This document shows, in pieces, positions 1-51,127 of a stretch of DNA of 51,127 bases. The translations under genes and the position numbers were made by a program. The first letter of the stretch is position 1. Every line of letters starts with the position of its first letter. Below the pieces are notes generated by a model that worked only from the letters and a program-made list of their open reading frames with translations, had not been told where the DNA came from and searched no databases. Source of the DNA: Candidatus Gastranaerophilales bacterium (GTDB lineage: Bacteria > Cyanobacteriota > Vampirovibrionia > Gastranaerophilales > Gastranaerophilaceae); assembly GCA_944323275.1 (NCBI GenBank), contig CALUSA010000007.1, positions 1 through 51,127 on the forward strand. The letters are read 5' to 3'.

Positions 1-366
1 TTGATATCTTACACATTTGTTAATACCTTTGATTACAACAACGCAGCAGGTGTAAGAATAGAGAGTGACCCTATGCATGCAATCCAATTATCACCGGGAT
101 TAAAACTCATTGGTAATACAAAGAACGGCTGGCAGCCATACATAGGAGTAAACATGGTATGGAACCTGCTTGACGAATCTAAAGTAACTGCAAACGACAT
201 CAGATTACCCGAAATGTCTATTAAACCATACGTTCAATACGGCGTAGGTATCCAGAAAAGATTTAAGGACAGATTCCTTGCTTTCGGACAAGCGATGATA
301 CACAACGGCGGACGAAACGGTATCTCACTAACAGCCGGCTTTAGATGGAAAGTGGGTAAAGAGTAA
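1..366 (+). CDS. Autotransporter beta-barrel, C-terminal fragment (cut by window edge)
   Basis: The reading frame is open from the first base, so the gene begins upstream of the window. The 121 visible residues alternate hydrophobic and aromatic positions like outer-membrane beta strands. They align residue for residue with the last ~115 residues of the complete autotransporter at 22385-24994: both have SF/TFxNTFxY, HAxQLxPxxKLxGN, a VxMVWN block, P-F/Y-VQYGxGxQKR and a near-terminal NGGRxGI. The fragment is therefore the C-terminal translocator barrel that inserts in the outer membrane and exposes a passenger. The passenger is not visible. A strong hairpin terminator follows. Family assignment is by similarity within the window plus general autotransporter knowledge. 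Confidence 0.8.
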   Translation: MISYTFVNTFDYNNAAGVRIESDPMHAIQLSPGLKLIGNTKNGWQPYIGVNMVWNLLDESKVTANDIRLPEMSIKPYVQYGVGIQKRFKDRFLAFGQAMIHNGGRNGISLTAGFRWKVGKE

Positions 367-387
367 TTACAATAATTATCAATCGCA

Positions 388-423
388 GGGCGGATTAGTA
401 AATCCGCCCTACGTTATTTTTTT
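388..423 (+). terminator. Rho-independent terminator of the autotransporter gene
   Basis: A 9-bp perfect GC-rich stem (GGGCGGATT with AATCCGCCC, loop AGTA) lies 22 bases after the stop codon and is followed a few bases later by a run of eight T. Confidence 0.8.
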
Positions 424-430
424 ATCTTTA

Positions 431-534
431 CGGCTAACTATGTTAGCCGTGTGCGGCTATGCCGCTGTGGCTGATTACAGACTCTTTGTATTTACGCACA
501 AAATTTTCGTTAAGCGAAGCGGTTAGAAAATTTT
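431..534. repeat. Cluster of three short hairpins
   Basis: Three inverted repeats sit close together. CGGCTAAC/GTTAGCCG at 431-449 has loop TAT. GCGGC/GCCGC at 453-465 also has loop TAT. AAAATTTTC/GAAAATTTT at 500-534 has a 17-base loop containing GCGAAGC. None is followed by a proper T run. They belong to the gene-free stretch 367-887, which otherwise shows nothing protein-like. Confidence 0.6.
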
Positions 535-574
535 GAAGATAAATGCATTAGAGTCTGTTTTGATAAGCGAGTTT

Positions 575-638
575 TTCTTTTTTGGTTCGTTTTTTCTTTT
601 TGCCTCGCAAACAAAAAGAAAAAATGAACATAAAAGAA
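575..638. repeat. Long, nearly perfect inverted repeat (about 27-bp arms)
   Basis: The left arm at 575-602 and the right arm at 612-638 pair along nearly their whole length, with about three mismatches or bulges and a 9-base loop CCTCGCAAA. The arms are strongly pyrimidine/purine biased (T/C left, A/G right). A reading frame at 533-730 running through it consists of low-complexity Phe- and Lys-rich sequence dictated by the repeat and is not a believable gene. Confidence 0.65.
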
Positions 639-764
639 AAAATAACAACAATTTGTATTTGTACATCAATCCCAAAATAGAATTAGTAATTACAAAAAGG
701 ACATATAGAAATGAAAAAGATTTTCCCTAAAAATCAATTGGAGTGTTATTTAAAAGTTGGTAAG

Positions 765-792
765 ATCCTGAGCTCGCTTCGCTCCTCAGGAT
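765..792. repeat. Short hairpin repeat with GAAGC-type loop
   Basis: ATCCTGAG and CTCAGGAT pair as an 8-bp stem around the loop CTCGCTTCGCTC. The element lies in non-coding DNA about 95 bases before the histidine kinase gene and resembles dispersed intergenic hairpins. Only one copy is seen in this window. Confidence 0.5.
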
Positions 793-851
793 GACAGTTA
801 ATTATATTTTCATCCTCTGACTGCTAAACAAAATTAAGAAAAGCTTAAATT

Positions 852-881
852 TTTACGATTAAATTTAGTAATTGGTATAAT
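852..881 (+). promoter_or_regulatory. Predicted promoter of the kinase operon (leaderless)
   Basis: A perfect -10 box TATAAT at 876-881 lies 18 bases after a weak -35 box (TTTACG, 852-857). Only six bases separate the -10 box from the ATG at 888, so transcription should start at or next to the start codon. There is no ribosome-binding site. Confidence 0.55.
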
Positions 882-887
882 AAAAGT

Positions 888-1895
888 ATGGAAAAAACAG
901 AAGTTAATTTTAAAACAATTGTAGAAAAATTGGATTTGCCTCTGGCTGCTGTTGACTATGACAACAAAATAGTCTTTGCCAATGCATTTTTTTGTTCGCT
1001 TTTTAACATAGATGCAGAGTTTATTTCTGGCAAAAATCTGTATGATTTTTTGCCGGAAATAGCAGACACTGTGGTTATCAATGATTACACTTATAAAATA
1101 ACAAAGTACGAGGATGAATTTTATTCCTATTTCTATCTGACAATTGCGGACAACAGGATGGAACAAATTTATTCCGATTTTATTTCAACTGTCAGCCACG
1201 AGCTAAGAACACCTTTGACCAGCATACGAGGTTTTGCCGATACGATGTTGATGTCTTATGACAAGCTGGATGCTGAACAAAAAAAGAAATTTTTGACCAT
1301 AATAAAAGAGCAGTCTAACAGACTGATTAAACTTGTGGAAAATTTGCTGTCTATCTCAAAAATTCAGGTACAACACAGCAATCTTGTTTTTAAATCAGTT
1401 AATCCAAAAGCAACAGTTGAGCAGGTTGCTGATATTTTAAAAAACCAGTACCCTTCTCATCCGTTTGAAATACAATGTGCTGCAGATGTATCCAACATAC
1501 TTGTTGATGAAAATAAATTTCAGCAAATAATGATAAATCTTATGGATAACGCTGCAAAATATTCTTACGAAAAAGGTGCGGTAAAAGTAGAAATATCAAA
1601 CTCGTCAAAAGAAAATTTTGTCAGCATAAAGGTAAAAGACCACGGTGTCGGCATAGAGCCTGAAAACCTCGGTCGAATATTTGAAAAATTTACAAGAATA
1701 GAAAACCATCTGACTCGAAAAACTCAGGGCAGCGGGCTTGGACTATACATTGTCAAAGATTTGATTGAAAAAATGGGCGGTCAAATTTTTGTGGAAAGTT
1801 CTGTAGAACTTCCAAACAGCGGTTCCGTATTTGAAGTGCTTTTGCCTGTCGCATCTTATACCAGCCAGAGTAAGAAAAAATTGGAGGACAGATAA
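888..1895 (+). CDS. Soluble PAS-type sensor histidine kinase
   Basis: This 335-residue kinase senses a cytoplasmic signal and phosphorylates a partner response regulator. Residues ~10-75 look like a PAS sensor (LPLAAVDYDNKIVFAN). Residues ~95-160 are the HisKA dimerisation helix with the phospho-acceptor His104 in STVSHELRTP. Residues ~200-320 are the ATP-binding domain, with the N box (NLMDNAAKYS, 217-226), G1 box (DHGVGI) and G2 box (GSGLGLYIVK). No membrane segment is visible, so it is probably cytosolic. The TAA stop shares its last A with the ATG of the next gene, which predicts translational coupling to that regulator. The start has no ribosome-binding site but an ideal -10 box just upstream. 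Class is certain; signal unknown. Confidence 0.93.
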   Translation: MEKTEVNFKTIVEKLDLPLAAVDYDNKIVFANAFFCSLFNIDAEFISGKNLYDFLPEIADTVVINDYTYKITKYEDEFYSYFYLTIADNRMEQIYSDFISTVSHELRTPLTSIRGFADTMLMSYDKLDAEQKKKFLTIIKEQSNRLIKLVENLLSISKIQVQHSNLVFKSVNPKATVEQVADILKNQYPSHPFEIQCAADVSNILVDENKFQQIMINLMDNAAKYSYEKGAVKVEISNSSKENFVSIKVKDHGVGIEPENLGRIFEKFTRIENHLTRKTQGSGLGLYIVKDLIEKMGGQIFVESSVELPNSGSVFEVLLPVASYTSQSKKKLEDR

Positions 1896-3217
1896 TGTTA
1901 TCCAAACTTGTTTTGATTATTGATAAACGTAAAGAATGGTCTGCAAAATATAAAAAACTCATTGTAACCAACGGAGTAAATGCAGTTATTACTGCTAATT
2001 TTGAAGAAGGACTTGAAATTTTAACAAATTATGAGCCTGATATGATACTTGTTTCCGACAGTCTTGATTCTACCCTGACTGACAACGTAAAAAAATTAAG
2101 AATGCTCAGTTATCCGTCACGTCCTTGTATTATTGCGTTTTCAACATCAAACGATTTAAAAGACAAGCTGAATGTCCTTGATGCGGGTGCGGATGATTAT
2201 ATTTGCGAGCCTATTAAATCCGCAGAATTTAAGGCAAGAATAAATGCTCACCTAAGACGTCATTTTGAAGGAATGCTGGACGATGTTACGCATCTTCCGA
2301 ATACAAAACATACTTTAATAACGTTAAAAAGAACAATTATAGAAAACCAAAAATGGGCAGGTATGCTTGTCAGAATAAATGAGTTTGAAGCCTACAGAGA
2401 AATTTACGGTGAGCTTGCTGCTGACAAAATGCTGCAAACCTATACGGCAATTATTAATTCAACAATAGAAGACAATGATTTTTTAGGCAGGCTGTCGCAA
2501 AATGAATTTCTTATATTAACCTCGCCATTAAAAGCAGAACATGTTGCATCTTTTCTTGTATATGCATTTAAAGCAATTGTTGAAAAATTTTATAGTGAAG
2601 AAGATGCTAAATGCGGCTATATTACGCTTTATGGTGATGACAATGCAGGCAAAAGAGTCAGTCTTGTTTCTACAAGCATCGGGGTTATCTCAAATGAACA
2701 AAAAGACTATGATACTATAAACGCCGCACTGACTACACTTTACTCAGCCTGCAAACTTGCCAGATATTCAACCTCCGGCACGGATTCTTCTTATATTGTT
2801 GAAAGAACAAAACTCAGTGCTCAAGATGCGGTTGAAGATAAGGAATACAATAACAAAATACTTGTTGTTGAACCTGATGACGCACTAAATTATCTTTTAA
2901 AAACAACTGCGCAGATGCAAGGCTATGAAGTAGCTTCGACAATGGATTACAGTATTGCGCAAAATCTTATAAAAACCTTCAATCCCGCACTTATCGTTCT
3001 CGATGCAGGTGAAGCAGATTCGCTTAAAGGGTTGGAGCTTTGCAAAAAAATAAAAAAAGATAATAAATTTAAAGACAAAAAAATAATTCTATCCACGATT
3101 ATTCATGATAAAAAAATGATACTCGATGCAGGCGCAGACCTGTATTTACCTAAGCCGTACGAGCTTATGTGCATATTTAACTGGATAGAACAGATGGTTA
3201 AAGAGTTTAATTATTAA
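1895..3217 (+). CDS. Response regulator with REC, degenerate GGDEF and second REC domain
   Basis: The 440-residue protein has three domains. The first receiver (about 1-125) has lost key residues: the phospho-acceptor position in PDMILVS is Ser54 and the conserved Lys-Pro is Glu105-Pro106. The middle domain (about 130-300) has the shape of a GGDEF diguanylate cyclase (GRL-SQNEF-LIL at 198-208), but the GGDEF signature reads SQNEF, so cyclase activity is not expected. The C-terminal receiver (about 318-438) is intact, with acidic pocket EPDD, phospho-Asp370 and Lys420. The start codon overlaps the kinase stop (TAATG), so the two probably form a phosphorelay pair acting through the C-terminal receiver. 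No DNA-binding domain is visible; output is probably protein-protein contact. Confidence 0.88.
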   Translation: MLSKLVLIIDKRKEWSAKYKKLIVTNGVNAVITANFEEGLEILTNYEPDMILVSDSLDSTLTDNVKKLRMLSYPSRPCIIAFSTSNDLKDKLNVLDAGADDYICEPIKSAEFKARINAHLRRHFEGMLDDVTHLPNTKHTLITLKRTIIENQKWAGMLVRINEFEAYREIYGELAADKMLQTYTAIINSTIEDNDFLGRLSQNEFLILTSPLKAEHVASFLVYAFKAIVEKFYSEEDAKCGYITLYGDDNAGKRVSLVSTSIGVISNEQKDYDTINAALTTLYSACKLARYSTSGTDSSYIVERTKLSAQDAVEDKEYNNKILVVEPDDALNYLLKTTAQMQGYEVASTMDYSIAQNLIKTFNPALIVLDAGEADSLKGLELCKKIKKDNKFKDKKIILSTIIHDKKMILDAGADLYLPKPYELMCIFNWIEQMVKEFNY

Positions 3218-3375
3218 TACAATTTGTCTTTTATACCGGACAAATAAATCTGAAATATTTTTGTTTTTATGCTGCAAAAGCGATAATAAGGTTGTTAATT
3301 TTGCGTATTTTCCTCAGGCGTGAAGGATATATTGAAGATTTTTGCATAAATGCAGAATTGTATATGTTTTATTAA

Positions 3376-3711
3376 TTAAATTTTGAATTTTTTATTATTT
3401 AATTTTTTCAGCGCATCTTCCACTTTCATTGCCTGCGGTTTTTTCCCTATATAATGTTCTATATTTGTGCGTATCTCAAAAAAGAAGACATTTTTTGAAA
3501 GTTCGATTAGTTTATCAAAATCTTTTTTGCTGATTATATATAAATGTGTTCGGTTTTTCGGCTTTTTAACGCCGAGGGTAATATAATCCCAGCTTTTTTC
3601 TTTTTCTCTTAATTCATTTCTAAAATGTTTTATTTTATCAGTGTTGCCTTTTATCTTCTGGAACCTTCCAAAAGACGGGCTGTGGCTGTGTAGTGTTATG
3701 TTTCGGCTCAT
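3376..3711 (-). CDS. Small unknown protein with N-terminal Phe motif
   Basis: The 111-residue basic protein is not recognised. Near its N terminus it has SFGRF (residues 13-17), resembling the S/N-F-K/G-G motif of other unknown proteins in this window (at 34630, 37151, 39549, 40040 and 41808). The rest is mixed helix and strand, Lys-rich, with no signal peptide or membrane segment. The C terminus (EDALKKLNNKKF) is very basic. It converges with the response-regulator gene, and the 158 bases between them show no clear terminator. Reading-frame length and the shared motif support a real gene. Confidence 0.65.
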   Translation of the reverse strand: MSRNITLHSHSPSFGRFQKIKGNTDKIKHFRNELREKEKSWDYITLGVKKPKNRTHLYIISKKDFDKLIELSKNVFFFEIRTNIEHYIGKKPQAMKVEDALKKLNNKKFKI

Positions 3712-3787
3712 TATTATAAAAATCTCCGGTAGTCTGGCATGTTGTTTAATAATTACATAAAACCCGTAAAAAATAAATTTGCCTTTT

Positions 3788-4378
3788 TTAATATTTTGTT
3801 TGTTTTATATCGACTCTTGTTTCAATGTTGCAGTCAATATCTCCGTAAATAACATTTATGTATCTGTCATCAACGGGTATTATCTTGGCATAATTGATAG
3901 ATTTCTGATTGTGGTCGGTGTTTACTTCGTAAGCTCTGATTTTTGCAATAAGCTGGTTGCCCTGATAAAAATTCAGATAAAATAAATTATCTTCTGTTTT
4001 TACGGAAAGTATCCTGTAATACCCCGGCTCAATTTCTTTGCCGTAAGGTGTTATAAGCGTAACCGGAATCATTACCGTCGGATAATCATCATACTTGACC
4101 GGAAGCACATTGCTGTCCGATGGCGGTGTCTGCCCCTCAGGCAGCTGCGGACCTATAGGTGCTCCTTTAGGTCTTTTCTTTTTTTCTTTTTCTTTCTTTT
4201 TACGTGTGAAAAAATTTAACACACTGTTAAATTCTTTGTCTGTTACTGCTTTTTGCTGACTTTTTGCCGCCTCGTCTATTTTTATCGGCTCATCCCAAAA
4301 ATCGTCGTCAAATGCAGCACACGGCAGTACCGGAATAAGAAATATTAACAATATATAAAAGACCCAAAATTTTTTCAT
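3788..4378 (-). CDS. Exported protein of unknown function
   Basis: The 196-residue protein begins with a clear Sec signal peptide: MKK, a ~15-residue hydrophobic core and a likely cleavage after PCAA, near residue 22. The mature part starts acidic (FDDDFWDEP), passes through a Lys-rich and Pro-rich linker (KKKRPKGAP, residues ~65-90), and ends in a beta-rich domain of about 100 residues (YDDYPTVMIPVTLITPYG..YYRILSV). It is probably periplasmic or surface-associated. The bases just upstream (4388-4406) resemble a Fur box (GATAATGAT followed by a poor second half), which hints at metal regulation but is weak. Family not recognised. Confidence 0.7.
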   Translation of the reverse strand: MKKFWVFYILLIFLIPVLPCAAFDDDFWDEPIKIDEAAKSQQKAVTDKEFNSVLNFFTRKKKEKEKKKRPKGAPIGPQLPEGQTPPSDSNVLPVKYDDYPTVMIPVTLITPYGKEIEPGYYRILSVKTEDNLFYLNFYQGNQLIAKIRAYEVNTDHNQKSINYAKIIPVDDRYINVIYGDIDCNIETRVDIKQTKY

Positions 4379-4436
4379 AATTAATATGATAATGATTTTT
4401 ATGATTAAGTAAAGTCTGTAAATTATTATATACGGT

Positions 4437-5789
4437 TTAATAGAACCTCATAATCAAAACACGTAAAACCTCAAACAGCATTATTACCAGTGCAAAAACT
4501 GTTGTTAAATGCATATATCTGGCTTTGGAGGTCTTTATATGAGGAAGCAATAAATACATAATACTGAAAACCGGCAGCATTAGCAGCGCAAAATATCTTC
4601 CCTGCAAAACCATTGTCGGATAAAATTCTCCGGGAGCTGCCCAGCTTAGATAAAGTAAGGTGCTTATGGCAATATAGTTTAAGATACACAGGGCTGTTAA
4701 TATAAATTTTTTATGCGTGCTTAACTTCAAAACAGGTTCGTCTTTTGAAACCACAAAACTGTTGAAGACAAACAATACGATATAAATAAAATAATAATAT
4801 TTTGGAATAGACAGCTCCAGCCATCCCATTATACAAATAGCCTCATAAAGTATAATTAAAGAGTCATACGTAGGTTTGAAAAGCACTGTTAAGTACTCAA
4901 CCGGATGAGTAAAGATATATTGAAGCTGTGCCGGCGCATCTGCGTTATTAAGAGGAATATAGATGTTTTTGACCATTAAAGACCATATAATTATTGCACT
5001 TAATGCAGGCAGAAGAATTGATATTATTTTTAAAAAATATTTTGCACCAAACTTTTTTTTAGGGATTACAAACACAAATAACGTAAACAAAAAGCTCTGT
5101 TTTGCAAGAGAAATTAGTACCGCCAGAGCTGACAACCAAATAATTTCTTTTGTTGAAATTTGAGAATCAGAAAAACAGCATTGTATAATTTTTGCAAAAT
5201 ATAAAATACCAAAGCCAAGCAAAACAGTATCTGCAGAAAAGCCTGAAGATACAATAAGGTTCATCGGGGTAAGAAGTATTAATAATGTTCCCCATTTTAA
5301 TACAGGTATTGTTTTTATTGCCAGATATCCGAGTATTGTATAAAACAACAAAGAAAATATCCGTCCGCAAAGCAGTAATGAAATAACGGAAGTCGTAAAC
5401 AGTTTCGCCGTCAGTATGCCGGCTATTTGAGGCAAATAACAGACCGGAGAATACAACGCCGTGTTAGAAAAAGAATAGAATAGTTTCCTGCTTTTATCAT
5501 ATTTTATTTCCAGTGACTGTTTTAAATCTTTAACAGAAGTTTTTTTATCAAGATTATGCACAATAGAGGCAAATTTTTCATGAAAAATGTCAAGATTTGC
5601 ACTCAAATAATCACCTGCCGTATTATCTTTTTTAATCGCAATAATATTACCGTTTACAATACTGAAAGCCCTGTATAAATGTTGCGGTTCATCAGGAATT
5701 TGATACGGCGGTGTTATTAAAGACAAAAGAAGTCCAAAAAATAAAGCAATGAATACAAATATTTTTTCAGGTGTAAATATTTTTTCCAT
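4437..5789 (-). CDS. DUF2142-type polytopic membrane protein
   Basis: The 450-residue integral membrane protein has about ten to twelve hydrophobic segments. The N-terminal helix is followed by PPYQIPDEPQHLYRAFSI, the PPxxxPDExxHxxRA signature typical of DUF2142 proteins, which resemble GT-C glycosyltransferases using lipid-linked sugars. By that family logic it may move sugars on the outer face of the inner membrane, with the acidic DE in the first loop as catalytic or metal site; substrate unknown. The start has no ribosome-binding site but a TATTAT box (5797-5802, minus strand) seven bases before the ATG. Confidence 0.75.
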   Translation of the reverse strand: MEKIFTPEKIFVFIALFFGLLLSLITPPYQIPDEPQHLYRAFSIVNGNIIAIKKDNTAGDYLSANLDIFHEKFASIVHNLDKKTSVKDLKQSLEIKYDKSRKLFYSFSNTALYSPVCYLPQIAGILTAKLFTTSVISLLLCGRIFSLLFYTILGYLAIKTIPVLKWGTLLILLTPMNLIVSSGFSADTVLLGFGILYFAKIIQCCFSDSQISTKEIIWLSALAVLISLAKQSFLFTLFVFVIPKKKFGAKYFLKIISILLPALSAIIIWSLMVKNIYIPLNNADAPAQLQYIFTHPVEYLTVLFKPTYDSLIILYEAICIMGWLELSIPKYYYFIYIVLFVFNSFVVSKDEPVLKLSTHKKFILTALCILNYIAISTLLYLSWAAPGEFYPTMVLQGRYFALLMLPVFSIMYLLLPHIKTSKARYMHLTTVFALVIMLFEVLRVLIMRFY

Positions 5790-5919
5790 AACACAAATAA
5801 TAGCATAAATAATTGTTTGTCTTTATGCCCGAATATAAACTGTCTGACAACCCCTGAATTTAGTGAAGCGTGTAATCACTCCCACTTTTAATTCGTTATG
5901 TAAAGGAAGTCACAAATTT

Positions 5920-7158
5920 TTATTTCCAGGCTTTTAACAAGCTTGCTAAGCCCATCAAATCGTCTTGATTATAATTGGGCTGATAAAATTGAAATTCATG
6001 CCTGTAAGGGAATTCATTTTTTATTGCTTTATCCAGAGTGGAATATTTACGCACCGCTGCAGTTCCGTCTTCTCTTGCAACACGTTCGCAGTATTGATTT
6101 AAATAGCCTTTGTAATCCTCTTTCGGTGATATGTAATGTTCTGAGGAATATTTATATTTTTCTATTTTAGGGATATCTCCGGGCTTAATAAATTTTTTAA
6201 AATCATTGCCCATATCTATTCCGTTTTTATGCATATCATACATAAGCGTTTTTTCTGCCCATTTTGCGTGGGAAACTTCATGTCCTATTGTTTCTGTAAG
6301 AGATTCACGCGGTGCGGACAAATCTCTTGAGCTTTTAAGATTTATATTAACATCACCCGTATAAAAGCCGCTTTTTGCAGAAGCCTCTTTATATAATTTG
6401 ATTTCAGGCGGCGCAATAAAATTAGCATCTTCTATGCAGGCATTAGCCATTCTGTTTGTAAACTTTGGAGTCGGGCTGACATAAGGTAAAAAATAGCTGT
6501 TTTGTGCAATTTTTTTTAATTCGCCTGAAGACGCCCGTGAATTTATAAGATAAAAATCCCCAGTATAGTAATCATCAACTTTGTATTCATTTTGGAGGAA
6601 TTTTGGCTTTTCGCCGCTGCGTCTTTGTTCCAGCAGAATATTTTCATTATTCACTCTTGTTGTGCGGGGCTGAGCGGCAGGCGTAATTGTTCTTTGAAAA
6701 TGTGTAAGATACGGTTTTGGTTCATCACTTACAGCGAATGTATCTTCTTGTATTTGTTTTATTTTGCCGTTTTCCCTTGTGTAGGAACGTACTTTTTTTC
6801 CGAAAATATCCATCACTTCTTTTCCGGATTCGTCCATATCTTTTTCCCACGGAAACATTTCCTCATAACCTTTATGAGTTTCTTTAATATTTTTTCCGTC
6901 CACCTGCTTAATGTATCTGTTTACAATTTGTCCGCTTTTATCCCTGAAGGTTAAGACATCCGTATAATGCAGTGCAGGGTTATTATTTCTGCCTATTCTG
7001 ACGATGTCACAGGTGTGTGCAGTTTCCGGCAGCTGTAGTTTAAACCCTTCTTTTGCTGCCATAGAAGCATCAAGACCCGTTTCTTTTCTGATTAATGAAG
7101 CACCTTTTGAATTTACTTTGTTTAAAACAGTTTTTACCGTATTTATATTTAGTTGCAT
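5920..7158 (-). CDS. Unknown protein with HExxH (zinc-peptidase-like) motif
   Basis: The 412-residue protein contains GHEVSHAKW, with HEVSH at residues 293-297. This is the HExxH motif of zinc metallopeptidases, placed in a C-terminal domain. A third ligand could be a Glu in the downstream QYCERVARE segment. The N-terminal ~200 residues are polar with repeated beta-rich stretches (FRDKSGQIVNRYIKQVDGK) like toxin or substrate modules. No signal peptide is seen. The start has an AGGGTG ribosome site. Protease activity is plausible but unproven; it could be a structural zincin-like or secreted effector protein. The 131 bases towards the DUF2142 gene contain nothing obvious. Confidence 0.7.
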   Translation of the reverse strand: MQLNINTVKTVLNKVNSKGASLIRKETGLDASMAAKEGFKLQLPETAHTCDIVRIGRNNNPALHYTDVLTFRDKSGQIVNRYIKQVDGKNIKETHKGYEEMFPWEKDMDESGKEVMDIFGKKVRSYTRENGKIKQIQEDTFAVSDEPKPYLTHFQRTITPAAQPRTTRVNNENILLEQRRSGEKPKFLQNEYKVDDYYTGDFYLINSRASSGELKKIAQNSYFLPYVSPTPKFTNRMANACIEDANFIAPPEIKLYKEASAKSGFYTGDVNINLKSSRDLSAPRESLTETIGHEVSHAKWAEKTLMYDMHKNGIDMGNDFKKFIKPGDIPKIEKYKYSSEHYISPKEDYKGYLNQYCERVAREDGTAAVRKYSTLDKAIKNEFPYRHEFQFYQPNYNQDDLMGLASLLKAWK

Positions 7159-7333
7159 GCAAACACCCTACTTTACCTTCCTATGTTTGTAATAAAACAT
7201 TTAAGTGTCAAAAATTGCGTTTGTGTCTGAATTTTGTAGGGTTAACAGTATTTAGTACGCATGCGGCAATTTTTTGTGCCGTTGTTTAATTACGTACCTT
7301 GAAAGCTTTTTGCTATAGCTGTAATAAAAATAA

Positions 7334-8389
7334 TTAATCCTTAACCACTTTTGTCAATCCTTTTGGCGAGTCGGGGTTTTTGTCCAGAATATCTGCCATA
7401 TCACATGCAATAAGCTGTAATGTCAAAAGAGAACCGAAAATAGCTTTTAACTTGCGTTTTGTTTTGATATAAATATTTATATCTCCGGCTTTTATGTCCT
7501 GAACAGAAGTTATACAAATAATTTTCGGGTTATAATTTTTTCTTATTTTTTCAAGGTTGCGCTGTGCAAAAACTGCGTTTTCTTCATCAATAACAGCAAT
7601 AACAATCGAGGTCTGGTTCAGCACGGCAACATGTCCGTGCATAAATTCGCCGAATGGATAAGCCATAACGTTAAGATAGCAGGTTTCCTTCATTTTCAGG
7701 GCACCTTCTTTTGCAACGGGATAATAGTTTTTGTTGCCGAGTATCGAAATATTTTCGTATTGTGCAACAGTTTGCGCAGCGTTTTTAATTTTGTCGGAAG
7801 CCATGATTATGCGCTCAAGATAAGCACTCAGCCTGCGCATAGTGTTTATGTAACCGGAGATATCTTCGCCTTTTTGCGAGAGGATTTTTAAAATAATCAA
7901 AATCGAACAAAATATTTGAGCACAAAGAGCTTTGGTCGAGGCAATACTTTTTTCTTCTCCTGCATCTGAGAGTATTTTATAATCACAAAGATTCCACATG
8001 GTAGAAGCTTTTGCATTTGTAATACAAAGAGTTTTAACTCCTTCTTTTTTTATTGCCTTTATTGCGTTTAAGGTATCAGAGGTTTCGCCTGATTGCGAAA
8101 TAAATATATAGAGAGAATCAGATGTCACGAAATGTTTTTTTTGCAGCACAAATTCGCTCGAGTATTCACAATCACAGGGAATATCTGCGTATTCAACAAA
8201 TAAAGGGGCTGCAATGGCGGCACAGTTGTATGATGAACCGCTTGCTACTATAACTATATTGCTGATTTTTTCGGGAAGCTCAAGTTTGATTTCATTGTCT
8301 GCCGTTATGTAAGTTTCCGTCAATTTTTTGACTACGGACGGTTCCTCTGCTATTTCTTTTTGCATTATTGAAGTTTGTTTTGATTCCAT
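7334..8389 (-). CDS. SIS-domain sugar isomerase/deaminase, GlmS-like without glutaminase
   Basis: The 351-residue protein carries two sugar-isomerase (SIS) domains and matches the isomerase half of glucosamine-6-phosphate synthase: ASGSSYNCA, SQSGETSDT, EKSIASTKA, KEGALKMKE, a FGEFMHGH block and the C-terminal Lys near DSPKGLTKVVKD. The N-terminal glutaminase half of GlmS is absent, so it should act on phosphorylated amino or keto sugars as an isomerase or deaminase rather than with glutamine. I chose the ATG at 8389, nine codons inside the longest frame, because AAGGG sits seven bases before it and a TATAAT box overlaps the longer start. It is transcribed divergently from the MMPL exporter gene. 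Confidence 0.85.
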   Translation of the reverse strand: MESKQTSIMQKEIAEEPSVVKKLTETYITADNEIKLELPEKISNIVIVASGSSYNCAAIAAPLFVEYADIPCDCEYSSEFVLQKKHFVTSDSLYIFISQSGETSDTLNAIKAIKKEGVKTLCITNAKASTMWNLCDYKILSDAGEEKSIASTKALCAQIFCSILIILKILSQKGEDISGYINTMRRLSAYLERIIMASDKIKNAAQTVAQYENISILGNKNYYPVAKEGALKMKETCYLNVMAYPFGEFMHGHVAVLNQTSIVIAVIDEENAVFAQRNLEKIRKNYNPKIICITSVQDIKAGDINIYIKTKRKLKAIFGSLLTLQLIACDMADILDKNPDSPKGLTKVVKD

Positions 8390-8415
8390 ATTTTTACCCT
8401 TAAAAATCTGCTGCA

Positions 8416-8421
8416 ATTATA
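8416..8421 (-). promoter_or_regulatory. -10 box of the SIS-domain gene
   Basis: TATAAT on the minus strand, 26 bases before the chosen ATG at 8389, with an AAGGG ribosome site between. Confidence 0.5.
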
Positions 8422-8480
8422 AGATTTATATATATATTTTATTACATTTTTAAACGAATTGCCACGTCTTATATATGTTG

Positions 8481-8486
8481 TATAAT
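8481..8486 (+). promoter_or_regulatory. -10 box of the MMPL exporter gene (near-leaderless)
   Basis: TATAAT ends ten bases before the first ATG at 8497. There is no ribosome-binding site between the box and the start, so the mRNA should have a leader of only a few bases. Confidence 0.5.
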
Positions 8487-8496
8487 TTTGCTGTAT

Positions 8497-10716
8497 ATGA
8501 TGACACCGGAAACAATAAAAAAATATATGCTCAATACAGCAAGAATACTTTTTGTTGCTGTGATTGCACTGCTGTCAGCGGTTGTTTTTTTTAACCCTAA
8601 ACCTTCAGAGACAAATATCCTCAAAGCGGTTTTAACGGACAGCAAAAACGATACAATACTTGTTGACCTCAGTAAACGCCAATCTAACAGGCTGAACATT
8701 ATTTTTGAAAGTTCTGATTATGAAAAACTTGATAGTGTTTACAGAACTTTTTTTGAACAGGTTGATAAAAATGCTTTTTACGGAGAAAATGCGGACGTGA
8801 CAGGCATGCTTGACTCATATAAAAAATATTCGGGCGGTCTGCTTTCTTATCAAACGGCAAATTTAATCAAAAAGCGTGATTACGCAACTGTTCAGCAGCA
8901 AGCCTTTGAACGCCTGTACAATCCTGTCGGTCTGACGCTGCTTCCGCTGGACAAAGATCCGTATCTTTTGCTTACGGATTTTGTTATGAGTTTTAACAAT
9001 GCAGCAGGTGCGCAGGAATCTGAAAAGGACGGCAAATACTACAGGATTGCACAACTGAACATAAAAAAAGAGCTTGCATTGTCGCCGACTTTGCTCAATG
9101 AACAGATGGATAAATTGACGTCACTGCAGCAATCACTAATAAAAGACAATGACAATGTAAATATTTATATAAGCGGTACGCCGGTACACACGTATTATGC
9201 AAGCTCAAAATCAATGAAGGAGATTAACATAATATGTCTGCTTTCTTCGTTGTTTATTATTTTGCTTTGCAAATTTTATTTTAATTCTTTTAAAATTCTT
9301 ATACCTATCGCTGCAAGTCTTGCACTGGCTATGTACAGCGGATATCTCGTTACCTCGGTGTTTTTTGATTCCATACATATTTTGACTTTTGTGTTTGCTT
9401 CAACTTTGATAGGAATCTGCGTTGATTATTGCCTGCATTATTTTGCTCATAATAAGGATTTGAAACTTATTATGCCGAGTCTTACCCAGAGCCTTTTAAC
9501 TACTGTCTGTGCTTTTTTGATTTTGCTGCTTTCAAATATTGAACTTTTAAAACAAATTTCAACATATACGGTAACCGGTCTTGTTACGGTTTATTTGACG
9601 GTGGTGCTGCTGTATCCTCCGCTGTGCAGAAATCTGGAACTTCCGCAGATGAAAAAGTTACAATTTTTTACGCTGCCGCAAAAGTTTAAATATATAATTG
9701 CGGCAATAATCTCGGTTGTTGCATTTGCCGGTGTTTTGAACATAAATTTTAACGATGACATTAAAGATATGTATGTTCCGCCAAAAAATCTTGCCATAGC
9801 CGAAAAGCTTTATGCAGAGCTTTCACAAAAGAATTTTAATCCTAATTTTATAATCACGGAAGCACAGGATACCCAAAAACTGCTCGAAAAAGAAGAACGC
9901 ACTGCACGGCTTTTACAAAAATATAATATTGAATACTATGCGCTGAGCAGGTTTGTACCTTCAATAAAACAGCAAAAAGAAAATCAACAATTAATACGTG
10001 AGTTGTATAATTCTACGCTAAAATCTTATGCTCAGGGCTTTTTGGACAAACAAAGCATAAATAAGCTATTAAATGACAATCCACGGCAGGAGTTTTTAAC
10101 GCCTGATAATTCCGGCATGGCAATGCTAAAAGAATTTTTATACAATGACGGCACTTCTGTAATGCTTGTCAACGGAGATATCAAAGATATAAAACCGGCA
10201 CTTGAAAAGCTTGATACAGGAGATAAAAACGGTATAAGCTTAATTAATCTGAAAGATGATATCTCTCAAAAGGTCGGAAACTGTCGAAAAGCCTGTCTTG
10301 TGTTGTTTTTACCTGCGATGATTGTGTTATATTTAATACTTGCATTTATTTACAGACCTGTTAACGCTTTTAAAATTACATTGCCGTCGTTTCTCGGAGC
10401 GGTATTTTCGATTGGAGTTATAGGCGTCACCGGCGGAAGTTTGAATCTGTTCCATGTGCTGGCTTTGTTTTTGATAATCGGGTTTACCATGGATTATTCT
10501 ATTTTCAGGTTCAACGGTTCAAGTTCTTCAAATTCAAAATCAGCCGTGCTAATTTCATGTGCAACGAGTGTGTTTTCATTCTTTTTGCTGTCAATGACAA
10601 GCTTTAAGTTAATAAGTTCCTTAGGTTTTATACTCTGCACAGGGCTTTTAAGTTCGTATATTTTAAGCCTGCTGCTTATATCCAAATCAGCGGACGAACA
10701 TACGCAAAAACAGTAA
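8497..10716 (+). CDS. MMPL/RND-family exporter
   Basis: About 739 residues with the RND/MMPL layout. There is an N-terminal helix (~10-30), a large periplasmic domain, a block of helices (~245-390), another helix (~400-420), a second periplasmic domain, and a final block of five helices (~600-735). The internal duplication is visible: both membrane blocks contain a helix with an Asp in a hydrophobic GICVDYCLHYF / GFTMDYSIFRF context, the proton-relay signature. Such exporters move lipids or polyene pigments towards the outer membrane. The phosphopantetheinyl transferase, methyltransferase and acyltransferase next door recall aryl-polyene and flexirubin clusters, which include an MMPL exporter. 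The last 223 bases overlap the oppositely oriented transferase gene. Confidence 0.88.
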   Translation: MMTPETIKKYMLNTARILFVAVIALLSAVVFFNPKPSETNILKAVLTDSKNDTILVDLSKRQSNRLNIIFESSDYEKLDSVYRTFFEQVDKNAFYGENADVTGMLDSYKKYSGGLLSYQTANLIKKRDYATVQQQAFERLYNPVGLTLLPLDKDPYLLLTDFVMSFNNAAGAQESEKDGKYYRIAQLNIKKELALSPTLLNEQMDKLTSLQQSLIKDNDNVNIYISGTPVHTYYASSKSMKEINIICLLSSLFIILLCKFYFNSFKILIPIAASLALAMYSGYLVTSVFFDSIHILTFVFASTLIGICVDYCLHYFAHNKDLKLIMPSLTQSLLTTVCAFLILLLSNIELLKQISTYTVTGLVTVYLTVVLLYPPLCRNLELPQMKKLQFFTLPQKFKYIIAAIISVVAFAGVLNINFNDDIKDMYVPPKNLAIAEKLYAELSQKNFNPNFIITEAQDTQKLLEKEERTARLLQKYNIEYYALSRFVPSIKQQKENQQLIRELYNSTLKSYAQGFLDKQSINKLLNDNPRQEFLTPDNSGMAMLKEFLYNDGTSVMLVNGDIKDIKPALEKLDTGDKNGISLINLKDDISQKVGNCRKACLVLFLPAMIVLYLILAFIYRPVNAFKITLPSFLGAVFSIGVIGVTGGSLNLFHVLALFLIIGFTMDYSIFRFNGSSSSNSKSAVLISCATSVFSFFLLSMTSFKLISSLGFILCTGLLSSYILSLLLISKSADEHTQKQ

Positions 10717-11174
10717 TCTTTTTTAAATAATGCACTGAACACTGACGCAGGTTTTTGTTGAAGTTTTATTTCCGCCTCGTATTGTGTCCATAGCTGATAA
10801 AAAGTCTTTTTATCTTTTTGGGCGGGATTAAGGTTGTAGTGTTTAAAAAGTTTTTCAAAATCTCTTTGTTTCATTAATTCCAAATCAATCCCGAGGTTTG
10901 CATTATCAAACACTGCCATAACATAACCGTGCGAATGTGTAAGGCTGAAATTCGGTTCAGGTAAAGATATGCAGGGCTTTTTGTTTTTTATTAAAATCTG
11001 CGGATTATCAATACCGTATTTTGTTTTTAAAATGAATTTAAGCAAAAAACGTCCTGTTGCGTATTCAATCCTGCGTTTTTCTGATAAAAATTCATTGCCG
11101 TCTAAAAATGTTTCAAGTGAAGATTTGTCGGCAATTTTCAATAATTCATTAATTTTTATAAAATAAATTTCCAT
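10494..11174 (-). CDS. 4'-phosphopantetheinyl transferase, Sfp/AcpT type
   Basis: This 226-residue enzyme should move phosphopantetheine from CoA to a serine of an acyl carrier protein. The family motifs are present in order: RRIEYATGRFLLKFIL (34-49), NFSLTHSHGYVMAVF (75-89), the Mg-binding GIDLE (95-99) and WTQYEAEIK (129-137), which matches W-S/T-x-K-E-A-x-x-K with Tyr for Lys. Length is typical. The last ~74 codons lie antisense to the 3' end of the MMPL gene, and both proteins look intact across the overlap. No carrier protein or synthase gene lies in the window, so its substrate must be encoded elsewhere. A polyene or polyketide pathway is suggested by the neighbours. Confidence 0.87.
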   Translation of the reverse strand: MEIYFIKINELLKIADKSSLETFLDGNEFLSEKRRIEYATGRFLLKFILKTKYGIDNPQILIKNKKPCISLPEPNFSLTHSHGYVMAVFDNANLGIDLELMKQRDFEKLFKHYNLNPAQKDKKTFYQLWTQYEAEIKLQQKPASVFSALFKKDYCFCVCSSADLDISSRLKIYELKSPVQSIKPKELINLKLVIDSKKNENTLVAHEISTADFEFEELEPLNLKIE

Positions 11175-11219
11175 GCTAATATTATTTCATATAGTCAACT
11201 TACATCCTGACTTATTGAA

Positions 11220-11283
11220 CCCGTGTACATTAACCGGATTTAATCCTTGCATTATAACACGGGCACCGGCAACAGTACACGGG
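11220..11283. promoter_or_regulatory. Inverted repeat in the divergent transferase/methyltransferase spacer
   Basis: CCCGTGTAC (11220-11228) and GTACACGGG (11275-11283) are perfect 9-bp arms 46 bases apart, with another ACACGGG inside. The surrounding 210-base spacer is richer in G and C than its neighbours. It could be a regulator site or a structured leader; I recognise no known riboswitch. Confidence 0.35.
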
Positions 11284-11400
11284 GTATCGGCGGGACTTTT
11301 ATAATCCGTGCAGCCTGTCAAAATTTGGCTTTCAAAAATATCTGTGTGCCGGAGTGTATAAGTTCTACTTAATAAACAGAAAATTATGGAGCAAAAAGTA

Positions 11401-12510
11401 ATGCAAACAGCAGTCAAGCCGTACAGAAGGCAAAGAAAAAATAAAATATCAAAAGTTGAAATTTTAACCGAAGCACAAAAACTTGCCTTTGCGCCTATAA
11501 CGTTTCAGGTGCTTGCACTGCTTATTGATTACAATATTTTGCAAACAATCAGCGAATCGCCAATGACCCGTGAACAGGTTATGCAAAAATGTAATCTGCC
11601 TAAATATACCGTGTTTACACTGTTTGACGCTGCGTTGTGTGCGGGTATTGTCCAAAAAGACGAAAATGGCTTGTATAGTGCAACTTCACTTGGCGAGGCT
11701 TTTTTGTTAGATCCGATGACCGCTGCTAACTTTAATTTTGTAAAAGATGTTTGTTATCTCGGTGCACATGAACTTAAAGAATCGTTTGAAAAAAATATAC
11801 CGGCAGGGTTGCAAAAGTATTATATAAACTCGAAAACTATTTACGAAATTTTACCTGAGCTTCCGGAACAAATGTTAAAAAGCTGGTATGAGTTTGATCA
11901 TTATTACTCGGATGATTGCTTTGGCGAGGTGTTGAAAATAATGTTTGAAGCTCCTGCGCAGAAGGTCTTTGATATAGGCGGCAACACCGGCAAATTTGAA
12001 CGTGCCTGTCTTGCCTTCAGCAAAGACTGTACGGTTAATATGATTGATTTGCCTCCGAATATTGAAAAGGCTGAAAAAGAGTTTGAACGTGAGAATGCTG
12101 ACTTTAGCAGACTTAAATTGCATTCACTTGATATTTTAAAACCTGAAAACAACCTGCCGGATATGTCAGGTACTGCCGGGGCTTTGTCTGTTATATTAAT
12201 GAGCCAGTTTTTGGACTGTTTTTCCGAAGAACAAATTCTGCATATTTTAAACAAAATCGGAGAAAAAATTAACGAACATACAAAAGTGTTTATCCTCGAG
12301 CCGTTTATAGACAACCAGTTTTTTGCAGGTGCTGCACATGCTCTATCTCACATATCTTTGTATTTTACCTGTATGGCTAACGGCTGCAGCAAGATGTACA
12401 ATGAAGCAGATATGAAAGATATTATAAAAAATTCAAAATTAAAAGTTGCAAAAGCACATTACAACATCGGCAAATATGATTACACACTGTTAGAGTGTAT
12501 AAAAGCCTGA
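11401..12510 (+). CDS. SAM-dependent O-methyltransferase
   Basis: About 369 residues with the architecture of plant-type/hydroxyneurosporene O-methyltransferases. There is an N-terminal winged-helix dimerisation domain (~20-105, LTEAQKLAFAPITFQVLALL), then a Rossmann methyltransferase with glycine motif VFDIGGNTGKF (~188-198), the acidic NMIDLPP strand end and an ILMSQFLDCF strand. It would methylate a hydroxyl on a small aromatic or polyene-like molecule. The longest frame starts at 11386, but I prefer ATG 11401 because GGAG lies eight bases before it while 11386 has no ribosome site. The acyltransferase gene follows after 28 bases in the same direction, so they are probably one operon. Confidence 0.85.
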   Translation: MQTAVKPYRRQRKNKISKVEILTEAQKLAFAPITFQVLALLIDYNILQTISESPMTREQVMQKCNLPKYTVFTLFDAALCAGIVQKDENGLYSATSLGEAFLLDPMTAANFNFVKDVCYLGAHELKESFEKNIPAGLQKYYINSKTIYEILPELPEQMLKSWYEFDHYYSDDCFGEVLKIMFEAPAQKVFDIGGNTGKFERACLAFSKDCTVNMIDLPPNIEKAEKEFERENADFSRLKLHSLDILKPENNLPDMSGTAGALSVILMSQFLDCFSEEQILHILNKIGEKINEHTKVFILEPFIDNQFFAGAAHALSHISLYFTCMANGCSKMYNEADMKDIIKNSKLKVAKAHYNIGKYDYTLLECIKA

Positions 12511-12538
12511 ACCTGCGCCGGATAAGATGGGGGGAAAC

Positions 12539-13495
12539 ATGCCGGAAGCTCAACAATGGTACAAAATGAAAGAACGTGCTGCAGGTGAAAAACGCCTTCT
12601 GTTTATGTGGTATGTTTACAAATTTGCCGGCAAAAAAGCTGTATGTTTTTTAACATTTTTTGTTTGTCTTTGTACATTTCTTTCTTCAAAACAGGTAAGA
12701 AATTATGCACGCAGAAATCTTACAGTAATCTCAGATTATTGCAAAGCTAACGGCAAAAAGGTAATTAATCCGGTGATTTTTAACTGTTTTAAAAATGTTT
12801 TTAATTTTGCACTGACCCTTGTTGATAATATGGAAATATTTGCCGGTGATTATGATGTGGAAAAAATTTATTTTGACACTGAAGATAACAAAAAACAGTT
12901 TTATGCGGATATGCGTGCCCGCAAAGGAATGTTTTGTATTTTTTCTCATAACGGGAATATTAATGTTCTCAGAATGTTTTCTAAAAATAAAGATCCGTAC
13001 GAACGTTCGGATGTTAATGTCTTTTTAAGCAAAGACCAGTGTAAAATTTTTAATTCTTTTTTAAAAAAAATTCAGGAAAACAGCAAACAAAAACTGTATA
13101 ATGCTGTTTCACTTTTTCCTGTTGAAGATATCGGCATAGATACTTCAATAGAAATAAAACAAAAGCTGGACAATGGCGAAATCGTTTTTATGGCGGGTGA
13201 CAGGCTATCGTCCGGTACTGCTAATTTGACATTTTGCCACAAATTTTTTGACAGGGACATTAATTTTCCTGCCGGAACCTTTAAGATGGCGCAGCTTATG
13301 GAAACGCCGGTATATTTTATTGCTGCGCTTAAGAACAAAAAAGACACCTGTAAAATTTATCTTAAAAAATTTACTCCGCTGCAATCAAAAAAAGAAACAC
13401 TGAAAAAAATGCAAGACGAGTATGTTGAATTTGTTCAGAATATAACAATGATTGACCCGCTGCAGTTTTATCATTTTTACGGCTTTTTTGAATGA
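12539..13495 (+). CDS. LpxL-like lipid acyltransferase
   Basis: About 318 residues of the lysophospholipid/lipid A acyltransferase superfamily. An N-terminal hydrophobic anchor (~20-50) precedes the catalytic segment GMFCIFSHNGNINVLR and a second conserved block, GEIVFMAGDRLSSG. The usual catalytic HX4D/E pair is altered: after His137 the fifth residue is Asn142, not acidic. The protein may use another residue or have reduced activity. Such acyltransferases also occur in aryl-polyene and flexirubin clusters, where they load the product onto a lipid. I place the start at ATG 12539 because GGGGGGA immediately precedes it; an in-frame ATG lies at 12527. Probably co-transcribed with the methyltransferase. 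Confidence 0.8.
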   Translation: MPEAQQWYKMKERAAGEKRLLFMWYVYKFAGKKAVCFLTFFVCLCTFLSSKQVRNYARRNLTVISDYCKANGKKVINPVIFNCFKNVFNFALTLVDNMEIFAGDYDVEKIYFDTEDNKKQFYADMRARKGMFCIFSHNGNINVLRMFSKNKDPYERSDVNVFLSKDQCKIFNSFLKKIQENSKQKLYNAVSLFPVEDIGIDTSIEIKQKLDNGEIVFMAGDRLSSGTANLTFCHKFFDRDINFPAGTFKMAQLMETPVYFIAALKNKKDTCKIYLKKFTPLQSKKETLKKMQDEYVEFVQNITMIDPLQFYHFYGFFE

Positions 13496-13680
13496 CAGTT
13501 TTGGTGCAGGTCTTGTGGACTTCATCGTAGTGAGGTTTGCGTATTGGCAAAACAATTGGCTTTATAACTGCAATAAATTTTTTGCAGACGGCTATTTATG
13601 GTATATTAATAATTAACCCGTGGGGTTATATCTGCAACCCTTTGTAAGGGGTAATGAATTATTAAGTAAGGCGGTTTCTT

Positions 13681-14406
13681 TTGAACAAATTTATACAGCG
13701 TATAATAAATTATATTCTCCGGCGAAGACGCAACAGGCTTGCACAGACGCTTGAACGTATGAAACCGCATACTTATATTGCATCTACAACAAAAACCCAT
13801 ATTAATGCATCGGAAACACTTACTATTAACGCTGAAACCCAAAAAATTATTGAGGTGATGCAGGCTCAGCTTGTTAATATTATTAAAGCGTGCAGTCTTA
13901 ATACAGACAAGATACTTGAGTATGTACAAACTCACGGAACATCTGTATATAAAATTGCAAATGCAGATAAAATACTTGCACATATAAAAGAAGAAGAAGG
14001 CTTTATTTCTCCGTTAAAAGGCTGGAAGGCATTTTATCTTAATTTCTGGATTGGACTGCTCTGTGATAAAAAATTAAACTTTTCTTTTAAAACTAAAGAA
14101 ATGTTTGTTGTGAAAAATACCGAAATTGATATTTATTTTATTTTGCACCAATTCCATCTGTGGTTCGGGTTTACCAAAGGTTTGCCGGGATATGACGATA
14201 AATCAAGAGAGCTATTGAAAACACATATTGATAAAATGTCAGACGCTGATGTAAACAGTATGACAATGGAAGAAATTATCGGACTAAAAGAGGCAGTTGC
14301 CCGTGATAAAGAGGCTGCGGAATTTGTTGTACGTCTGGCAAAAGAAACCAGCGGGGCTAAAAAAGCACTGGAAAAAATGAGGCAAGACGGTGGTGCGAAC
14401 GTTTAA
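13681..14406 (+). CDS. Unknown cytoplasmic protein
   Basis: The 241-residue protein starts at TTG preceded by AAGGCGG. The N terminus is strongly basic (LRRRRNRLAQTLERMK). The middle (GWKAFYLNFWIGLLCDKKLNFSF..YFILHQFHLWFGF) is aromatic and partly hydrophobic, possibly a membrane-peripheral surface, and the C-terminal third is a charged helix (EEIIGLKEAVARDKEAAEFVVRLAKE). No family recognised. The 185 bases before it contain only a small CCCTT/AAGGG hairpin. It is separated by ~120 bases from the DUF2130 gene and need not be in the same operon. Confidence 0.65.
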   Translation: MNKFIQRIINYILRRRRNRLAQTLERMKPHTYIASTTKTHINASETLTINAETQKIIEVMQAQLVNIIKACSLNTDKILEYVQTHGTSVYKIANADKILAHIKEEEGFISPLKGWKAFYLNFWIGLLCDKKLNFSFKTKEMFVVKNTEIDIYFILHQFHLWFGFTKGLPGYDDKSRELLKTHIDKMSDADVNSMTMEEIIGLKEAVARDKEAAEFVVRLAKETSGAKKALEKMRQDGGANV

Positions 14407-14530
14407 TATGATGAAGCTGCTGTTTTTGTCTTGATTTGAGGTCAAAAAGTTGATGAATGTTAAAACATCGTTTATACTTGAAACAACGGTGATAAAGGAA
14501 TATTAAAAGTCAGGGGAAGGAAGTATATTG

Positions 14531-15844
14531 ATGCAGGAAATTAAGTGTCCGAAATGCGGTGAAGTTTTTCAGGTTGATGAATCAGGCTACGCTGCAATAG
14601 TAAAACAGGTTAGAGATAAAGAATTTACAAAAGAAATAGAACTCAGAGAAGCACAGTTTGAAGAAGACAAAAACAATGCGCTACGGCTTGCAAAACTCGA
14701 GGCGGAAAAACAGTACACGCAAAATCTAACTCAAAAAGATGCGGAAATCGCAAAACTTAAATCAGAAATACAAGCACAACAACTTACTCAAAAATCTGAA
14801 ATACAAGAAACTGCCGCCCAAAAAGATAAACAAATTGCCGAACTTAAAAATCAGCTTGATTCTTTTTCAAAGGATAAGGAGCTTGAGATAAGCAAAATAG
14901 TTGCAAAAATGAATGCGCAACTGTCCGAGAAAGAAGCCTGCATTACAAAACTTAACGGTGAAAAAGACCTTTCGCTGAAAGAATTTCAGCTTAAAGAACA
15001 GTCTTTAAAGGAAAAGTATCAAACAGAATTGAACTTTAAAGAGGAAGAAATCTCACGCCTTAAAGACTATAAATTAAAACTGTCAACAAAAATGATAGGT
15101 GAAAGCCTTGAACAACACTGCGAAACGGAGTTTAATCGTCTGAGAGCAACAGGATTTCAAAAAGCGTATTTTGAAAAAGATAACGATGCAAAAACAGGCA
15201 GCAAAGGCGATTTTATTTTTCGGGATTTTGACTCTGAGAACAGGGAGTTTATCTCAATTATGTTTGAGATGAAAAATGAATCGGATTCGACTTCTACCAA
15301 AAAGAAAAATACAGACTTTTTAAAAGAGCTTGATAAAGACCGCAGAGAAAAAAATTGTGAATATGCGGTGCTTGTTTCTTTACTGGAGCCTGAAAACGAG
15401 TTGTATAACACAGGTATTGTTGATATGTCGCATCATTTTGAAAAAATGTATGTGATAAGACCGCAGTTCTTTATTCCCATAATAACTTTGCTGCGCAATG
15501 CTGCTTTAAATTCGCTTGAATACAGAAACGAACTTGCTTTGATAAAAGCGCAAAATATTGATATTTCTAATTTTGAAGATGCGATGAATGATTTTAAAGA
15601 CAAATTTTCTAAAAATTACCGCATTGCAAGTGAGAAATTTTACAAAGCAATAGAAGAAATTGATAAAACAATATCTCACCTTCAAAAAACTAAAGAAAAT
15701 CTTCTTGCTTCCGAGAATAATTTACGCCTTGCAAACAACAAAGCAGAAGACCTGAGTATAAAAAAATTAACCAAAAATAACCCGACTATGCAGGCAAAAT
15801 TTGAGGCGTTAAAAGTTACGACAGACGATAATAATTTGACGTGA
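14531..15844 (+). CDS. DUF2130 protein, putative PD-(D/E)XK nuclease
   Basis: About 437 residues. The N terminus is a small zinc-ribbon half ([10 protein letters not shown]), then a long Lys/Glu-rich coiled coil (~25-185), then the DUF2130 domain (~185-350), which starts at [20 protein letters not shown]. That domain contains KGDFIFRD (Asp227) and SIMFEMKNE (Glu246, Lys248), the D...ExK pattern of PD-(D/E)XK nucleases, to which this family has been linked. A second coiled coil ends the protein. It presumably acts on DNA, but its role is unknown. ATG 14531 is preferred over the TTG just before it; GGGGAAGG lies upstream. It converges on the HNH/ATPase pair with 43 bases between stop codons. 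Confidence 0.82.
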
Positions 15845-15887
15845 TATTTTAAAATTTTGAGAAACACAGTATAAACTGCACCAGAAT

Positions 15888-16886
15888 TCAATTTTCAAAT
15901 AAATCTTTGGTTAATTTGGCTAACGGTCTTAAATTAATTTGTTCAGAGTTTACGTAATTTCCCAGAATAATCAAATTGACATCAATTTGCATATTGGGAA
16001 TATTTAACAACTGCCTATATATTTCTTCTTTAAACTCGTCCGTATAAATCTTTTTTTTGGTTAAAAGTTCTAATACATAATCCTTTCTGTATTTGTATCT
16101 TTCTTGCAAAGCAAACAATTCACAATGCTGTTTTACTATATCAACTTTATAGTCCAATTTAATCTCAAAATCAGTTTCTTTAGAAAAACTCATTGGATGT
16201 TCTATATTTGCAGGTTGAATATAAAATTTTGCCATAGAATCAAAATCTTGTGCATAAGGATTAAGAGGGATCCTGTCGGTATCATCCCCCTTTAATGCCG
16301 AATTGCATTCGTAACAGGAAGGTATCAAATTATAAAAACTAATTCCCAAAAACGGAAATTTACTTTTAGGAAAATAATGGTCAAAGTGATGTCTGAGTAC
16401 CTTATTATTTGAGTTAATTGTTTTTTTAGTGCTGTTTCTGTCATCTTCTGTTATAACGGCATCTATATAATTTAAGTTACAATAAGGGCAGGCACGCAAT
16501 TTTAAGTCAATCAACAACTCATAACCGCAGCCGGATTCTTTTTTTGTCAATATATCATATAAATCACTAAAATTTTTTTTGATTTCATCAAATTGTTTTT
16601 TTTCTTGAGTTTCGGCAGTTTTTTCTTTATACGTTTTATCTTTATAAAATTCTGTTTCCTCAAGTTCTTTAACAATATTTTTAATTTCTTCACAGTTTAG
16701 AAAAGGCAAATTCTCCGCTTTTAATTTAAATAGAGAGGATTGTTTATTTATACCTATATTCGTAAAGAATTCTTTTATTATTTCATCATTATTTTGGAGT
16801 TTTGTTTTAATGCCTGATTTTTCACTTATAAACTTTTTAAAGTTGTTGAATGCTAAATCAGCTGTTTGTTTTGGAATTTTTTTCAT
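15888..16886 (-). CDS. HNH endonuclease, PtuB-like
   Basis: About 332 residues. The C-terminal half has a zinc-bound HNH nuclease: CPYC (Cys133, Cys136), the catalytic HHFDHYFPKS (Asp169-His170), a conserved Asn in SFYNLIPS, and CYECN (Cys191, Cys194, Asn195). The N-terminal half is Lys-rich and helical. I start at ATG 16886, not the upstream in-frame codon at 16955, because AAGGGATA precedes it and it falls one base after the ATPase stop, giving a tight operon. ATPase followed by HNH is the layout of Septu anti-phage systems (PtuA/PtuB) and of retron effectors. No reverse transcriptase is nearby, so a stand-alone Septu-like system is likely. Defence activity is inferred. Confidence 0.82.
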   Translation of the reverse strand: MKKIPKQTADLAFNNFKKFISEKSGIKTKLQNNDEIIKEFFTNIGINKQSSLFKLKAENLPFLNCEEIKNIVKELEETEFYKDKTYKEKTAETQEKKQFDEIKKNFSDLYDILTKKESGCGYELLIDLKLRACPYCNLNYIDAVITEDDRNSTKKTINSNNKVLRHHFDHYFPKSKFPFLGISFYNLIPSCYECNSALKGDDTDRIPLNPYAQDFDSMAKFYIQPANIEHPMSFSKETDFEIKLDYKVDIVKQHCELFALQERYKYRKDYVLELLTKKKIYTDEFKEEIYRQLLNIPNMQIDVNLIILGNYVNSEQINLRPLAKLTKDLFEN

Positions 16887-16887
16887 A

Positions 16888-18936
16888 TTATCCCTTTTTT
16901 TGTGTGTATCTTTTATACAAATTGTAAAGAATTTTTTTATATACTTCTTCTCCAATTATTTCTATATATTTTTTGCAATCCCGGACAGAAAGATTTTTGA
17001 GATTAAGATTATTTTGACCTTTATCAGTTTCTTGCTTATCTTTATCATCTGATAAACTACATATTATAGATTTAATTTTGTTTTCAGCATATTCTCCGAT
17101 TGTGCTTTCAAGAAAGAACTGATTCGCAAATAAAGTATGAATATTGGCTGCAAATGTTTTGTTTAAACCGTCATATTTCTCACAGCATGAGTTTTTGGGA
17201 GATTTTTTTAGTGAAATGATATTGTTTGCAGGTAAATCTGACAACGGAATCGGAGAGTGTGTAGTCAAAATTATATTAATAAATTTGCCCCGAAATTTTT
17301 CTGCAGAAAACACCTCTAATATTGAAAAAATTAATTTTCTATACCATTCCGGATGCCAGCTCATATCAATTTCATCAATTAAATATATATCACGGGGGTT
17401 GCAATAAAATATATCTGCAAAAAATTTAATTAATCTTTGTTCACCTGTACTCATATCTTTAAAAGTGTAACAGGTTACATCATCTGTATATTTATACAAG
17501 TTTATATGAAAATAATGTGATGTAAAATTTTGCGGCAAAATTTTGCATATTGCATCAATAGCTTCATTATTTATGCGCTTTTCATATTTATTTATATAAA
17601 TTGCTGAAAAATCGTCTGTATTTTCATCATAGATTTCATTATCAAGGAAATTTTCAATTAAAGGTCGATTTTTATGATTTATTTTATACGTGAAATTCTC
17701 TATATAAAAATATTTATTTAATACATCAAACAAGATTGCAGGATTTTCCATAATATTTTTTATCTTGTTTAGTTCATATATAAAATACTTTTTTTCTTTT
17801 TCTACATTAATAATTGTGTTGTACTTTAAATTTTTATCACTAATTACGGTTATTAATTTTGCGATAAGACTGGCTTCCAGGGGTTGTGTTTCTTTAATGC
17901 CGGAAAGAATTTGTTCAAATATTTCTTCTATCATTGCACTTTTTCGGGCATCTATTTCGCCCAATTTAATGCTGTTCTTTAAATTGGCTTCAAATTCCTG
18001 CGCATAATAATGCTTAAGACATTTTTCTACATAATTGACAAAAAAGCCAAATTGACAAATTCCACTAAAAAATATTATCTCTTGTACTGTGTCTTCTATC
18101 TTAACAGAGTCAGGTTTCCAGTCATATTTATCACTTTGAAAAAATTTTATTCTATTTACAAGTTCATAAAATTCATAATAAGTTTGGTTATTATGCAGAA
18201 CAATCGGAAACGACATAGGGAAATTGTTACTTTGCGTATCTCTTAAGTATTTTCTTAGTCTTAAGACCATGTGGTTGTAACAATCTTTTACATTAAACTC
18301 CCATCCGAATTTTTCAAATAATATATTTTTATATTCACCTTGAAATATACTAAGTTTTTTTAAATGATTAAGCCCTCTTGAAATAGTAAAAGCAACAGTA
18401 CTTTCCTGAAACCTGTCATAAAAAAAATAGTTGTTTATCTGGTCTTGGATTTTAAATTCTTCATCATAACTGTTATAAAATTTTGTGTCACCGGTAAAAT
18501 TTTCCTCTAAAAAAGGCTTAAATGAAAGAACCTTGCACACGTCACCGTCAGGATATCCGTTTACCGTTTTTATTTTTATTTTTCTTACCTGAAAATTATG
18601 ATTTTTTATTGTTATGTTATCAGATTTTTTATATATAAAGTCGTTTCCGTTTTTCATTATTAAACAATATTCACATTCGTTAAAGGTATTGTTTCTTAAA
18701 ATAGCGGTTATAGCATTGATAATAGAGCTTTTGCCACAGCCGTTTGCACCAACGATTGTAATTAAATTTATATTATCCGGAAAAATATTATGATAATCCT
18801 TTTTCTTTTTTATTGACAATTTAAGAGATTTTTGGTCTTCATTATATTTATGTTCGCAGGTGTATTGTGCATTTAATGTTAAGAATACATTTTTTAAGTT
18901 TTTATACCCGTCAATCCATAAACATATTAATTCCAT
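16888..18936 (-). CDS. SMC/ABC-like AAA ATPase, PtuA-like
   Basis: The 682-residue ATPase has Walker A GANGCGKSS (63-71), the ABC signature STGEQ (496-500), Walker B ending in IDE (Asp521, Glu522) and the switch His560 in TTHSPIPLSD. The insert between Walker A and the signature is long, as in AAA15/OLD-like defence ATPases. It probably senses invading DNA or phage activity and controls the HNH nuclease encoded one base downstream. GGAGGT sits before the ATG, and a TATAAT box is at 18966-18971 on the minus strand. Both genes look more AT-rich than their neighbours, which fits transfer, though I did not count. The tRNA locus lies ~300 bases upstream. Confidence 0.85.
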   Translation of the reverse strand: MELICLWIDGYKNLKNVFLTLNAQYTCEHKYNEDQKSLKLSIKKKKDYHNIFPDNINLITIVGANGCGKSSIINAITAILRNNTFNECEYCLIMKNGNDFIYKKSDNITIKNHNFQVRKIKIKTVNGYPDGDVCKVLSFKPFLEENFTGDTKFYNSYDEEFKIQDQINNYFFYDRFQESTVAFTISRGLNHLKKLSIFQGEYKNILFEKFGWEFNVKDCYNHMVLRLRKYLRDTQSNNFPMSFPIVLHNNQTYYEFYELVNRIKFFQSDKYDWKPDSVKIEDTVQEIIFFSGICQFGFFVNYVEKCLKHYYAQEFEANLKNSIKLGEIDARKSAMIEEIFEQILSGIKETQPLEASLIAKLITVISDKNLKYNTIINVEKEKKYFIYELNKIKNIMENPAILFDVLNKYFYIENFTYKINHKNRPLIENFLDNEIYDENTDDFSAIYINKYEKRINNEAIDAICKILPQNFTSHYFHINLYKYTDDVTCYTFKDMSTGEQRLIKFFADIFYCNPRDIYLIDEIDMSWHPEWYRKLIFSILEVFSAEKFRGKFINIILTTHSPIPLSDLPANNIISLKKSPKNSCCEKYDGLNKTFAANIHTLFANQFFLESTIGEYAENKIKSIICSLSDDKDKQETDKGQNNLNLKNLSVRDCKKYIEIIGEEVYKKILYNLYKRYTQKKG

Positions 18937-19200
18937 TAAATACCTCCATTTGTTTTGTTTTAAAAATTATATTACAAATGCCGTATTTTTTATTAATTTT
19001 TAATAACTCAGCCCAATTTATCAATAAAAATCAGCTTTGACTCTTTATAAATCATCAGTAGAATCAACATTTTACCTTGTTTACAAATTTAGAATATAAG
19101 CTTGTCTTAAATGTTTTAACACTCCGCATGTAAAGAACAGTATATTTGGCATTCATCTCAATAACACTATATTGTCGCATCCACTCTGTAAACTCTCAAC
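18937..19200. other. Gene-free spacer upstream of the ATPase operon
   Basis: AT-rich DNA between the ATPase start and the tRNA terminator. It holds a TATAAT box (18966-18971, minus strand) for the ATPase operon. I see no credible gene, no repeat and no integrase remnant. Confidence 0.5.
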
Positions 19201-19226
19201 AAAAAAGACTACATAAAGTAGTCTTT
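19201..19226 (-). terminator. Terminator of the tRNA-Val transcript
   Basis: AAAGACTAC and GTAGTCTTT form a perfect 9-bp stem around ATAAA. Read on the minus strand it ends in a T run and lies nine bases after the tRNA CCA end. Confidence 0.8.
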
Positions 19227-19234
19227 CTTTTAAA

Positions 19235-19310
19235 TGGTGGGCGTTGAGAGGCTCGAACTCCCGACATCTTCCTTGTAAGGGAAGCGCTCTACCAACTGAG
19301 CTAAACGCCC
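19235..19310 (-). tRNA. tRNA-Val (anticodon UAC)
   Basis: Read on the minus strand this is a complete 76-base cloverleaf with encoded CCA. The acceptor stem is GGGCGTT/AACGCCC, the D arm GCTC..GAGC, and the anticodon stem CTTCC/GGAAG with loop CTTACAA (anticodon TAC). The variable region is ATGTC, the T arm GGGAG-TTCGAGC-CTCTC with one G-T pair, and the end ACCA. The gene ends in a good terminator and is preceded by two tandem tRNA-derived repeat units and a strong promoter. Confidence 0.96.
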
Positions 19311-19490
19311 GCACCATATATTCTGTTTTCACTGCGCTTCCCAAGGGAAGCTTTATTTAAAGTCGTGAGGTAAACCTCACTGGCAACTGAGCTAAACGCC
19401 CGCACCATATATTCTGTTTTCACTGCGCTTCCCAAGGGAAGCTTTATTTAAAGTAGTGAGGTAAACCTCACTTAGCAACTGAGCTAAACG
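19311..19490 (-). repeat. Two tandem tRNA-derived repeat units in the tRNA leader
   Basis: Two nearly identical units (19311-19401 and 19402-19490, period 91-92) differ at about three positions. On the minus strand each begins with the tRNA 5' end (GGGCGTTTAGCTCAGTTG in one, the same sequence lacking the first bases in the other). Next comes a palindrome GTGAGG-TTTA-CCTCAC (19365-19380 and 19456-19471), then GCTTCCCTTGGGAAGC (19336-19351 and 19427-19442), a perfect palindrome resembling the tRNA anticodon stem, and a shared spacer. They lie between the promoter and the intact tRNA, so they would be transcribed with it. They cannot fold as tRNAs because the T arm and acceptor 3' strand are missing. 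Confidence 0.8.
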
Positions 19491-19560
19491 CAATCGTTGA
19501 CTCTAGTTTTCCGGCAAAAGTGGCTCTATAAAACCTTGTGCCACTCTCACTGTATAATCA

Positions 19561-19588
19561 ATTATACATGCGAAATTTTTGATTTCAA
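19561..19588 (-). promoter_or_regulatory. Promoter of the tRNA-Val transcript
   Basis: On the minus strand TTGAAA (19583-19588) and TATAAT (19561-19566) are 16 bases apart. The -10 box is part of an inverted repeat GTATAAT/ATTATAC (19554-19569). The transcript would begin near 19554 and cross both repeat units before the tRNA. Confidence 0.65.
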
Positions 19589-19595
19589 GTTTTTT

Positions 19596-21011
19596 TTATT
19601 TTTTGGTGAAAAAACCGATAAGTTTGTCTAAAAATCCGTCAGAATCAGCCATTTCTCCTGTTGATAAAAGGTCAAGTTTGCGTTTTATTTCTTCTTTTTC
19701 ATCAGAACTCGGAGCGAATTTTAAATATTTTTGATAATAATCTATTGCGTCATCGAGTCTTTTATTGCCTTCGGCATGTTTGGCAAGTTTCAGGAAGGTC
19801 GCATAATCTTTTGTGTTAATCTCTGCAAGTGCCTGCAAATATTCAATTACTTTATCTTCATAGCCCTGTTCTTCATAAAATTTAACGAGTCTTTTTAATG
19901 TTGCAACATCGTCTTTTTCAATAGCAACGAGCTTTTCACAAAATTCTGCACAAGCGTAGTTGTCGTTTAAAACAGAATAAAGATTTATTAATTCTTTAAT
20001 AATAGCAGTATTTTTTTGCTGCAGGTTATAAGCTTTTAAATATTCATCAAGAGCCAAATCATATTGATTTTTTTTGATGTAATATTTGCCCCAGTAAAAG
20101 TGCTCATTATACTCGTCACCTGTTTTTTCATAAACAAGAGCACGCATCTGGCTTGCCAGCGGGCTGTCTGGATTCTGGTTTTCAAGTGCCTCTATCCAGT
20201 TCAGAGCATTATCAGCGTCATCCGTATTATAGTAATATTCAGCCATTAAGGCTTTGTAGCTTATATCCTGTTTATCTTTATTTGAAAGAGTTTCTAACAA
20301 AGACCAAGCTTCATCATTTTTATCCTGCATAAGCATTGCTTTTATTTTATTCAATACGTTAACTGCATGTTCCTCCGCTTTGGCATAATCGCCTATAGCC
20401 AGATACACTTTACATAAACACTCTTTAATTGCTTCACTGTCCGGAAAATCTTTTACAGCCTGCTGCAGGATATTTAATGCGGCATCTTTGTCATCAGTGT
20501 AATAAAGATTGGCTAAAGATATATACACAGCTTCATGTTTATCGTGGTCAAGAATTTTTAAGTATTCGTCAATTGCCTGCATTGGTTTGTTAAGCACTTC
20601 AAAAGTTTTAGCAAGCATATATCTTGCATTGAGGATGTCTTCATCATCATTTGTATTCGCAATAGCTTTCTTGTAATCATCGGCAGCCTGATTAAGTCTG
20701 CGCTCAAGAGTTTTTAACTTTGCTCTTGTCATATAATATTCGTACTGGTTTTCCTGATAATACAAGTCTAACAGCTGTGTGTATGAAATAGGGTCTTCAG
20801 GTTTAAGACGCATAAATTCGTTCCAGTAATTTATCGCATCTTCGTTATGCTGGTGCATTTGAGCGGCAGTAGCAAGTTTTTGCAGCACCTCTGTATCGGT
20901 CTTATCCAGATTGTAAGCGTATTTATAACATTCATAAGCCTGTTCATATTTGTCTTCGTCTTCAAACTGCTGTGCTTTAATAAGTGCTTCTGCTATTGTT
21001 TTGTTGCTCAT
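19596..21011 (-). CDS. Tetratricopeptide-repeat protein
   Basis: About 471 residues made of roughly ten or more TPR helix pairs, with recurring patterns such as KYEQAYECYKYAYNLDK, NEDAINYWNEFMRLKP and DALNWIEALENQNPDSPLA. TPR superhelices are scaffolds for protein partners. The C terminus (DGFLDKLIGFFTKK) is an amphipathic basic tail that could touch a membrane. No signal peptide. I choose ATG 21011, 21 codons inside the longest frame, because GAGG lies just upstream and the protein then begins directly with helices. Partner and role unknown. Confidence 0.85.
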   Translation of the reverse strand: MSNKTIAEALIKAQQFEDEDKYEQAYECYKYAYNLDKTDTEVLQKLATAAQMHQHNEDAINYWNEFMRLKPEDPISYTQLLDLYYQENQYEYYMTRAKLKTLERRLNQAADDYKKAIANTNDDEDILNARYMLAKTFEVLNKPMQAIDEYLKILDHDKHEAVYISLANLYYTDDKDAALNILQQAVKDFPDSEAIKECLCKVYLAIGDYAKAEEHAVNVLNKIKAMLMQDKNDEAWSLLETLSNKDKQDISYKALMAEYYYNTDDADNALNWIEALENQNPDSPLASQMRALVYEKTGDEYNEHFYWGKYYIKKNQYDLALDEYLKAYNLQQKNTAIIKELINLYSVLNDNYACAEFCEKLVAIEKDDVATLKRLVKFYEEQGYEDKVIEYLQALAEINTKDYATFLKLAKHAEGNKRLDDAIDYYQKYLKFAPSSDEKEEIKRKLDLLSTGEMADSDGFLDKLIGFFTKK

Positions 21012-21153
21012 ATCCTCATCCCTTTTGTATTGTATTCTTTGATTATACATAAGACATCTGAGTATAACAAGCACAATCGGGTAATTTTAGCTAAACAACG
21101 TGTTTCTTTTTTGTTATTATTTAATTGAGGTAAAAATAGGGATAAGATTATTT

Positions 21154-22374
21154 ATGAATAAGATTATTGAACAAGCCGAAGAAAAAGTACAAAAATATTT
21201 TAAACATGTAGATAAAGTAAAAGAATATAATCAAAATAAAGTTCTTCAAGCTTTTAGAAAAAATAAAATAGGTCTTGAACACTTTGCAACTGTTAGCGGT
21301 TACGGTCATGATGATATGGGGCGTGAAGCACTGGACAAAACTTTTGCTGATGCATTTAACGCCGAAGCTGCAATTGTCCGTAATCATTTTGTATCCGGTA
21401 CTCACGCAATAGCCTGTGCTCTGTTCGGTAATTTAAGGCACGGTGAAAAACTTGTATCTGTTGTAGGTACACCTTACGATACAATGGAAGAAGTTATTGG
21501 CACAAGGGGAAATTACAGAGCATCCTTGATGGGACACGGTGTTAAATACGAGGAAATTCCGCTTATAAATAATATGGACGTTGATTTTGAAAAACTTGAA
21601 AAAACAATAGACAAATCCGTGAATATGGTTACTATACAGCGTTCAAGAGGTTACTCAACACGAAAATCCCTTAACATAGAAGCAACCAAAAAAGTTATTG
21701 ATATAGTCAAGTCTAAAAACCCTGATTGTATCTGTTTTGTAGACAACTGTTACTGTGAGTTTGTTGAAGAAAAAGAGCCTCTTGAAATCGGTGCAGACCT
21801 TATAGCCGGCTCATTAATTAAAAACCCGGGCGGCGGAATTGTTGAAACCGGCGGCTACATTGCAGGCAAACAGGAATTTGTTGAACAGGCGGCATACCGG
21901 CTTACTGCTCCGGGGATAGGCACTGAAGGCGGGGCAATGCTTAATCAGACACGTCTGATATTTCAGGGGCTGTTTATGGCTCCGTCAATCGTGGCAGAGG
22001 CAATAAAAGGTGCAATTCTTGCATCTCAGGTCTTTGAAGATATCGGCTTTGTTTCTACTCCGAAACCTGATGTTGTCAGAACTGACCTTATTCAAACAAT
22101 AGAATTCGGCAAACCTGAGCCATTACTGGCTTTTTGTAAAGCTTTGCAGCACAATTCTCCGGTTGAATCCTATCTTACCCCTATTCCCGATGAAGTTCCG
22201 GGCTATGATGACAAGCTTATTATGGCAGGAGGCAGCTTTATTGAAGGCTCTACCATTGAACTATCCGCTGACGGTCCAATGAGAGCTCCGTATGCTGCAT
22301 ATATGCAGGGCGGTTTGAACTATGCACACGTAAAAATTGCCTTAGACGGCGTGTTAAAAGAACTCGGCATGTAA
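21154..22374 (+). CDS. PLP-dependent enzyme, aluminium-resistance/methionine gamma-lyase family
   Basis: About 406 residues of fold-type I PLP enzyme. The Schiff-base lysine lies in GSLIKNPGGGI and the cofactor Asp in ICFVDNCYCEF. FVSGTHAIACALFG binds the PLP phosphate, and APGIGTEGG is diagnostic of the Alum_res family. Members are annotated as aluminium-resistance proteins or methionine gamma-lyase-like enzymes and probably cleave C-S bonds of sulfur amino acids; the true substrate is uncertain. ATG 21154 is chosen over the longer frame because GGGATAAG precedes it. The gene converges on the autotransporter gene with only 10 bases between stops. Confidence 0.88.
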   Translation: MNKIIEQAEEKVQKYFKHVDKVKEYNQNKVLQAFRKNKIGLEHFATVSGYGHDDMGREALDKTFADAFNAEAAIVRNHFVSGTHAIACALFGNLRHGEKLVSVVGTPYDTMEEVIGTRGNYRASLMGHGVKYEEIPLINNMDVDFEKLEKTIDKSVNMVTIQRSRGYSTRKSLNIEATKKVIDIVKSKNPDCICFVDNCYCEFVEEKEPLEIGADLIAGSLIKNPGGGIVETGGYIAGKQEFVEQAAYRLTAPGIGTEGGAMLNQTRLIFQGLFMAPSIVAEAIKGAILASQVFEDIGFVSTPKPDVVRTDLIQTIEFGKPEPLLAFCKALQHNSPVESYLTPIPDEVPGYDDKLIMAGGSFIEGSTIELSADGPMRAPYAAYMQGGLNYAHVKIALDGVLKELGM

Positions 22375-22384
22375 AAAACTTTGT

Positions 22385-24994
22385 TTAAATACTGATTCTT
22401 AAACCAAAAAGCAAAGCAATACCGCTGCGCCCTCCGTTTCTTATCAGTGTTTCAAAAAATCCTGTCACCCGCTCGCCGTATCTTTTTTGGACACCTGCAC
22501 CGTATTGAACAAACGGTTCGACAGATATATCGGGCAAGTACACGTCATTAGCCTGAAACTTTGCATGGTCAATAGTATTCCATACCATAGATACACAAAT
22601 ATAAGGCTGCAGATACTTTTTAAAATTACCTGTTAATTTTATTCTCGGTTCAAGCTGCAATGCATGTAATGGCTCTGCATTTATGCGGACATTTGAGGCG
22701 GTTGTATAATTAAATGTGTTAATGAATGAATATGAAGCTAAAAAAGCCGGTTGTACAATAAGATGACGCTTTAAAAATTCAAAATTATAACCTGTCATCT
22801 GCGCAATACCCGTGTTGAACATTGCAAAATTATCCCGTCCCTCTAGGGTATTTGCTTCGGCAGAATTAGCACCGGCATTTGCTGTCCAGACGGAAAAGAA
22901 TTTGCCTTTATAAAATGCGGTATCAACCCCCAGTACTCCGCCGTTATTATAAATACCGTTTCCCTGCCATGCCTGATGCGAGCCGTTATACCCTGCATAC
23001 GCTCCATATAAACCATACCAGCCGTTTTTGAAATGTTTTAATCCGCTTTCTGCTCCGACAAGACTGCCGTAACTGACATTAGAAACGTCCGCCCCCCTTT
23101 TTAAAGAAACATTTTCAAAGGTAGAATACGGCTTGAACCAGATTCCTGTTCTTTGCTCCGGCATTAAAAGAGGTGAAAACACAAAATTTTTATCCGCTGC
23201 CGCCAGTTTGTTCAGGGTGTTATATGCGGTTTTTTGCTCAGGCGGGGTAATCATTACCATATCCAGATTTGAAAAAACATTCCTGTATGTATCAAGCTGG
23301 GTTAAATATCCTGCAAGCTGGGCAGCTATCGGGGCTGCGAGTATGGCGGAATTAAAACCGCTTCTTACAAAATCAAAATTTCCGTTTGATGAGTCATAAC
23401 TCGATTTGTAGTCATAAATCGATGTGTGTATGGTTTTAGGAATATATTTAACGGAATTTCTTAAAGTATTATCTGCAAAGGGTATTGAAATTTCTTTATT
23501 TTGGGGTGCTCCGTGCAGAGCAAGATTGCGGACAAAAAGACCTCCGCTTCCGGTTAAAGAATCTGCTGAGATTGTATCCATTGTGTTTGTGGCAAAATTT
23601 ACATCAGCAAAAATATTAGCCGTTCCGTTTAAATGAAGATTGTGAAAATTTATGTTATTTATTTCATTATTAACCATGTTAAAGTTAACATTACCGGCAA
23701 AATTGGTATTTTGTGCATTAAAGTAACTGCTGTTTTCAAGCAGATTCACTGTTCCGTCATTAAAGTTAAAAGTACCGGTATAATTTTCATTCATTCCTCC
23801 GAGATTTAGCACACCGCTGTCGTTTTTATTCAAAGCACCGCTGCCTTTTATACCGCTGAGTATATTTGTTGTGCCGGTTCCGTTGAAATTAAGAATACCG
23901 GTGGAATTATTGTATATGTCGTTTAAATCATTGTTTTTGTCAAAATTGTTTTTGAGCGTAGAGTTTTCTATTGTAAGCCTGCCCGAGTTATACAAAGCTC
24001 CGCCGTCGGAATAAGCGGTGGAAGAATCCACCCTGTTGTTTTCTATTAACGAGTTTGAGATAGTAGTATTGCCGTTTGCATCATTATACAAAGCCCCGCC
24101 GTCGGCGTAATAAGGTGATTTTACATAGTTGTTTTTTAATACGGAATTGTTTACGGTTAAAGTCGAGTTGTTGTAAATTGCTCCGCCTAAAGACGGAGAG
24201 TTTGTATCTCCCTGTGCGTAGTTTCCATCAAAGGTTGTACCGTCTAATGTCATTGAGCCCACGTTGTATAAGGCACCGCCGTACACAATCATCGAATCAT
24301 CTCCAATAACATAATTATTTTCAAAACTTGTGTTTTTAATATCAATATTTCCGTTGTTGTACAAAGCTCCGCCGTGGGGTACTACGGTTCCGTAGGCATA
24401 GTTATTGCGAAATATCGAATTATTTATATCCATTTGCGCCACATATACGCTTTCACGATAACCGTTGGCTATTGCTCCGCCATAAGATGAGGCACCGCTT
24501 GTGTGGTTGCTGTCAAACAAAGTATTATCAATATCCGCACTGCCTCCGCTAAGGTTGTATAGAGCACCTGCTACCCCGAAATTTTGTCCGCTTGCGTCAA
24601 CAAAGTTTTCGCTAAAAGCTGCATTTTTTACCTCAAGGCTGCCGCCGTCGTTAAAAATTGCACCGGCAAAAGTAGAAGACTGATATTTCTGCCCCTGACA
24701 GTTTCTTATACCTACATTGTTAAAATTACTGTGTTTGTTCAAAACAAAACCGCCGAAAGTATTGTCGCCGTTAATATAGTAATTGTTTCCGTCAAAGCTG
24801 ATGTCCAGACCCGCAAAATGATTTCCGATTGTTTCATCCGAATTTAAATTATCAGTAAAAATAAGTGTGTCCCCGCTTGCGACGTTGCTGTTCAGTAATT
24901 CTCTGAAACTTGCTATGTCAATGTCATCCGCACATGCCGGATACGGTAATATTAGATAATAAACAATCCAAAATATAATCTTAAATTTTTTCAT
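22385..24994 (-). CDS. Autotransporter with beta-helix passenger
   Basis: The 869-residue type V secreted protein begins with a signal peptide (cleavage near ACA, residue ~22). The passenger (~60-600) contains about eight GGA-I/L-YN repeats, each followed by an NSxFxxN strand pattern (e.g. GGALYNNGNIDIKNTSFENNY). These match right-handed beta helices of polymorphic outer-membrane proteins. A linker precedes a C-terminal autotransporter barrel (~615-869) starting around GIWFKPYSTFENV. The barrel end aligns with the fragment at 1-366, so the genome holds at least two paralogues. It is probably an adhesin or surface protein; ligand unknown. Confidence 0.9.
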   Translation of the reverse strand: MKKFKIIFWIVYYLILPYPACADDIDIASFRELLNSNVASGDTLIFTDNLNSDETIGNHFAGLDISFDGNNYYINGDNTFGGFVLNKHSNFNNVGIRNCQGQKYQSSTFAGAIFNDGGSLEVKNAAFSENFVDASGQNFGVAGALYNLSGGSADIDNTLFDSNHTSGASSYGGAIANGYRESVYVAQMDINNSIFRNNYAYGTVVPHGGALYNNGNIDIKNTSFENNYVIGDDSMIVYGGALYNVGSMTLDGTTFDGNYAQGDTNSPSLGGAIYNNSTLTVNNSVLKNNYVKSPYYADGGALYNDANGNTTISNSLIENNRVDSSTAYSDGGALYNSGRLTIENSTLKNNFDKNNDLNDIYNNSTGILNFNGTGTTNILSGIKGSGALNKNDSGVLNLGGMNENYTGTFNFNDGTVNLLENSSYFNAQNTNFAGNVNFNMVNNEINNINFHNLHLNGTANIFADVNFATNTMDTISADSLTGSGGLFVRNLALHGAPQNKEISIPFADNTLRNSVKYIPKTIHTSIYDYKSSYDSSNGNFDFVRSGFNSAILAAPIAAQLAGYLTQLDTYRNVFSNLDMVMITPPEQKTAYNTLNKLAAADKNFVFSPLLMPEQRTGIWFKPYSTFENVSLKRGADVSNVSYGSLVGAESGLKHFKNGWYGLYGAYAGYNGSHQAWQGNGIYNNGGVLGVDTAFYKGKFFSVWTANAGANSAEANTLEGRDNFAMFNTGIAQMTGYNFEFLKRHLIVQPAFLASYSFINTFNYTTASNVRINAEPLHALQLEPRIKLTGNFKKYLQPYICVSMVWNTIDHAKFQANDVYLPDISVEPFVQYGAGVQKRYGERVTGFFETLIRNGGRSGIALLFGLRISI

Positions 24995-25287
24995 AAGATT
25001 ATATTAGTTTTTTATACAGAGTGTTCTATTAGCTTTGTGTCTAAAATTATTTGCCCCTGCAGAGCACCATCTCATAAAGAAAAAATTGAAAAATTTAAAA
25101 TGGAGAGTAAGATCCGTTGTCATCAATAATTTAAAAAGTTAATGCTAAATTAATTTTTGTTTTTTGTTGGCTTAACAATATGTTACTACATATATCGTAA
25201 TAAAACCCTGAAAAATGGATTAAAACTATAGACAATTTTATAAAAAAGGGTCATAGTTATAAAAGTACAAAAATAAAGGGTTAACTT

Positions 25288-25593
25288 ATGAGTTATGAAA
25301 ACAGACAGCTTATCTGCAGTGATTGCGGTAAGGAATTTACATTTACGGCAGAAGAACAGGAATTCTTCGCAGAAAAAGGTTTTTCCGAACCTAAACGCTG
25401 CCCTGAATGCAGAGCTGCAAGAAAAGCACAAAGAAACGAACACCGCAAAAAATTTCATAAGCAGGAATATAAAGTAACCTGCAGTGCCTGCGGATGTGAA
25501 ACAACGGTTCCTTTTGAACCCAGACAGGACAAGCCTGTATATTGTTCAGATTGTTATAAAAAAATGCAAAATCCTGCTGCCGTTAACGGCTAA
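25288..25593 (+). CDS. Double zinc-ribbon protein (zf-trcl type)
   Basis: The 101-residue protein has two CxxC...CxxC zinc ribbons. The first is CSDCGKEFTFTAEEQEFF..PKRCPECRAARKAQR, characteristic of the zf-trcl probable zinc-ribbon family. The second is CSACGCETTVPFEPRQDKPVYCSDC. The linker is basic (RNEHRKKFHKQ), suggesting nucleic-acid or ribosome binding; function is unknown. AAAGGG lies upstream of the ATG. A strong terminator follows, so it is probably a one-gene unit. The 293 bases before it hold TATAA-type boxes but nothing else I can name. Confidence 0.8.
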   Translation: MSYENRQLICSDCGKEFTFTAEEQEFFAEKGFSEPKRCPECRAARKAQRNEHRKKFHKQEYKVTCSACGCETTVPFEPRQDKPVYCSDCYKKMQNPAAVNG

Positions 25594-25620
25594 CTTATAA
25601 GTAACCTGAATAGATTTTTT

Positions 25621-25652
25621 AAAAGCCCCGGGGTTAATCCCCGGGCTTTTTA
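25621..25652 (+). terminator. Rho-independent terminator after the zinc-ribbon gene
   Basis: AAAAGCCCCGGGG pairs with CCCCGGGCTTTT (one bulged C, loop TTAAT region), giving a GC-rich stem ending in TTTTT. Confidence 0.85.
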
Positions 25653-25663
25653 CATTTTATATA

Positions 25664-25974
25664 TGTCTGAGTGTGAATTCGCTTGTAGGAGAGCTAGACC
25701 CCATGACTTGTTGGCTGTGCAGGGCTTGTTGTCAAAAAATGTTGTCTGAGTGGGACCTCGCTTGTAGGAGTGGTACACGGAGTGCGAGTGGCACCGAGTC
25801 TAGCATTTTACGGAAGTGACCCCATGTACTTGTTGCGAGTGCCTGGGTTATAAGATGGCGGTTGAACTTGTTTTATGCACTCGTTCAATAAGTTATCGGG
25901 GGCAGTTGACTATATGAAATACTTGTTTATTGCACAGGTTCAACGAGTAGTCGGTGTCATTTGGCTATGTGAAG
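25664..25974 (+). repeat. Mosaic intergenic repeat, copy A
   Basis: Gene-free DNA made of recurring modules. A left module (TGTCTGAGTGxGA..CGCTTGTAGGAG) occurs at 25664 and again at 25743. A right module (ACTTGTTT..GCAC..GTTCAA..AG..CGG..GTCA.TTG.CTAT.TGAA) occurs at about 25866-25919 and 25921-25974. Positions 25743-25920 match 45943-46120 with no gaps and only two differences (25779 and 25902). I see no clear terminal inverted repeats, transposase or reading frame. Orientation is given as the shared strand, not as known transcription. Confidence 0.75.
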
Positions 25975-25991
25975 ATTTCATTTACAAAGTA

Positions 25992-26041
25992 TTGAATAAG
26001 TAATAAAATCTGTTATAATTTTAATAGTAATGATTATTACT
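25992..26041 (+). promoter_or_regulatory. Promoter and Per/Fur-type operator of the peroxide-response genes
   Basis: TTGAAT (25992-25997) and TATAAT (26014-26019) are 16 bases apart. AGTAAT-GATT-ATTACT (26026-26041) is a palindrome covering the predicted start point and resembles PerR/Fur boxes. It precedes the gene for a PerR/Fur-family regulator, so autoregulation is likely. Confidence 0.6.
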
Positions 26042-26052
26042 TAGGAAATTCT

Positions 26053-26505
26053 ATGAACAAAGAATTATACCTGAAAGAGCGTGTAGAAAAACTTAAAGAA
26101 GTCTGTCATATCAAAGGTATGAGGGTGACTCCGCAAAGGATAGAAATTTTTAAAGAAGTTGCAAAATCCTGCAGTCATCCTGATGTAGAAACTATTTATG
26201 AAGCAGTAAAAGATAAAATGCCTAATGTTTCTATGGATACGGTATATAGAACCCTGGCTTCTTTAGAAGAACTTGATATGATTTTCAGAGTAGACAATCA
26301 GCTGCCAAAAGCAAGATTTGACGCTGATAAAACACCTCACTACCATTTTATCTGCACACAATGTAATGAAGTATATGATATATTTTTAGAACCTGACGAA
26401 GAAATATCTTTGCCCAAAAATGCAGATAAATATGGTAAAATAAAAGACATTAATGTTCAAATTCGAGGAATTTGTAACAAATGCCTCGAACAAAATAACA
26501 AATAG
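26053..26505 (+). CDS. perR: Fur-family repressor, PerR-like
   Basis: The 150-residue Fur-family regulator has an N-terminal winged helix ([29 protein letters not shown]) and a metal-binding C-terminal half with [14 protein letters not shown] and CNKC. The two CxxC pairs hold structural zinc. The Asp in RFD and the HYH cluster correspond to the regulatory metal site of PerR, whose histidines are oxidised by peroxide. Rubredoxin and rubrerythrin genes directly downstream support a peroxide-sensing role rather than iron uptake control. AGGAAAT precedes the ATG. A Fur or Zur assignment remains possible because the families are close. Confidence 0.82.
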
Positions 26506-26519
26506 TAAGGAGATTAAGA

Positions 26520-26660
26520 ATGAAAAAGTATGTATGCAACGTATGCGGTTTTGTTTATGACCCGTCAGAAAATGATAACATAGCTTTTGAAGACCTCGGT
26601 GATGATTACGTTTGTCCGCTTTGCGGAGTCGGTAAAGATGAATTCTCACCGGAAGAATAG
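26520..26660 (+). CDS. Rubredoxin
   Basis: The 46-residue protein has [10 protein letters not shown] and [11 protein letters not shown], the two CxxCG loops holding the single Fe(Cys)4 centre of rubredoxins; the usual length is ~52. It carries electrons to rubrerythrin for peroxide reduction. AAGGAG lies eight bases before the ATG, and the gene is 14 bases after the perR stop, so the two are co-transcribed. Confidence 0.93.
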
Positions 26661-26744
26661 AAAACAGATATTATTTTAAATTGTGGAGAGAGGGACAGCT
26701 GAAATAAATAAGCAAGCAGTCCCTTTGTATTAAAAGGAGCGAAT

Positions 26745-27284
26745 ATGGAACTAAAGGGTAGTAAAACAGAAAAAAATTTAATGGAAGCGTTTGCAGGAGA
26801 ATCACAGGCTCGTAACAAGTACACATACTACGCCTCACAGGCAAAGAAAGAAGGTTACGTGCAAATATCAAAGATTTTTGAAGCAACAGCAGATAACGAA
26901 AAAGAACACGCAAAATTATGGTTTAAATTACTGCATAACGGACAAATTGCAGATACTATGACCAATCTTGAAGACGCTGCAAACGGCGAAAATTACGAAT
27001 GGACACAAATGTATGCTCAATTTGCTAAAGAAGCAGAAGAAGAAGGTTTTAAAGATATTGCCTTTTTATTCAAAAAAGTAGCGGAAATTGAAAAACATCA
27101 CGAAGACCGTTACAAAAAACTTCTTGAAAATATTAAAAACGGAAAAGTTTTTGAAAAAGAAGAAGAAGTTGAATGGGAATGCGCAAATTGCGGCTTCCGC
27201 CACAAAGGAGTAAAATCCGTTGAAGTTTGCCCTGTGTGCAAACATCCGAGAGCATACTTCTTTATGACCGAAAAAAATTATTAA
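26745..27284 (+). CDS. Rubrerythrin
   Basis: The 179-residue peroxidase of anaerobes has a ferritin-like four-helix domain with di-iron ligands ([37 protein letters not shown]). It is followed by a C-terminal rubredoxin-like domain with [10 protein letters not shown] and [11 protein letters not shown]. It reduces hydrogen peroxide with electrons from rubredoxin. It has AAAGGAG upstream and a strong terminator downstream. Together with perR and rubredoxin it forms a compact oxidative-stress unit. Confidence 0.95.
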
Positions 27285-27335
27285 TACGTTAAATAAACAC
27301 ACGCAGCCCGATAAAATCGGAAGTAAACAAACCTG

Positions 27336-27372
27336 TGCCCTTATTGAATAAAACAATGAGGGCATTCTTTTT
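27336..27372 (+). terminator. Terminator of the perR-rubrerythrin unit
   Basis: TGCCCTTATTG pairs with CAATGAGGGCA (one G-T pair) around GAATAAAA-type loop bases and is followed by TTCTTTTT. Confidence 0.85.
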
Positions 27373-27427
27373 ATATTAAAATTCAAATTATGATACAATA
27401 GTTGTCTATAAAGGAGAAAAAGATTTT

Positions 27428-28762
27428 ATGACAACAGCAAATCAAAATTTAAAACCGGTTACAACAAAAATCAATGCTAAAGGAAACTTAGAAATAGGCG
27501 GCTGTGATTTAATTGACCTTGCAGAACAGTACGGAACCCCTCTGTATGTTTTTGATGAACAGACAATAAGAACAATAGCCAGAGAATATAAACAGGCTTT
27601 TAAAGCTTATCCTAAAGTCAGTATGTTATATGCCTCAAAAGCGTTTATGACAAAAGCTGTTGTCAGAATTCTGGATGAAGAAGGCTTTGGCTTTGATATG
27701 GTGTCTGGCGGTGAAATTTATACAGCCGCAGCAGCCGGAGCAAATATGAAAAAATGTCTTTTTAACGGCAACAATAAATCTTACGATGAATTGCAAATGG
27801 CAGTGGAATTAGGCGTAGGGCTTATTTCTGTTGACAATTTTTTAGAGCTTGCACTGCTTAATGAGGTAGCAAAATCTAATAACAAAACCGTTGATATTCT
27901 TTTAAGGGTTACTCCGGGCATTGAGTGTCATACGCACGAATATATACAAACAGGGCACCTTGATTCCAAATTCGGGTTTGATTTAACTCAGGTGGATGAG
28001 GCTGTTGAGCTTATTCTTGAGGAATACCAGAATCTTAACCCTGTCGGATTGCACGCTCACATAGGCTCACAAATTTTTGAAACAAATATTTATTATGACG
28101 AGGTTGAGGTTCTTTTAAAAGAAGCGGGCAGGCTTAAAGAAAAATATTCTTTAAATCTTACCCATATCAACCTTGGCGGCGGGCTGGGGATAAAATATAC
28201 GGAAAATGATTGTCCGCCTTCAATAAATGAAATTGCCGAAAAAATAATATCTTCAATAAAAGACAACGCCGTAAAATATAATGTTGAGGAACCGGAAATT
28301 CATATAGAGCCTGGCAGAAGCATAATTGGTACCTCTGGAGTAACGCTTTATACTGTTGGCAGTTCAAAACAGGTGCCTAAAGGAAGAAAATATGTTGCTG
28401 TAGACGGCGGTATGGCTGATAACCCTCGTCCGAGTTTGTATCAGGCAGTTTATACAGCCGATGTCGTTGACAAACCCGTGGCGGAACCTGTTGAAACAGT
28501 TACTATTGCAGGAAGATTCTGTGAATCAGGGGATATTTTGATAAAAGATATCAAACTGCCCGTGCTTAAAGAAGGCGATATACTGTGCTTTTATGACACA
28601 GGGGCGTACGGATATTCCATGGCAAGCAATTACAACCGTGTATTAAAACCTGCTGCGGTACTTGTAAATAACTCACAATCTGATATTATTATAAATAGAG
28701 AAAGTTATGAGCATTTAACTGCTTGCGACGTTATTCCGGATAGATTAAAAAACAAGGCATAG
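27428..28762 (+). CDS. lysA: Diaminopimelate decarboxylase
   Basis: The 444-residue fold-type III PLP enzyme makes L-lysine from meso-diaminopimelate in the last step of the DAP pathway. Lys71 in MLYASKAF forms the Schiff base. HAHIGSQIFE, GGGLGIKY, EPGRSI and GRFCESGDIL are the family motifs, the last contributing the active-site Cys-Glu from the partner subunit. AAAGGAG precedes the ATG, with a TACAAT -10 box at 27394-27399. The cyclase gene starts three bases after its stop, so the two are co-expressed. Lysine/DAP supply and c-di-AMP both bear on cell-wall growth. Confidence 0.95.
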   Translation: MTTANQNLKPVTTKINAKGNLEIGGCDLIDLAEQYGTPLYVFDEQTIRTIAREYKQAFKAYPKVSMLYASKAFMTKAVVRILDEEGFGFDMVSGGEIYTAAAAGANMKKCLFNGNNKSYDELQMAVELGVGLISVDNFLELALLNEVAKSNNKTVDILLRVTPGIECHTHEYIQTGHLDSKFGFDLTQVDEAVELILEEYQNLNPVGLHAHIGSQIFETNIYYDEVEVLLKEAGRLKEKYSLNLTHINLGGGLGIKYTENDCPPSINEIAEKIISSIKDNAVKYNVEEPEIHIEPGRSIIGTSGVTLYTVGSSKQVPKGRKYVAVDGGMADNPRPSLYQAVYTADVVDKPVAEPVETVTIAGRFCESGDILIKDIKLPVLKEGDILCFYDTGAYGYSMASNYNRVLKPAAVLVNNSQSDIIINRESYEHLTACDVIPDRLKNKA

Positions 28763-28765
28763 CAA

Positions 28766-29698
28766 GTGTTAGGAGAGATTAAAGACATATTAATCAGCCA
28801 GTTGAAATTTCTGCATTTAACCTTTAGCTGGGTTAATATAGTGGAAGTTGCAATTATTGCTGCGTTTTTATTCTTTATCTATCAGAAATTTATCAAAGGC
28901 ACGCAGTCTGAAAAACTTGTTAAAGGTATTTTTATACTGCTTTTTGCGTGGTTGTTTTCTGAAATTTTGATTAAATTTAATCTGTTTATACTCGGCGTAT
29001 TCCTGCGTACTATGGTCAGCGTAATTATGTTCGGTGCCGTAATTATCTTCCAGCCGGAAATAAGAAAATTTCTCGGATATCTGGGGCAGTCAAATATTTT
29101 TCATTCTCACTTTAACAGAAAAAACAGCAAAGAAACCCAGAAAGTTAACGTAATAAAAGAACTTATCGAAACGGTAAAATATTTGTCAAAAACCCGTACC
29201 GGTGCATTAATGGTGCTTGAAAGAGAAGAAGATGTCAACAGTTATTCGGATGTTGGTACCCAGCTTGACGCACTGCTGTCTACGGAATTGTTGCTTACAA
29301 TTTTTCACCCCAACACACCTTTGCATGATGGTGCTGTTGTTATAGAAGGCGAAATAATTAAATCTGCCGGTGTTCTGCTTCCGCTTACCGAAGATCCTAA
29401 ACTGAGCTGGAAGTACGGTACAAGGCACAGAGCGGCTATCGGAATGAGTGAAGTTTCGGATTCCGCCTGTCTTGTGGTGTCGGAAGAAACAGGTGATGTT
29501 TCAATTGCTCTTGACGGCACTCTCAAAAAATATGATGACATTACTCTGTTAAAAAAAGATTTGGAGATTCTTCTCGGATACGAAGATGAGGACGAAAAAC
29601 TGGAAGAAGATAACAAGACTGTTTTCAATTTTATAAAAATTAAGACTAAAAAACAGTCTGCTGTTAATGAAAAAAAGAATGATAAGCTGTCAAAATAA
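28766..29698 (+). CDS. cdaA: Diadenylate cyclase, CdaA type
   Basis: The ~310-residue enzyme makes cyclic di-AMP from two ATP. Three N-terminal membrane helices (~26-95) are followed by the DAC domain (~125-280), with the catalytic DGA (188-190) and RHR (220-222) motifs. The likely start is GTG at 28766, three bases after lysA. The C terminus is a basic and acidic tail. In Firmicutes cdaA is followed by cdaR (YbbR), which is missing here. A lysA-cdaA pairing, as I recall from cyanobacteria, supports the proposed lineage; that is from memory and should be checked. Confidence 0.92.
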   Translation: MLGEIKDILISQLKFLHLTFSWVNIVEVAIIAAFLFFIYQKFIKGTQSEKLVKGIFILLFAWLFSEILIKFNLFILGVFLRTMVSVIMFGAVIIFQPEIRKFLGYLGQSNIFHSHFNRKNSKETQKVNVIKELIETVKYLSKTRTGALMVLEREEDVNSYSDVGTQLDALLSTELLLTIFHPNTPLHDGAVVIEGEIIKSAGVLLPLTEDPKLSWKYGTRHRAAIGMSEVSDSACLVVSEETGDVSIALDGTLKKYDDITLLKKDLEILLGYEDEDEKLEEDNKTVFNFIKIKTKKQSAVNEKKNDKLSK

Positions 29699-29706
29699 TT
29701 AAAAAA

Positions 29707-30318
29707 ATGAACCCGATTGAAACGATTTATCAAAATAAAATAGTGGCTGTAATTAGAGCGGAAGAAGCTTCTGAAGCTTTTGAAAAAGCTAAAGTAATGA
29801 GAGAAGCCGGTATTAAAGTCTTTGAAATTACCGTTGAAAAAGGTTGCGTTTTACCAGCCCTGCAGCAAATAAAAGCTCTCGGTGATACAGTTGTTATGGC
29901 AGGCGGGGTTATAACCGCAATGCGTGCACAGGAGGCAATCGATAACGGTGCACAGGTTATTGTTTCACCGGTATTTCAAACAAGTCTGGCAAAATATTGT
30001 CTTGGCATAAAAGTTCCGCATATAGCTACTGTTTCAACGCCGAATGAGGCGTATAATGCCTGGAAAGCACGTATTCCCATAATAAAAATATTTCCTGCAA
30101 AACCTATGGGCAGAATCGAATATCTTGAAGATATGCTGCGCCCGATGCCTTTTTTGAAGCTTATGCCCTCCGGCGGAATTTCTCTTGAAGATTTTAAAGA
30201 CTATCTTAACGCAGGTGCTGTAGCTGTTGGTATGGGCAGATGTTTATATAAAAATGCAAACCTGCACGAAATAAAAGAACGTGCCAGATATGTGCTGGAA
30301 ATTTTAAATCAAAATTAA
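29707..30318 (+). CDS. eda: KDPG/KHG aldolase
   Basis: The 203-residue class I aldolase splits 2-dehydro-3-deoxy-6-phosphogluconate (or 4-hydroxy-2-oxoglutarate) into pyruvate and an aldehyde. Catalytic signs are Arg17 in VIRAEE, Glu44 in EITVE and Schiff-base Lys127 in IIKIFPAKPMG, with phosphate-binding MPSGGI near the end. It follows cdaA by eight bases without an obvious ribosome site and is probably carried on the same transcript. It suggests an Entner-Doudoroff branch or uronate degradation. Confidence 0.92.
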   Translation: MNPIETIYQNKIVAVIRAEEASEAFEKAKVMREAGIKVFEITVEKGCVLPALQQIKALGDTVVMAGGVITAMRAQEAIDNGAQVIVSPVFQTSLAKYCLGIKVPHIATVSTPNEAYNAWKARIPIIKIFPAKPMGRIEYLEDMLRPMPFLKLMPSGGISLEDFKDYLNAGAVAVGMGRCLYKNANLHEIKERARYVLEILNQN

Positions 30319-30322
30319 TATA

Positions 30323-31882
30323 CTATTTTGACTGTTTGCGTTTTCTTCCGTACAAAAACAGCAACGGCAGACAGGCTAAAGCAACGATACCCCAGACCCG
30401 GAATGTTTCAATGTAGGCACAAAGAGTTGATTGCTGAACAAGTGTATTATATAACATTCCCTGCGCTTTTGCCTGTGCAACGGCAATAACCTCGTACTGA
30501 CAAAAATGAGCAGTGAGTGCGGATAATTTTTCCATATAAACTGTATTTTGTGTATTAAGCTGCTCTACAAGGTTGTGCTGAAAAGCTTGTGAATATCTCG
30601 AAACCATTGTTGCTACAAGTGATGTACCTATTGCAGCACCTAGGTTTTTAATAAGATTTTGCACACCGCTGGCATTTGTCATCTGTGCATTGCTTATGGT
30701 TTCCATTGATGCCGTTGTCAACACTGTAATAGTCATACCTACCGAAAAACCAAAGATAATATTCGGGATAATAATATTAATCATTGAAAACTCAAGGTTT
30801 AACTCACCGAACATTAACCCTGACACCCCGAGTCCGATAAGCCCGAGTGCCGTAAGCAGCCTGAAATCAAAAAATTTATTAGTAAGACTGTACATTGTAA
30901 TTGCTGCAACTGAGCCGAAACCTCGTGGCATTAAAGAATACCCGCTCCAGAAAGCATTATACCCCATAAGATTCTGTAAAAATAATGGCATTACCGTAGT
31001 AGATGCATACAAAACCATATTGGCAATTACAAGTATAATCGTTCCTATGACAAAATTTTTGTCCTTAAAAACTTTTAAATCAATAATCGACTCTTTCTGT
31101 ACAATTTGGGAGTATATAAACAAAACCATTGCTACCATTGATATACCAAAAGTCCAGCATATCCATTCCGACCCGAACCAGTCGGCGTTATTTCCCTTAT
31201 CTAAAAATACCTGAAAAGTGACCAGCCATATAATCAGGAAGAAAAAACCAACAAAATCAATTTTTGCATTTGCCTGCTTTTGTGCGTAAGGCGGGTCATA
31301 AATCCACAATTTTGAGGTAACTGCAGCAATCAAACCGAAAGGTATATTTATAAAAAATATCCAGTTCCATGACCAGTTGTCTGTAAGCCAGCCGCCTAAA
31401 ATAGGACCTATTACCGGTGCAACAACAACCCCGAAACCGAAAATTGACATTGCAAGTGCTCTTTTTTCTAACGGAAACGCCTCCAGCAAAATTGCCTGTG
31501 ATACAGGCAGCAGTGCACCGCCGCCGAGTCCTTGCAGAATTCTTGAAAATATCATCATTTCAAGTGAGGTCGACATACCACACAGCAATGATGCACCTGT
31601 AAAAAGCAGAATACAGGCGATAAAAAAATGTTTTCGTCCGAAAAATTTTGAAAACCAGTCAACAGAAGGAACGACAATACCGCTTGCGATTAAATAACTT
31701 GTCAAAATCCATGTGGCTTCATCATTACTGGAGGAAAAACTTCCAGCCATCTGCGGCAGAGCAACGTTTGCAATTGTTCCGTCAAGAACAAATATAAAAG
31801 TTGCAGTCATTACTGCTATTGTTGTAAGCCACGGATTTATCCTAGGTATTGTATTTTCTGATGTCGTAACTGTATTTTCCAT
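30323..31882 (-). CDS. DHA2-family (EmrB/QacA) multidrug exporter, 14 TM
   Basis: The 519-residue MFS transporter has 14 predicted helices. It contains motif A-like FSKFFGRKHFF and the antiporter motif C region GPILGGWLTDNWSW. FVLDGTIANVALPQM in the first helix is typical of EmrB/QacA. It should export lipophilic drugs or bile-like compounds by proton antiport. The gene starts two bases after the MarR stop, so the regulator and exporter form one operon. No EmrA-type adaptor is seen nearby, unusual for an EmrB in a diderm. Confidence 0.92.
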   Translation of the reverse strand: MENTVTTSENTIPRINPWLTTIAVMTATFIFVLDGTIANVALPQMAGSFSSSNDEATWILTSYLIASGIVVPSVDWFSKFFGRKHFFIACILLFTGASLLCGMSTSLEMMIFSRILQGLGGGALLPVSQAILLEAFPLEKRALAMSIFGFGVVVAPVIGPILGGWLTDNWSWNWIFFINIPFGLIAAVTSKLWIYDPPYAQKQANAKIDFVGFFFLIIWLVTFQVFLDKGNNADWFGSEWICWTFGISMVAMVLFIYSQIVQKESIIDLKVFKDKNFVIGTIILVIANMVLYASTTVMPLFLQNLMGYNAFWSGYSLMPRGFGSVAAITMYSLTNKFFDFRLLTALGLIGLGVSGLMFGELNLEFSMINIIIPNIIFGFSVGMTITVLTTASMETISNAQMTNASGVQNLIKNLGAAIGTSLVATMVSRYSQAFQHNLVEQLNTQNTVYMEKLSALTAHFCQYEVIAVAQAKAQGMLYNTLVQQSTLCAYIETFRVWGIVALACLPLLFLYGRKRKQSK

Positions 31883-31884
31883 AT

Positions 31885-32352
31885 TTATATTTGTATGTTT
31901 GATTTTTCGCTTATTTTAGAAATAATTTTATTTAACAAATTTTTTAGCTGCTTAATGTCGTTAATGTCAAAATCAGACCAAAAATTTTCAAGATCCTTTT
32001 TTACTACGTAAGAAAATTCATCAATTATTTTTTGCCCTTTTGCAGTTGTTTTGAGAAGTTTAACCGGTCTGTTCTGTTTGATAGCCGCAACTCTTTTGAT
32101 TAAACCCTTTTGCTCAAGTATTGCAAGTATTCTTGATGTATTGGAACGATCTTTTAACAAAATTTTTGCAAGATCACGTTGACACATATTATCGAGCGAA
32201 GCAATTGCATCAAGTGCAATGTACTGGTCAATGGTCATGTCCATACCGAGTGTTTGTATAAAATTTGCACCGTGTAGCCGCAAATAAACGGAGGCCTTGT
32301 CGACAAGGTAGGGCAGACAATCCGCATAACACTCTGGTATATCTCCTCTCAT
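31885..32352 (-). CDS. MarR-family repressor of the exporter operon
   Basis: The 155-residue winged-helix regulator has a MarR core: QYIALDAIASLDNMCQRDLAKILLKDRSNTSRILAILEQKGLIKR holds the recognition helix and VKLLKTTAKGQKII the wing. It probably releases DNA on binding a substrate of the co-transcribed exporter. Two tandem operators sit between its promoter and its start. The ATG has no ribosome-binding site close by; the 31-base leader consists of operator DNA. Confidence 0.9.
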   Translation of the reverse strand: MRGDIPECYADCLPYLVDKASVYLRLHGANFIQTLGMDMTIDQYIALDAIASLDNMCQRDLAKILLKDRSNTSRILAILEQKGLIKRVAAIKQNRPVKLLKTTAKGQKIIDEFSYVVKKDLENFWSDFDINDIKQLKNLLNKIISKISEKSNIQI

Positions 32353-32354
32353 TA

Positions 32355-32386
32355 TGTTGTAACTCCAACATGTTGTAATTCCAACA
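32355..32386 (-). promoter_or_regulatory. Two tandem MarR operators
   Basis: TGTTGTAACTCCAACA (32355-32370) and TGTTGTAATTCCAACA (32371-32386) are adjacent 16-base direct repeats, each a TGTTG-N6-CAACA palindrome. They cover the predicted transcription start of the marR-exporter operon. Confidence 0.75.
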
Positions 32387-32389
32387 TAT

Positions 32390-32418
32390 ATTTTATGAAA
32401 TATATGTTAAAAGGTCAA
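32390..32418 (-). promoter_or_regulatory. Promoter of the marR-exporter operon
   Basis: On the minus strand TTGACC (32413-32418) and TAAAAT (32390-32395) are exactly 17 bases apart. The -35 box overlaps the last codons of the upstream DUF2023-like gene, so the operon has its own promoter. Confidence 0.7.
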
Positions 32419-32888
32419 ATTTTTAAATTTAAGCGGGCGTTTTCTTTTTCGATTCGTTTGTTATACTTTTCACGCATTATAAAATATCTACGACACTGTT
32501 GAATTTTGTCATACCCGAGCATTATTCCAAGCATAAAGTCCTGTTCGGGAGTAATTTTATCAAGTTTTTTATCCAGCGTTTTTACAACTCTTATGCAGTC
32601 AGCATTACCAAAAAATACGTTAATGTTTTTGCTGTTTACTTCATTTATTAAATAAGGAATTTGTTCCCGCTTGAGCCTGCTTTCAATAACGGCTTTGTTG
32701 GTTATTTTTTCTGTAGTTAATACTAGGTTTCTCAGACCTTTTTTATATTCATAAATATGGTGATAAAAAACCCTTAAATCATTATATTGCTCAGTTGTAG
32801 GTGTACTATTTTTGTTTTTTGCCGCTTCTTTAAAATTAACAAAGCGGTAATAATTTGTATTACTGTACGTTATAGGTTTAAGCTGCAT
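32415..32888 (-). CDS. DUF2023-like protein
   Basis: The 157-residue protein resembles DUF2023 from memory, by the segments VFYHHIYEYKKGLRNLVLTT, INVFFGNADCIRVV and TPEQDFMLGIMLGYD. The family has no known function. The N terminus (MQLKPITYSNT) and NFKEA at 18-22 loosely recall the Phe-motif proteins of this window. No signal peptide. The family match was not verified by search. Confidence 0.65.
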   Translation of the reverse strand: MQLKPITYSNTNYYRFVNFKEAAKNKNSTPTTEQYNDLRVFYHHIYEYKKGLRNLVLTTEKITNKAVIESRLKREQIPYLINEVNSKNINVFFGNADCIRVVKTLDKKLDKITPEQDFMLGIMLGYDKIQQCRRYFIMREKYNKRIEKENARLNLKI

Positions 32889-32951
32889 TTATACCTCTTA
32901 TGTGTTTGTTCTTACTAAAAATGTATGGCATACCGAACATTTTGTCAAGAG

Positions 32952-33434
32952 CTAAACACATACAGATGCAAAGCTAAACGGAATAACTTTTTTAAGGTCA
33001 TCAGGACAAAGTTCTACCTGATACCCTATTTTCCCTGCACTGAAAATTATAGTATCAAAATTTTGGGCAGATTCATCAATTACTGTTGTAAAAAGTTTTT
33101 TCATCCCGATTGGAGAACAGCCGCCATGAATATAGCCCGTAGCTGGTAAAAGTTCTTTTAAATGCAGCATTTCAACAGATTTTTCATTAACGGCAGCCGC
33201 TGCTTTTTTTAAATCTAACTCACGAGCAACAGGTATCATAAATACATAATTTTTTTTTGATTTTCCTACGCAGACTAGAGTTTTAAAAACCATATCCGGA
33301 TTTTGACCGAGAACGCTTGCAACCTCAACTCCGCTTATTGCCGTTGTGTCAATATAGCTATAGTGTTTGTAGTTTATTTTATATTTGTCAAGAATTCTCA
33401 TTACATTGGTTTTGTACTCTGATTTTGCGCTCAT
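32952..33434 (-). CDS. ybaK: Cys-tRNA(Pro)/Cys-tRNA(Cys) deacylase, YbaK/EbsC type
   Basis: About 160 residues of the YbaK fold. This editing factor hydrolyses Cys wrongly attached to tRNA-Pro. Family signs are TAISGVEVASVLGQNPDMVFKTLV, the Lys in KTL, the loop YIHGGCSPIGMKK and the C-terminal SAGKIGYQVELCPDDL. ATG 33434 is chosen because GGAG precedes it; the frame could start at the upstream TTG. Confidence 0.9.
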   Translation of the reverse strand: MSAKSEYKTNVMRILDKYKINYKHYSYIDTTAISGVEVASVLGQNPDMVFKTLVCVGKSKKNYVFMIPVARELDLKKAAAAVNEKSVEMLHLKELLPATGYIHGGCSPIGMKKLFTTVIDESAQNFDTIIFSAGKIGYQVELCPDDLKKVIPFSFASVCV

Positions 33435-33521
33435 AAATTTACTCCGCAACTAAATAGCCTGACTGAAGAATGTATTTGATGATTACATTAAATAAAATAA
33501 AGCAACATAAAGGAGAAAGCA

Positions 33522-33851
33522 ATGTCTAAAGTTATAGAATTAACTGATGAAAATTTTGATATACAGATAAAAAATGCAACAAATCCGGTGCTTGTAGATT
33601 TTTTTGCACCGTGGTGCGGACACTGCAAGGTACAGGAGCCGATAATAGAAAAATTGGCATCAGAATTAAAAGATAAAGCTGTTATTGCCAAAATAAACGT
33701 AGATGAAAACCGCACTACTGCAGCAAGATTTTTTGTCAGCGGGATACCTGCAATGCTTCTGTTTAAAGACGGAAAGCTTGTTAACCAGACTGCCGGAGTA
33801 AGGCATATAAATGAATTAAAAAAACTTATTAATAACTACACAGAAGCCTGA
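33522..33851 (+). CDS. trxA: Thioredoxin
   Basis: The 109-residue thioredoxin has active site WCGHC (Cys32, Cys35), Gly-His rather than the classical Gly-Pro, plus the cis-proline in SGIPAML. It reduces disulfides in the cytoplasm. AAAGGAG precedes the ATG. It converges on rex, a redox-sensing repressor. The CGHC centre suggests a more oxidising potential than standard TrxA. Confidence 0.92.
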   Translation: MSKVIELTDENFDIQIKNATNPVLVDFFAPWCGHCKVQEPIIEKLASELKDKAVIAKINVDENRTTAARFFVSGIPAMLLFKDGKLVNQTAGVRHINELKKLINNYTEA

Positions 33852-33858
33852 TAAAATA

Positions 33859-34488
33859 TTACTCAATATCCTTGCAGGCAAATTGTAAAAAGCTGCCCAT
33901 AAGATTTTCATTCCAGACTTTTACGGTTGGTGGAACTTTGAGTACAACAGGCGTAAAATTCCAGATATATTTTATATCAGACTCTATCAAAAAATCTGCA
34001 ACCTGTTGAGCAGCCTGTCTTGGGACGGTCAATATCGCAATTTCCACACCGAGTCTTTGAACAAGATTTGGCAGTTTTGAAATATGAAAAATCTGTTTGT
34101 TGTTAACCTGAATATCAATTTTTTGAGGGTCATTGTCAAACAATGCCAGTATATTTAAGCCGTAACTGTTGAAACTGTCATATTTGGCAAGTGCCAGCCC
34201 GAGGTGTCCCGAACCTACAATAAAAGCATCTTTTGTCTTTGAAAAGCCGAGAGTTTTTTCGATAGAATCTTTAAGGTCTTTCACCATATACCCTACACGG
34301 CATTTGCCGGCGTTATTTAAAAGTTTAAAATCTTTGCGTACCTGAGAATCGTCAATGCCAAGTCTTTGTGCAATTTGAGGACTTGAGATTGTATCTATTC
34401 CGGCTTCGATATATTCAACCATGATACTGTGGTATAAGGTTAATCTGTTTGAAACTTTTTCTGGTATATTTTTACTCATAATTTTCAC
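33859..34488 (-). CDS. rex: Redox-sensing repressor Rex
   Basis: The 209-residue regulator has an N-terminal winged helix (ISSPQIAQRLGIDDSQVRKDFKLL) and a Rossmann domain with VGSGHLGLALAKY that binds NADH/NAD+. Rex leaves DNA when NADH is high and so controls fermentation and anaerobic metabolism genes. The start is GTG 34488 or ATG 34479. A TATAAT box lies at 34507-34512 (minus strand), and a Rex-like half site (TTGTGTGAAAATT) sits next to the start, which hints at self-control. Confidence 0.93.
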   Translation of the reverse strand: MKIMSKNIPEKVSNRLTLYHSIMVEYIEAGIDTISSPQIAQRLGIDDSQVRKDFKLLNNAGKCRVGYMVKDLKDSIEKTLGFSKTKDAFIVGSGHLGLALAKYDSFNSYGLNILALFDNDPQKIDIQVNNKQIFHISKLPNLVQRLGVEIAILTVPRQAAQQVADFLIESDIKYIWNFTPVVLKVPPTVKVWNENLMGSFLQFACKDIE

Positions 34489-34629
34489 ACAATTTGTTCA
34501 AACAAAATTATATAATAAATCAAGAAAAAAATCACGATTTAATATCAGGGATTTATATCTTAGTTTACACTAAAAGAAGCTAAAATTTTTTATAGCAAAA
34601 ATTATATTTACGTGTTTTATTACATTCAA

Positions 34630-35199
34630 ATGAACAATACAGTATCTTTCGGTGCAAAATTTATACGTGAACTCCCGATAAAAAAATATTCATATACAGA
34701 CAAAGTCTATAAAGATGATGTTGCGAGTCTTGTTGAGCTTGAGCCACAGAATGTTGATGATTTAAAAGCTCTTGAAGATATCGCAATAGATTTTGGCGGT
34801 GATACTTATGTTAACAATATCTTTGTGGATGCAAAGCTGAAGGCAACTGCAGACAGAAAAGATACTAAATTTAAAATACTTGCACTGACCATCCAGACAG
34901 ATTCATTTGATAAATTAAATTCCGGCGCAACACTTGGTGTTGCTAAAATTTCTAAAATAAAAGAAAAAGAAATAGAACTTGAGTATTTACAGGTACATCC
35001 ACGTTTTGTTTATTCTTTCGGTCCTGCGTTTGTTAAACATACAGGCAGTGCAATAATTGATTATCTAAAACTTATGAATGACAAAATATGTTTGATAGCT
35101 TCTCCTTCTTCTCATATTTTTTATAAAAAAAACGGGTTCAAAAAGCTTTCTCAAAACGGAAATCATATGATATGGGTAAAACATAATAATGTAAAATAA
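34630..35199 (+). CDS. GNAT-like acetyltransferase with N-terminal Phe motif
   Basis: About 189 residues. The C-terminal half looks like a GNAT acyltransferase: LEYLQVHPRFVYSF..KHTGSAIIDYLKLM corresponds to the acetyl-CoA strand and helix region, and IFYKKNGFKKLS to the FYxxxGF motif. The usual Q/RxxGxG/A loop is not clear, so activity is uncertain. The N terminus (MNNTVSFGAKFI) carries the S-F-G-A motif shared with unknown proteins here. ATG 34630 is chosen over the upstream frame start at 34612 because it places the motif where the others have it. Confidence 0.65.
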   Translation: MNNTVSFGAKFIRELPIKKYSYTDKVYKDDVASLVELEPQNVDDLKALEDIAIDFGGDTYVNNIFVDAKLKATADRKDTKFKILALTIQTDSFDKLNSGATLGVAKISKIKEKEIELEYLQVHPRFVYSFGPAFVKHTGSAIIDYLKLMNDKICLIASPSSHIFYKKNGFKKLSQNGNHMIWVKHNNVK

Positions 35200-35216
35200 A
35201 AAACATCTCAGAAATC

Positions 35217-36506
35217 TCAATGCTGTTTAAGCAGGTTGATTATTTCTTTAACAGAGTAAATATCTTTTATCACAACAATATTACAGGACAATTCCTGCTG
35301 AACCTGTTCAACTGTAATGTCATCCAGAAAAACCTTGCTGAAGGGACGCAGCATTATCGACGGAATAACAAGATTTTGCACATTTTTGACTTTAATCTGA
35401 TTTATCAGGTCACGACCTGTTATCAGTCCTGCAACCGTAACATTGTCACCGAAAAATTCATTTTTTAGTTCAATAATTTCACAATTACAGTTTTTTATAC
35501 TGTTTAAAGCATCTGAAATCTCTTTAAAAATTTTAACTGCGCTTTGAGATACGGCAAAACTCAGGTTAAGCGGCTTTTTTAGTTCCAAAGGCAGTTTCTT
35601 TTTATGTTTTTCAAAATCATCAAGCAAAAGCCTTATGGCTCCGACACCGTCTTCAAGCTGGGCAAAATTTCCGTAATATTTTTTATCGGGAATCGGGTAG
35701 TCCGCTTTAATAAAAAATTCGTCGCTTGCCATTGCAAGGTGTTTTTTTACTTTTATATTAAAATTTTCAACCTGTTTGATTACGTGCAGGGCATTTTCTT
35801 TTGTAAAAGTTTTAAGACTGTTTTTATGAAAACGGGTAATGCCGACAGGCACGATTGCTATGGATTGTATAACAGATTTGAAGTTAACAAAGTCGTTTAG
35901 CGTTTTTTCCAGTTCTTTTCCGTCATTGTATCCGGGGCACAGTACAATTTGCGCATGAATTGGAATGTCCGCTTTTTTGAGCCAATTCAAATCTTCTATA
36001 ATATTCGCTGCTTTCGGGTTGTTAAGCATTTGTGCCCGCAGCTGAGGGTTTGTTGTATGTACTGATACGTATAACGGTCCCAGATGCAGGTTTTCAATAC
36101 GTTCTCTGTCTTTTTTCGTCAGGTTTGTCAGCGTAACATAGGTGCCCTGCAAATAAGAAAGCCTGTAGTCATCGTCTTTTATGTATAAGGATTTTCTTAA
36201 TCCGTCGGGCTGCTGGTCTACAAAACAAAAAATACAATGGTTTGTGCAGGGTTTAATCCTGTCAAAGACAGCAGATTCAAATAAAATACCCAAATCGTCA
36301 TCAAAATCTTTTTCTATCTCAAAAATTTCAATATCTCCGTTTGTGCGTTCCAGTTCAATTTCCACATCTTCGCAGCACATCATATATTTGTAATCAATCA
36401 TATCCTGCGGCTTTTCACCGTTGATGGTCAAAATTTTATCGCCTATTTGAAACTCAAGCTCCTGTGCGATTGAATCATTAATAATTTCGGAAATAACCGC
36501 ACCCAT
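35217..36506 (-). CDS. DUF512 protein with PDZ-like and radical-SAM domains
   Basis: The 429-residue protein begins with a PDZ-like domain (~1-60). A radical-SAM-type cluster motif CTNHCIFC follows (Cys87, Cys91, Cys94), then a TIM-barrel-like part and the C-terminal DUF512 domain. It should hold a 4Fe-4S cluster and cleave SAM, but the substrate is unknown. The family is common in Firmicutes and cyanobacteria. Its ATG overlaps the stop of the PadR regulator gene (TAATG), implying translational coupling. Confidence 0.88.
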   Translation of the reverse strand: MGAVISEIINDSIAQELEFQIGDKILTINGEKPQDMIDYKYMMCCEDVEIELERTNGDIEIFEIEKDFDDDLGILFESAVFDRIKPCTNHCIFCFVDQQPDGLRKSLYIKDDDYRLSYLQGTYVTLTNLTKKDRERIENLHLGPLYVSVHTTNPQLRAQMLNNPKAANIIEDLNWLKKADIPIHAQIVLCPGYNDGKELEKTLNDFVNFKSVIQSIAIVPVGITRFHKNSLKTFTKENALHVIKQVENFNIKVKKHLAMASDEFFIKADYPIPDKKYYGNFAQLEDGVGAIRLLLDDFEKHKKKLPLELKKPLNLSFAVSQSAVKIFKEISDALNSIKNCNCEIIELKNEFFGDNVTVAGLITGRDLINQIKVKNVQNLVIPSIMLRPFSKVFLDDITVEQVQQELSCNIVVIKDIYSVKEIINLLKQH

Positions 36507-37024
36507 TAGAGATTCTCCTCTATATTTCTGATAAAAATTTTATAGTTTTCAATATCGGTTATGTTCTTTTTTAAAAGTGCCAGCTGGTATTTGTCAAAGG
36601 TTGTATATTCATCATCAAGAGCGTTTTTTAAATCCAGCTGCAGGGATTCCATTTTGATTAAAATATCGTTTATAAAGGTCTGTTTTAATTCGTCGTCCAG
36701 CAATGACATAACAGCAATACGGGTTTGAACTTCCGTAAAAAATTGGGTCGGATTTTCACTTAGCGGTGTAAAAAACAGGTCGTGAAATTTTTTTGTCCAG
36801 TGCATTGCCAGTCCGTAGTATGTGGATTTTTTTCCGCCTTGAGAATAGTCATTCCTTATAGTCACAACATTTGCCTTCAAAAGCCGTTTTAGTGCAGGAT
36901 GGATTGTGCCAATACTCGGTTTTGTGAAATATCCGAATTTTTCTATAATATCAGAACGCAGCGAATATAAAGTGCGTTCACGGTTTTTAGCTTTCAAACT
37001 ATATAAAATCAAAAGTTCTATCAT
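36506..37024 (-). CDS. PadR-family transcriptional regulator
   Basis: The 172-residue PadR-type regulator has an N-terminal winged helix: LLILYSLKAKNRERTLYSLRSDI, IGTIHPALKRLLKANVVTI and the wing KKSTYYGLAMHWTKKF. A C-terminal helical dimerisation domain follows. It shares one base with the start of the DUF512 gene, so the two are one unit. Ligand unknown. Confidence 0.85.
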   Translation of the reverse strand: MIELLILYSLKAKNRERTLYSLRSDIIEKFGYFTKPSIGTIHPALKRLLKANVVTIRNDYSQGGKKSTYYGLAMHWTKKFHDLFFTPLSENPTQFFTEVQTRIAVMSLLDDELKQTFINDILIKMESLQLDLKNALDDEYTTFDKYQLALLKKNITDIENYKIFIRNIEENL

Positions 37025-37150
37025 ATTTATAGGATATCATGAAATTTTATAATGAGAGATTCAGGCTTTGAGATAATTAAGTTTATGATAATAGCAAAAA
37101 AATTTTTGCTGAGGTTTTATCTTAGCAGTATTATTAACAGGAAGTCGCTA

Positions 37151-37717
37151 ATGCAAATAAGTTTTAAAGGTATAAAAAATCCGGGTGCATACACTCATCA
37201 CCAAAGATACGCCCAGTCAGTTTCAACAGGCGGTCAAAGTTATATTTTACCCAAAGGTCGTTCAATTACTTTCCACTGTGAACTTACCAATAATGGCGGC
37301 AAGGATTTAGACGAGTTTAAGGATATTTTAAGGGCTTTTCCTAACAAATATAATCCGAATTCGCTTACGGTCGGTTATGAATGGTTTATAAATCCTAATA
37401 ACGGACAAAAAAATCGCCTTTATTTTATTAATAATAACCATATTGAGTTGAATGAAGTAACTTTCAACGTTTTTAATAAAATATTTAAACTAATGAAAAA
37501 AATTTCTTCAATGCCACGTGAACAAATCATTATTAATAATTCTTATTTGACAACTCCTGAGGCTAAGGATGCATTTTTAGAATACACGGCATACAATACA
37601 ACACCGGATATCTATAAAATTCTTAATGAGGCGCATAACAGGGATAATGTCCTTGCGGGAGCAAAGCTTATGGGCAAAAAATTTGCAAATGCTCTTACGG
37701 CTTATGTATTAAGCTGA
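37151..37717 (+). CDS. Unknown protein with N-terminal SFKG motif
   Basis: About 188 residues from ATG 37151, preceded by GGAAG. The longer frame from 37052 adds a hydrophobic stretch without a ribosome site, so I consider it untranslated. The start MQISFKGIKN shows the motif at residues 4-7. The rest is soluble mixed structure (TFHCELTNNGGKDLDEFKDIL, NRLYFINNNHIELNEVTFNVFNKIF) with Asn-rich segments. No known family. Confidence 0.68.
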   Translation: MQISFKGIKNPGAYTHHQRYAQSVSTGGQSYILPKGRSITFHCELTNNGGKDLDEFKDILRAFPNKYNPNSLTVGYEWFINPNNGQKNRLYFINNNHIELNEVTFNVFNKIFKLMKKISSMPREQIIINNSYLTTPEAKDAFLEYTAYNTTPDIYKILNEAHNRDNVLAGAKLMGKKFANALTAYVLS

Positions 37718-38168
37718 TTATTTCTTATTAAAAAGAAATAATCAAAAAAAAAGAGGCTTTTTTTAATAGCCCCGTGTTTTAAATACCTATTTTCCCGTTC
37801 CTTATATGTTTTAAGTTTATTAGAATCTATTAGTCTAGTTTGTTTTTGTTTTGTTTATCTCTTGTATCTATATAAAGTATATAAAAAGAAAATAATTGCC
37901 TTTGCTTTTTTTCGTAAAAATTCAAAGTGTTAAGAAATATTACAAAAAGGCAAGATTAGTATATACTTTTTTGTGTTTCAGGTCATAATTTTTCAAATTA
38001 GTATATACTGCGTGTATAAAAAATCAATTGTAACAAAATGTTAAGGATGTGATAAAAACAGAAAATCACATTGTTTGATAGTCTGTAAATGCTTGTATTT
38101 AGTATCACGCTGATATTAATTGTCTAAATATTGTAACAGATGCTGCACGGTCTTTTATCAACATAAAT
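37718..38168. other. Gene-free spacer between converging genes, with two AGTATATACT palindromes
   Basis: The 451-base gap lies between two 3' ends. It opens with a TTATTTCTT/AAGAAATAA hairpin (37721-37745 region) and an A-rich/T-rich stretch that may end the + strand gene. Two copies of ATTAGTATATACT (37955-37967 and 37997-38009) are spaced 42 bases apart, and each holds the perfect palindrome AGTATATACT. No convincing small gene or known RNA was recognised. Confidence 0.5.
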
Positions 38169-39494
38169 TTATATGTCTAAATATTTTTTTAATTCCCATT
38201 CTGTAACCTGTTTTCTGTAATCATTCCATTCTTTTTGTTTTGATGTCAGGAAATTTTCAAATATGTAATCCCCGAGTGCAATACGTGCAACATAGCTTTT
38301 TTCAAATTCTTCAAGTGCACTGAAAAGATTTCTCGGCAGGGATTTAATTTTTCTCTGTTTAATTTCGTTACTTGAAAGTAAAAATAAATTTTTTTCAACG
38401 GGAGCCGGCGGTTCGGTTTTATTGCGCAATCCGTCCATGCAGGTTTGCATAAGAACAGCAAAGGCAAGATACGGATTCATGCTGAAATCAGGCGAACGCA
38501 GCTCAAATCTGGTTGATTCCCCTTTCTTTGCCGGTATTCTTATAAGAGCACTCCTTGTAACCGCTGACCATACCACATAAATAGGAGCTTCGTAATCTTT
38601 TACAAGACGTTTGTAGCTGTTAATTGTCGGATTAAACACCGCTGATATTCCGCGGATATTTTTTAAAACGGAACCGATAGAATAAATTGCATTATTTGAT
38701 AACTGATACTGTGCATTTTGTTCAAAAAAAGCGTTCTTTCCGTTTTTATCTGTTAAAGAAACATTTAAATGTAAGCCCGAACCATTTTGTCCGTAAACCG
38801 GTTTAGGCATAAAAGATGCAACAAAACCGAAGGTTTTTGCTATTGTTTTTGTAACAAATTTAAAAGTTATGAGTTTGTCAGCGGTTTTTAGTATTTCATC
38901 ATAGCCCAAATCTATTTCGTGTTGGAACGGTGCACCTTCATGATGTATTGCCGAAATTTCAAACCCCATTTCTGTGAGTGTCATCATAATTTGGTTAAGT
39001 ATATCATCGTATTTATGAGATAGGTTTACATCATAGTAGCCTGTTTTTTCTTCGCCTTTTATTATGTTATTGTTGCCATCGGTTTTAAAAAGAAAAAATT
39101 CTGCCTCCGGTCCGATATTCATTGTGTAGCCGTACTGTTTTGCATTGTTTATAATACGTTTGAGGTTGGAACGTGGACATCCTGCAAAGGGGGTACCGTC
39201 AGAATTGTGTATGTCGCATATCAAACGAGCAGTGTTTTTTAATTTTGATACTTTAAAAGGAAATATTAAAAAAGTTGATTTGTCGGGGAATAAACGTAAA
39301 TCCAGCGTTTCGTTATCCCTGAAACCGCTTATTGTTGAACCGTCAAACATTATTTCATTGTTTAAGATGTCGTCAATTTGCAATGAAGGAATCTGCAGTG
39401 ATTTTATCCCGCCGTTTATATCTATAAATTGCAGAAAAATTGTTTTTATATTTTCTTTTTTTATTAAAGCTTTAATTTCTTTGTCTGACGGCAT
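38169..39494 (-). CDS. glnA: Glutamine synthetase, type I
   Basis: About 441 residues of GSI, which makes glutamine from glutamate, ammonia and ATP. Motifs are FDGSTISGF, NIGPEAEFFLF (metal ligands), IHHEGAPFQHEID, SFMPKPVYGQNGSGLHLN, NPTINSYKRLV and SALIRIPAKKGESTRFELRSPD. The length and NGSGLHLN resemble the short Firmicutes-type GSI-alpha (Bacillus has NGSGMHCN). ATG 39494 is chosen because GGATAA precedes it; the frame could start at GTG 39512. Confidence 0.94.
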   Translation of the reverse strand: MPSDKEIKALIKKENIKTIFLQFIDINGGIKSLQIPSLQIDDILNNEIMFDGSTISGFRDNETLDLRLFPDKSTFLIFPFKVSKLKNTARLICDIHNSDGTPFAGCPRSNLKRIINNAKQYGYTMNIGPEAEFFLFKTDGNNNIIKGEEKTGYYDVNLSHKYDDILNQIMMTLTEMGFEISAIHHEGAPFQHEIDLGYDEILKTADKLITFKFVTKTIAKTFGFVASFMPKPVYGQNGSGLHLNVSLTDKNGKNAFFEQNAQYQLSNNAIYSIGSVLKNIRGISAVFNPTINSYKRLVKDYEAPIYVVWSAVTRSALIRIPAKKGESTRFELRSPDFSMNPYLAFAVLMQTCMDGLRNKTEPPAPVEKNLFLLSSNEIKQRKIKSLPRNLFSALEEFEKSYVARIALGDYIFENFLTSKQKEWNDYRKQVTEWELKKYLDI

Positions 39495-39548
39495 ATAACA
39501 ATTATCCGACACGTATCAGATAAAGGTCAAGTAAAAAATTTGATATAG

Positions 39549-40037
39549 TTAACTGTCTGCAAAATAAGAATTCGTTGAAAAGAGTTTAGCAAAATAACTT
39601 TTTATCCTGTCCAGAATATTATTTTTCTTTGATTTACGGTGAGTAAAGATATCTCCTGCGTGGTGTTTTAAATTTGGCTCGTGCTGCATGGTCAAATCTA
39701 TGTTTCGTTTCCATTCTCCTATTGTTTCCAGATTTTGTGCAATATATTTTATTCCGTTTTGAAAATTTCTGCCAACATAGGTAATTTGGTGCTCATGCAT
39801 ATTTACACCGCCGATTTTATAAGGATGTTTGTACTGTGTATTGACACGAAAAAGCACATTTCTTTTGTTATTATAAAAGTTCAGTGAAATAAAATGGTCT
39901 ATTGTGTTATTAGCCGTATGGTGCTTGAGAGTATGTATAATGTTTCTGTACTCTTTTGCGTACTCCCGTGCGGTTTTATTGGTAAAATAAACTTTACCTT
40001 TAAAATTTTGCGAATATTTATTCTGTTTTATCTCCAT
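39549..40037 (-). CDS. Unknown protein with N-terminal NFKG motif
   Basis: The 162-residue basic protein has QNFKGKVYF (motif residues 11-14) near the start. The remainder is His- and Asn-rich (IIHTLKHHTANNTIDHFISLNF, HEPNLKHHAGDIFTHRKSKK). No signal peptide, membrane segment or known family. It is the last gene of a three-gene operon, starting two bases after the stop of the 582-residue membrane protein. All three products carry the motif. Confidence 0.7.
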   Translation of the reverse strand: MEIKQNKYSQNFKGKVYFTNKTAREYAKEYRNIIHTLKHHTANNTIDHFISLNFYNNKRNVLFRVNTQYKHPYKIGGVNMHEHQITYVGRNFQNGIKYIAQNLETIGEWKRNIDLTMQHEPNLKHHAGDIFTHRKSKKNNILDRIKSYFAKLFSTNSYFADS

Positions 40038-40039
40038 AA

Positions 40040-41788
40040 TTACATTGCGCTGTAAAAAGCACCAAAGGTTTTTGTATTTGCATTGTTCGGCACGAATTCG
40101 TTATTAAGCTTCATTTTATCAGTAATAAGCTCCTGCTTCGGATTTTGTGTTTTAGCCGTTTTTTTATTCTCACAGTATTTTGTAATTGCGATGTTAAGCT
40201 TTGGAATGCCTACGCCGAGTACAACACCTGAATAAATATAACCGAGCATCTGGGCTGCGTTTTTATATTTAAGTTTAGATAATGTTTCTTTAACGAGTTT
40301 TTGTGCTTCAGGTGTAGCACCTTCTTGTTTTGCTGCTGCTTTTAATTCCGTAATAAGTTTTCTGAACGGAACTGCTTTGCCGTTTTCGCCGATTGTATTT
40401 ATACCAAGCTTTTTAAGCGCAGGGAATAAAATTTCTTCGTGAGTTTTTTCAACGGAGTGTTGTATAAACTTCCACGTACCTTTGCCATACTTAGCTTCAT
40501 CATAGTTGATTATACCTTTGTTAAAGGCTTTAGCGGCAAGCTTAGACACAAAACCGCCTAAAATCAACCAGTTTGCAAAACCCAAAGAATCTTTAATTGC
40601 AGATTCTCTGGCTTCGTTTTTGTCACGTGCGGCAAATATACGGCTCATAATAGTCATACCGTATATAAATTTAAATTGATTGATAGTCGGCACCATGCCT
40701 TTGTATTGCAGATTAGAAACAAGTTCTTTTGCTGCTTTAGGCAGGTTTGTATAGAGTTCTGACGGTTTTTTGAGGATTGTTGCAATCATGGCTGATCCCA
40801 TACCCACACCGAGAATGAGTTTTGCAATCTTAAAGCCCAAAGAATGATCCGGTTCTCTGCCTTCAACACCGACAAATCCGTCTGAACCCGTACGTTTTTT
40901 GGTAAGGTATCTGTTGATAGGCTGTGCTGACATACCTACGGCAACAGGGAATGCAAGACCTGCAGCAACCGTTGCAGCTTTTTTGTTCTTAATTCCTTTA
41001 AGGAATTTTTCAAGGTCCTCAACTATTGCAGTTTTGTCATTCTTTGCTTTGTCAATAACAGCTTTAAGCATAGAATTGGCATTGCCTGTCAAATCCTTTA
41101 TAGGTGCTTCTATAGCATCTGTATTATTTTTAATTACAACACGATATGTTGAACCTGCACCTGTTTCACCTGTAATAAGTTCAGAAATTTTTGCCATTGC
41201 AGAATCCGGAACTTTATATTTTTTAGCTCCTTCTTCAACCATTATTTGCGTAGCTTTTTGGACTGTTTCCTCAGAAAGCTTTTTCCAGACCTGTTCACCG
41301 TCTGTTGTATTAAAACCTTCTACGCTTCTAAAGAATGTTTCCCAGTATTTTTTAGCATCATAGCCGTTTGTTTTGTCTGCGCTTATATTAACAAACTCTT
41401 TAAAAGTGTCTATTGCATTGGAATCCATAAACATAAGGTGGGCTTTTACGCCGTTAGCCCTGTTAAATGCTGCCGATACGGCATAACCTGCACCGAGTCC
41501 GACAATACCGGCAAGAGCGTGGTTTATTGTACCTGAGGATTCTCTAAATCCTGTTTCCATGCCGGCATCTTTTGAACGACCGAAATCAACAAGGGTTCTT
41601 GGCATAACCATTGAGAAAAAGTCAACAAAGCAAGCACCTATGGCAGGGCTGGTATTAAGAAAATTTAGAGCCTGTGTTCCCATTGCACCGAGGCTTTTAA
41701 AGCTCGGGGTGTTGTTTTTATTAGTATTTAACGGGGTTGAATATTTTAATGTTTTCGGTTGTTGAGTTTGTGTAATTTGCGATAGCAT
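40040..41788 (-). CDS. Large membrane protein with SFKS motif, paralogue of its upstream neighbour
   Basis: The 582-residue protein has an Asn/Thr-rich N-terminal tail ending in SFKS (29-32). A conserved DFFSMVMPRTLVDFGRSKDAG..FRESSG block follows, then several hydrophobic stretches (~90-110, ~270-290, ~325-345, ~400-420, ~525-545). It shares with the 543-residue neighbour the PRTxVD...RESSG block, a PINRYLTKKRTG-like segment, PTxxQ...SR..A..DKNE, and a C-terminal KTFxAF. The repeated hydrophobic segments suggest a multi-pass envelope protein or a long amphipathic secreted protein. Family not recognised. Confidence 0.75.
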   Translation of the reverse strand: MLSQITQTQQPKTLKYSTPLNTNKNNTPSFKSLGAMGTQALNFLNTSPAIGACFVDFFSMVMPRTLVDFGRSKDAGMETGFRESSGTINHALAGIVGLGAGYAVSAAFNRANGVKAHLMFMDSNAIDTFKEFVNISADKTNGYDAKKYWETFFRSVEGFNTTDGEQVWKKLSEETVQKATQIMVEEGAKKYKVPDSAMAKISELITGETGAGSTYRVVIKNNTDAIEAPIKDLTGNANSMLKAVIDKAKNDKTAIVEDLEKFLKGIKNKKAATVAAGLAFPVAVGMSAQPINRYLTKKRTGSDGFVGVEGREPDHSLGFKIAKLILGVGMGSAMIATILKKPSELYTNLPKAAKELVSNLQYKGMVPTINQFKFIYGMTIMSRIFAARDKNEARESAIKDSLGFANWLILGGFVSKLAAKAFNKGIINYDEAKYGKGTWKFIQHSVEKTHEEILFPALKKLGINTIGENGKAVPFRKLITELKAAAKQEGATPEAQKLVKETLSKLKYKNAAQMLGYIYSGVVLGVGIPKLNIAITKYCENKKTAKTQNPKQELITDKMKLNNEFVPNNANTKTFGAFYSAM

Positions 41789-41807
41789 ATATAATCCTGT
41801 TTGTTTT

Positions 41808-43439
41808 TTATTTATTTTTGTCTAACATCATACCAAACGCCTGAAAAGTTTTTTTGTTGCCGGTTAAATTTAAAGACGGGTAGGTGTGGAAACTGTTATA
41901 TCTTTCAGCCATTTCTTTCTGGACTTTTCGTTCCGTCTGCTTTCTTACATACCAGGGTACTAACATGCCGAGTATGAGCATTGAAAATCCGAGAGAAGCA
42001 CCTTCGCAAACATATCTGAGTCCTTTAGCCTTTTTAGATACTTTTGCGGCTTCAGAGAAGGTTTTAAGCTCTGTTCCGCTTGCCCAGTGTGCAAGATTTT
42101 TACCGAAATCAACGATTGGTTTGTTTGATTTTTTCGGAGCATTTTTAGTATAGTTCAAAAGCGGAACTTTTGTAAGCTTTTGAATAAAATATCCTACACC
42201 TTTTGCAACATAATCACCTAAGAAATATAAACTGCAGAAGGTTGCAATATCACGCCAGGTAACTTCATGCAGCTCGTTTTTGTCTTCGGAAGCAAGCATA
42301 CGGCTTGCAAATGTAGAGGTTGCAATCCATCTGCACTGATCCATTGTCGGCATATTTTTAGTGAACTGCAGACCTTTTAAAATGTTTGACAGACTTGATT
42401 TGTCTTTTAGTGATGCGTATGCCACGCCTGCCATAAGAGCTGCAGCACCTATTTTTTGCAGCCAGAAAGAAGATTTTTCCTTCGGCTTCATTTCTCTTTT
42501 CTTTTTCTGTGTGCCAAAATCTTTGTAAATAGGGGCACCTTCCTGACCGGAAGTTTTTCTTGTAATCCATCTGTTTATGGACTGCATTGAAGCTGCAAGC
42601 GGAATAACAATAGCCAAGCCCAGAAAACTTTTTTTATTGATGAATCTTTTTGATTCTTTGAAATAACCAGCAAGTTCTTTTTGGACTGCTTTTGCAACTT
42701 CTTGAGAGCGGGAGCCTGAAAGTTTGCCGGCTTTAAAATCCTGTGTAACCTGTCTGATTGCACTGCGTTTGTGTTCTAAAAAGTCTTGACCGACATCCAT
42801 TGCGTCACGCAACAGTGTGTGTAAATCAGCATGGTAAGTTTTGCCTGCAATTTGAATATGTTTTGAAGCACCTGTCATCTCGAGAACTTTTTTCTCTAAG
42901 TTTGACACAGCTGCAGCTTTTTCTTTTTTTGTTGCCAGTTTGTTAGCCATTGTTCTGGCAAATTCCATACGTTCGTTTTCAAGGTTAATGCCCTTGAGCG
43001 GTTTCCATTCCCGTCCGTTTAAAACGCTGATATCATCTAAAAGCTTGTTGGTAAAGCTCCTTGAGCCGCCTTTAGCTTCAACAAAATGTTTGTTTAATGT
43101 TGTGATAGCATCTTCGTTAGCCCATTTTGAAGCCATGCCTTTGTCTTTTGGGTTAACAAATTCGAGCAGCTTTGCAACGCCGTAAACAATAAAGCCGGGT
43201 ATCAGGCAGTTTACGATAAGTCCTGAGGATTCTCGTCTGAAGGTTTCTGCAGCGGCGAAGCCGTTTGTTTTTGCGTCTACCCAGGTACGTGGCAAAATAG
43301 CCGTGGCAAGGTCAATGATGGAAACATTTATAATTTCCGGCGGAATACCTTTAAAAGCCTGACGGCTTTCCTTGCGTGTTTTTGCCTCTTGAATATTATT
43401 ATTTCTGTAAACTTCTTTAGGTTGAATACGTGTAATCAT
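41808..43439 (-). CDS. Large membrane protein with AFKG motif, paralogue of the next gene
   Basis: The 543-residue protein carries QAFKG (28-31) after a polar N-terminal tail, then ILPRTWVDAKTNGF..FRRESSG. Hydrophobic segments (LIVNCLIPGFIVYGVAKLLEF, IGAAALMAGVAYASL, GFSMLILGMLVPWYV) alternate with charged loops. It matches the downstream 582-residue protein along its length: PRTxVD, RESSG, INRWITRKTSGQEG, PTMDQCRW..SRMLASEDKNE and a terminal KTFQAF. The two genes are 19 bases apart and arose by duplication. Divergence is high, suggesting distinct roles or a heteromer. Confidence 0.76.
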   Translation of the reverse strand: MITRIQPKEVYRNNNIQEAKTRKESRQAFKGIPPEIINVSIIDLATAILPRTWVDAKTNGFAAAETFRRESSGLIVNCLIPGFIVYGVAKLLEFVNPKDKGMASKWANEDAITTLNKHFVEAKGGSRSFTNKLLDDISVLNGREWKPLKGINLENERMEFARTMANKLATKKEKAAAVSNLEKKVLEMTGASKHIQIAGKTYHADLHTLLRDAMDVGQDFLEHKRSAIRQVTQDFKAGKLSGSRSQEVAKAVQKELAGYFKESKRFINKKSFLGLAIVIPLAASMQSINRWITRKTSGQEGAPIYKDFGTQKKKREMKPKEKSSFWLQKIGAAALMAGVAYASLKDKSSLSNILKGLQFTKNMPTMDQCRWIATSTFASRMLASEDKNELHEVTWRDIATFCSLYFLGDYVAKGVGYFIQKLTKVPLLNYTKNAPKKSNKPIVDFGKNLAHWASGTELKTFSEAAKVSKKAKGLRYVCEGASLGFSMLILGMLVPWYVRKQTERKVQKEMAERYNSFHTYPSLNLTGNKKTFQAFGMMLDKNK

Positions 43440-43801
43440 AACTGTTAGTCTAACTAGTGTCTTTTATATCTGCTTTAATAATTAGGTGAGATGTACCTTT
43501 ATGATATGAAAGACCTGATATAAATACAAATCCCGTGAAAAAATAATTTGCTAGTTAAAATTGTAAAAAAATACGAACCTCTTTTTAAAGAAGTGTTTTT
43601 TTATTTAACAATACAAATATTTTTTAATTAATATGTTATTTGGTTTAAAATTTTATTTTCGCAAAACAAAATATTATATTAAATTCAACTTTACAAAAGT
43701 TTACAAAATAATTTGTAAACAAACCTTTACATTTTAAACAAAATCATTAAAGTTTATTTGTGTATTTGCCGATATAAATACTGTAACCAATTACAGGGAT
43801 T
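43440..43801. other. Regulatory spacer upstream of the 88-residue protein
   Basis: Very AT-rich 362 bases. The only strong element is the palindrome at 43699-43720; a TATAAA box lies at 43773-43778. No gene seen. Confidence 0.5.
43699..43720. promoter_or_regulatory. Perfect 9-4-9 palindrome, probable operator
   Basis: GTTTACAAA (43699-43707) and TTTGTAAAC (43712-43720) pair exactly around ATAA. TTTACAAAAG just before it and AAACCTTTACA after it look like extra half sites. Being 53 bases before the TATAAA box of the next gene, it fits an activator or repressor site. Confidence 0.5.
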
Positions 43802-44068
43802 ATGCAAATGACAGAAAACTTTTTTAAACAACCCTTCGGAATGAATATAAAAGTTCCGGTTAAAACTATAAAACAGGTCGAAAAAACTGCAGAAGGTACA
43901 GTCAGCGGTTTGTGGGAACCTTTGTTTAATTTTATAGATACCAATCAACAGGTTTTTAACGGCAATGTAGCCAATGAGATTGAAAAGTACAATCTTATGC
44001 AGTACAACCTCGGTGCTGCCTTAAGAAGGGATAAGGTGACAGGTATTGATTTTGATGTAAAAGGATAA
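43802..44068 (+). CDS. Small unknown protein
   Basis: The 88-residue polar protein (Met-Gln-Met start, so ATG 43802 or 43808) has a GGGATT ribosome site just upstream, a TATAAA box and a clean terminator after it. The sequence NFFKQPFGMNIKVPVKTIKQVEKTAEGTVSGLWEPLFNFIDTN is unlike anything I recognise. No signal peptide or membrane segment. Confidence 0.65.
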   Translation: MQMTENFFKQPFGMNIKVPVKTIKQVEKTAEGTVSGLWEPLFNFIDTNQQVFNGNVANEIEKYNLMQYNLGAALRRDKVTGIDFDVKG

Positions 44069-44115
44069 TATCTGTACATCTGTCTTGAGCAAAAAAGTAA
44101 AGCTTTCATAAATAA

Positions 44116-44151
44116 AAAACACTCCTGTTTATTAACGGGAGTGTTTTTTAT
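44116..44151. terminator. Bidirectional terminator
   Basis: AAAAACACTCC pairs with GGAGTGTTTTT, giving T runs on both strands. It separates the 88-residue protein gene (+) from the ompH-like gene (-). Confidence 0.85.
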
Positions 44152-44169
44152 TCAACTATTTTATTTTAA

Positions 44170-44631
44170 TTATTTTACTGCTTTGGCAATTTCAGATGTA
44201 ATATCTGTTCCGCCGTACAATACAACACCTTTAGCGAGAACTATTTCATAGTTAGCAGCTTTAGCCTGTTGATTGATTATTGAAGAAATGCTTTTGTCTA
44301 TAGCGGCAAGTTTTTTTGCATAGTCTTTCTGGATAGAATTTCTTTTTGCATTTAATTCTTTATTGTATTTGTTTTCCAGCTCTTTTTTCTTGGTGGCATT
44401 TGTTTCTTTTGCTACGTTAGCTCTTGCTGTTGTAACAAAATTAGCCAAATCTTTGATTTTTGCTTCTCTGTCAGCTTTAAGTGCTTTTACCTGAGAAGAA
44501 GATGCAACAACTTTTTGAACATCAACTACAGCAATTTTACTCGGTACGTTAGAAATTGCATAATTGTTCACTGACATACCTATAACAAAAGCTGCTATAC
44601 CTAAAGCTGCATACTTAACACAATTTTTCAT
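44170..44631 (-). CDS. OmpH/Skp-family periplasmic chaperone
   Basis: The 153-residue protein starts with a signal peptide (MKNCVKYAALGIAAFVIGMSV). Then comes KIAVVDVQKVVASSSQVKAL, the conserved OmpH/Skp opening strand and helix, a long Lys/Glu coiled coil (~50-120) and the closing YEIVLAKGVVLYGGTDITSEIA strand, typical of OmpH. Skp trimers hold unfolded outer-membrane proteins in the periplasm, fitting the autotransporters here. GGAGAGAG precedes the ATG. Confidence 0.9.
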   Translation of the reverse strand: MKNCVKYAALGIAAFVIGMSVNNYAISNVPSKIAVVDVQKVVASSSQVKALKADREAKIKDLANFVTTARANVAKETNATKKKELENKYNKELNAKRNSIQKDYAKKLAAIDKSISSIINQQAKAANYEIVLAKGVVLYGGTDITSEIAKAVK

Positions 44632-44911
44632 AAAACTCTCTCCTTTTTCCAGTATAAAAAATTTTTTATATAGCTATTTTAACGGCAAAACTGTTTTTTA
44701 TCAATAATCTGTTTTCAAAAATTAATATTTACCGCCTGCCCTAAACCACAAATGTTTGCCCGGTTTGATATACAAATGGCTGAGGTTCAAAATGTGTAGC
44801 GATATCTTATTTTGCTTACCTCAACCGCATGAATGAATTGATTACGGGGGTTACAGCATTTATGATATAATTCGGGTAGATAAAGAGTTGATTTAAAAAG
44901 TAAGGAACATT

Positions 44912-45940
44912 ATGGAAGCAATAATTCACGGAGTTTTGACACTGCTGAACCTGTGCCTGATTGTGGGGTGCTGTGTTGTATTTACGAATGCCGTAGAGCA
45001 CATGGGAAAATTATACAAACTGAATGAAGGAGCCGTGGGCAGTATATTGGCTGCTGTCGGAACAGCACTGCCGGAAACAATAGTTCCTCTTGTGGCAATA
45101 CTCGGGGCATACCTTGCGCACACTGATGTGAACGTGGGTAAAGAAATCGGTATCGGTGCAATACTCGGTGCTCCGTTTTTACTTTCGACATTAGCGATGT
45201 TTGTTACAGGGCTTGCCGTTCTTATTTTTTGGAAGGCAGGGAAAAGAGAACACGCAATGAATGCGCACTATGAAGTAATGTTTCGTGATTTAAAATTCTT
45301 TTTCATAAGTTATACTATTGCAATAGCCGCAGGTTTTATACCTTTTAAATACGGAAAAATTGCCTGTGCTGTTGCATTGTTTGCGTATTATATTCTTTAC
45401 GTATTCAGAACCCTTAACTGTGCACACTGCGAAGGTATGGAGGGGGAAGAACTTGATGAACTGCTGTTTACCAGAATTTTAAGAAAATACAATAAGCTTG
45501 TTGTATGGCTGCAGATAATTGTTTCTATTTCGTTATTAATAGTATTCGCACACATGTTTGTAGGGCAGATACAGTTCTTTGCAAAATTGTTCAGTATAAA
45601 TCCTCTTGTTTTGAGTCTTATACTTGCACCTATTGCTACGGAGCTGCCCGAAAAATTCAACAGCGTACTGTGGGTAAGCCAGAGCAAAGACACACTTGCG
45701 CTCGGAAATATTACGGGAGCAATGGTTTTTCAGAGTTGTATTCCTACCGCTATCGGCATACTTTTGACACCGTGGGTCTTTGGTATGGAATCCGTAATAA
45801 ACATTGTGCTTGTTTATCTTTCAACCGTTATTTTGTTCATCAATCTTTTTAGAGATAAAGCCTTTAGTCCGCATATACTGATAACCTGCGGTGCTTTTTA
45901 TGTGATTTATCTTATTTACATTTTTTGGAAAGTAATTTAA
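44912..45940 (+). CDS. Cation/Ca2+ antiporter of the CaCA family
   Basis: The 342-residue polytopic protein has two inverted alpha repeats typical of sodium/calcium exchangers: GTALPETIVPLVA..GIGAILGAPFLL (~50-95) and APIATELPEKFNSV..LALGNITGAMVFQSCIP (~235-285). The acidic residues in LPE bind cations. About ten helices; a charged loop (~150-175) separates the halves. It probably exports Ca2+ or another cation. AAGGA precedes the ATG, with a TATAAT box about 45 bases upstream. Confidence 0.88.
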   Translation: MEAIIHGVLTLLNLCLIVGCCVVFTNAVEHMGKLYKLNEGAVGSILAAVGTALPETIVPLVAILGAYLAHTDVNVGKEIGIGAILGAPFLLSTLAMFVTGLAVLIFWKAGKREHAMNAHYEVMFRDLKFFFISYTIAIAAGFIPFKYGKIACAVALFAYYILYVFRTLNCAHCEGMEGEELDELLFTRILRKYNKLVVWLQIIVSISLLIVFAHMFVGQIQFFAKLFSINPLVLSLILAPIATELPEKFNSVLWVSQSKDTLALGNITGAMVFQSCIPTAIGILLTPWVFGMESVINIVLVYLSTVILFINLFRDKAFSPHILITCGAFYVIYLIYIFWKVI

Positions 45941-45941
45941 T

Positions 45942-46120
45942 TTGTCTGAGTGGGACCTCGCTTGTAGGAGTGGTACACTGAGTGCGAGTGGCACCGAGTC
46001 TAGCATTTTACGGAAGTGACCCCATGTACTTGTTGCGAGTGCCTGGGTTATAAGATGGCGGTTGAACTTGTTTTATGCACTCGTTCAATAAGTTATCGGG
46101 GTCAGTTGACTATATGAAAT
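45942..46120 (+). repeat. Mosaic intergenic repeat, copy B
   Basis: Begins one base after the exchanger stop codon. It matches copy A at a constant offset of 20,200 bases, with two substitutions and no gaps over 178 bases. It consists of one left and one right module. Confidence 0.85.
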
Positions 46121-46470
46121 TATAAATCAGTAATATAGTGTATTTAACTGTTATATATATATTTAAAAATAGTTAACATTAAGTGTACTTTGTACTTTTC
46201 AAAAATGAAAAGATGTGTTAAGATTTTTAATACAAACCTTAAATTACTGGCAATTTTTTTGAGCCGCATGTTTTTATTTATATGTGAAGTCGATGAAAAT
46301 TGTGTGTGAAAGGAAGTAATCTGAATGTTAAAACTTATCAGCAATTTTATTGAGTCTGTTCTTTTAGGTCTTTGTGAACCTGCTCTTGTATATATCACAG
46401 TAGATTGTGACAAATATTCAAGAAGATAGTTTTCACCTCTGTTTAGTTTGTTTTTATACCTCCGGAAGTA
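46121..46470. other. Spacer between mosaic repeat copies B and C
   Basis: Contains the 34-codon frame at 46325-46429 and, before it, AT-rich DNA with an imperfect AAGTGTAC/GTACTT repeat. No other gene is supported. Confidence 0.4.
46325..46429 (+). CDS. Possible small protein of 34 residues
   Basis: ATG at 46325 is preceded by GGAAG at good spacing and read for 34 codons to TAG. The product starts MLKLISNFIESVLLGLCEP, a short amphipathic or hydrophobic helix, with a polar C terminus ending in SRR. It lies between two copies of the mosaic repeat. The size and hydrophobic start would suit a membrane micropeptide or type I toxin, but this is conjecture; a chance frame is possible. Confidence 0.35.
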   Translation: MLKLISNFIESVLLGLCEPALVYITVDCDKYSRR

Positions 46471-46471
46471 T

Positions 46472-46590
46472 TTGTCTGAGTGCGACCTCGTTTGTATGAG
46501 AGGTAGATTCTCAGGTACTTGTTGTTAAATAATGGACTTGTTTATTGCACAGGTTCAACGAGCAGCCGGAGTCGGTTGACTATATGAAGA
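46472..46590 (+). repeat. Mosaic intergenic repeat, copy C (diverged, shortened)
   Basis: Starts TTGTCTGAGTGCGACCTCGT like the left module, lacks the middle, and ends with the right module ACTTGTTTATTGCACAGGTT..CGG..TTGACTATATGAAG, which is closest to the last right module of copy A (25921-25974). Confidence 0.75.
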
Positions 46591-46672
46591 TAGTTTCCTT
46601 AAAAGTTTTTTAATTACTCAGGTTTATGGTAAAATAGCACTATAAATTTTAAAGTAAATTTCGGGAACTTTT

Positions 46673-47848
46673 ATGGATAAAAATTTAAACGTATTACTTG
46701 TTGACCGTGATGAAAATTCGAGAAGCATTGTAAAAGCATATCTTTCAGAACTTGAGGGTGTTGGTATTGCTGCAGAATTTTCCGACAGTGAGTCTGTTTT
46801 TAATCTTGCCGCAGAGTCCGGCAAGTGTATTGTTCTTATCGATACATCAGAAAATTTAGACAAAGCTGTAAATGAAATAAAAACAATCAAATCTCTGAAT
46901 AAAGATGCATTTATAATAGCAATGTCCAACAGGTCATCTGCCGACATTGTTATCAAAGTTATGCGTGCAGGTGCAAAAGAGTTTATTTTAAAACCGATTA
47001 TAAAAACAGAGTTTTTAGAAATTTTAAATAATACTATCACGGATATAAATTCTGAGGAAAATAAAGACAGCTGCAAAATTATTTCGACCTTTTCAAACAA
47101 AGGAGGAATAGGAAAAACTTCTATTGCTGTTAACCTTGCCGTTGAACTGGCGCAAATGACAAAAGAAAAAGTTGCGCTTATTGACCTTAATCTGCAACTG
47201 GGAGATGTAGCAACATTTTTAGACCTTACACCGCCTTTTGCGATGGATTATATTGCAGACAATATCAATAATCTTGACGGTGAAGAACTGTTAAAAACAA
47301 TGACTCGGTACAAAAATACAAGTCTTTACGTTATTGCAGACCCTTTAAACATAGATAAGTCAAAAGATATAACCGCAGAACAAATAGAAAATATTTTGGC
47401 TGCGTTGAAAAAGACTTTTTCGTATATTGTTATTGATATAGGAACAAATATTGACTCTAAGACCATTAAAGCACTTGATTTCAGTGATTTGATACTGTTG
47501 ATAGCAATAGTTAACCTTCCTGCAATAAGAAGCACTCAAAGATGTATGGAACTGTTTGATAAATTAGGGTACAATGCTGATAAAATAAAACTTGTGCTCA
47601 ACAGATATATGGGCAATGAGGATATAAAAACAGCAGATATCGAAGAAGTTGTTAAACAGAAGGTCTACTGGAAAATACCGAACAATTATCTTATAATGAT
47701 GTCGGCAATAAATAAAGGGGTTCCTGTAAACGAGATTAATCCTGATTCTAATGTTGCACTCAATTACAAGGATTTTGCTTCAAAAATATCGGATTGTCTT
47801 ATAACGCAAAAACTAAGCAAAAATTATAACAGAGAAACAAGAATATAG
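46673..47848 (+). CDS. REC-ParA fusion ATPase, CpaE/TadZ-like
   Basis: The 391-residue protein has a receiver-like N terminus (~1-125: VDRDE pocket, LIDTSE at the phospho site, Lys107 in LKPI) and a MinD/ParA ATPase (~133-370) with deviant Walker A KGGIGKT (143-149) and VALIDLNLQLGDVATFL. This matches CpaE/TadZ, which places Tad pili at a cell pole. The receiver could still be phosphorylated. No other Tad genes lie in the window, so it may instead localise another apparatus. GGGAAC precedes the ATG. Confidence 0.85.
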   Translation: MDKNLNVLLVDRDENSRSIVKAYLSELEGVGIAAEFSDSESVFNLAAESGKCIVLIDTSENLDKAVNEIKTIKSLNKDAFIIAMSNRSSADIVIKVMRAGAKEFILKPIIKTEFLEILNNTITDINSEENKDSCKIISTFSNKGGIGKTSIAVNLAVELAQMTKEKVALIDLNLQLGDVATFLDLTPPFAMDYIADNINNLDGEELLKTMTRYKNTSLYVIADPLNIDKSKDITAEQIENILAALKKTFSYIVIDIGTNIDSKTIKALDFSDLILLIAIVNLPAIRSTQRCMELFDKLGYNADKIKLVLNRYMGNEDIKTADIEEVVKQKVYWKIPNNYLIMMSAINKGVPVNEINPDSNVALNYKDFASKISDCLITQKLSKNYNRETRI

Positions 47849-47862
47849 TTGGAGATAGAAAA

Positions 47863-48237
47863 TTGTCTTTAAAAGATAGAATCAAAAGTAAAAAAAACAG
47901 CGGTTATGCTACAGAAGCCGGTGAGTACAGAATTTCAATCACAAAACTGGCAAAAGCAGCAGCGAATGTAAAAAATCCTGCTGATTTGGGTAATATTGTA
48001 AGAGAGTTTACACGCTTTTTAAACGCAATGGAAACTAAAGACGCCCAGTTAATTTTCAGAGGGAATTTTGACCTGGGTCAGAGAACTCTTTTAAATTGCG
48101 TACTGGCTAATTTTATTGATGACGGCACTTATGAAGAAGATGATGATGAGGATTTTGTTTCAAACGAATCTTCCAAACTTGTACGCAAAAGAAAATCCGT
48201 CAAAGAACGACTCGCCGAAGAAACAGAAGAAGCGTAA
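47863..48237 (+). CDS. Small unknown protein downstream of the CpaE-like gene
   Basis: The 124-residue protein starts at TTG with GGAG upstream, 14 bases after the CpaE-like stop, so it is probably co-transcribed and perhaps a partner. The basic N terminus (LKDRIKSKKNS) and helical core (LAKAAANVKNPADLGNIVREFTRFLNAME) are followed by a very acidic linker (TYEEDDDEDF) and a charged tail. No family recognised. Confidence 0.65.
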   Translation: MSLKDRIKSKKNSGYATEAGEYRISITKLAKAAANVKNPADLGNIVREFTRFLNAMETKDAQLIFRGNFDLGQRTLLNCVLANFIDDGTYEEDDDEDFVSNESSKLVRKRKSVKERLAEETEEA

Positions 48238-48392
48238 AACAAACAGCATTTGAAAATTTAAATCGCTGAAATATCATTATTTTGACGATTGCTTATTTGT
48301 CCAAAATTATAGAAAAATGGCAATAAAAACTGTTTTTTGGTTTTTATAAATATAGTATAGCAATAGTCAAAAAAATGAGTTAAAATAAAATA

Positions 48393-48575
48393 ATGGACAA
48401 TATTGTTGATATTAAAGAGAAACTGGCACAAAAAAACAGAGCTGTTGATACAAAAGACAACAAGCCTTCTAAAAATGTGCACAATAATGCAACAAACCCT
48501 ATTTTAAAAAAACTTATGCAGTTTAAAAATGACACACTGTCCAAAAAATTTGATATAAATGATTTGTTTAAATAA
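48393..48575 (+). CDS. Small unknown protein, first gene of the prmC operon
   Basis: The 60-residue, Lys/Asn-rich protein (MDNIVDIKEKLAQKNR start) ends with its stop directly touching the next ATG, the main sign that it is real. A TAAAAT box (48381-48386) lies six bases before its ATG and there is no ribosome site, suggesting a leaderless start. Function unknown. Confidence 0.5.
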   Translation: MDNIVDIKEKLAQKNRAVDTKDNKPSKNVHNNATNPILKKLMQFKNDTLSKKFDINDLFK

Positions 48576-49079
48576 ATGTATTACCTTAAAAATACTCTTT
48601 TTCAAGATTTGACTAAAAATCAGAAATCGGCGTTGTTCGGTTTTATAAAAAGTTTTGTAAAAAAACATGAACAAAAAACAACGGAAGAAATTCTTAATTT
48701 GTTCATAGAAGATGAACAGTATTATTTTGAACAAAAAAATCCGCACTTTGAGTGGATTATAAGCGAGTTTGAAAAAGATAATTTTATAAAAGAGCTTACC
48801 GTGCTTATTGATGAAAATAAAAAACAGCTTGCAATAAAACAAGCGCAAAAACCTTTTCTGGAAAAACAAAAAGCACTTGCTAAGGAACAAAGAAAAAAAG
48901 CTGCGGAGTTTAAACTGTCAAAACAGCAGCCGACTAAAAAGCAACTGTATTATTATGATATGCTTTGTAAAAAGTATAATATTAATAAAGAGCCGGTTGA
49001 AAATTTATCACGTCTTGATTTAAAAAACATGATAGGGAAAATTATAGATGAACACGATACGGGACTTAAAGAAATCTGA
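48576..49079 (+). CDS. Unknown coiled-coil protein upstream of prmC
   Basis: The 167-residue protein starts on the base after the previous stop and overlaps the prmC start by 32 bases, so it sits inside an operon. The N-terminal third (KNQKSALFGFIKSFVKKHE) is helical, the middle is a Lys/Gln-rich coil (KKQLAIKQAQKPFLEKQKA), and the end (TKKQLYYYDMLCKKYNI..LSRLDLKNMIGKIIDE) looks like a small SAP/HeH-type helical unit. No certain family. Confidence 0.65.
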   Translation: MYYLKNTLFQDLTKNQKSALFGFIKSFVKKHEQKTTEEILNLFIEDEQYYFEQKNPHFEWIISEFEKDNFIKELTVLIDENKKQLAIKQAQKPFLEKQKALAKEQRKKAAEFKLSKQQPTKKQLYYYDMLCKKYNINKEPVENLSRLDLKNMIGKIIDEHDTGLKEI

Positions 49080-49908
49080 TTTAATAAAAGCATATATCGA
49101 TTCCGGTTTTTCTGCCGAAACTGCTGCAGCGGAAATTGATTTTGCAATAGAAATTATCAGCGGGCTTACGCCGAAGGATTTGATTGTCGGTATCATGCCG
49201 TCGCTTAAGGACTTACAAAAAATTTATGATGCAGTACAGACCCGTCTTTCAACAAGACAGCCTATGGCACAGATTCTTGGATATGCTTTTTTTATGGGTA
49301 ATAAATTTGAAGTTTCAATTAATACACTGATTCCTCGTCCGGAAACAGAACTGCTTGTGAGAAAAGCGATTGATATAATAAAAGAAAAAGACTTTAAACA
49401 AATACTCGATATCGGTACAGGAAGCGGCTGTATAGCCTGTATGATTGCAAAAAATACACGTTCACAGGTTCTCGGGGTTGATGTGTCAAACGACGCTCTT
49501 AAAATTGCATTGAACAATGCAATGCACCTCGATTTGATGAACAGAGCACTTTTTAGAAAGTCTGATTTGTTTTCAAAAATCAGAGAAGACGAAAAATTTG
49601 ACATGATTGTGTCCAATCCGCCGTATATCCCATTAAAAGACCGTCCACACCTGCAAATTGAGGTAAGAGATTTTGAACCGGAAACAGCACTTTATACACA
49701 AGATGACAGCGGACTTGAGTATTATGAAAAAATTTCTTCTAAAGCACATCAATACTTGAATACAAACGGCTATCTGGCTTTTGAAACAGGTGACACACAG
49801 GCGGAAAAAGTTAAAGCAATAATGACGGATTGTGCCTTTAAAAATATTGAAATACTTAAAGATGTCACCGGCATACAACGTGTGGTGTGCGGTGTTTTAA
49901 ATATTTAA
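49048..49908 (+). CDS. prmC: Release-factor glutamine methyltransferase
   Basis: The 286-residue SAM enzyme methylates the GGQ glutamine of release factors RF1 and RF2. It has the helical N-terminal domain, the GTGSG SAM site (DIGTGSGCIA, 121-130), a GVDVS acidic end and the catalytic NPPY (190-193). The start lies inside the upstream gene, so translation is coupled. It converges on the ccdA-like gene with seven bases between. Confidence 0.94.
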   Translation: MNTIRDLKKSDLIKAYIDSGFSAETAAAEIDFAIEIISGLTPKDLIVGIMPSLKDLQKIYDAVQTRLSTRQPMAQILGYAFFMGNKFEVSINTLIPRPETELLVRKAIDIIKEKDFKQILDIGTGSGCIACMIAKNTRSQVLGVDVSNDALKIALNNAMHLDLMNRALFRKSDLFSKIREDEKFDMIVSNPPYIPLKDRPHLQIEVRDFEPETALYTQDDSGLEYYEKISSKAHQYLNTNGYLAFETGDTQAEKVKAIMTDCAFKNIEILKDVTGIQRVVCGVLNI

Positions 49909-49915
49909 TATAAAC

Positions 49916-50623
49916 TTATATAAATCTGCTGAACACTTTGTAATAAAGGAAAAAAGCGAATGCAATAAGTATTAAACCGCTGATTTTTGTAAGAATATCA
50001 GTATATTTTGCAAATGAAGAAAGATTTTTTAAAACAGATGTAAACAATCCGGCAACAAGAATTATCATCCCCTGCCCCAGAGAAAATAAAAACAGCATTA
50101 ATGCGGCATAAAATAAATTTGCACTCATAGAAGCAGTTGCCATTATTCCTGCAAGTATCGGGGTTGAACATGGTGATGAAGCAAGGGCAAAAACCATTCC
50201 CAGAATCAACGGATATGTTATAAAATTATGTTTATCACTTTGCGGAAATTTTTTAACCAGTACAGGAAAATTTATATCAATAAGCCCGATAAGATTCAGA
50301 CCGAATATCATAATCAATGATGTCAAAATCAGAACAAAATAAACACGGCTTGAGGCGTCAAATATTTGTCCCGTCAATGCACAAACCATCCCTATTGCTG
50401 TCAGGCAGATTGACAGCCCCAGAATAAAAAATATTATTTGTAATAAATTTTTAGAAGTTCTTTTTTCTGATGAACTGCCTATATAGCTCACTACAATGGG
50501 CAGCATTCCTATTCCGCACGGAGATAAAGAGGCAACAACACCGCCTAAAAAGCAGAGTGCAAGTATAAGCAGAGAGAATTCTCCTCTGACATTTGCCTGA
50601 AAAAATGCAACCAGATTATCCAT
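49916..50623 (-). CDS. CcdA/DsbD-type transmembrane thiol transporter
   Basis: The 235-residue protein has about six helices, with SLSPCGIGMLPIVVSYIG near the N terminus and ASSPCSTPILAGI midway: the two Pro-Cys sites of CcdA/DsbD that pass electrons from cytoplasmic thioredoxin to the periplasm. It overlaps the stop of the preceding membrane-anchored thioredoxin gene by eight bases, so the pair forms a reductase module for extracytoplasmic disulfides or cytochrome c maturation. AAAGG precedes the ATG. Confidence 0.9.
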   Translation of the reverse strand: MDNLVAFFQANVRGEFSLLILALCFLGGVVASLSPCGIGMLPIVVSYIGSSSEKRTSKNLLQIIFFILGLSICLTAIGMVCALTGQIFDASSRVYFVLILTSLIMIFGLNLIGLIDINFPVLVKKFPQSDKHNFITYPLILGMVFALASSPCSTPILAGIMATASMSANLFYAALMLFLFSLGQGMIILVAGLFTSVLKNLSSFAKYTDILTKISGLILIAFAFFLYYKVFSRFI

Positions 50624-51020
50624 TTATTAAACCTTTTAGTATAGCTTCCAATTCTTGTTCAGTCATATAGCCTTCTGTTTTTTTATAAATATTCCCGTCT
50701 TTTTTTACAAATATCATTGCCGGAACGAGGGTTATATTATATTTTTTTATCAAAGCCTCGGTAGTTGAATCATTTGTTTGTGTAGTATATTTTCTGTATT
50801 CAACTTTATCTGCATATCTGGGCATAACAACACTAGTCACGCCTTCGAGCTTTTTACAGTCCAAACACATAGGAGAAGAAAATTTTATTACCTGAGGTTT
50901 TGTATAACTGCTCTGAGCCTGAGCCTTAAATGCTGTTTGGTCGGTATTTGTTTTATCTAAAATAAAATAAGTTACAACCGGTACAAATAAAATAGCAAGA
51001 GTAACAATCCAATTTTTCAT
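50616..51020 (-). CDS. Membrane-anchored thioredoxin-like protein
   Basis: The 134-residue protein has an N-terminal signal anchor (WIVTLAILFVPVVTYFIL) and a thioredoxin fold with active site MCLDCKK (Cys52, Cys55) and cis-proline in LVPAMIF. It faces the periplasm and should receive electrons from the CcdA-like protein of the overlapping downstream gene. AAGGAG precedes the ATG. The last 107 bases of the window hold only AT-rich promoter-like DNA. Confidence 0.9.
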   Translation of the reverse strand: MKNWIVTLAILFVPVVTYFILDKTNTDQTAFKAQAQSSYTKPQVIKFSSPMCLDCKKLEGVTSVVMPRYADKVEYRKYTTQTNDSTTEALIKKYNITLVPAMIFVKKDGNIYKKTEGYMTEQELEAILKGLING

Positions 51021-51127
51021 ATATTATTCTCCTTAATACATATTTTAATATAACATACAATAATTTATGAATATTTATATTGTATAAGTGTTTAATACGT
51101 TATATTATAAATAAAAATTTTGAGCTT

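What the first reader, a model, noticed from the sequence alone, without database searches (positions are those of the whole stretch)
39549..43439. Shared N-terminal Phe motif (S/N/A-F-K/G-G/S) in six otherwise unrelated proteins
Proteins at 3376 (SFGR, residue 13), 34630 (SFGA, 6), 37151 (SFKG, 4), 39549 (NFKG, 11), 40040 (SFKS, 29) and 41808 (AFKG, 28) all carry a short Phe-centred motif within their first ~32 residues, after a polar Asn/Gln/Ser/Thr-rich tail. Three are consecutive in one operon. The downstream parts differ (GNAT-like, multi-pass membrane, small soluble), so common descent of the whole proteins does not explain it. Recognised enzymes here (glnA, prmC, lysA, eda) lack it. A lineage-specific sorting, secretion or anchoring tag is a possible reading.
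Basis: partly seen in the sequence, partly recalled or inferred. Interest (0 to 1): 0.8.

Follow-up and report, generated by a model that had tools for sequence, protein, structure and literature searches.

The report
Shared N-terminal tag in gut cyanobacteria
About one in twenty proteins of this gut bacterium (Candidatus Gastranaerophilales, a non-photosynthetic relative of cyanobacteria) starts with the same short address label, a floppy polar tail ending in Ser-Phe-Lys-Gly/Ala, which no database model or paper I searched describes and which may mark proteins for export or for one place in the cell.

Summary
In 676 proteins from elsewhere in the genome, [SN]F[KG][GAS] occurs in the first 60 residues of 33, against 6.3±2.5 after shuffling and 2-5 in internal segments. 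SFK is the top N-terminal k-mer in an unbiased screen. Only Phe works. The full tag is bipartite: M-x-[I/V], an acid-poor Asn/Gln/Pro/Ser/Thr tail, then [P/V/I]-S-F-K-[G/A]. Two window proteins, 40040 and 41808, are paralogues rather than unrelated. Their orthologues keep the Phe invariant inside a diverging tail modelled as disordered. None of 71 proteins conserved outside the order carries the tag. The tag is dense in this genus, sparser and looser in other families of the order, and undetected outside it. Best mechanism, inferred: a targeting signal for a second type III export apparatus found in the order. Against it: families f9/f14 have that apparatus without the tag, and the spacing fails the FlgD rule. 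An intracellular docking tag is an equal rival.

The parts
39549..40037 (-). 162-aa protein; tag NFKG (residues 11-14)
   Evidence: matches in 3 genus members, two orthologues read with HFKG in L158 and L161
39996..40007 (-). motif NFKG of the 39549 protein
   Evidence: sequence
40040..41788 (-). 582-aa helical, partly hydrophobic protein of an order-wide paralogous pair; tag SFKS (29-32); F30 and M1 are the only invariant residues among the first 40 in 26 sequences; C-terminal KTFGAF
41693..41704 (-). motif SFKS of 40040, in a tail modelled as disordered (residues 1-48, pLDDT < 50)
41808..43439 (-). 543-aa paralogue of 40040; tag AFKG (28-31); F29 and G31 invariant in 25 sequences; C-terminal KTFQAF
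43347..43358 (-). motif AFKG of 41808, in a tail modelled as disordered (residues 1-43, pLDDT < 50)
37151..37717 (+). 188-aa protein of unknown function; tag SFKG (4-7)
37160..37171 (+). motif SFKG of the 37151 protein
   Evidence: sequence
34630..35199 (+). GNAT-like protein (weak Pfam match); tag SFGA (6-9); the matches in relatives start at residues 1-4
34645..34656 (+). motif SFGA of the GNAT-like protein
   Evidence: sequence
3376..3711 (-). 111-aa protein with tag-like SFGR (13-16); weakest member, not in my strict set
3664..3675 (-). motif SFGR of the 3376 protein
   Evidence: sequence

Best explanation
Shown: the tag is a selected, bipartite N-terminal short linear motif, M-x-[I/V]-(acid-poor polar tail of a few to about 55 residues)-[P/V/I]-[S/N/A]-F-[K/G]-[G/A/S], on about 5% of the proteins of this genome. 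Inferred, and the mechanism I commit to: it is a targeting signal read as an unfolded peptide by the second type III export apparatus of these bacteria (FliE-FliF-FliH-FlhA-FliI type, distinct from the flagellar set). The Phe motif docks the protein at the export platform, perhaps on the order-specific soluble FlhA_C-like protein, and the aliphatic residue at position 3 then starts translocation. The tagged proteins would be a lineage-specific cargo set of kinase, phosphatase, acetyltransferase, cell-wall hydrolase and unknown proteins.
For: Tag statistics. Invariant Phe in a disordered tail in two families. Varied codons for S, K and G/A, so selection acts on the peptide. Tail fits published T3SS-substrate rules (PMC3338616): aliphatic or Pro at 3/4 in 80% vs 47%, no D/E in the first 12 in 78% vs 34%, both in 63% vs 17%, Ser over 10% in 24% vs 10%. 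An N-terminal hydrophobic element plus a downstream docking motif is the layout of early flagellar substrates (PMC8983047). Every genome of the order that I searched has FHIPEP proteins (58 of 58); the second FlhA, which scores below the flagellar cut-off, sits with FliE, FliF and FliH in relatives and with a FliI-type ATPase here. A membrane-less FlhA_C-like protein is restricted to the order, as the tag is. Few tagged proteins have hydrophobic segments (4/41 vs 216/682). Effector-like domains: kinase, DSP phosphatase with a variant tag and a GNAT-like protein, lysozyme-amidase.
Against: No export was shown. The same apparatus occurs in class families f9 and f14 (60-68% identity), where sampled proteins carry no excess of the tag. 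FlgD-type spacing (at least 19 residues between the two signals) is not met when Phe lies at 5-18, as in about half of the tagged proteins, and hydrophobic residues at F+4 are hardly enriched (0.44 vs 0.35). Known T3SS substrates are not known to me to share a strict Phe motif. Some tagged proteins (AAA-M41 protease, DnaQ-type exonuclease) are odd cargo. G025 has an in-frame tag hit but only one FHIPEP match, so the soluble FlhA_C-like protein may not be needed. Sampled flagellin of the same genome lacks the tag.
Confidence: 0.33

Rival explanations
1. Intracellular docking tag: the Phe motif binds a pocket on an order-specific scaffold (a pole, the inner membrane or a protein body) and gathers a set of proteins at one site. 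Nothing is exported.
For: Tail length is free (F at 5 to 59), as for a docking peptide. Cargo includes ATP-dependent and DNA- or sugar-active enzymes (AAA-M41, DnaQ-type exonuclease, GlgA-like). A T3SS without the tag exists in sister families.
Against: No scaffold identified. It does not predict the T3SS-like composition (I/V at 3, acid-free start).
Confidence: 0.33
2. Export or surface signal for another route (type IV or II secretion, or an undescribed system).
For: Few hydrophobic segments and a lineage-specific cargo set with cell-wall hydrolase, kinase and phosphatase domains. A paper on the relative Vampirovibrio discusses type IV secretion (PMC4451040, found, not read).
Against: Known type IV signals are mostly C-terminal (my knowledge). 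No such system was searched for here.
Confidence: 0.15
3. Signal for N-terminal processing, modification or regulated degradation.
For: Short, exposed, disordered, near the N terminus.
Against: Lys is replaced by Gly, Ser or Asn in 9 of 41, so modification of the Lys is unlikely; motif depth varies too widely for an N-degron.
Confidence: 0.07
4. A leader inherited by gene duplication or spread by recombination, with no function of its own.
For: Tagged genes cluster (9 adjacent pairs vs 2.0 expected) and some are paralogues.
Against: Codons differ; tails diverge while Phe stays invariant across two families; most tagged proteins have no tagged homologue in the sample.
Confidence: 0.06
5. Chance, driven by Asn/Lys-rich AT-rich N termini.
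For: Low-GC genome (window 35% GC).
Against: Residue shuffles, internal segments and substitutions for Phe all fail to reproduce it; pattern hits in relatives favour the correct frame, 73/16/26, p 5e-11.
Confidence: 0.02

Closest known systems
N-terminal type III secretion signals (P. syringae effector composition rules, PMC3338616)
   Same: Disordered, polar, acid-poor N terminus with an aliphatic residue at position 3/4; no cleavable Sec signal.
   Different: A near-fixed [S/N]F[K/G][G/A] motif is added; Asn rather than Ser dominates; export not shown.
Two-part export signal of early flagellar substrates (N-terminal hydrophobic signal plus gate recognition motif, PMC8983047)
   Same: Hydrophobic element at the extreme N terminus, then a docking motif downstream (Phe-led in FlgD).
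   Different: Spacing is often below the 19-residue minimum found for FlgD; F is followed by K-G/A; hydrophobic residue at +4 not clearly enriched.
Lineage-specific sorting tags such as PEP-CTERM or type IX CTD (my knowledge)
   Same: One short tag on dozens of unrelated proteins of a lineage, with a presumed dedicated reader.
   Different: N-terminal, with no hydrophobic stretch or basic stop; no tag model was among the 25 NCBIfam families listed of 132 matched by the tagged set.

Membership tests
Type III secretion substrates | Aliphatic residue or Pro at position 3 or 4 | tested here: met
   33/41 tagged vs 323/682 others
Type III secretion substrates | No acidic residue in the first 12 | tested here: met
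   32/41 vs 230/682, p 3e-8
Type III secretion substrates | More than 10% Ser in the first 50 residues | tested here: inconclusive
   10/41 vs 71/682; enriched, but most tagged proteins fail and use Asn instead
Type III secretion substrates | Disordered N terminus | tested here: met
   40040 residues 1-48 and 41808 residues 1-43 with pLDDT < 50; two families only
Type III secretion substrates | A T3SS in the genome | tested here: met
   Second FlhA/FliI in own genome; FliE-FliF-FliH-FlhA operons in relatives; completeness and type of the machine not established
Type III secretion substrates | T3SS-dependent export | not testable with these tools
   needs an experiment
Early flagellar substrate signal (N-signal plus gate recognition motif) | At least 19 residues between N-terminal hydrophobic signal and gate recognition motif | tested here: not met
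   Phe at 5-59, median 18; rule from PMC8983047
Sec signal peptide or lipoprotein | N-terminal hydrophobic core | tested here: not met
   Tails are polar and Leu-poor; hydrophobic segments in 4/41 tagged vs 216/682 others; no dedicated signal-peptide predictor was run

The most novel reading that the evidence does not exclude
Gastranaerophilales carry an undescribed protein-sorting pathway: an N-terminal [P/V/I]SFK[G/A] address tag on roughly 5% of the proteome, read by an order-specific component (possibly the soluble FlhA_C-like protein) that feeds a second, undescribed type III export apparatus, so that common gut bacteria deliver dozens of tagged enzymes to their surroundings or host.
Probability: 0.28. 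Interest if true: 0.88.

Novelty: new variant of a known kind. Interest (0 to 1): 0.66.

Why it matters
A readable sequence tag lets one list the cargo of a sorting route from genome sequence alone, in an order of gut bacteria whose interaction with the host is largely unknown. If it is an export tag, it would predict the set of exported proteins of these bacteria and point at a second type III apparatus that I found no paper on. If it is an internal docking tag, it reveals an unknown compartment or scaffold. Either way the question becomes directly testable by mutating one Phe.

Tried and rejected
Pfam for the window's six tagged proteins: none above cut-off, only a weak GNAT match for 34630; the whole tagged set was scanned as one batch with NCBIfam and Pfam. 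Fold search for 40040: no Foldseek match with E below 0.3, no Z of 5 or more; this does not show the fold is new. The strict DNA pattern finds few hits outside the own genus, so I do not claim equal density across the order. Literature searches found no report of the tag or of a non-flagellar T3SS in this order; subscription journals and preprints were not covered.

Full report
WHAT THE WINDOW IS. The window is contig 7 of a 2.27-Mb assembly; the window has 35% GC. A homologue search in named genomes places it in Candidatus Gastranaerophilales.

IS THE OBSERVATION RIGHT? All six motifs are at the stated residues. One correction: the proteins at 40040 and 41808 are paralogues (26% identity, E 4.7e-13), a tandem pair in most sampled genomes of the order. 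The rest show no similarity to each other by BLAST, and no shared Pfam family.

IS IT MORE THAN CHANCE? I took 800 kb from elsewhere in the genome and called genes. In an unbiased k-mer screen of residues 2-36 against internal segments (window included), SFK ranked first (29 proteins vs 4.75 expected) and PSF second. Leaving out the window, which suggested the hypothesis, [SN]F[KG][GAS] occurs in residues 2-60 of 33 of 676 proteins. Shuffling residues within each N terminus gives 6.3±2.5, maximum 15 in 500; internal segments give 2 and 5. Replacing Phe by Tyr, Leu, Ile, Trp, Met or Val abolishes the excess.

ANATOMY. In 41 high-confidence tagged proteins (of 756 called), Phe lies at residue 5-59, median 18. 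Ser precedes it in 32, Asn in 6. Pro, Val or Ile precedes that in 33. Lys follows in 32, then Gly or Ala in 34. The tail is rich in Asn, Pro, Gln, Thr and Ser and poor in Asp, Glu, Leu and Gly. A second element was not part of the selection: residue 3 is Ile or Val in 71% of tagged proteins against 16% of others. Codons of the motif vary, so the peptide is what is kept. Adjacent tagged pairs number 9 against 2.0 expected.

CONSERVATION. In 26 sequences of the 40040 family only M1 and F30 are invariant among the first 40 residues. In 25 of the 41808 family M1, I2, F29 and G31 are invariant in the tail. The motif appears as SFKS, AFKS, NFKG, GFKG, SFRG, NFGN, NFKS, RFTG, QFTG and so on. AlphaFold2 leaves these tails disordered (residues 1-48 and 1-43, pLDDT below 50). 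The bodies are mostly helical; 40040 has no clear PDB match (41808 was not searched). An invariant Phe in a disordered, diverging tail is the signature of a short linear motif.

DISTRIBUTION. Tagged proteins are 5.6% of the sample here, 0-5% in smaller samples from the same genus, family and order, and at or near control level in class and phylum outgroups (small samples, simple gene caller). A strict DNA pattern over 59 relatives gives 73 hits in frame against 16 and 26 out of frame (p 5e-11), 54 of the 71 stop-free ones in this genus; the 79 genomes outside the order give 29/23/19, no significant excess. None of 71 proteins conserved outside the order is tagged, against 40 of 651 others (p 0.026).

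WHAT IS TAGGED. Most tagged proteins are unknown. Recognised domains include a GlgA-like glycosyltransferase whose motif at residue ~56 is a looser SFGY, an AAA-M41 protein, a protein kinase, a DnaQ-type exonuclease, a LysM-lysozyme-amidase, and a GNAT-like protein plus a DSP-type phosphatase with a variant motif TFKT. The GlgA-like protein and the phosphatase are outside the strict 41. The PGI match I treat as a likely false positive.

WHAT MIGHT READ IT. FHIPEP (FlhA/SctV) proteins occur in all 58 sampled genomes of the order. Most have a flagellar-type FlhA and a second full-length one; the second, in the own genome, scores below the NCBIfam cut-offs of both FlhA and SctV. The second sits in operons with FliE, FliF, FliH and an unknown protein in relatives, and next to a FliI-type ATPase here. 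Some genomes have only the second kind. It is also present in class families f9, f14 and f15 at 60-68% identity, and more distantly in f10-f12. A membrane-less protein carrying only the FlhA cytoplasmic domain is found full-length in the 38 family f1 genomes, with the same partial FHIPEP match in most other genomes of the order, but not in f8-f15. Its distribution resembles that of the tag.

MECHANISM. The tail meets two of three published composition rules for T3SS substrates well and the third partly (PMC3338616). A hydrophobic N-terminal signal plus a downstream docking motif recalls early flagellar substrates (PMC8983047), but about half of the tagged proteins break the spacing minimum. 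I therefore propose a T3SS-type targeting signal at 0.33, with an internal docking tag equally likely. Shown: the tag, its selection and its restriction.

LIMITS. My gene caller is simple; samples from relatives are small; the high-confidence list was curated by hand after a rule; the composition tests are on that list. Some tagged proteins are paralogues, so counts are not fully independent.

Noticed in passing
L182:7401-10856 (own genome); L186:10080-16066; L154:3690-9578; L188:13994-19825: A second type III export apparatus (FliE, FliF, FliH, FlhA, FliI type plus an unknown ~330-aa protein) in genomes of the order, including some without flagellar-type FlhA; whether it builds a flagellum or an injectisome is open.
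   Followed up: partly
L185:1868-3328: 486-aa membrane-less protein with only the FlhA cytoplasmic domain, found full-length in family f1 (38 genomes) and by partial match in most of the order, not in class relatives f8-f15.
   Followed up: partly
L184:1333-3453: Protein joining a part that by eye resembles the unknown protein of the T3SS operon to an FlhA cytoplasmic domain.
   Followed up: no
window 40040-41788 and 41808-43439, C termini: Both paralogues end in a conserved KTF(G/Q/S/A)AF motif in this genus, a possible second short linear motif.
   Followed up: partly
window 15888-18936: ATPase plus HNH-like pair matching PADLOC candidate defence system PDC-M62 (E 2e-48 and 8e-53), with weaker matches to Septu.
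   Followed up: partly
window 5920-7158: Unknown protein with an HEVSHA zinc-peptidase-like motif; no Pfam match above cut-off and no tag.
   Followed up: no
G106 sample (L077-L086): N-terminal screen is dominated by type IV pilin-like starts (FTLAEV), about 13 of 185 proteins.
   Followed up: no
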